Positions 1-26,737 of a stretch of 26,737 nt of DNA are shown here, piece by piece. The DNA is from a virus. The notes beneath the pieces are model-generated. The model made no database searches. It saw only the letters and a program-made list of their open reading frames with translations, and had not been told where the DNA came from. How positions within the stretch are numbered: position 1 is the first letter of the stretch; the number at the start of each line of letters is the position of its first letter. The stretch is taken from positions 1 to 26,737 of IMG/VR virus record IMGVR_UViG_3300049215_000770; one strand, written 5' to 3'. Position numbers and translations under genes: made by a program.

Positions 1-258
1 TCACTTCGCCGCCCCGCGGGCCTGCTGTACCCACTGCTCAAGCCCCTGCAGCTGGTCCGACTGCTCCCGGTACTTGTTGCGCAGGTTCACGGTATAGCTC
101 AGCAGGTCGCCCAGCGTTTCACCGCGAAATGGCGGCAAGGGCTCGGGTGCGGCCACAAGGGTGTAAGGGGCGGGCAGCGGCTTGGGCTGCTCAATGTTGC
201 AGGAGCGGCAGCCCGTCAGCAGGGATGCGGCAACCATAACCGTCAGGATGTTTCGCAA
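1..258 (-). CDS. Outer-membrane spanin lipoprotein (Rz1-like), TTG start
   Basis: An 85-residue lipoprotein that ends at the first base of the window. The start is TTG at 256-258, because GGAGG lies six bases upstream and it alone places a proper signal peptide: MRNILTVMVAASLLTGC with lipobox LLTGC and lipidated C17. In-frame ATGs upstream would bury the lipobox. After the Cys comes a Pro-rich stretch (EQPKPLPAPYTLVAAPEPLP), the hallmark of Rz1, then a helix (TVNLRNKYREQSDQLQGLEQ) to pair with the i-spanin. It overlaps the i-spanin gene by 68 bases in another frame. The spanin pair shows a Gram-negative host. Confidence 0.88.
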   Translation of the reverse strand: MRNILTVMVAASLLTGCRSCNIEQPKPLPAPYTLVAAPEPLPPFRGETLGDLLSYTVNLRNKYREQSDQLQGLEQWVQQARGAAK

Positions 259-487
259 GGGTGTCCTCCACTGTGTGTTGCTGTTCCGTCTCGATGGCGC
301 GGTCATGAGAAAGCGTTTCGCCGGTTTGGGCATCCACCCTGGCCGAAACCGTTTCCTCTGCTGCACGCCCCTTCAGGGCCTGGTTGGCGGCCTGTGTCTC
401 GGCAGCGCCTACCTGCCAGCCCTTCACTTCCCAGCCCGCGCCGAAGGCCAGCACCGCGACGGCGAGCAACAGGTAAACATTAGGCAT
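191..487 (-). CDS. Inner-membrane spanin (Rz-like)
   Basis: A 98-residue protein with AGGAGG a few bases before its ATG at 487. Residues 4-18 (VYLLLAVAVLAFGAG) form the N-terminal membrane anchor. Residues 28-75 are a polar helix rich in Ala, Glu, Gln and Thr that would span the periplasm as a coiled coil. The C-terminus (DGYGCRIPADGLPLLQH) would contact the outer-membrane partner. The o-spanin gene starts inside it and runs past its end, the nested/overlapping plan of Rz/Rz1. It acts at the last lysis step by fusing inner and outer membranes after wall cutting. Confidence 0.88.
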   Translation of the reverse strand: MPNVYLLLAVAVLAFGAGWEVKGWQVGAAETQAANQALKGRAAEETVSARVDAQTGETLSHDRAIETEQQHTVEDTLAKHPDGYGCRIPADGLPLLQH

Positions 488-653
488 GGGTCCTCCTTCG
501 ACTGAGTGGTGAATGGTTACGGGCGGGGAAAGCGCGCATCGGCCGTCTTGAAGCAATTGCCCGCTCTCCCCTGGCCTGCGCGGGCGTGGCAACAGTGGCG
601 GTTAGACCATGCGTTGCTGTACCTCTTGGCCGTCTGTCCGCGCGGGCGTTCAT
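480..653 (-). CDS. Possible small Arg-rich ORF between holin candidate and spanin
   Basis: A 57-residue frame whose ATG overlaps the stop of holin candidate 2 as ATGA and whose own stop overlaps the i-spanin start by eight bases, so it fills the gap exactly. It is very basic (about a dozen Arg) and uses codons such as AGA and CTA that the neighbours avoid. No Shine-Dalgarno is seen apart from coupling. It may equally be untranslated spacer. Confidence 0.25.
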   Translation of the reverse strand: MNARADRRPRGTATHGLTATVATPAQARGERAIASRRPMRAFPARNHSPLSRRRTHA

Positions 654-832
654 AAATAGGTGAGGCCGAAGAGGATTGCGAGAATGGTTGCCAGCAGGCC
701 GCAGACCGGAAAAGCGACCGAGGAAATCGGCATGGCCGAGCCCCGGTTCTTGCGTGCATAGATGCCGGCGATGATGGTGAGAACGAGGAAGAGGACGACC
801 AGCAGCCCGATGATCGCGCGCGTAACCAGCAT
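650..832 (-). CDS. Small two-pass membrane protein, holin candidate 2
   Basis: A 60-residue protein. The ATG at 832 is chosen for GGGGAGG four bases upstream; the open frame further upstream is Arg-rich leader. Two strong membrane segments, residues 6-26 (AIIGLLVVLFLVLTIIAGIYA) and 40-59 (AFPVCGLLATILAILFGLTY), flank a short basic loop (RKNRGSAMP). This is the plan of a class II holin. Its place before the spanin pair supports a lysis role, but the family is not identified and holin candidate 1 competes for the same job. Confidence 0.65.
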   Translation of the reverse strand: MLVTRAIIGLLVVLFLVLTIIAGIYARKNRGSAMPISSVAFPVCGLLATILAILFGLTYL

Positions 833-855
833 GAAGCCTCCCCTGTATTTCCTCC

Positions 856-883
856 ATGATAAGGCGTAAATGGCTGAGCGCAA
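856..883 (-). promoter_or_regulatory. Weak promoter candidate before the lysis genes
   Basis: TTGCGC (878-883) and TATCAT (856-861) on the minus strand with a 16-base spacer, in the locally AT-rich 62-base gap behind holin candidate 1. The -10 matches the consensus in five of six positions, the -35 in only three. It could add transcription of holin candidate 2 and the spanins. Confidence 0.3.
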
Positions 884-894
884 GTGATAATTAA

Positions 895-1107
895 TTAACT
901 GCCGGAAGGCACGTCGTCGGCATTGCCCCACTTGCTGTCGATGAAGTGCCCAAGCTTGTCGTGTACGAAGGGCAGGCTGGTGAGGCCGATCAGCGTGGTG
1001 CCCACTGCGCCGGCGTCGAAGGTGTGGAACACGAAGAGGTTGTAAATCGCCATGCCGGTGAAGGCGATGGTCACCAGCATGAGCAGGACGAAAAAGGCGC
1101 GGATCAC
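895..1107 (-). CDS. Small membrane protein, holin candidate 1
   Basis: A 70-residue protein starting at GTG 1105-1107, in a GTGA overlap with the previous stop. The longer open frame upstream is a shadow. Residues 2-28 (IRAFFVLLMLVTIAFTGMAI, then YNLFVF) form one clear membrane segment. Residues 35-50 (AGAVGTTLIGLTSLPF) may be a second, shorter one, and the polar tail (KLGHFIDSKWGNADD) would face the cytoplasm. Size and place in the late lysis region fit a holin or antiholin, but no family is certain. The stop is in an AT-rich patch (890-898). Confidence 0.6.
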   Translation of the reverse strand: MIRAFFVLLMLVTIAFTGMAIYNLFVFHTFDAGAVGTTLIGLTSLPFVHDKLGHFIDSKWGNADDVPSGS

Positions 1108-1457
1108 AGGTTCGATGGCTGGATGGTGACGATGCCGGAAGCCACCACGCGCGGGATGCCGGAGGAATCGGTCAGGCGTGCCTCGTGGTAGAAAAAGCCG
1201 GGAAGGTTCTTCGTATCGGCCGAGTTGAGCTGCACGTAGAAAATGCCAGCGGTGGGCGGGCTTCCCACGGTGATGCCGCCGATGCTTCCGCTGTCCTTGG
1301 TAATGAGCGGCGTGTTGATGGCATAATTGCCCATTGCCCACTGCAGGAGCTGCACGCCGGTCAGGTCGTAAGGGTTGCCGTTCTGGTCAACGACGGGGAA
1401 TTCCAGAGTTACGCCGTCGCCCGCGAAGATCTGAAAGTTCTGCTGAAGGGCCGCCAT
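1104..1457 (-). CDS. Small beta-sandwich protein (BppU N-terminal-like)
   Basis: A 117-residue protein starting on the base after the 760-residue protein's TAG. The opening MAALQQNFQIFAGDGVTLEF and then DQNGNPYDLTGVQLLQWAM has the pattern of the BppU-type N-terminal beta-sandwich used in baseplate and fibre proteins (a D-x-x-G-x-P-x-D-L-T-G-x turn). The rest (GIFYVQLNSADTKNLPGFFY, HEARLTDSSGIPRVVASG) continues the strands to a complete single domain. It is likely a partner or accessory of the large repeat protein, judged from tight coupling. The stop overlaps the next start as GTGA. Confidence 0.75.
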   Translation of the reverse strand: MAALQQNFQIFAGDGVTLEFPVVDQNGNPYDLTGVQLLQWAMGNYAINTPLITKDSGSIGGITVGSPPTAGIFYVQLNSADTKNLPGFFYHEARLTDSSGIPRVVASGIVTIQPSNL

Positions 1458-3740
1458 CTACTGTTCTTTCACGGTTGCCGAAAGCACGATCAAGCCGGTT
1501 CGCCCCGATAATACAATAACGGGATCTATTTCACCACTTAATTGAATCGGGCCGGTCTCCCCGGCCAGGATGACGGGCGGCAGCGGAACGAGGGCGCTGG
1601 TTCGTATCAGCCACGGCGGCGGGTTGGTAATGGCAGGTGCTGGGATGGTCGATGCTTGCGATGGGCGGGGTAGCCATGCGAGCATGTCGCCGCCCTTTCC
1701 TACAGCGGCTGGCACCATCCAGGGCGGCGGATTCGCGATTTCTTTGGGCTTGGAGTAGATGACATTCCTGTTGGATAACCAGGCCAGGTGATCGCCACCA
1801 TATCCTACCCGCTGGGGCAGTATCCATGGGAGCGTGTTCGGTGTGGTGGCGGCTGGCGAGCTGAGTGCCGTGGTTTTGGCGAGCCAGGGGAGGTAATCGG
1901 TGATCGTGATGGGCGCAGCTGGTGGAACCCAGGCAAGAATGTTCTGTGGCGTAGATGGCTGTGCTTGCGGTCGCTGCCGCTGCATGAACCACGCAAGGTG
2001 ATCGCCGCCGTAGCCGACGGTTTGGGGCGGAACCCAGAGAAGCTGATTGCGGGTATCCTGGGGAGGCGGCGTCAGCGCGCTGGTCTTGGCCAGCCATGTG
2101 AGGTAATCGACCACTGCCTGAACCGCTGCCGGGGGAACCCAGGCGAGCAGGTTTGCCACCTGTTGAGGCTGGGGTTGGGCCGGGGGCCTGGGCACCAGCC
2201 ACGAAAGGTGGTCGCCGCCGTAACCGATCTTCTGTGGTGGAACCCAGAGCAGGGAATTTGACACCTCCTGGCGCGGCTCGACGCGGTTCCTGAAAGGAAG
2301 CCACGCAAGATGATCGCCGCCATAGCCGACTCGCGTGAGTCCTGCATGCCAGAATACGGGGTTCTTGACCGGCTCGCTATCGCGGTAGATGCGGTTGACG
2401 GGGCATGGCAGCCAGCCCATGAAGTCACCGCCGTAGCCACCCTTGGCACTGTCCGGGTTAAGCGGCAGGCGGTTGACGACCGCCAGGGCCTGCGGGTAGG
2501 CCGCCGCGATCAGCGGAGTTTGCCAGCCGAGGTTATCAGCCGGGGCACCTGAAGGGGGCGTGAATTCGACCGCCTCGTAGCCGATCTTCGTGGTGTTCGC
2601 ATTCGAGGTGTTCAGGTTGCCGGTAATGGTGGATGCATTGGTCAAGGTTTCCCCGGGCATCGTATTAGGCGCATTGGTGCCGCTGCTATAACTCCACCCG
2701 GTATAATTCACGAGACCGTAGGTGGTGCTGATCGAGGGGCTGAGTGATGCCGTGTTGCTGGTGACGCTTACAAGAGAAATGCTGCCGCGCTGCGGAGCGC
2801 TGTTCAAGACACCTGAGACGAATTCCAGCACGGTGTAAGTGATGGTGCGGCTGCCGCTGGCGGTGCCTCCCCTCGATAGTGTCACCTGCGTGGCGCTGGT
2901 GAGCTGCAGCCAGTATTCGAAAGTAGAAAATGCCGTCGCGCTCGTGTTGATGCCATTATAGATCAGCACCGTGTTTGCGGTGACGACCGAGGTTATGGTA
3001 TCCGTGTCACTGGTGGTGGTGGTGGAAAGCGTCTTCGAGCGCGCCTGCACGCTGTTCACCACGCTGCTGTTGAAATCCACCACCGCGTATCCCACCGTCA
3101 AAATGAACGTGGTGGCGGTATTCCGCGTCGCCGTCACGGTGGTGGAATTCGTCAGAACAAGGGTAGGGAAAAAGTTGGCCGAGGTGGTGCTCGCCGTGGG
3201 TCCGCTGAAGCCAAGATAAAAAACAACAGCCAGCGAACCGACGGCATTAGACAATGTGGCCGTGCCGGTGGCGCTGCTGCTGGCAACGCTGATCGTTCCG
3301 GCCTGCACGCCGTTTGCAGTCAGAGCCGATGACTGGAATTCCACCACCGTGCCGTAAACGGTGCTGGAGGTGGTCGCCGAGCTGCCGCGCGTAGCGGTGA
3401 CCTGATTGGTGCCGGTGAGGGCAACACGCAGGCATACTTCATTGAAGCGGCCGGTGCCGGAAGCATCGTCAGTAGTTTGGTTCGCCCACCATATGACGGC
3501 GTTGGCAACGGTGACGCTTGTGGGGAGCGTGTAAGTGTTCGAGGTGGACCCGGAACCCACCGTGATGGTGAATTCCTGCACGGTTTTCACCGCGTTGATT
3601 CCCATCCATGCCGGCAGGATCGGCTTGATATTATCGTTTGCCGGGATCAGCAGCGGCAGGATGGTGGCGCTGCGTGGCCGGAAGTCTTCGTGCCCCGGCT
3701 TCGGGACAGGTTTAAGGAGAGCGCATTTCATGTGCCGCAC
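1458..3740 (-). CDS. Large repeat protein with 35-residue two-Trp repeats
   Basis: A 760-residue protein, the largest in the window, starting at GTG 3740 (AGGGTG just upstream) or ATG 3731. After a short Pro-rich lead, residues 50-395 are four tandem beta-type units of about 86 residues, each ending in a VVEF-like motif (F135, F223, F307, F393). Residues 435-712 are a different array: Trp recurs with a near-exact period of 35 residues (W464, 499, 534, 569, 604, 639, 674, 710) and a second Trp series is interleaved (480, 514, 549, 584, 619, 654, 689). Motifs alternate between VGYGGDHLAWL and NxLxWVPPQ. The end (722-760) has three LSGxxxxIVL-like strands. It is probably a fibre or virion-surface protein, but this is unproven; no enzyme motif or signal peptide. 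Confidence 0.8.
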   Translation of the reverse strand: MRHMKCALLKPVPKPGHEDFRPRSATILPLLIPANDNIKPILPAWMGINAVKTVQEFTITVGSGSTSNTYTLPTSVTVANAVIWWANQTTDDASGTGRFNEVCLRVALTGTNQVTATRGSSATTSSTVYGTVVEFQSSALTANGVQAGTISVASSSATGTATLSNAVGSLAVVFYLGFSGPTASTTSANFFPTLVLTNSTTVTATRNTATTFILTVGYAVVDFNSSVVNSVQARSKTLSTTTTSDTDTITSVVTANTVLIYNGINTSATAFSTFEYWLQLTSATQVTLSRGGTASGSRTITYTVLEFVSGVLNSAPQRGSISLVSVTSNTASLSPSISTTYGLVNYTGWSYSSGTNAPNTMPGETLTNASTITGNLNTSNANTTKIGYEAVEFTPPSGAPADNLGWQTPLIAAAYPQALAVVNRLPLNPDSAKGGYGGDFMGWLPCPVNRIYRDSEPVKNPVFWHAGLTRVGYGGDHLAWLPFRNRVEPRQEVSNSLLWVPPQKIGYGGDHLSWLVPRPPAQPQPQQVANLLAWVPPAAVQAVVDYLTWLAKTSALTPPPQDTRNQLLWVPPQTVGYGGDHLAWFMQRQRPQAQPSTPQNILAWVPPAAPITITDYLPWLAKTTALSSPAATTPNTLPWILPQRVGYGGDHLAWLSNRNVIYSKPKEIANPPPWMVPAAVGKGGDMLAWLPRPSQASTIPAPAITNPPPWLIRTSALVPLPPVILAGETGPIQLSGEIDPVIVLSGRTGLIVLSATVKEQ
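1605..2438 (-). repeat. Coding tandem repeat, 105-base period
   Basis: DNA encoding residues 435-712 of the 760-residue protein. On the plus strand the block AAGGTGATCGCCGCCGTAGC and close variants recur around 1787, 1997, 2207, 2306 and 2417, about 105 or 210 bases apart. The repeats keep the reading frame throughout. Confidence 0.85.
2556..3593 (-). repeat. Four tandem ~86-residue beta-domain repeats
   Basis: Residues 50-395 of the 760-residue protein. Conserved points are a TVTATR or QVTLSR-like strand in the second half of the first three units, and a closing (V/A)V(E/D)F or VLEF at residues 132-135, 220-223, 304-307 and 390-393. The repeats are diverged, with no long identical DNA, so the array looks old. 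Confidence 0.7.
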
Positions 3741-3793
3741 GCATCACCCTAAACCTTCGCGCCGTGGTTATGGACGGACATCCCGCCCTTTGG

Positions 3794-3836
3794 TGCTTCA
3801 TGGCGGCCCCTGAAGCAGGTGGTCATATTAACCACC
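3794..3836. other. Two adjacent hairpins between genes
   Basis: One inverted repeat (GGTGGT with ACCACC, seven-base loop, 3818-3836) overlaps the stop of the 157-residue gene. The next (TGCTTCA with TGAAGCA, ten-base loop, 3794-3817) abuts it. No T-run follows on the minus strand, so these are not standard terminators. They may slow polymerase, protect a 3' end or mark a processing site. Confidence 0.45.
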
Positions 3837-4301
3837 CAGTTCTTCGACGATCACCTTGCCGCTCATGTGGCAGGTGCCCGAAACGGTGGAAAGCAGCTCG
3901 TACACGAAGGATTCCGAAGGGCCGACGATCGGCGGATCGGGAAAGGTGTAATCCTCACCCTGGAAGTTGTGGAACGCGCCCTCGTGGACGGTGATGGCGG
4001 TGCCGTTGGTCGTCGCCTTGCTGGTGTTGTTGGCAAGAGCGGTAAAGCTCGCGGCCGCATCGCCGGGATCGAGCTTGGCCGGCGTCGGTGTGCTGCCGCC
4101 GGAGCCATCGGTCACGGTCACCGGAAGATAGCGCGCACGGGTTTCAATGCCTTGCGCGGTCTGCAGCGTGGTGTCGCCGCAAGAACCGAGCTTCACGCCG
4201 ATAATGCGGAGAATTTTTCCGGCTGCGCCCTTGATCTGGAACAGGTCCTGAGCGGCTGAGATGGAAACGTTTTCAAAGGTGACAACATAACGACGGGGCA
4301 T
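3828..4301 (-). CDS. Beta-rich virion-type protein, function unknown
   Basis: A 157-residue protein with AAGGA seven bases before the ATG. It starts RRYVVTFENVSISAAQDLFQ, continues IRIIGVKLG-like strands, has a conserved-looking TDGSGGSTPTPAKLDPGDAA loop (about residues 64-83), and ends KVIVEELGG. I have an impression of similar small proteins recurring next to fibres and lysis genes of Gram-negative phages, where they are annotated as hypothetical; this is memory, not a search. The neutral beta-sandwich look suggests a virion-surface or fibre-associated role. A hairpin pair follows its stop. Confidence 0.75.
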   Translation of the reverse strand: MPRRYVVTFENVSISAAQDLFQIKGAAGKILRIIGVKLGSCGDTTLQTAQGIETRARYLPVTVTDGSGGSTPTPAKLDPGDAAASFTALANNTSKATTNGTAITVHEGAFHNFQGEDYTFPDPPIVGPSESFVYELLSTVSGTCHMSGKVIVEELGG

Positions 4302-4328
4302 GGGCGAGTCCTTTCGCGGTTAGAAGGT

Positions 4329-4799
4329 TTAAGAATGATTCACATAGTTGCCGTTCAAAAAAATGTCCGCCTCTGCGCGGCGGCGTGCCAGAAGGCCATC
4401 AGAAACAGTCAGCCCGTCAGGCGTACTTACCTTATCCCATAGCATAAAATGCTTGACAATGATAGCTGCGGGTTGGCCTGCATTCAACAGGCGCAGCAAC
4501 GAGCTGGACCGGAAGTTTCCGGCGCCGATGTTGTAGCAGAGGCTCACACAGGCATCGAATTCCTGCTGCGACACTGAAACCTGTATCGCTCCAAGCACCG
4601 GGTTGACCGCTTTGGTATCCAGGTCATTCAGGAACATGGCATCGGCGGCGGGCTGCGAAAGTCCGTCGGGATAATCCTCCTGCGGCCCGATGAGATGGCC
4701 CCAGCCGATGGTCCATAGCCCCGCCTGGTCCTGGTAGGGAGCCAGTACGCATTTTTCGTAGGACTTGATGAAGTCTATGATCTGCTGGCTCGGCTGCAT
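4329..4799 (-). CDS. Endolysin, GH24 lysozyme
   Basis: A 156-residue muramidase that cuts the peptidoglycan glycan backbone at lysis. The T4 lysozyme triad spacing is exact: E15 in IKSYEKCVLAPYQ, D24 in QDQAGLWT and T30 in WTIGWGHL. QEFDACVSLCYNIGAGNF (76-93) and LLARRRAEADIFLNG near the C-terminus are further family marks. There is no signal peptide or N-terminal anchor (SAR) sequence, so it needs a holin to reach the wall. GGGGGAATT precedes the ATG at 4799; the open frame upstream is not used. It lies after the XhlA-like gene, but the spanins are 3.8 kb away. Confidence 0.94.
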   Translation of the reverse strand: MQPSQQIIDFIKSYEKCVLAPYQDQAGLWTIGWGHLIGPQEDYPDGLSQPAADAMFLNDLDTKAVNPVLGAIQVSVSQQEFDACVSLCYNIGAGNFRSSSLLRLLNAGQPAAIIVKHFMLWDKVSTPDGLTVSDGLLARRRAEADIFLNGNYVNHS

Positions 4800-4809
4800 A
4801 ATTCCCCCT

Positions 4810-5109
4810 TTAGTGCTTGATCCATTCTGCAAGGCTTTTGGCCGTTTCCACAATCACGGCGATGCTTGCGGCGGCAGCCGTGGCGAATTTTATCGCACGC
4901 CGCTGGAAGCCCTCGATTGCCGTGATGCGTTTTTCATGGTCCTTGCAGTCGGCCTGATTGTTGGTAAGAATGGCAAGCGATGCGGTGGCCTGGTCGCGCC
5001 ACGCGCGGCCTTCCTGCATGTACTTCCAGATCGCGTCGATGGTCTTGTCCGTATTCACCTGATTCGCCTCCAGCGTGGATAACCGCCGTTCGATGTTTTC
5101 TTCCCCCAT
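4810..5109 (-). CDS. Small coiled-coil membrane protein (XhlA-like holin accessory candidate)
   Basis: A 99-residue protein directly before the endolysin. The ATG at 5109 is chosen because GGGGAAGG lies just upstream and the fibre stop comes before it. Residues 1-70 are a charged coiled coil (ENIERRLSTLEANQVNTDKT and DCKDHEKRITAIEGFQRR). Residues 74-95 (FATAAAASIAVIVETAKSLA) form a single moderately hydrophobic C-terminal segment. This plan, N-terminal coil and C-terminal membrane anchor next to a lysozyme, is that of XhlA-like proteins that assist holins. Function is inferred from layout; it could also be an unrelated membrane-tethered protein. Confidence 0.6.
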   Translation of the reverse strand: MGEENIERRLSTLEANQVNTDKTIDAIWKYMQEGRAWRDQATASLAILTNNQADCKDHEKRITAIEGFQRRAIKFATAAAASIAVIVETAKSLAEWIKH

Positions 5110-5134
5110 AACGCCTTCCCCATTGCAGTTTTCC

Positions 5135-6472
5135 CTAGACGTACTGGCCGCCGCTTGCCGTGCTGCCCGCCGCGTTACCCGGCAGATAGGATGCCCCGCC
5201 GCCCCCGGTATCAATCACGCCGTTTTTCGTGGCGATGTAGCGCGTGCCGGTGGCGCTCCCCGAGAACGTCACGTTGGCGATTTCAAGGATGGACGGCCCG
5301 CTGACGGCCGCGTAATTGGCAAATGCCGGGGTGCCCGTGAGGGTGACCGTGATGCCGCCGGCCAGGTTGACAATGCCTCCGGGCGTGATCTGGATGTGCG
5401 CCCCGCCGGTGTCGCTGCCGCTGATGGTATAGCTGTTGTTGACGTTGATGATGCCTTCGCCGCAGTTGATCTGGTTGTAGAGCGACCCGGCGATGCTGCC
5501 GTAATTCATGTTGCCGGTCACGTTGATCGTGCCGCCCAGCACCGCGCTCAGGCCATGGCCTCCCGTGGCGGTGGTGAGCTTGAAGCCCTGCACGTTGATC
5601 GTGGAACCCGCGCCCGTGGCGGTGATGCAGTTCGCGCTCGTGGTGCTGATGATGCAGTTCGCCGGGGTGGTGGTGTCGCCATTCAGCGTCACGGTGCCCC
5701 AGCCCACCCACGGGCCGCTTACGGTGACGGCGCCGGTGTAGGTGCCGTCCGCCACGTTGATGGTGACGTTGAAGCCGTTCAGGTCGTAATTGCTCGCCAC
5801 CACGTTGATGGCGCGCTGGATGGTGAGAAACGGCGCGCCCGAGGTCAGGCCGCTGTTGCTGTCGCTGCCGGTGGTGGCCACGTACAGGTTGAGGTTGGTG
5901 TTCAGCCGCACGCGGCGCGCCGCGTCGATCAGAAACAGGTGGCTGCCGTCCCACAGCAGGGTGTAATCGTCGTTGAACAGCAGCTCGCCGCCCTGCAGCA
6001 GTTGCGGCCCGAACGGCCCGTCGATGTAGAGGTGCTGGGCGCCCACGCTGTCAATCGCCACGGTGGTGTCAGTGCTGTTGTTGAAGTTAGAGGTAAAGCG
6101 GAACGTCTCCCCGGCCGTGAGCGCACTGAGCGATTGCCCGGTGGTAAGCGTCTGTGCGTTGGCGGAACCGCCTGAACCTCCGCACCAGTAGGTAACGTCG
6201 GCCTTCAGGAAGGATTGCAAAGCGGCCGAGATTTCGTTCACGAGGTTCGTCATGTTGCCGTCGTCGGGCACGCTGATGCCCTGCGCCACCATCCAGTTGG
6301 CCAGGCCGGATGCCATGAACGTGGACTGCCGGAGGATCTTGTTGAAATAATTGGACGGCACGATGCCGGATGCCATGCCGGTCCCGAGCGTGCTTTCAGC
6401 CGCATAGGTGGCCTGTGAAACTACGTTTGCGCCGCCTGCGGTGGCATAGGGCAGAATGTCTGTGGTTGCCAT
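5135..6472 (-). CDS. Tail fibre / tailspike with beta-helix domain
   Basis: A 445-residue receptor-contact candidate. Residues 1-90 are the baseplate-binding part (SNYFNKILRQSTFMASGLAN and NMTNLVNEISAALQSFL). Residues 90-190 resemble fibre linker domains. From about 195 a right-handed beta-helix begins with the hallmark LYVATTGSDSNSGLTSGAPF and LTIQRAINVVASNYDLNGFN, followed by regular coils of Thr/Gly/Ile/Val (about 225-415). The last 30 residues (GVIDTGGGGASYLPGN, ending in TASGGQYV) are the common fibre C-terminal motif. No Asp/Glu pair characteristic of a depolymerase can be assigned by eye. The helix domain is the most host-range relevant part of the window. Confidence 0.88.
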   Translation of the reverse strand: MATTDILPYATAGGANVVSQATYAAESTLGTGMASGIVPSNYFNKILRQSTFMASGLANWMVAQGISVPDDGNMTNLVNEISAALQSFLKADVTYWCGGSGGSANAQTLTTGQSLSALTAGETFRFTSNFNNSTDTTVAIDSVGAQHLYIDGPFGPQLLQGGELLFNDDYTLLWDGSHLFLIDAARRVRLNTNLNLYVATTGSDSNSGLTSGAPFLTIQRAINVVASNYDLNGFNVTINVADGTYTGAVTVSGPWVGWGTVTLNGDTTTPANCIISTTSANCITATGAGSTINVQGFKLTTATGGHGLSAVLGGTINVTGNMNYGSIAGSLYNQINCGEGIINVNNSYTISGSDTGGAHIQITPGGIVNLAGGITVTLTGTPAFANYAAVSGPSILEIANVTFSGSATGTRYIATKNGVIDTGGGGASYLPGNAAGSTASGGQYV

Positions 6473-7149
6473 TAGCTTCCTCCTGTGATGGTTGGCCAGC
6501 AGCCATGGTCGAGGCCGCCGATTACACTACCGTCCGCGTCGAACCCGAATACCGGGTCGCCCGGCACGCTGGGCGTCACGTACCCGTTGATGCGCACGCC
6601 GGCCGGCTTGATGTTGAAATCCCCGCCTGTGAGCAGGGCCTGGTAGATGGGCGGCAGCGGCGTTGCGCCCAGCACGCCCACGTACATGCTCATGTCGCCG
6701 TTGTCCTGGATGAAGAACTGGCTTCCGGCCGGGAATACCGGCTGCATGAACTTGTAGGCGGTCGGCACCGTGCCGTCCCACTGGTTGTTGGCGATGCGGG
6801 CGTAAAGCACCTGCCGGTAGATGCTGTCGGGCAATACGTCCAGCTCGGTGCTGGGATCGAACGGCCCCTGCCAGATGCCCTGGTCCAGCCCTACGCCGGA
6901 CGTGTCCAGCGCGAAATACACGCCGGTGAGCGGCACCTGCAGGTTGCGGCTTACCCCCACCCATTCGCCCACGGCATCGAGCTGGGTGCCTGCCGCCACG
7001 TCGATGTCGTAGAGGCCGGGCATGGATTGCAGCACGGCGGCCTGGTCCGCGAAGGGCTGGACCAGCGCGCTGATCGCGGCAATGAAGTGCGGCTTGTCCG
7101 AATGCTCCGAAGTGACGAGGGAAGTGTACGGCGTGATGTCCCCGCTCAT
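6472..7149 (-). CDS. Baseplate/fibre attachment protein (DUF2612)
   Basis: A 225-residue protein after baseplate J, where P2-type phages have gpI-like proteins that attach fibres. It fits DUF2612: an N-terminal helix pair (KPHFIAAISALVQPFADQAA), then GTQLDAVGEWVGVSRNLQVP (residues 54-73), LPDSIYRQVLYARIANNQWD, a GSQFFIQDNGDMSMYVGV strand region and a final ALLTGGDFNIKPAGVRINGY. The C-terminus (VFGFDADGSVIGGLDHG) is typical of the family end. Its stop shares one base with the fibre start (TAATG), so fibre synthesis is coupled to it. Confidence 0.9.
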   Translation of the reverse strand: MSGDITPYTSLVTSEHSDKPHFIAAISALVQPFADQAAVLQSMPGLYDIDVAAGTQLDAVGEWVGVSRNLQVPLTGVYFALDTSGVGLDQGIWQGPFDPSTELDVLPDSIYRQVLYARIANNQWDGTVPTAYKFMQPVFPAGSQFFIQDNGDMSMYVGVLGATPLPPIYQALLTGGDFNIKPAGVRINGYVTPSVPGDPVFGFDADGSVIGGLDHGCWPTITGGS

Positions 7150-7150
7150 G

Positions 7151-8344
7151 TCACGTTACCGTCAGGAAAACATCGGTGGCGGCATTGCACACCGGCAGGT
7201 GGTTGAAGGCGATTGTCAGGTCGCTGCTGCCCGGGGAAGCGGGCGCGATGGCCGCGTGCAGCAGCGTCACGTTATAGGTAGCCGGGGCGCTGGTGTCGTA
7301 AGCCGCGGCAGTCAGCGCCGAGAGGGCCAGCAGGCCGTTATTGGCATTGATGCCCAGCGCGTTGATGGCGGAGGCGATGCTTGCCGTGATCTCGTTGCCG
7401 ATGGTGGAGGTGTAGCCGGAAAGCGCCTTGATGGTGATAGCGACAAGGATTTCGTCCTGCGTGGGGATGAAGAAATTGATCGTGACCGGCACGCCCACCG
7501 GGTCCAGCACTACCTCGCTCGTGGTGCCGTAGGTGCCGGTGCCGGGCGGTTTCTTCTCCTCGATGGTCTGCGCAATGGTCGTCACGTTGCCGCCCTCGAT
7601 CACCACTGCGATGGAATGGGCAGGCACGCCGTTCCCGTCCGCGCTGCCGGTATCGTTCTCGAAAATCTTCAGCTGGGTGACGCCTGTGAGGTTGGCCAGA
7701 GAGCCGTACAGGGCGTCGATGATCGACTGCGCGGGCAGGCTCGTCGATACGCTCTGCCGCGCCCGCAAGGTCGCGTCCATTTCCACCGGGTTGCCGGGCA
7801 CTGCGGCGGAGGAGTTGTTCACCGTCTGCCAGCCGAGTGTCGGGGTGACGATATTGATCACTGTGTCGGTGTCGGCCGCAATGGCGCCAGCCTGCTGGGC
7901 CGTGGCCGTCACCGTAATCTCGCCGCCAAAGGGTATGGTGACGGTGGGGGGAAGATTCCACGAATTGCCATTGATGTCGCTGACGATGCCGTTGCTGATG
8001 ATGGTCCCCGCAACGCCGGTAATGTCCACGGCCACGGTGCTGTTGCTCGGCACAAGGCGGGCAAGGCCGTTGATCTTCACCACGCTGGAAAGCCCTGCGC
8101 CCTGCGCGGTGGAGGGGCTGAAGGCGTTGTAGACGGCAATCATCGTGTTGTTGCAGTCGTTGATGGCCTGCGCGATGATGGCCAGCATCTGCCCGTCCTG
8201 CGAATCCGGGGCGATATAGGCGTCAGACCCGTAGATGCCCTGGAAGCTGGCCTGCAGGCTCTGGTAAATATCGGCGTAGGAGGGGGCCGATATCCCGGTG
8301 GGGGTGATCTGCGCCGCCAGGGTCGGAAGGGGAAAGGAAGTCAT
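7151..8344 (-). CDS. Baseplate J-like protein
   Basis: A 397-residue wedge protein. The ATG at 8344 is used because it forms an ATGA overlap with the gp25-like stop and the upstream open frame is only shadow. The family pattern is clear: ADIYQSLQASFQGIYGSDAY followed by DSQDGQMLAIIAQAINDCNN near the start; a central block with GNPVEMDATLRARQSVSTSL and IIDALYGSLANLTGVTQLKI (about 185-225); and a C-terminal beta domain. J proteins form the periphery of the baseplate and transmit the contraction signal. The next gene starts one base after its stop. Confidence 0.92.
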   Translation of the reverse strand: MTSFPLPTLAAQITPTGISAPSYADIYQSLQASFQGIYGSDAYIAPDSQDGQMLAIIAQAINDCNNTMIAVYNAFSPSTAQGAGLSSVVKINGLARLVPSNSTVAVDITGVAGTIISNGIVSDINGNSWNLPPTVTIPFGGEITVTATAQQAGAIAADTDTVINIVTPTLGWQTVNNSSAAVPGNPVEMDATLRARQSVSTSLPAQSIIDALYGSLANLTGVTQLKIFENDTGSADGNGVPAHSIAVVIEGGNVTTIAQTIEEKKPPGTGTYGTTSEVVLDPVGVPVTINFFIPTQDEILVAITIKALSGYTSTIGNEITASIASAINALGINANNGLLALSALTAAAYDTSAPATYNVTLLHAAIAPASPGSSDLTIAFNHLPVCNAATDVFLTVT

Positions 8345-8694
8345 AGCGTTACCGTCACCGGAGTTACGCCATAGAGTGTATCCACAGTTGCGTTTACGGT
8401 AAAGGCCCTTGTTGCGGGGTTGACGCTGCTGGAGTAATTGCTGATGCCCAGCACGCCCTGCGTCCCGAGGATGGCGCTCTGGATGGCGAGGTCGCGGGTG
8501 GCCTGCGTCCCCGTGCCCAGTACCTGCGTCGCGTAGGGCACGCCTGCCGTGTTGTCGAGGAACCATTCGCCCTGCATCAGCCCCAGCACGGTCTGGATGG
8601 CTTGCGCCACCGCGGCGGGGCTGTTGCTCAGGAACTGCGTGTTGCCGCTGCCGAATGTGTAATCCCGGTTAACGTCCAGTGCCCGGTACTTCAT
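8341..8694 (-). CDS. Baseplate wedge protein (gp25-like)
   Basis: A 117-residue protein between spike and baseplate J, the standard place for the gp25/W wedge protein. The segment LMQGEWFLDNTAGVPYATQV (residues 39-58) with the downstream LGISNYSSSVNPATRAFTVN fits the gp25-like fold, whose E-W-x-x-x-x motif anchors the sheath to the baseplate. It opens with YRALDVNRDYTFGSGNTQFL. It shares ATGA-type overlaps with both neighbours. Family assignment is by pattern and gene order. Confidence 0.82.
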   Translation of the reverse strand: MKYRALDVNRDYTFGSGNTQFLSNSPAAVAQAIQTVLGLMQGEWFLDNTAGVPYATQVLGTGTQATRDLAIQSAILGTQGVLGISNYSSSVNPATRAFTVNATVDTLYGVTPVTVTL

Positions 8695-9377
8695 ACCGTC
8701 CCCCCCGATATGTCAGGCTGCAGCAGCGGCTGGCTGCTCGTGGTCACGCTGGCGTCGGACCCGTAATTGGTGACGCTGTAATTCTTGCCGCCGAGGTAGC
8801 GGGTGAGCGTTCCGTACCCGTAACAGTCCTGGTAGAGTTTTTCGGCCGCATGCACGATGACGGTCGGGGCGCTGACGCGCGCGATGCCGTTCACCGGGTC
8901 CACCGACAGCGCCACCGTGCCATCGGCCGTGCGGAGCTGGGCAACGGTATCGTTGACGTTTTCGATGACGCGGGGCTGCGAAAACACGCCCACGAAGGCA
9001 AAGCCGTCGGACAGGTCGTGCATCCGCAGTTCCATCGGCGGCTGGATTCCGCCCTGCTGCCACCATGCGTCGATGCAGCGGTCCGCGAAGGCCACGAAAC
9101 ACTCGTCGCCGGGCGCTACCGGCATGGTGAGCACCACGCTGCCGCCCGCCGGGAAATAGACCGGCACATCCACCAGCAGCGGCATGTTCACGTATCTGAT
9201 CGTGCCGTCCGGCTGGCGGATGCGCCCCATGATGGCCGGCTGCACCTCGCAGGTCATGGCGGCAGGGTTGAACGACTGGATGATGCCGGGCATGCCGGTC
9301 CACAGGCTTCCCCGCAGCGCGTCGGAAGCGGCGCGCAGGGCCTCCTCCTGCGTTGCGCTCCTCTCCCGCCTATCCAT
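8691..9377 (-). CDS. Baseplate spike protein (gp138-type OB-fold domain)
   Basis: A 228-residue protein. Residues 25-115 match the Gp138 N-terminal OB-fold type: SLWTGMPGIIQSFNPAAMTC, EVQPAIMGRIRQPDG, then VNMPLLVDVPVYFPAGG and APGDECFVAFADRCIDAWWQ. The C-terminal part (130-228) is a repeated strand region ending in SYSVTNYG-type sequence, expected to form the trimeric beta-helix of the membrane-piercing spike. No obvious metal-binding HxH tip is visible, so tip chemistry is open. The first ATG has no good Shine-Dalgarno but overlaps the hub stop by eight bases, consistent with coupling. Confidence 0.88.
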   Translation of the reverse strand: MDRRERSATQEEALRAASDALRGSLWTGMPGIIQSFNPAAMTCEVQPAIMGRIRQPDGTIRYVNMPLLVDVPVYFPAGGSVVLTMPVAPGDECFVAFADRCIDAWWQQGGIQPPMELRMHDLSDGFAFVGVFSQPRVIENVNDTVAQLRTADGTVALSVDPVNGIARVSAPTVIVHAAEKLYQDCYGYGTLTRYLGGKNYSVTNYGSDASVTTSSQPLLQPDISGGTV

Positions 9378-10371
9378 ACGGATTGACCACTTCTGCGCCC
9401 GCCGGCGGCGGCGCGGTGAACTTGTTGAGCAGGAAATCCGGTATGACGGTGGGGTCGGTATTCAGGCAAACCATGTCCGTGTACCATTCATTGCCGCGGG
9501 TATCGCCGGTGTGTTCCGCCACGTATACCACGTAATAGCCGTCCGCGTCCACGCGCGGCACGAGGTCTTTCTGTATCTGCTGGTCCAGCACCCCCAGCGG
9601 GAACTGGTAGGCAAGTATGCTCTTGTTGTCGATCTGCACCACGCCGCCGATGCGGATATTGGGATTCAGGAGCGCCTTGACGTGGATGCCGTTGGCGGTC
9701 TGCTCGGGCCAGCCGATCATCCCGGTGGCGGAAGTAAGCACGGTGACCGGCCCCGGCATGTAGGCCGCCAGCGGCACGGCCTGCAGCTTCCCGTCCTGTA
9801 TGCTCCAGTTCAGGTCGTGCGTGCGGGCGATGTCGCGCATCACGTCGCGGGCCATGCCGTAGACCGCCTTGCCGCGCGGCAGTTGGGTTTCCGGCAGGGG
9901 CGGAATGTACCCCTGCTGGACCCCCAGCGCCGTGGCAACCGCGCCGATGTGCTGGCCGGGAGTCGATCCAGCAGCAAGCGTCTGGTTGATCACGGCGAAG
10001 TTGTAAGCCTCGTCGCCGTCGGCTGCGCGTATGTCCACGTAGGTATCGGCCGGGCTTTCACGGCCCCGCCGCACCTGCACGATGGTGCCCTGGAATACCA
10101 GCCCGTACTGGCTGCTGTTCTGGTATCCGGCCGAGAGCGAGAGCTGCGCGAATTCCCCGGAGCCGGGCACCACGCCTGCCGCGCCCATGCCCTGCATGAG
10201 CTGCTTGGCGGTGTTGTCGGAGACGTTGTAGATGCGCACGTCCACCGAGTTCGGGGTCTGGATGTCGCCGCGCCGCACGGTGAATTTGAAATGGAAGTCC
10301 GACAGGTCGAGCCCCTGCCCGCCCGGCTTGCCCACGATCAGCGATGCCCGCCGGATGAATTGCGTGCTCAT
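9370..10371 (-). CDS. Baseplate hub protein (gp27/gpD-like)
   Basis: A 333-residue protein in the hub position between the plug and spike genes. It begins FIRRASLIVGKPGGQGLDLS with strands DFHFKFTVRRGD, then SVDVRIYNVSDNTAKQL, the usual hub opening (a tube-like beta domain that continues the six-fold tube into a three-fold hub). Middle parts include VFQGTIVQVRRGRESPADTY and DVMRDIARTHDLNWSIQDGK, and near the C-terminus YVVYVAEHTGDTRGNEWYTD, both recurrent in gp27-like hubs. It ends with a Pro-rich tail. It overlaps both neighbours (four bases upstream, eight downstream). Confidence 0.85.
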   Translation of the reverse strand: MSTQFIRRASLIVGKPGGQGLDLSDFHFKFTVRRGDIQTPNSVDVRIYNVSDNTAKQLMQGMGAAGVVPGSGEFAQLSLSAGYQNSSQYGLVFQGTIVQVRRGRESPADTYVDIRAADGDEAYNFAVINQTLAAGSTPGQHIGAVATALGVQQGYIPPLPETQLPRGKAVYGMARDVMRDIARTHDLNWSIQDGKLQAVPLAAYMPGPVTVLTSATGMIGWPEQTANGIHVKALLNPNIRIGGVVQIDNKSILAYQFPLGVLDQQIQKDLVPRVDADGYYVVYVAEHTGDTRGNEWYTDMVCLNTDPTVIPDFLLNKFTAPPPAGAEVVNPYG

Positions 10372-10682
10372 GTGGGGCTCAGGTAAAAGAGGTGGCCGTT
10401 GGTGCCGAGGTTCTCAAAGGTGGGCACCGCGTCCGGGTCGTTGTCGGTCTGCGCCACCAGCTGCCCGCTGAAGCCGAGATAGCCGTACTGCGCCAGCAGG
10501 TCGGCGCCGGTGATGACGGGGATGCCCGACACCAGCGGGCTTCCGGCCGCGTCGCCAATGTCCATGGTCCATGCGGCGTTCTGTGTGTTCCACCTGAAAG
10601 TCAGCGTATAGGTGACGCCTCCCAGCGCGATGGTGAAGGTTTGCGGCGTCGATGACAGCGGTATCTCGTAGGGCGTGCTCAT
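10368..10682 (-). CDS. Baseplate plug protein (Pam3 gp18-like)
   Basis: A 104-residue protein starting in an ATGA overlap with the Dit-like gene; a much longer open frame upstream is a shadow. It is all-beta: YEIPLSSTPQTFTIALGGVT, YTLTFRWNTQNAAWTMDIGD, then SGIPVITGADLLAQYGYLGF. This strand pattern with the W-N-x-x-x-x-x-W-x-M-D-I core corresponds to the small domain family named after cyanophage Pam3 gp18 (DUF6983-like), a baseplate plug. Its stop overlaps the hub start by four bases, so stoichiometric coupled translation with hub and Dit-like protein is likely. Confidence 0.78.
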   Translation of the reverse strand: MSTPYEIPLSSTPQTFTIALGGVTYTLTFRWNTQNAAWTMDIGDAAGSPLVSGIPVITGADLLAQYGYLGFSGQLVAQTDNDPDAVPTFENLGTNGHLFYLSPT

Positions 10683-11290
10683 GTGCTGGCCGTGGCAGGT
10701 GGGGTGTAAAGGGTGCCGGGCAGCAGCGACTGCGCGCCCTGGTTGGTGACCGCGGCGTTGTTCTGGGGGCTGCTCATGTTGGCCGCGCTGGGGAAGGTGG
10801 CGATCTGGGTGGTGGCGGTCAGCACCTGCCTGCACACCGCGGTGCACATAAGCGCGTGCTCGGTCCTCTGGTCGGTGGTGACGTGCAGGGAGCGTATCAG
10901 CATGTTGCTGTAGGTCCGCTTGCCGGTAATGATCGAAAACGGCACGCGGCTGGCCTGCAGGGTGAGGAGCTGCTGGTAGACCTGCGAGGCGTAATTGAAG
11001 GGAGCGGTGGTGCCGCCGAAGTCCAGCGCCCCGGTTGTGAAAAGCGAAACCGCTTCTACCAGGTCGGTGATGACCGACTGCAGGCCGCTGTTGCTCCAGC
11101 CCGCGCGCACGATCACTTCGGCGGGTTGCTTGTAGGCGTGGTCGCTGATCGCCGCGCCCTGCTCCACCGGGTGCTGGGTGATGACCAGCTCGTCGAAGTG
11201 GCTCTCCTCCAGCGTGCACTGGATGGCGATCGGGCCGATGCTCCGCGCAGGGTTGAAGATGGCCGGGATGACGGTATCCAGCAGGCTCAT
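10679..11290 (-). CDS. Dit-like baseplate/tail protein
   Basis: A 203-residue protein whose start overlaps the tape measure stop by four bases. Residues 20-65 (PIAIQCTLEESHFDELVITQ and EQGAAISDHAYKQPAEVIVR) have the Dit-like pattern: a beta-strand target, then hydrophobic strands with E-G-x-x-I-S-D-H. The middle (110-150) with FSIITGKRTYSNMLIRSLHV is the second typical block. Such proteins form the ring at the tail tip that joins tube to hub. The last 40 residues are Asn/Gln/Ala/Thr-rich and perhaps flexible. Confidence 0.8.
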   Translation of the reverse strand: MSLLDTVIPAIFNPARSIGPIAIQCTLEESHFDELVITQHPVEQGAAISDHAYKQPAEVIVRAGWSNSGLQSVITDLVEAVSLFTTGALDFGGTTAPFNYASQVYQQLLTLQASRVPFSIITGKRTYSNMLIRSLHVTTDQRTEHALMCTAVCRQVLTATTQIATFPSAANMSSPQNNAAVTNQGAQSLLPGTLYTPPATAST

Positions 11291-12828
11291 GTGGCCGCCC
11301 CCACGATGTTGCGCATCAGCTCGGAGTTCACGCGGTGCTGCGCGCCTGCCACGGCGTCGGCGGTGGCCTGCGGATCATCGGACCCGTGCACGTGGATTTC
11401 CGTGTGCTGGCTGACGCTGGGGGCGGCCGCAAGGTTGGCGGCCATCCTGCCGCGCAGGGCGGATTCGTTCGCCAGGTTGGCCGGGCGCTCGTACAGCCGG
11501 GCGAACGCATCGGCCGCTGCAAAGGGTGTGACGGTGCCCCGGAGGGCATTGCCCGCCGCGCGTTCCCCGCCCTGCGTCAATTCGTACTGCACGAAGGCCA
11601 GCTGCTCGGCAAGGGTAGATTGCCTGATGTCGTGCCCGGCCCACTGGCGGAAAGCCGCCTGCCGGTCGGGGTGCCACTGGGCTACGCCCAGCGCCTGCCC
11701 GTTGTCGCCGGCCGCGGAAGGATTCAGGCCGCTTTCGCGCTGCAGGTTGGCCACAATGCCCGCCGCCTGCGCGTTGCTCCAGCCCATGCCCCTGAAATAA
11801 GCCATGGGGTCGATGCTGCCGCTGCCCGCCGCAGCCGCCCCGCCGCCCCCAACCATGCCGCGCAGCCATGTGCCCAGCTGGTTGCCCACGCCGCTGTCGC
11901 CGCCGGTCAGCGAACCCAGCGCCATGGACTTCTTCAGCTCCTCCCAATGCTGCAGTACAAGGGTAAAGACGCCGACGAGTGCCACGGCCCAGCCGCCGAT
12001 TGCCACGAGGCTGCCGCCCACCGCTGCCGTGACCGCCCCCAGCGCGGCTACGAGCCCCACGGTGAGCGTGGTGCCGAGGCCCCCGGTCTGCTTGTCCAGC
12101 CTGCCCACCCAGTCCACCGCCGCCTGCGTCCAGCCAAGGAACCGTTCGGCCGCCGGGTTCAGGTCCGTGCTCATCCGGGTGGCCAGCGCCGTGAAGCTAT
12201 TCTCCAGCCCGCGCACGTTCTGCATGAAATCGTGGCCCCTGGCCGCGGCGTCTTCGGCATTCAGGCCGTATTCCGCCAGCTTGGCGTTGTACTGCTCCAT
12301 GAACCGGGTGAGCGACCCGTCGCGCATGGCAAGGAAGGTTTTCTCGTCGATGCCGAGCATGTTGGCGTATTTCTCGCCAAGGTAGACCGGAAGGCGCTGG
12401 AAGGTGGCGCTCAGGTCCTGCATCGTCTTCACGGTGTCGCCCAGGTGTTCTGGAGAAACACCTAGAACGCGGGTGAGGAAGCCGCCGGCGCCGGGCTGCG
12501 TGCGCATGAAGCGGGCGAGGTTCTCCATGCTGGCGCGGGCATCGTCGGAGGTGCCGCCCAGCTGGCTGACGGCGAAGACGAAAGCCCCGATCTCCTCGGC
12601 GGAAGCCCCCGTGCGCTTGCTGGCGAAATAGAGCCGGTCCATGCTCTCGGAAACGCGGGCGACGAAGGCTTCCACGGCTGCGGCCGCGGCGGTGGCTGAA
12701 GCGCCGAACACGAAGGCGTTGCGCGTGGCCTTGCCTAGCGTGGAGTCGAACTTTTTGAAGCTGGATTCGTCTATCCTGAATCCGAGCTGCGCCAGGAATT
12801 CCTTGATGACTTCAGCGTTTCCCGCCAT
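11287..12828 (-). CDS. Tape measure protein with C-terminal lysozyme-like domain
   Basis: A 513-residue protein. The N-terminal 250 residues are helical (AEVIKEFLAQLGFRIDESSF at the start, the typical tape measure opening). Residues 253-293 form long hydrophobic segments (TTLTVGLVAALGAVTAAVGG, then LVAIGGWAVALVGVFTLVL) that could enter the inner membrane at infection. A Gly/Ala linker (326-338) leads to a phage tail lysozyme-like domain (about 341-455): GWSNAQAAGIVANLQRESGL with E365 as candidate catalytic acid, then ALGVAQWHPDRQAAFRQWAG. The tail (476-500) has an IHVHGSDDPQATADAV motif. Length sets tail length, and 513 residues is short for a myophage. GGGAGGA touches the ATG. Confidence 0.9.
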   Translation of the reverse strand: MAGNAEVIKEFLAQLGFRIDESSFKKFDSTLGKATRNAFVFGASATAAAAAVEAFVARVSESMDRLYFASKRTGASAEEIGAFVFAVSQLGGTSDDARASMENLARFMRTQPGAGGFLTRVLGVSPEHLGDTVKTMQDLSATFQRLPVYLGEKYANMLGIDEKTFLAMRDGSLTRFMEQYNAKLAEYGLNAEDAAARGHDFMQNVRGLENSFTALATRMSTDLNPAAERFLGWTQAAVDWVGRLDKQTGGLGTTLTVGLVAALGAVTAAVGGSLVAIGGWAVALVGVFTLVLQHWEELKKSMALGSLTGGDSGVGNQLGTWLRGMVGGGGAAAAGSGSIDPMAYFRGMGWSNAQAAGIVANLQRESGLNPSAAGDNGQALGVAQWHPDRQAAFRQWAGHDIRQSTLAEQLAFVQYELTQGGERAAGNALRGTVTPFAAADAFARLYERPANLANESALRGRMAANLAAAPSVSQHTEIHVHGSDDPQATADAVAGAQHRVNSELMRNIVGAAT

Positions 12829-12970
12829 TCCTCCCTGCCCATTCCATGTAGCGCCGCTCGTTTTCTTCCTGCACGTCCAGCGTCTCGTTCATCAGCGCGA
12901 TGTCGGCCAGGTCCAGCGTGCCGTCCTTCAGGCTCTCAAACAGGCACATGTGCGCCACCACGGGCCGCAT
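12812..12970 (-). CDS. Tail assembly chaperone, downstream ORF (DUF6889-like)
   Basis: The separately startable part is 52 residues from an ATG at 12970, with GAGGA about seven bases upstream; the frame is open further upstream to 13093, across the frameshift site. The sequence MRPVVAHMCLFESLKDGTLD, then LADIALMNETLDVQEENERR, has the look of the DUF6889 family found directly before tape measure genes. It may be made alone, as the C-terminal part of a -1 frameshift fusion with the upstream chaperone, or both. The last 17 bases overlap the tape measure start. The role is inferred from position: contact between the chaperone-coated tape measure and tube protein. Confidence 0.75.
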   Translation of the reverse strand: MRPVVAHMCLFESLKDGTLDLADIALMNETLDVQEENERRYMEWAGRNGGKR

Positions 12971-13005
12971 AAGCCAGTCCTCGCCCCCGGCCAGGTGCGC
13001 GTAGT

Positions 13006-13425
13006 CTATGCCCCCGCTTCCCCCGCCTTGCCGGACGGGGTTGCCAGCAGGCCGGAGAAAAAAGACTCGAAATTCCCCTGCAGGACGTGCCACGCGATCT
13101 GCATCATTTCCGCCAGCCCGATGTCGTCGAACATCATGCGCGGCGGGAAGGTGCTGCCGGCCGTCAGGTTTGCCCAGACGCCGCCCTGCTGGCGCTTGCA
13201 GCTCATCAGGCAGGCGTGCAGGACATAGTTGCAGTCCTGCTCGGGCATGCTGGAAAGGGCCAGCACCGCTGCTTCCATGGCGTCGTCGGCCTTGGTCTTG
13301 CCCAGCTCGGCGGCGGCCTTGATCCTGCTGAAGACAGGAGCCAGCCGCCGGGCGACGTGGAACTGCGCGAAAGCGTCTAACTTGCTAAAGCTGTAACGCT
13401 GCCCGGCGACTGTGAACTCGGACAT
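13006..13425 (-). CDS. Tail assembly chaperone, upstream ORF
   Basis: A 139-residue protein in the slot between tube and tape measure, where tailed phages carry their tail assembly chaperones. The sequence (FTVAGQRYSFSKLDAFAQFH at the start, then VARRLAPVFSRIKAAAEL and DIGLAEMMQIAWHVLQGNF) is typical of helical chaperones that coat the tape measure before tube polymerisation. Near its end, codons 122-123 (TTT TTC) form the heptamer T TTT TTC, a classical -1 frameshift site. A -1 shift would replace the last 16 residues with 81 residues of the overlapping ORF and give a 204-residue fusion, as with lambda G and G-T. Confidence 0.82.
   Translation of the reverse strand: MSEFTVAGQRYSFSKLDAFAQFHVARRLAPVFSRIKAAAELGKTKADDAMEAAVLALSSMPEQDCNYVLHACLMSCKRQQGGVWANLTAGSTFPPRMMFDDIGLAEMMQIAWHVLQGNFESFFSGLLATPSGKAGEAGA
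13021..13040 (-). other. Stem-loop downstream of the slippery site
   Basis: Seven base pairs (CCCCG and CC with GG and CGGGG) with one bulged T and a GGCAA loop, 16 bases after the heptamer. The spacer is longer than the usual five to nine bases, although a smaller GCC/GGC stem and a CCGG pair lie in between and could start the structure earlier. It is a plausible frameshift stimulator, not a proven one. Confidence 0.45.
13057..13063 (-). promoter_or_regulatory. Programmed -1 frameshift slippery heptamer candidate
   Basis: On the coding strand the bases read T TTT TTC in the exact zero-frame register X XXY YYZ of the upstream chaperone ORF (codons 122 and 123). The overlapping downstream ORF lies in the -1 frame and is open from 30 bases before the heptamer, so a slip joins both ORFs without a stop. 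The site is 51 bases before the zero-frame stop. Position in a tail chaperone pair before the tape measure is where such shifts are conserved. Confidence 0.7.
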
Positions 13426-13427
13426 GT

Positions 13428-13655
13428 TCAGCCGCCGGTAGCCGGGGCGGCAGGAGCTGCTGCTGCGGGCTGATCGACCTGGGCCTGGATATCTGCTATG
13501 CCTGCGGCGATGGTGGCGAGCTGGCTGTTGATGGCGCTCAGGTCAACCGGCTGGCTGGCCGGAATAGCCTTGATCTGGTTGCTTAGGGCCACAAGGCCGG
13601 TGTTGGGATCGTTCACGGCGTTCTGTATGGCGGTAACCTGTTCTTCGAGTGTCAT
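13428..13655 (-). CDS. Small helical protein with Ala/Pro-rich tail
   Basis: A 75-residue protein. The ATG at 13655 is preferred over one at 13709 because GGAGA lies six bases before it and the upstream extension (Arg/Phe-rich) looks like untranslated leader. The body, MTLEEQVTAIQNAVNDPN and AINSQLATIAAGIADIQAQV, is a heptad-like helix pair; the last 17 residues are Ala/Pro/Gly-rich. The plan is the same as in the preceding gene but without sequence identity, so a distant duplication or parallel function is only a suggestion. It ends two bases before the chaperone start. Confidence 0.65.
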   Translation of the reverse strand: MTLEEQVTAIQNAVNDPNTGLVALSNQIKAIPASQPVDLSAINSQLATIAAGIADIQAQVDQPAAAAPAAPATGG

Positions 13656-13711
13656 AAGAAATCTCCAGTAAAAGGGGTTAAAGAAACGGCATCTTGAACG
13701 GCGTGACATGG

Positions 13712-13990
13712 CTATGCTGCCGTATTATCGGTCTCGGCGGCCGAGGAGGATGACGATGCAGCGCCAGAGGCGTTCTCGCCAGCCCCTTCGGCGGGGGTAG
13801 GGTTTGCCGGTGCCGGGGCGGCCGCCGGGGCTGCGGCATCCTGCACAACCGCTTTCTTTTCCAGCGCTTCGATGCGCGCCTTCAGCGCCTCGAATTCATC
13901 TTCCGCGTGCTTTGCCAGCGCTCTCAGGTCGCTGTCCACTTTCGTTTCGACCTTGCCAAGCTTCTGCATGAACGTGCTAAAAAAACTCAT
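13712..13990 (-). CDS. Small coiled-coil protein with Ala/Pro-rich tail
   Basis: A 92-residue protein of unknown function with GGGAG seven bases before the ATG. Residues 1-45 form one charged helix (KVETKVDSDLRALAKHAED and EALKARIEALEKK), a likely coiled coil. Residues 50-92 are Ala, Pro, Ser and Glu only, surely disordered. It lies between the tail tube and the tail chaperones, where most myophages have no gene. Together with the next gene it forms a pair of similar architecture (short coil plus Ala/Pro tail). A virion-associated or assembly role is possible from position. No family is recognised. Confidence 0.7.
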   Translation of the reverse strand: MSFFSTFMQKLGKVETKVDSDLRALAKHAEDEFEALKARIEALEKKAVVQDAAAPAAAPAPANPTPAEGAGENASGAASSSSSAAETDNTAA

Positions 13991-14018
13991 AAAACGACTC
14001 CCTTCAGGTTAGAGGTTG

Positions 14019-14522
14019 CTACACTGCGCCGATGGGTACATTGCTCACCAGCGAGTTCAGGATGTTGGCAGCGTTGCCGCCGCCGCCGAGGCTACTTACG
14101 AGCTGCCCCACGTCGAATTCCCATTCCATCACGCCGCCTTCCTTGGCATAGGGGTTGTTGGGGAATTTCTTGAATGCGCAGAACGTCCCGGTGATGGAAT
14201 CGCCAAGCGTGGCATTTTTCAGCGTGATGACGTTCTGGCCCCACAATGCGCTCGATACGCTCTGCGTCGCGTAGAGCGACGAGAGTTGCGCATTCACAGG
14301 GCTGTTCTTCAGCAGGCGCACGGTGATGCGGCCGCCCTGCCCGGCATGCAGGCTGTGCATGGGCGTGCCGTCCGCACCGATGGCCATGGTGTTCTTGTCC
14401 TCGGCCATCTCGATGGTGATGCCCTCTTCGGCGTTGCCTGCGCCGGACCCGCCGATGTTGAAAGAGCCGCCGGGGCCGGTGATGGCCACCTGCGTGTCTA
14501 GGAAGGAATAGGTTGCTGGCAT
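14019..14522 (-). CDS. Tail tube protein (DUF3277)
   Basis: A 167-residue protein following the sheath gene, as tube genes do. It matches DUF3277 in look: an N-terminal YSFLDTQVAITGPGGSFNIG, then GITIEMAEDKNTMAIGADGT, the central GGRITVRLLKNSPVNAQLS and a final YAKEGGVMEWEFDVGQL. The strand pattern is that of the tube beta-barrel. GGGAG lies eight bases before the ATG. The tube is the inner conduit for DNA and polymerises inside the sheath. No insertion or extra domain is present. Confidence 0.9.
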   Translation of the reverse strand: MPATYSFLDTQVAITGPGGSFNIGGSGAGNAEEGITIEMAEDKNTMAIGADGTPMHSLHAGQGGRITVRLLKNSPVNAQLSSLYATQSVSSALWGQNVITLKNATLGDSITGTFCAFKKFPNNPYAKEGGVMEWEFDVGQLVSSLGGGGNAANILNSLVSNVPIGAV

Positions 14523-14540
14523 GGGCGTTTCTCCCTTCGG

Positions 14541-16016
14541 TTACTGATTTACGTTAACAAGGACGTTGACGGTGTGGATGGCCCCGGCAAGCTTGGCCGC
14601 CACCTGTATCGGCACCGATTTCCGCGCGCTGCGGTCCGATGCCGATTGCGTGGCGACCGGCGGGGCATAGACGTAATAGCCTTTCGACAGGAAGTCGCCC
14701 TGCTGGAGCGTGCCGAAGCCATTGCTGGTCCAGTTGCCCGGCGCCAGCAGGCCGTTGGTGACCGCCTGCGCGCAGGATGCTTCGATGTTGGTTACCAGCA
14801 GGTGCGTGCCGGGGTCCGTCTGCGGGACCTTTGTGGGGGTCTGGTACAGCAGGTTGTAAAGGTTGGTCTGGATGTAATTGGCCAGCCAGTCGATGCCGTA
14901 GATGGTGTCGATGAACTGCCCGCTCGCCACCTTGCCGTTGACGATGATGGCCGTGGAATTGCTGAAATTCACGAAATAATTGTAATTGGTGGTATTCAGC
15001 GCCGCGTACTGGCTCTGCGTCAGCGTCTCCGCCACTACGCCCGGCTCCTGCTTGTACATGAGCGTGATCGTGGTGTTGTTGGCGAGGAAGTTGGTGGTGA
15101 GGATGCGGCCGAACATGGACGCCACGGCATACGGGCTCGTGCTGCTGTACTGGTAGAAGGTGCGGTTGTAATGCAGCTGCTGCAGCTGGTAGCCGATGCT
15201 GGTCGTGTCCGGGCTGGTGAGCGCCGCCGCCTCGGACGTGGTGAGGCCGTAGATGTGCGGGTTGCCGTCGCCCTCGATGAAGGCGGCGATGGCAAGGTGG
15301 TCTGCGTCCACGATATGCGTGCTGGCGAACATGAGCGCGTACCAGCCGGTGGTGAGGTTGTCCATCGCGGTAACCGCGGCGAGTGCCGTTTCCGCCGCGA
15401 TGCCCGCCACGGTGTAGCTCATGGTGGAAGAGGTCAGTTTCGTCTGCGCCGAAATGTCCGTGCCCGCGCCCGCGGTGGCGGCTGCAACGGTGCTGCTGGT
15501 GCCGGTGCTGGAACTCTTGACGATCAGCTGGGTGCCGTTCCACGTGCAGGTGCCGTTCACGCCCAGCGCCGTATTGATGACCGAGGCCACGCCGTTCATG
15601 TTGGTGACGGCCGAGAAATTCAGGCCGGTGAGGTTGCGCGGCGTGCCATCAATGGTGAAGTCGATGCCGCCGTTGGTGATGGAGGTCCATGCGGAAGCGA
15701 GCTGCTGCGCCGTGGTGAGCGCGCCGCCGACCAGCGTGCCGTGCGTGGCGGACTGCGCCCAGCGGCCGATATAGAGCTGGCTGGGCTGCGGGCTCTGGCC
15801 GAAATAAAGCGCGGCCGCGAGGTATTCCGGGGCGGACGTGCCGAAATCGGTGGCGACCTGTGAAAGCGAGCTGTACGAGCGGAGGCGCTGCTGCACGTCG
15901 ATCACGTCGCTGTCGCCCATGATGAGCAGCGAATTGAAATTGATCCCCTGCGCGGCAGGCGGCTGCAGGTTCACGCTGACATTGATGAGGTCGGATACCG
16001 GAAGTCCTACAGGCAT
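14541..16016 (-). CDS. Contractile tail sheath protein (DUF3383)
   Basis: A 491-residue protein that should form the contracting outer sheath, and the main evidence for a myovirus. It fits DUF3383 along its length: an N-terminal SDLINVSVNLQPPAAQGINF, then FNSLLIMGDSDVIDV, a YLAAALYFGQSPQPSQLYIGRW region (about residues 64-86), a variable Thr/Ser/Ala-rich inserted domain (about 90-200), and the conserved C-terminal part with IDTIYGIDWLANYIQTNLYNLL and the closing IHTVNVLVNVNQ strands used for sheath interlocking. GAGGAG lies a few bases upstream of the ATG. The length is usual for the family. Confidence 0.93.
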   Translation of the reverse strand: MPVGLPVSDLINVSVNLQPPAAQGINFNSLLIMGDSDVIDVQQRLRSYSSLSQVATDFGTSAPEYLAAALYFGQSPQPSQLYIGRWAQSATHGTLVGGALTTAQQLASAWTSITNGGIDFTIDGTPRNLTGLNFSAVTNMNGVASVINTALGVNGTCTWNGTQLIVKSSSTGTSSTVAAATAGAGTDISAQTKLTSSTMSYTVAGIAAETALAAVTAMDNLTTGWYALMFASTHIVDADHLAIAAFIEGDGNPHIYGLTTSEAAALTSPDTTSIGYQLQQLHYNRTFYQYSSTSPYAVASMFGRILTTNFLANNTTITLMYKQEPGVVAETLTQSQYAALNTTNYNYFVNFSNSTAIIVNGKVASGQFIDTIYGIDWLANYIQTNLYNLLYQTPTKVPQTDPGTHLLVTNIEASCAQAVTNGLLAPGNWTSNGFGTLQQGDFLSKGYYVYAPPVATQSASDRSARKSVPIQVAAKLAGAIHTVNVLVNVNQ

Positions 16017-16028
16017 GGGATGTCTCCT

Positions 16029-16634
16029 CTATGGATGATTTACATTTATGGTCCTATTCGGAGCGCCATTGTCGTTGTACAGCGTACCAGCGGCCGAGAG
16101 CAGATGCAACACGGAGTATGTCTGTACGACCGAGCGCCGGAAGCGCACGGGCATGTCGAGCCGGTAAAACCATTGGGCGTTAAGCAATTGCGGAACCGCA
16201 ACGATGTCCCCGCACTCGACCAGGGCCATGCCCGCCAGGACCAATGCCTCCCGGTTCTGCGGCACGGCCAGCCCGTCGCGGATGTTGCTGGCGTTGGCGT
16301 CCGCGTCCGGCCCGTATACACTGCACAGGATTTCCAGCTCCTCGTTGCGGAACATCAGGTCCTGCCCGTTGCCGCCGGCGGCGGCCGGGTTGTGCACTTC
16401 GTAGGCGAAGGTGTCACCGCGGCGCGACGTGATGCCGAAGGCCATCCAGTCGCTGTTCACGTCCGGCTGGTTGGGCGGCACGGGCTGCCAGCGCGGCCGC
16501 ACCATGCTGCCGGCCAGGCCGGTCAGGCCGGTGAAAACCTGCTGGAAGAAGGCGGTGAGTGCCGCACCCTGCAGCGGGGCGGTAGGGCCGCCATCGGGCA
16601 AAAGGTATCCGCCGGTGCTGGAATCGTTAGGCAT
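16029..16634 (-). CDS. Tail terminator (gp12-like neck protein)
   Basis: A 201-residue protein overlapping the preceding stop by eight bases. Features fit the LIC_12616/gp12-like terminator group: an early helix (ALTAFFQQVFTGLTGL), then MVRPRWQPVPPNQPDVNSDW, an ITSRRGDTFAYEVHN strand pair, and FRNEELEILCSVYGPDA in the middle. Terminators cap the tail tube and sheath and bind the head neck. It lies directly before the sheath gene with twelve bases between, the standard order. The C-terminal half (residues 140-201) is beta-rich. No conflict with this role is seen. Confidence 0.82.
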   Translation of the reverse strand: MPNDSSTGGYLLPDGGPTAPLQGAALTAFFQQVFTGLTGLAGSMVRPRWQPVPPNQPDVNSDWMAFGITSRRGDTFAYEVHNPAAAGGNGQDLMFRNEELEILCSVYGPDADANASNIRDGLAVPQNREALVLAGMALVECGDIVAVPQLLNAQWFYRLDMPVRFRRSVVQTYSVLHLLSAAGTLYNDNGAPNRTINVNHP

Positions 16635-17007
16635 TCGGGTCCTCCAGCAGATCCTGCATCTCCAGCTCGGCAGCGTAGAAGCCCGCGCCGTACTGCGAGT
16701 AGTTCAGGGCTTTGCGCACGGTGTAGGTATTGCCCTTCCAGAGCAACTGGTCCGGCGCCTTGCCGGAAGCCGGGCCGCGCAGCGGGATGGTGAGGTGGGC
16801 GGTGATCAGGATGCGCGACCGCTCGGCATCGTCCGCCAGCGCATAATCCTGCATGCCGCCCTGCGTGATGACCCCGTAGGCGGGCAGCAGCGTGATGCTC
16901 TGGCTTGCCAGCCCGCTGGTGCCGACGGACTGCGTGCGCCGCTGGACCATGATTTTTTCGCAGAACTGCGGGTCAAGGATGGCATCGGTCACGTCCATCA
17001 TGGGCAT
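16627..17007 (-). CDS. Head closure / stopper protein candidate
   Basis: A 126-residue protein with GGAGG seven bases before its ATG; a second ATG three codons later is an alternative. It contains DAILDPQFCEKIMVQRRTQS near the N-terminus and KAPDQLLWKGNTYTVRKALNYSQYG in the second half. The latter is the beta-barrel type pattern (required parameter, then WKGxxYxV) of head-closure proteins that plug the portal-adaptor channel. It lies between the gp10-like gene and the tail terminator, the expected slot. The exact family is assigned from pattern and position only. Confidence 0.75.
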   Translation of the reverse strand: MPMMDVTDAILDPQFCEKIMVQRRTQSVGTSGLASQSITLLPAYGVITQGGMQDYALADDAERSRILITAHLTIPLRGPASGKAPDQLLWKGNTYTVRKALNYSQYGAGFYAAELEMQDLLEDPNA

Positions 17008-17008
17008 G

Positions 17009-17506
17009 TCATTTCCTCCGCAGGACGTAGGTGATGGCCCGCCTGAGCTGCCCGGTGTCGATCAGCGGTTTCGTGCCGGTGCGGCCTTTTCTCCTGCGGG
17101 CTGCGAGGGTGGCGGCCGCAAGCGGAGCGAATCCCTGCCCGGCGGTGATGAAGGCCCGCACGGCGCTCTGCGCGGTCGTTCCGGCTGCCGACAGGTTGGC
17201 AGTCACCGAAGCGGGCTTGCCCTCCATGGCCGCTTTCGCCGCCTCGCGCATCCGGGGAAGCCACTGGTCGCGGGATTTGCGCAGGCCGGGGATCAGGAAC
17301 GGCCGGGCGGGAATGTTCGCCTCGGGCGCGCCGAATTCGTGGATGAAGCCGAGCGCCGCGTTGTTGACCGGCTGGCCCGGCTCGCCGCCGGTGCGCTCAT
17401 TCTTGTCTTCCGGCACGCCCACCATGACTTTGGTGGCGGCCAGCTCGCGCATGCCGGTCAGTACTTCCCTCGTCCGGTCGGTCAGCACCGCCATGCCCGC
17501 CTTCAT
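17009..17506 (-). CDS. Neck/tail completion protein (HK97 gp10-like)
   Basis: A 165-residue protein of the HK97 gp10-like family, which works at the head-tail junction. The signature is clear: NNAALGFIHEFGAPEANIP (residues 48-66) followed by ARPFLIPGLR, and at the C-terminus KPLIDTGQLRRAITYVLR. The region between is helical and Ala-rich. It starts in a four-base ATGA overlap with the DUF4054 gene and ends one base before the next ATG, so it belongs to a tightly coupled neck gene run of four. Confidence 0.9.
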   Translation of the reverse strand: MKAGMAVLTDRTREVLTGMRELAATKVMVGVPEDKNERTGGEPGQPVNNAALGFIHEFGAPEANIPARPFLIPGLRKSRDQWLPRMREAAKAAMEGKPASVTANLSAAGTTAQSAVRAFITAGQGFAPLAAATLAARRRKGRTGTKPLIDTGQLRRAITYVLRRK

Positions 17507-17919
17507 ACCTGTATCCCCCCCGCCCCGTGCATCCGCGCCAGCGTCAGGAACTGGATGCCGTACATCGTGAGGTTCCAGAATCCGCCCTTCTCCAGGGCGA
17601 TGGCTTCCGTGTCATAGGCGATCGTCACCTTGTCCACGGTCTTGCTGGCCACCATGCCCTCGGCCATGCCCGGCACCTTGGCGAGCTGCGGGGCCTGCAT
17701 GCCGGCGGCGATGGCAGCATCGGCCGCCGCGCGCGCAGACAGGGCCAGGTGGTGGCAGGTGAACAGCTCGGCCCCGTGGTCGAGCAGGGCGTTCCAGCGG
17801 CAGGTGTTGAGAAGGTTGTACGCTATCCCGAGCCAGAAGGTGATCCAGCCGTCAGGATAGCGTACCGGGTCCGTAAACTCGGGGAAGTGGCCACGCAGCG
17901 ATGCGGCCGTGGCGGTCAT
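17503..17919 (-). CDS. Head-tail connector protein (DUF4054)
   Basis: A 138-residue protein whose ATG overlaps the capsid stop as ATGA; a longer open frame upstream is only a shadow of the capsid gene. The sequence fits DUF4054: an N-terminal LRGHFPEFTDPVRYPDGWITFWLGIAYNLL split around a short loop, a helical middle with TCHHLALSARAA, and a C-terminal LEKGGFWNLTMYGIQFLTLAR. Proteins of this family follow the capsid gene in many myophages and serve as the adaptor ring docking on the portal. It is helical and small, as expected for an adaptor. Its stop overlaps the next start by four bases. Confidence 0.88.
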   Translation of the reverse strand: MTATAASLRGHFPEFTDPVRYPDGWITFWLGIAYNLLNTCRWNALLDHGAELFTCHHLALSARAAADAAIAAGMQAPQLAKVPGMAEGMVASKTVDKVTIAYDTEAIALEKGGFWNLTMYGIQFLTLARMHGAGGIQV

Positions 17920-18929
17920 CAGCCGATGCCAGCACAGCTGCCCGTGGTTTCCGGGTAGACGAATTCCACGACACCCAGCTTGCCCACGTAGGGGCGGATC
18001 TGGGCAGCGCCGCGGAACTGCACCGGCAGGCCCATGATCGGCACCATCGGGAAGCGGATCAGGTCGTACTCCTGCGTGTAGGCGTACATCATGTCGGTGG
18101 CGTTCACGCCCAGCGTGTTGCCGTTGTTCGTGCCAGTGCACCACTTGGAAGGCACGATTTCCAGCGGCACCCCGTTCGCCGCCAGCGCGAGGCTGTTGTC
18201 CTTCAGGAACTGCAGGATGCTCAGGTTGCCGGCCGTGCTCACCTTCTGCGAAGCGATGTACGCGAAGGCCAGCGGGGCGATGATGAGCTTGCGCGGGCAG
18301 CGCGTGTAGGCCGACGCTTTCCACACGGCGTTCAGCAGCGTGTTGACATCGGACAGGATGGCATCCGGGGTCTTGTCGCTCCACAGCGTGCTGGTGGTGT
18401 TGCCGGTGGGCGAGGATGCGCCCGCCACCGCTGCGGTCTGGGTCGTCACGATCTGCGAGCTGTTCAGCATGCCGCTGGCGTTCGGGATCGTGGTATCGCC
18501 GAGGTACACCATGATGTCGGTGTCCTGCTGGTGCTTGCGCCGCAGGGCGGACATCTTCTGCTCGTCGATGCCCTGGCCGAGCAGCATGGCCGACTCCAGC
18601 TCGAATACGCTGAAGTCCACCGTCAGGCCCCACGGGAGCAGGGGGCTGGCGGTCTTGCCGATGTCGATGGCCACGTTGGGCAGGTCGCTGGTGTCCTTCG
18701 AGATGAAGGCTTTCGCCGTCGGGTCTATGCCGCCGACTGAGGCCATCGCCTGGTTGGTGTAGCTGGAGAAGTCATGAGCCATCGTCACGTCCGAGCGCAC
18801 GTTGATGTCGCGCGACCAGGTGAAGGATTGCAGGGGCTCGTGGATGGTGCGGTCCAGCAGCTCGAGCTGGCCGATCAGGAAGGCCCCGGTTGAATCAATC
18901 GTGGCCTGGTCAAAGGTGCGCATGGGCAT
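17919..18929 (-). CDS. Major capsid protein (DUF2184 family)
   Basis: A 336-residue protein that should form the icosahedral shell. It looks like the DUF2184 family of HK97-fold capsid proteins: an N-terminal arm containing EPLQSFTWSRDINVR (about residues 31-45), the region ALRRKHQQDTDIMVYLGD (near 128-145), a spine-helix-like DAILSDVNTLLNAVW, then CPRKLIIAPLAFAYI, and a C-terminal QFRGAAQIRPYVGKLGVVEFVYPE. AGGAG lies eight bases before the ATG; a second ATG two codons in is possible. The length is typical and no internal stop or frameshift is seen. The stop overlaps the next start (ATGA). Confidence 0.93.
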   Translation of the reverse strand: MPMRTFDQATIDSTGAFLIGQLELLDRTIHEPLQSFTWSRDINVRSDVTMAHDFSSYTNQAMASVGGIDPTAKAFISKDTSDLPNVAIDIGKTASPLLPWGLTVDFSVFELESAMLLGQGIDEQKMSALRRKHQQDTDIMVYLGDTTIPNASGMLNSSQIVTTQTAAVAGASSPTGNTTSTLWSDKTPDAILSDVNTLLNAVWKASAYTRCPRKLIIAPLAFAYIASQKVSTAGNLSILQFLKDNSLALAANGVPLEIVPSKWCTGTNNGNTLGVNATDMMYAYTQEYDLIRFPMVPIMGLPVQFRGAAQIRPYVGKLGVVEFVYPETTGSCAGIG

Positions 18930-18947
18930 GGGCGTATCTCCTGTCCA

Positions 18948-19430
18948 TTAGATGTTGAAAGCGATTTCGGCGTTGCCGCTGGCATCGGCGGCGCCGGTGA
19001 AATACGCATTGGTAATCTGCGTATTGTTACCGTTGCTGGTGGCCTCGATGCCGCCGAGGGGCTGGCCGGCGCTGGCGTTGGCGGTGCGGCGGTACACCGC
19101 GCTGTCCTTGGACGGCGTGCCGAGCTGCACGAACACGTTCATGTAGCCCTTCACCATGATGTCGGCCGGAAGCGCCTTGTTGGGCGTGGAAGTGCCCAGC
19201 CCGTCCGTGCCGTTGCCGCTCGTCGGATACGGCCGCACGAGGAAGCCGTAGACGGTATCGCCGCTGCCGGTTGCCGTCAGGATGGTGCCGCTGGACATTT
19301 TCACCGGCACACCGAAAGCGGTGGGCGGGGTGGACTGGTTCAGCATCTGCGCCTCGACGTTGGGGTATGAGGTTACCCGCGTGAGGTTGCCGGGAATGCC
19401 CGAAGGCATCTGGTATGTGTATGCAACCAT
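18948..19430 (-). CDS. Capsid cement/decoration protein
   Basis: A 160-residue protein. The ATG at 19430 is chosen because AGGAG lies seven bases upstream and the gene then begins two bases after the previous stop; an open extension to 19757 only overlaps the scaffold gene. The product is neutral, Thr/Gly/Asn-rich and beta-type, with NLTRVTSYPNVEAQML near the start and YGFLVRPYPTS in the middle. That look and the position between scaffold and major capsid protein match the phage structural cement protein family, which binds the outside of the capsid and stabilises it. No enzymatic motif. The strong ribosome binding site fits a high-copy virion protein. Confidence 0.75.
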   Translation of the reverse strand: MVAYTYQMPSGIPGNLTRVTSYPNVEAQMLNQSTPPTAFGVPVKMSSGTILTATGSGDTVYGFLVRPYPTSGNGTDGLGTSTPNKALPADIMVKGYMNVFVQLGTPSKDSAVYRRTANASAGQPLGGIEATSNGNNTQITNAYFTGAADASGNAEIAFNI

Positions 19431-19432
19431 GG

Positions 19433-20206
19433 TTAGGCTCCTTTCTGGTTTTTCCAAAAGTTCTGATTGATCTGGTCGATGCCGCCCTTCTTGAAGGCGT
19501 CGATCGTCTGCGTGCCGTTGTCGTTGGTGGCGGTGTTGCCGCGCGACTGGATGCGGGCATTGTTCAGCGCCCGGCTCACTTCGGACACGCCCGCGAACAC
19601 GGCGTCCAGCACCATGGCGGGAAGCGTGTCGATGTCGCGGCCCGCGAGGATGGGAGCTGCTGCCTTCCGGCCATCCTCGGTAGCCAGCGCGCCGTGCAGC
19701 ACGCGGCGTTTGATGTCCGTAACCTGGTCGCGCACCTTGCGGTCCTTGCATTTGCAATCGACGGTGGGAACGCGGAAGCCGGGCAGGATGATCTCGGCCT
19801 GGGCCTGGAGGTTTTTCATGGCGTCGCCGGTGCGCTTCTCGTACTCGGATTCCTTTTCGCCTTCCTTCTTCTCGTACTCGCTGTCCTCCTCTTTCTCGCG
19901 CTCTTTTTCCTTCTTCTTCTTCTCTTCCTCTTCCTCCTCGTCGCGGGCCTTCTTGTCGCGCGCGGCCATGTAGGCATCCATCGCCCTGGTGAAATCGCCC
20001 ACGGTCATCGGCTTGCTGTCTTCCTCCTTGCAGTCGGCGGTGGGGGTTTTGCCAGCGCCCGGCAGGTGGATGTTGATCGTGGAACCGGTGCCGCTTGCCT
20101 GCCCTTCCGTCTCGCCGGTGAGGTCGTTGAGCGCCTCGTCCAGTATCTTTACGTCGCGGGTTTTGAACGCCGCAAGGATGCGGTCCTTGACTGATGTTTT
20201 GCTCAT
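19433..20206 (-). CDS. Nested head scaffold protein from an internal start
   Basis: The same frame as the DUF2213 gene, beginning at its codon 190 (MSKTSVKDRIL), giving 257 residues without the protease domain. AGGAG lies exactly seven bases before this internal ATG and is better placed than the signal of the full-length gene. The start falls right after the last protease motif, at the domain border. Protease genes with an in-frame nested scaffold (as lambda C/Nu3) are a known strategy: many scaffold copies, few protease copies. The product is mostly helical, with the E/K-rich coiled coil in its middle and a capsid-facing C-terminus. That both products are made is inference from the ribosome binding site and domain boundary. 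Confidence 0.7.
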   Translation of the reverse strand: MSKTSVKDRILAAFKTRDVKILDEALNDLTGETEGQASGTGSTINIHLPGAGKTPTADCKEEDSKPMTVGDFTRAMDAYMAARDKKARDEEEEEEKKKKEKEREKEEDSEYEKKEGEKESEYEKRTGDAMKNLQAQAEIILPGFRVPTVDCKCKDRKVRDQVTDIKRRVLHGALATEDGRKAAAPILAGRDIDTLPAMVLDAVFAGVSEVSRALNNARIQSRGNTATNDNGTQTIDAFKKGGIDQINQNFWKNQKGA

Positions 20207-20773
20207 GATCGTTCTCCTATCCTGAATTGCACAGCGGGGTCCGCAGCGGCCGTTATCGACCAGTGCGACGTGGTTCCCGATGATGTTGAACTGCCTTCCA
20301 CGCCCGGGCACGGATTGCTCGTATTCAGCGTCGTAGCCGCAGGACACCTCAACCGTGCCGTCCTCTATGGCTTCAATCGCCGTCTTGTCGGTAATCAGCA
20401 GGTCACCGTAGAGCAGGTCGTCGTCGATGCCTGTGCCGCGGTGCGGGTTCTGCACCACCCCAACGGCATGCTCTTTCCAGTTATCGGGGGTGACGCCCAT
20501 CGGCGGGTGGCCGAGCGTCACGGGCTTGCCTGCGAAGGAAGCGATGGTTTCGGGGCGGAATACTTCGCTTTCCTCGCGGTCCACCTTCACCAGCCCGATA
20601 CCGTCGCCCTCTATCGGCACCTCGTCGGCGCCGTAGAGCTGGGTTCCGGTGCGGGCGATGGGCACGTTGCGGCAGAGCAGGAAGCCTTCAGGCGTCAGCG
20701 AACGGTTCTCGCTGATGTCGGACACCGTGTAGAACGGAATTGCTGCCTTTGTGCTTCCCTGCGCCTGCGGCAT
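19433..20773 (-). CDS. Prohead protease fused to scaffold (DUF2213 family)
   Basis: A 446-residue protein. Residues 1-185 match the DUF2213 prohead-protease type: GKPVTLGHPP (H89), EVSCGYDAEY (S144) and IGNHVALVDNGR (H168, D173) are candidate active-site residues of a serine protease that trims scaffold and capsid during head maturation. The rest is scaffold-like: a Glu/Lys-rich low-complexity coiled coil (residues 272-316), then a helical C-terminus (355-446) likely to contact the capsid protein. An internal ATG at residue 190 has its own strong ribosome binding site and would make the scaffold alone (separate entry). The start follows the previous stop by five bases with only a weak, distant Shine-Dalgarno, suggesting coupling. 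Two small Cys-containing motifs (CKC at 340-342, CGPRC at 177-181) are unexplained. Confidence 0.9.
   Translation of the reverse strand: MPQAQGSTKAAIPFYTVSDISENRSLTPEGFLLCRNVPIARTGTQLYGADEVPIEGDGIGLVKVDREESEVFRPETIASFAGKPVTLGHPPMGVTPDNWKEHAVGVVQNPHRGTGIDDDLLYGDLLITDKTAIEAIEDGTVEVSCGYDAEYEQSVPGRGRQFNIIGNHVALVDNGRCGPRCAIQDRRTIMSKTSVKDRILAAFKTRDVKILDEALNDLTGETEGQASGTGSTINIHLPGAGKTPTADCKEEDSKPMTVGDFTRAMDAYMAARDKKARDEEEEEEKKKKEKEREKEEDSEYEKKEGEKESEYEKRTGDAMKNLQAQAEIILPGFRVPTVDCKCKDRKVRDQVTDIKRRVLHGALATEDGRKAAAPILAGRDIDTLPAMVLDAVFAGVSEVSRALNNARIQSRGNTATNDNGTQTIDAFKKGGIDQINQNFWKNQKGA
19826..19960 (-). repeat. Low-complexity purine tract coding Glu/Lys-rich scaffold coiled coil
   Basis: About 135 bases that are nearly all purine on the coding strand, encoding runs of E and K (residues 272-316 of the DUF2213 protein) with two copies of a SEYEK motif. 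The composition fits a long charged helix in a scaffold. Confidence 0.8.
20214..20218 (-). promoter_or_regulatory. Internal ribosome binding site for the nested scaffold
   Basis: AGGAG on the minus strand with a seven-base spacer to an in-frame ATG (20204-20206) inside the protease-scaffold gene. Sequence and spacing match the signals of the best-expressed neighbours, such as the cement protein (AGGAG, seven bases). Confidence 0.7.
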
Positions 20774-20778
20774 GGTGG

Positions 20779-21642
20779 TTAAGCCTGTGTGAATCCGTAG
20801 TTGAAGGTGAGCGCCAGCGCCGTGAAGGTGGGGGTGCCGGTGGTGGTTGCGATGGCGTAGACGTTGCCGCTGGAATCGCCCTGCACCGCCAGCCCCAGGG
20901 CCGTGCCGGTTGCCGATTTGACCCCAGAGCCGGTGGGATCATAGTTAGCGGCGGCGATGTCTACCTTGCCCAGGAAGTTCGGCAGGTCGGCCGCGGCAAG
21001 CGTCAGCCCGCCGTGGTCAGCGTATGTGCCCCCGGTAGGAAGCGCCTTGAAGAAGAAAATCGAAAGCTGCGCGCCCTGCGCGGCCGCGTCGATCACGCTC
21101 ACGCTCTCCAGCACGGCAAAACCGTTGGGCTTCCGCACTGCTCCCGCGAGGGTCTGGATGCCGCCCACGACATTGTTGGCCGAGTACGCAGACGTGGAGA
21201 TGGTGGGGTTCTTCTGGATGATGTTGAGCGCGGATTTCGTATTGTTGGCGACCACCACATGCTCGGCGTCGGTCACTACGGTGCCAAGGCCCGTAATGTT
21301 GGCCGTGCCGGTCATGCTGGCGGTGCTGCGGACGCGGACGTGAGAGCTGGCCGCCGCGGCAACATGCACGATGCAGTTCTGCGTCACGCTCTGCACGATG
21401 GCGTCGATGCCCTGCAATACGGCGTCTGCGGCCGCATAGGTCACACCGCCGTCCATCGATTTTTCAAATGCCAGCGTGCCGGTCCACGTGCCGGTGATCT
21501 GTATTCCGAGCGCGCCGCTGCCGGTGACGGGGATTACCTGCGAGGAATTCGCGGTGGGGGTGCCGGTGATCAGGTTCTGGCCGCCCTGTGAGGCCGTGCT
21601 GGTGGTGGCGGTGTCCTGTGCTGTGATGGTGAGTGCGGTCAT
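20779..21642 (-). CDS. Unrecognised beta-rich virion-type protein
   Basis: A 287-residue protein with AAGGA eight bases before its ATG. It is rich in Thr, Ala, Gly, Ser and Val with almost no charged clusters, typical of secreted-looking or virion beta-sandwich proteins. A segment near residues 46-72 (GIQITGTWTGTLAFEKSMDG) looks like a jelly-roll or carbohydrate-binding-like strand pattern, and the C-terminal half has an FFFKALPTGGTY motif and ends in ALTFNYGF. No signal peptide or catalytic motif is seen. It sits between the MuF-like gene and the prohead protease and has its own promoter candidate and leader, so it may be a head fibre, head decoration or separately expressed add-on gene. The family is not identified. 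Confidence 0.8.
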   Translation of the reverse strand: MTALTITAQDTATTSTASQGGQNLITGTPTANSSQVIPVTGSGALGIQITGTWTGTLAFEKSMDGGVTYAAADAVLQGIDAIVQSVTQNCIVHVAAAASSHVRVRSTASMTGTANITGLGTVVTDAEHVVVANNTKSALNIIQKNPTISTSAYSANNVVGGIQTLAGAVRKPNGFAVLESVSVIDAAAQGAQLSIFFFKALPTGGTYADHGGLTLAAADLPNFLGKVDIAAANYDPTGSGVKSATGTALGLAVQGDSSGNVYAIATTTGTPTFTALALTFNYGFTQA

Positions 21643-21736
21643 AGGCTGAATCCTTTCAGTTGCAAATGTGGATGTGCCCGGTCAGAGGTGACGGGATTCG
21701 CTCCGCGATACTGCGGGTAATGCGTGGATGGGAACC

Positions 21737-21752
21737 GCCCGGCAAAGCGGGC
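21737..21752. other. Small GC hairpin in the untranslated leader
   Basis: A five-base-pair stem (GCCCG with CGGGC) and six-base loop about 40 bases downstream of the promoter candidate and 95 bases before the next ATG. No T-run follows on the minus strand, so it is not a standard terminator. It may stabilise the leader or be chance in GC-rich DNA. Confidence 0.25.
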
Positions 21753-21792
21753 ACTAATCTGATGTGATCTGTGTCATAAGCGCATGCGCGGC

Positions 21793-21823
21793 AGTATAAC
21801 ACGAAAAATTGCGGTTTGTACAA
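21793..21823 (-). promoter_or_regulatory. Promoter candidate (extended -10) behind the MuF gene
   Basis: Read on the minus strand, TTGTAC (21818-21823) and TATACT (21793-21798) are separated by 19 bases. The -10 is preceded by TGT, giving the extended -10 form TGnTATACT, which compensates for the long spacer and imperfect -35. The site lies in the 187-base gap between the MuF-like gene and the 287-residue gene, in a locally AT-richer stretch. It could start transcription of the capsid and tail genes. The -35 lies in a perfect TTGTACAA palindrome (21816-21823), a possible operator half. Confidence 0.5.
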
Positions 21824-21829
21824 CCCCTT

Positions 21830-22564
21830 TTAGAGCTTGTCCGGGATGATGGGCTCGGGATAGCACCTGCAGTTCGGCAAAGCCCCTGCGTGGCCGCGCA
21901 GGCCGTCCAGCACCGGCGGGTCGTCCCAGCGCACGGTTTTTCCTTCCATCTTCCGGTGGCTTGGCCGCACGTCGCTGTCATGGGCGGTGCGCCATACATA
22001 CGCCTCGCTGCCGATGGCCTCGGCACGGGCCTGCGTCAGCACGGTGCTGGCCCGGCCCACCTCGGTGCGGGCGATCAGGACCGCGCGTGATTCGGTCACT
22101 TCCCCGCTTCGGTTGATTTCTTCGGCGATCTCCTTTGCACGGGCGGAATTGACCTGCGCGGCCATGACCAGCTGGTGGACGCGCTCGGCGGCTTCCAGCG
22201 GCAGGCTTTTGATCAGGGTTACCTGCTCCGCCATCAGCTCGCGCATGCGCTGGCCAGTGGCTGTCGATGCAATCTCGGCCCGTATGGCCATGCCCATCTC
22301 TTTGGAGGCTTCGCGCCATGCCCGCGCGTCGGCCCGGTTGGCCTCGAACACCATCGCACCCGCCACCTTGCGCGCCCATGGGTCAAGGATCTCGGCATAC
22401 CTGCGCAGCGCCTCGCTTATCCGGCCGGAGCTGGCGAGCGTCATGTCCTCCATGCCTTCGATGATGCGGCCCACTTCGCGTGCGACTTTCCGCAGCGCCC
22501 TTGCATACGTGGCTGCATTGGAGCGCGACTTGTCGAAGGGGCGCTTACGCAGCTTGTCCGGCAT
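21830..22564 (-). CDS. Head morphogenesis protein (SPP1 gp7 / Mu gpF-like)
   Basis: A 244-residue protein of the phage Mu F-like family (PF04233), minor head proteins that associate with the portal and in some phages are ejected with the DNA. The long N-terminal helical part (residues 1-165) leads to the family signature at the C-terminus: ARTEVGRASTVLTQARAEA, then WRTAHDSDVRPSHRKMEGKT and finally LPNCRCYPEPI, where the two Cys and a nearby His may bind metal. It follows the portal with a 20-base overlap, the normal order. The stop at 21830 lies just in front of a promoter candidate and the only sizeable gap of the head module, so this gene probably closes the first transcription segment. Confidence 0.9.
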   Translation of the reverse strand: MPDKLRKRPFDKSRSNAATYARALRKVAREVGRIIEGMEDMTLASSGRISEALRRYAEILDPWARKVAGAMVFEANRADARAWREASKEMGMAIRAEIASTATGQRMRELMAEQVTLIKSLPLEAAERVHQLVMAAQVNSARAKEIAEEINRSGEVTESRAVLIARTEVGRASTVLTQARAEAIGSEAYVWRTAHDSDVRPSHRKMEGKTVRWDDPPVLDGLRGHAGALPNCRCYPEPIIPDKL

Positions 22565-23987
22565 CCGGCTCGTTCAGGGCCTTTTCCCTGCCTTCATGCT
22601 CCTGGGCGGCAATCTCCGACAGCGGCGGGTCGTTCTCCGCGTCCCTGATGTCCTCGTCCGTGATGTTGGTGAACACGCCGCTGCGGTCGCTCATCTGCTT
22701 CAGTTCCTTGAGCGCGGTTTCGCGGGTGACGACGCCGGTATCGAACGCGGTGGTGATCGCCGTGGTGTTGGCCTGCGCGATCTCGGCCTTTTCCTTGTTC
22801 GTCTCGTTCCACAGCGGGTTGAACTCAAAGGTGAACCCATCGGGCAATTCCTTCTTCAGCATGGAGCGCGATACCAGCTCCAGCAGGGTTTTCACCGGCC
22901 TGCGCAGCACGTTGTTCTGCTTCTTCTTGATGCCGTTGTAGTAGATCTGCAGGTCGCTCTCGCCGGTGCTGTTCAGGCCCGCCGGCGACTGGCCGAACAG
23001 CCGCACCAGCGGGATTTCCAGCGCGCCCGCCAGCTGCTGGCCGAACTGCAGCAGCACGGCATCCAGCCCTGCGAACGTATACTGGTGCGTTTCAAACGTA
23101 TCGTTCTTGTCGATCAGCGTGATGCCTTCGGAGGACTGGAGCTGCCGCACCTTGGCGATGTTGGCCTCCAGCGCCTTCATGGGGTCGCCGCCGGCGGAGA
23201 TGATTTCGCGCAGCTTCTCGATGCTCCACGTGCGCAGGTAGGCGCGGTAGACCAGCTGCGCCACGCCGGTGGTGGTGCTGTCGAACGCGATCAGCCGGTC
23301 GTTCAGCCGCTCGATGACGGACTCGCCCCACAGGTTGTTGGTGATCTTCTGGTAATAGGGCAACTCGATGGCGTCCAGCCTGATGACGCGGCTGTGGTGT
23401 ATCTTGCCGAGGTTCGGCAGGTACGGGCTTTCGATCATCGTGTAGAAGTTGGGCTGGCCGATGTTCGGGCCGTATTCCGTGATGATGGTCCCGCTCACCG
23501 GCGGTTCCACCTGCCAGCGGTCCAGCGGGAGAATGCCCTTGAACTGGCCCTCGCTCACGGTGTCAAGCCGCAGGGGCGTGGACGGCTTCTGCCCGTCGAT
23601 CATGATGAAGCCGAGCGCGCTGCCATACAGCCGCGACCACTTGATGACATTGTTCAGCGCGGGCCAGATCTGCAAATCCTCCAGCCCTTCCTGCAGGTCC
23701 GCCACGTCGCCGGGCGAATTCTCCGACCTGATGGTGATGCCGCCGTGCGTCATGTCGTCGGCGGGTATGTCCACGGCGGCGCCGATGATCCAGCTGCCGC
23801 GGTACATCGCTTCCAGCAGCAGGCGGTTGACGGTGAGGAAGTTGAAGCCGTAGGTGCTGCCGGACGTGAGGTTGTCGGTGTTGATGCCGAGCTTGGCGCA
23901 GAAATTCTGGAAGCTGTCGGTGCTGAACGTGCCCACCTTGGCGGGCGGGGTTGCGTCCCTGGTGGCGCTGTGCTTCCGCTTAGCCAT
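22545..23987 (-). CDS. Portal protein (DUF1073 family)
   Basis: A 480-residue protein that should form the dodecameric portal ring through which DNA enters and leaves the head, and to which the neck attaches. It resembles the DUF1073 portal family throughout: an N-terminal stretch leading into MYRGSWIIGAAVDIPADDMT (about residues 61-80), a middle part with KWSRLYGSALGFIMIDGQ (around 116-133) and a C-terminal helical region containing LVRLFGQSPAGLNSTGE. Length and position between terminase and MuF-like protein are typical. The start overlaps the preceding small gene by eight bases and the stop overlaps the next start by twenty. Some relatives of this Pfam family are tied to Acb1 anti-CBASS nucleases; no such catalytic motif is visible here, so only the portal function is called. 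Confidence 0.92.
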   Translation of the reverse strand: MAKRKHSATRDATPPAKVGTFSTDSFQNFCAKLGINTDNLTSGSTYGFNFLTVNRLLLEAMYRGSWIIGAAVDIPADDMTHGGITIRSENSPGDVADLQEGLEDLQIWPALNNVIKWSRLYGSALGFIMIDGQKPSTPLRLDTVSEGQFKGILPLDRWQVEPPVSGTIITEYGPNIGQPNFYTMIESPYLPNLGKIHHSRVIRLDAIELPYYQKITNNLWGESVIERLNDRLIAFDSTTTGVAQLVYRAYLRTWSIEKLREIISAGGDPMKALEANIAKVRQLQSSEGITLIDKNDTFETHQYTFAGLDAVLLQFGQQLAGALEIPLVRLFGQSPAGLNSTGESDLQIYYNGIKKKQNNVLRRPVKTLLELVSRSMLKKELPDGFTFEFNPLWNETNKEKAEIAQANTTAITTAFDTGVVTRETALKELKQMSDRSGVFTNITDEDIRDAENDPPLSEIAAQEHEGREKALNEPDAGQAA

Positions 23988-24168
23988 CCGCCAGTACCGT
24001 CTGCTTCGCCTTATCCAGCAGGTAATTGGCGCGCTCGGTGGTGAGTTTTTCGCCGGCCGGGGCCTGGATGTAGACCAGCCCGTCGGGCAGCCGGATGAGG
24101 AAACCGTCGGGCGTCCTGTGCCGATCCGCCTGTTTCGTCCCGCCGTGAACGCTTAGGATTTCGGCCAT
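23980..24168 (-). CDS. Small hypothetical protein upstream of portal
   Basis: A 62-residue protein starting at an ATG preceded by AGGTGAGA; a GTG two codons earlier (24174) is an alternative start. The start lies just behind the membrane-protein stop, and its own stop overlaps the portal start by eight bases, so it is tightly coupled to both. The sequence is soluble and mixed: a middle part DGFLIRLPDGLVYIQAP suggests a small beta hairpin and the C-terminus TTERANYLLDKAKQTVLA a helix. Short ORFs at this spot in other phages are sometimes head accessory proteins, but no family is recognised here. Confidence 0.6.
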   Translation of the reverse strand: MAEILSVHGGTKQADRHRTPDGFLIRLPDGLVYIQAPAGEKLTTERANYLLDKAKQTVLADG

Positions 24169-24170
24169 TC

Positions 24171-24365
24171 TCACCTATTCCGCTGCCAAAGGTTTTTGCA
24201 TTCGCGGTTCGCAATCCATTCCGCAGTGAAAATAAAAAACCCAACCGGTCCCAATACGATGCACCAAAACAGATTGCAAGCTGTGAGGTATGGACAATTG
24301 AAACACCACATCGCCGTGGTCGCCCATCCGAATGCATACCAGCAGAGTAATGCCGTAAAGAGCAT
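24171..24365 (-). CDS. Small Trp/Cys-rich membrane protein
   Basis: A 64-residue protein wedged between the large terminase and the portal module. The start at 24365 is chosen over an upstream one at 24398 because GGAGGAAGGG lies just before this ATG and the gene then begins two bases after the terminase stop. Two hydrophobic segments (about residues 2-22 and 30-49) give a likely two-pass membrane protein, rich in Trp and Cys, with a basic tail (ECKNLWQRNR). A membrane protein here is not a known part of head assembly. Exclusion of superinfecting phage or another host-membrane role is possible, but nothing in the sequence decides it. I do not recognise the family. Confidence 0.6.
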   Translation of the reverse strand: MLFTALLCWYAFGWATTAMWCFNCPYLTACNLFWCIVLGPVGFFIFTAEWIANRECKNLWQRNR

Positions 24366-24367
24366 AA

Positions 24368-25696
24368 TCACCCTTCCTCCCGACCCAGCCTGGCCCACAA
24401 GGCGAGCCCGCCGCGCCCCTGTATGAAACCGTCAAGTCCGTACCTCGCACTATCCCACCCATGATTCCATGCGTCAACAGGTATCGGAAGGATGGCTCCC
24501 GTCGGCTTGTCGATTTTCCATGAATAGAGCCGGGCTTCCTGCTGCATGTTGGTGCAGCGGGTGTGGATGTGGATGCATTTGAAGCCCTTCAGGTGCTGGA
24601 TGCCGTCCTCCACGGACCCCGGCCATTTCTCGGCGGCGGAGATGTTGAAGCCGCGGCGCGCAAGGTAGCTGATGGTTTCGGGGCGCGAGCAATCGCCCTT
24701 GATGGGCCATTTCCGGCTTTCGGGCACGGTGTCGTAGAGCCTGGGCAGGTCGTCGATTTCCACGCTCCAGCCATATGCCTCGTAGTCGATCCACAGCTCC
24801 TGCTCGTCGCCGCCGGCGCCGGTGATGTACATGCGCAGCAGAACGCTGGGGTCGTTGGCGAAGCCGAAATCCGCGCCGAAGCGGAAATGCGTGCCGTAGG
24901 GCGCTTCAAAGTCATGCACCTGCACCCGGTTGCGGAAGATGGTGGCCTCGCTGATCTTGCGGTATCCGCCCTCCCATATCCAGTCGTAGGCGTCCGGGTC
25001 GGCCTTCAGGCAGTGCAGGCGCTGCGTCTCCAGCTCCTTGGTGAAATAGGGGTTATCGCGCCAGCTCACCCGCACCACGATGGCGCCGGGCGGCGGGTTC
25101 TTCAGCCACAGCTTGGCCGTGGCGGAATCCTCCTGTTCCGGGTTGAAACTCACCCACACCTCGCTGCCGGCCTTGCGGATGGTGGGCAGCAGGTAGCCCC
25201 AGCTGTCGGCCGATACCTTCTCCGCCTCCTCCACCCAGCAGACGTCGATGCCTTCCTTGGATTTCACCTCGCTGCTGTTGTGGTGCAGTCCTTCAAAAAT
25301 GAACTCCGTTCCGGTGCGGCGGTGGCGTATGCTTTTCTCGATGACCTCGAAGTCCAGCGCCAGCCCCATGCTTTCGATCTGGTCGCACAGCAGGCGGTGG
25401 ACGGAATCCCTGATGCTGGTCTGGATCTCACGGGCGCAGAGGATGCGCAAACGCTCGGTATGGGCCTTCCAGATAAGCGCGCGGGCTATCGACCATGATT
25501 TCGCGCCACCGCGGCCGCCGTAGAAAACCTTATACTGGTTTGGTTTCCACAGCGGCAGGAACACCGGCGGAAGGATCGGTGGCTGGCGCCTCTCCAGTTC
25601 CTCCAGCAGCAGCAGCGTCTCCCGCATCTCCTGCAAGGTTGAGCTTCCCGAGCTTGTCCATGAGGCGTTTCCTGAGTTCAGATTCGCTAAGTCCAT
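24368..25696 (-). CDS. terL: Terminase large subunit (packaging ATPase and nuclease)
   Basis: The DNA-packaging motor: it pumps phage DNA into the prohead and cuts it. In the 442-residue product the Walker A motif is GGRGGAKS (residues 60-67), Walker B is DVCWVEEAEKV (151-161) with adjacent acidic residues E156/E157, and the coupling motif is WVSFNPEQ (181-188). The nuclease half shows FGADFGFANDPS (D276), a second acidic site near D335 and the closing NHGWDSARYGL (D415), the usual three-acid RNase H-like pattern. The layout fits the PBSX/Terminase_3-6 type. The chosen ATG has AGGGAG about eleven bases upstream; a second in-frame ATG at 25627 would shorten the overlap with the preceding gene and cannot be excluded. 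The stop is followed after two bases by the next gene. Confidence 0.95.
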   Translation of the reverse strand: MDLANLNSGNASWTSSGSSTLQEMRETLLLLEELERRQPPILPPVFLPLWKPNQYKVFYGGRGGAKSWSIARALIWKAHTERLRILCAREIQTSIRDSVHRLLCDQIESMGLALDFEVIEKSIRHRRTGTEFIFEGLHHNSSEVKSKEGIDVCWVEEAEKVSADSWGYLLPTIRKAGSEVWVSFNPEQEDSATAKLWLKNPPPGAIVVRVSWRDNPYFTKELETQRLHCLKADPDAYDWIWEGGYRKISEATIFRNRVQVHDFEAPYGTHFRFGADFGFANDPSVLLRMYITGAGGDEQELWIDYEAYGWSVEIDDLPRLYDTVPESRKWPIKGDCSRPETISYLARRGFNISAAEKWPGSVEDGIQHLKGFKCIHIHTRCTNMQQEARLYSWKIDKPTGAILPIPVDAWNHGWDSARYGLDGFIQGRGGLALWARLGREEG

Positions 25697-26033
25697 GCAA
25701 TGCCAAGTCTCCCTTCATGCTCAGGTCCACCGTCTGCTTCGGCTTTCCCTCGATGCGGTTCAGCAGCCGTTCGCGCTCCTGGCCCATCTCGTCGCTCTGC
25801 AGCACGCGGGCAAGGTGGGAGATGATCATCCCGTCGTAGAACGGCTGGTCGCCCAGCTTCCCGGGGTCGGATGCGATCTCCAGCAGCTCCTTCACGGTGT
25901 ATTTACCGAGCAGGAATGCGGCCCGGTCGCCGTAGCGCTGGTAGCCGCGCAGGTGGCCGTTGTTGCCCTCGGGGTTTCCCTTTGCACCTTCCTTGAACGT
26001 GCCATCCGGGTTTCTGATGTCGTCGCCATCCAT
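25530..26033 (-). CDS. Putative terminase small subunit (DUF5681-like N-terminus)
   Basis: A 167-residue protein directly upstream of, and overlapping by 167 bases, the large terminase gene. That is the usual place for the subunit that recognises phage DNA and loads the large terminase. The N-terminus (NPDGTFKEGAKGNPEGN, residues 8-24) resembles the Gly/Asn/Pro-rich DUF5681-type motif often found on small terminases. The middle (residues 40-110) is helical and the last 35 residues are Ala/Gly/Pro-rich and probably disordered. An AGGA lies about ten bases before the ATG. No helix-turn-helix can be assigned by eye, so the call rests on position plus the N-terminal motif. Confidence 0.65.
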   Translation of the reverse strand: MDGDDIRNPDGTFKEGAKGNPEGNNGHLRGYQRYGDRAAFLLGKYTVKELLEIASDPGKLGDQPFYDGMIISHLARVLQSDEMGQERERLLNRIEGKPKQTVDLSMKGDLALHGLSESELRKRLMDKLGKLNLAGDAGDAAAAGGTGEAPATDPSAGVPAAVETKPV

Positions 26034-26062
26034 GATGGTTCATCCTCTTGCCCAAGCATAAA

Positions 26063-26737
26063 TCAGGTCGGGGTGGCAGCGCAAGGGGTTACTGGTTTAG
26101 CGGCCATCTTCTGCCAGCACTCGATAGCCTCGTTCGGTACGTCAACCGCGAGCTGGCCGGTGGCAGCCTGCCGGCGTACCGCTTCCTCGAAAGCACCGCG
26201 GCGGCGCGCGATGGCATCATGCGTTGCCTGCGCTTCCCACTGGTAGGCTATGCGAAGATACCCGAAGCTGCGCTGGCCGGAAATCAGGCAAGCCTGCGCT
26301 CTGGCCGCTCCTTCCGCGTATAGCCGGAGCTGGCCGTCCCACCCTTCCGCCTTGGCCTGCCGCATCAGAGCCGACAGCTCGAACTGCTGCAGGTAGTCCG
26401 CGGCCAGTTTCCGCGCTGCCTCGTCTTTCTCCTCCCACGGCCGCCTGCCCGGGGTGTCGGCGATACGATCCGCCGGGGCAAAACGGATACACGCGTCGCG
26501 GATGACCTTCAGGTGCGGCCAGATCCATGTTTCGTGCTCTTCCTTCACCGCGGCCCATGCCTTTTCCAGCGTGGCGCGGTGGAAGCCGCAGAGCTTGGCC
26601 TGGTACTCCTCCAGCACGGCGTTGAAAGCGTCCTTGTCCGTCCGCAGATGAACCGGCGGCTGGTACAGGCGTGTCATGGGCTCGATGATGGCTGCCCTTA
26701 CCGCCTCACGGTTCTGGTGCTGTGTCTGTGATACCAT
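26063..26737 (-). CDS. Phage protein of unknown function (possible replication accessory), start at window edge
   Basis: A 224-residue reading frame whose ATG is the last three bases of the window, so the true start could lie further upstream. The product looks helical and charged, with a stretch around residues 45-90 rich in Trp, His and Ala (for example EKAWAAVKEEHETWIWPHLK) and an EEKDEAARKLAADYLQQ helix near 125. Short proteins with this look (conserved aromatic residues, then a WP-containing segment) often sit at the end of phage replication modules, just before the terminase genes. A replication-helper role is therefore possible but is only an inference from look and position. It ends 29 bases before the putative small terminase. 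No catalytic motif, signal peptide or membrane segment is visible. That it is coding is fairly sure; its function is open. Confidence 0.7.
   Translation of the reverse strand: MVSQTQHQNREAVRAAIIEPMTRLYQPPVHLRTDKDAFNAVLEEYQAKLCGFHRATLEKAWAAVKEEHETWIWPHLKVIRDACIRFAPADRIADTPGRRPWEEKDEAARKLAADYLQQFELSALMRQAKAEGWDGQLRLYAEGAARAQACLISGQRSFGYLRIAYQWEAQATHDAIARRRGAFEEAVRRQAATGQLAVDVPNEAIECWQKMAAKPVTPCAATPT

Follow-up and report, generated by a model that had tools for sequence, protein, structure and literature searches.

A tryptophan repeat array of a contractile-tailed phage, older and less isolated than first thought, belongs to an undescribed family inside a recurring phage module

In phage tape measure proteins, repeats have been described that are marked by tryptophan or phenylalanine at regular steps, with periods of 11 or 18 residues and a variable copy number, and these Trp/Phe marks were proposed to anchor auxiliary proteins (PMC3271669). 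Other phage proteins without an assigned function, such as Tweety gp54 and bbp36 of a Bordetella phage, possess a variable core of 4- to 8-residue or 24-bp repeats that are still alike in DNA, and neutral expansion has been suggested for some of these variable repeats, e.g. those of Tweety gp54 (PMC2884959). R-pyocin fibres are known for a receptor-binding domain with a lectin fold (PMC6363177), and gp77 of podophage GP4 is a fibre-tail adaptor (PF23148).

Here, we compare these systems with a 760-aa protein encoded on a 26,737-base IMG/VR virus contig (the window, i.e. the whole stretch of DNA analysed). The window stems from a soil-type contractile-tailed phage and encodes a terminase, a portal, a capsid, a DUF3383 tail sheath, a KPP10-like structural protein, an E217-like baseplate hub, a tape-measure-like gene with a tail lysozyme domain (11290-12828) and a tail fibre gene (5138-6472, matching phrog_11303) that is distinct from the gene of the 760-aa protein. 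Its sheath shares 50-54% identity with the sheaths of Burkholderia phages Magia and BgManors32, which belong to the named phages closest to this one; in Magia, the genes of the corresponding slot carry other functional annotations, and the BgManors32 'tail protein' has no Trp array. The 760-aa gene lies late, past the lysozyme gene, in the late tail/lysis region. We rejected the protein as a tape measure protein itself: it is not encoded between the tail tube and baseplate genes and has no W/F every 11 or 18 residues.

The gene (1458..3740, minus strand, as are all features of the protein given here) starts with GTG and ends on the TAG at 1458-1460. An N-terminal tail for which no match was found (residues 1-44, 3609..3740) is followed by four copies of a domain of ~85 residues, together covering residues 45-396: the putative lectin-like beta-sandwich domains D1 (residues 45-138, 3327..3608), D2 (139-225, 3066..3326), D3 (226-310, 2811..3065) and D4 (310-396, 2553..2813), of which D3 was assigned by an AlphaFold2 model and Foldseek and the others as internal repeats. 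A lone first motif copy, DNLGW (W406, 2523..2537), precedes the Trp array (residues 435-714, 1599..2438), which is composed of eight units of 34-36 residues with 16 Trp motifs at 20/15 spacing. The C-terminal tail (residues 715-760, 1461..1598) consists of short beta-like repeats (VILAG..IQLSG..IVLSG..IVLSA) and resembles in style the C-termini of the repeat proteins of L080, L154 and L085, three loci discussed below.

The array is a real feature, far beyond chance. A strict alternating Trp chain (a step of 20, then one of 10-16) joins 12 Trp; when the same residues were shuffled 20,000 times, no chain exceeded 6. The three-Trp pattern, written as DNA, gave 4 matches against 0.00 expected. An earlier note, made from the letters of the window alone, had given the Trp positions exactly (443, 464, 480, 499, 514, 534, 549, 569, 584, 604, 619, 639, 654, 674, 689 and 710), and its interval of 1605-2438 agrees with the array, the complete units of which span 1599-2438. 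It had distinguished two Trp series with separate motifs A and B; both series are present, but once aligned they form a single motif, [DN]x(L/I/V/M/F/P)xW, in 17 copies from W406 to W710, W406 being the one copy upstream of the array. The near-exact spacing it described holds strictly for units 3-8, where 20 and 15 alternate, whereas deviations of 1-2 residues occur in the initial units and in the final gap (gaps 21, 16, 19, 15, 20, 15, 20, 15, 20, 15, 20, 15, 20, 15, 21). Proline makes up 15% of the array.

From an apparent similarity of the units in DNA, the same note had concluded to recent expansion or ongoing homogenisation. This similarity proved weak (unit-to-unit DNA identity 25-64%), Tandem Repeats Finder detected no DNA-level tandem repeat in the array, and a search for known RNA elements came back empty there. 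The same codon is used at 51 of the 151 residues that are identical between units, compared to 53.7-55.8 expected from codon permutation within the gene and 70.6 from the codon usage of the gene set. Since codon sharing is no higher than chance, synonymous sites between units are saturated, which rules out recent expansion or homogenisation. The DNA resemblance of the units is a mere by-product of protein conservation; they are old and maintained at the protein level, with all motifs and most of the spacing retained.

As the earlier note had surmised, the repeat is unrecognised: no family in Pfam, PHROGs, NCBIfam or the PDB sequences matched it, the 760-aa protein as a whole had no credible match in these collections either, and two-unit array profiles matched no PDB sequence. 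A Pfam CcmH match (E 0.01, under its cut-off) covers array residues 543-596 with their alternating motifs and was dismissed, as was a match in Roseobacter phage DSS3P8 (E 0.3), which falls outside annotated genes. No relative of the protein was present in phage or plasmid records, nor did whole-protein and repeat searches of IMG/VR, GTDB genomes, phages and plasmids return a close one. An exact-spacing [DN]xLxW scan yielded low-complexity or frame artefacts only, and the profiles A5 and A8 gave chance-level matches in 398 genomes of one phylum.

More distant arrays were found through spacing and through the neighbouring 157-aa gene (3828..4301, minus strand), which represents an undescribed family defined by its IMG/VR matches and serves as a marker of the module described below. 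As family criterion we used a unit with [DEN]xLxW and a second W ~20 residues on. One of the 55 loci reached through the 157-aa gene, L080, encodes a protein of 530 aa whose N-terminus is rich in Gly and whose Trp chain has 11 members (steps of 20, then 11-16), the Trp chains in the family counting 16, 11 and 8. A DNA spacing scan of IMG/VR gave at least 120 loci, which were sorted by the Trp-chain test; among the matches listed, the sole genuine array besides L080 was L154, with 12 units in 481 aa (e.g. DNLAWQKVKRSVDYSFDEAGRTARWIP), and the 157-family gene accompanies only the two true arrays. In L154, 18 bases separate the array gene from the 157-family gene upstream of it (E 3e-47). The array gene also runs into the start of a 119-aa gene that in size and placement is like a 117-aa gene of the window, the two small proteins giving no BLASTP alignment. 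L090 carries a version of two units (111 aa) immediately after its 157-family gene; the spacing of this version is looser, and it matched L154 at E 1e-6 in one single comparison. Copy number thus varies among relatives, as the earlier note had thought possible: 2 units in L090, 6 in L080, 8 in the window and 12 in L154, the three relatives being uncultured phages. A 157-family gene is found upstream in all four array loci, adjacent in the window, L154 and L090 and separated by two small genes in L080. N-terminal domains and unit counts (2-12) vary independently of the array; L154 and L090 are without N-terminal binding domain.

The window and L154 align with 37.0 bits, compared to a mean of 17.9 and a maximum of 28.1 in 1000 trials in which L154 was shuffled with Trp fixed; the window against L080 alone is marginal (0.8% of shuffles). 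Left-out profiles, for which the alignment columns had been fixed with all members present, place each omitted member at the top of 11,335 ORFs, behind only the members from which they were built, with E-values of 2.8e-5 for the window (next unrelated ORF 0.34), 8.5e-8 for L154 (L090 also omitted), 1.7e-8 for L080 and 1.7e-6 for L090. Models from L154 and L090 alone did not recover the window. Judged from these alignments, common descent of the four arrays is likely, convergence of the motif keeping a small residual probability, and the family appears to be an undescribed repeat cassette in one gene slot.

The 157-aa family comprises 59 IMG/VR matches in two scans, or ~50 distinct loci, and has no match in Pfam, PHROG or PDB. 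Its members bear SAAQD and GSGGS motifs and are found in very different phages, beside capsid genes in L154 and in podovirus L148. In 49 distinct loci, we examined neighbouring genes for internal repeats of short period, with locally shuffled sequence as the reference. Such repeats occur in 18 of 42 genes at position +1, 5 of 35 at +2 and 4 of 331 at all other offsets (+1 against the rest, 9/366: p 9e-14, which is optimistic since the loci are interrelated), compared to 2 of 306 control ORFs from DUF2612 loci. The position effect at +1 is unmistakable. The repeat units at +1 are mutually unrelated, e.g. LTLAGSAEGLTVVPG in L118 and HPSRNLRLRDxTFR in L104, and the family also accompanies repeat proteins without Trp. 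In L081 (9022-11043), a 673-aa protein with 21-residue LGDVTQ repeats is flanked by a 157-family gene and a 121-aa adaptor-like gene, in the layout of the window with unrelated repeats. Same-slot repeat proteins of L117 (9355-9978), L120 (8467-9156) and L121 (8457-9269) terminate in short Trp runs with ~11-residue steps (e.g. ETWTPATKQPETWIPE), a second kind of Trp spacing, and in L098 (9441-10547) a collagen-like GxDGxD protein stands right behind another repeat protein in one operon. A short basic-aromatic N-terminus is common to 14 otherwise unrelated repeat proteins near 157-family genes (L104, L106, L119, L120, L121, L126 and others; examples MGVFRRRWHYEPRRK and MGVYRRVWDYRPRRR): R/K/W/Y/F account for 39% of residues 2-26 in these 14 proteins, compared to 19% in other ORFs (p 6e-9). 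This terminus may act as a docking tag.

On the other side of the repeat protein, the start codon of the 117-aa gene (1104..1457, minus strand) abuts the TAG of the 760-aa gene (TAGATG). This presumed adaptor is BppU-N-like: in tblastn it matched 'phage BppU N-terminal domain' proteins of HATV-2 (E 4e-6) and HCTV-16 (E 2e-4) and an Alicyclobacillus phage (E 6e-11). A small protein of similar look is often encoded behind the repeat protein in 157-family loci; in L085 it is a Pfam Gp77 'fiber-tail adaptor' (E 4.5e-22), and in L078, L106 and L111 the gene matches phrog_17896. Repeat-rich proteins are also paired with a Gp77 or BppU-N gene in Microcystis phage Mwe-JY26 and HCTV-16. As HCTV-16 is a haloarchaeal tailed virus that pairs its repeat-rich protein with a BppU-N gene (L145, 3352-5315, gp43-gp44), the arrangement extends from bacterial to archaeal viruses.

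The AlphaFold2 model of D3 is a six-stranded sandwich (pLDDT 87, pTM 0.77). Its best structural neighbours by Foldseek were the receptor-binding domain of the Pam1 tailspike, R-pyocin fibres, Helix agglutinins and the AP22 fibre gp53, and the best entries among viral models were tail fibres and H-type lectins. These matches are individually weak (best PDB E 0.06; one viral match only below 0.001), yet in the model comparison the neighbours clearly agree in kind despite modest E-values. For the six-stranded fold of H-type lectins, Foldseek gave a probability of 0.87-0.97 at E 0.2-0.3, and the H-type lectin sequence family of Pfam did not match the N-terminal domains.

We see about an even chance that the contractile-tailed phage uses the 760-aa protein as an accessory adhesin or fibre with an exchangeable repeat stalk, distinct from the tail fibre of 5138-6472. 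This is suggested by the confident D3 model with its matches to receptor-binding domains of phage fibres and tailspikes and to H-type lectins, by the adaptor-like gene directly downstream with its TAGATG coupling and by Gp77 in L085. D1-D4 would contact glycans and the Trp array would act as shaft, built like a ladder from short identical elements, with every [DN]xLxW filling an equivalent structural position as anchor, so that the number of units would set the reach. The 117-aa protein would grip the beta-like C-terminal tail and mount the fibre on the virion, with the 157-aa protein as a putative co-assembled partner. An extension or spacing element would follow from the unrelated repeats swapped in one slot, the differing N-terminal domains and the adjacent adaptor-like gene; unrelated short-period repeats in the same slot are easier to reconcile with a role in length or spacing than with one specific ligand, and motif and spacing were kept despite saturated synonymous sites. 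The analysis shows the array with its spacing, its maintenance by selection on the protein, the related arrays, the order of the genes and the lectin-like model; where the protein sits in the virion, its role as a shaft, its polarity and its oligomeric state are what we infer, and a trimer of short beta elements would be a guess. Against this reading stand the weakness of the single fold matches of the N-terminal domain and the members that have no N-terminal binding domain (L154, L090). Since the module belongs to the late tail/lysis region in the window but borders capsid genes in L154, the attachment site is uncertain. The wider proposal, a new folded class of ~35-residue Trp-ladder repeat (20/15) building the fibre shaft within a widespread module of 157-aa protein, exchangeable repeat-shaft protein and BppU/Gp77-like adaptor across contractile and non-contractile phages, is tentative, with clearly less than an even chance.

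The regular solenoid that the earlier note had considered is a candidate structure of the array. AlphaFold2 found no regular secondary structure for two units (monomer, shallow six-row alignment; pLDDT 59.5, pTM 0.13), which makes a Pro-rich, largely disordered tether the main rival: each [DN]xLxW would be a linear motif docking one copy of a repeated partner. The 15% Pro counts against a shaft as it also fits such a tether, the motif occurs 17 times at fixed steps, and the W/F anchors of tape measure repeats (PMC3271669) provide a precedent. However, no partner was identified, the strict spacing exceeds the needs of a tether, and the 157-aa protein does not look like a dedicated motif reader since its family also stands beside repeat proteins without Trp. 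We regard docking as unlikely, though worth weighing. The other suggestion of the earlier note was a series of aromatic binding sites, perhaps for glycans or choline-like ligands. Regular exposed aromatics would suit a Trp-based array binding glycan, peptidoglycan or choline-like ligands, and lectin-like domains are present in the same protein; yet the array matched none of the choline-binding, cell-wall-binding or other carbohydrate-binding repeat families in Pfam, NCBIfam and PDB, leaving that claim unsupported, and in other phages arrays without aromatics fill the same slot, so that we hold this reading improbable. Sugar-binding potential would, from the D3 model, sit in the four N-terminal lectin-like domains and not in the array. 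That the repeats expanded neutrally in a dispensable linker without a specific role would fit the highly variable repeat content between phages, but is very improbable and already disfavoured, with all 17 motifs preserved and the spacing retained against a background of randomised synonymous codons, and with a related motif in four divergent phages.

The Trp array is thus older and less isolated than first thought, an undescribed family inside a recurring phage module. Besides defining an unannotated repeat family, the analysis provides a small marker gene, that of the 157-aa family, which predicts an adjacent repeat-built surface protein, so that the module offers a handle on phage proteins usually left 'hypothetical'. 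Arrays of 2, 6, 8 and 12 units form a natural set for testing how phages set fibre length.

Compared to the described systems, the array shares with W/F-marked tape measure repeats (PMC3271669) the regular-step Trp and the variable copy number, but it is Pro-rich with steps of 15 and 20 instead of periods of 11 or 18, and the window phage has its separate tape-measure-like gene (11290-12828). Like Tweety gp54 and bbp36 (PMC2884959), the protein has no assigned function and a repeat core that varies, but their short repeats are still alike in DNA, unlike the units of the window. As for Gp77 (PF23148) and the BppU N-terminal domain, a small, presumably Ig-like gene abuts the repeat protein gene; this neighbour is Gp77 in L085 and resembles BppU_N proteins in the window, although Pfam Gp77 did not match the 117-aa gene. 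Finally, the N-terminal domain may share the fold of R-type pyocin fibre tips and H-type lectins (TM to query 0.54-0.61) at ~10-15% identity, but in the window these domains occur as four tandem copies and are N-terminal rather than C-terminal.
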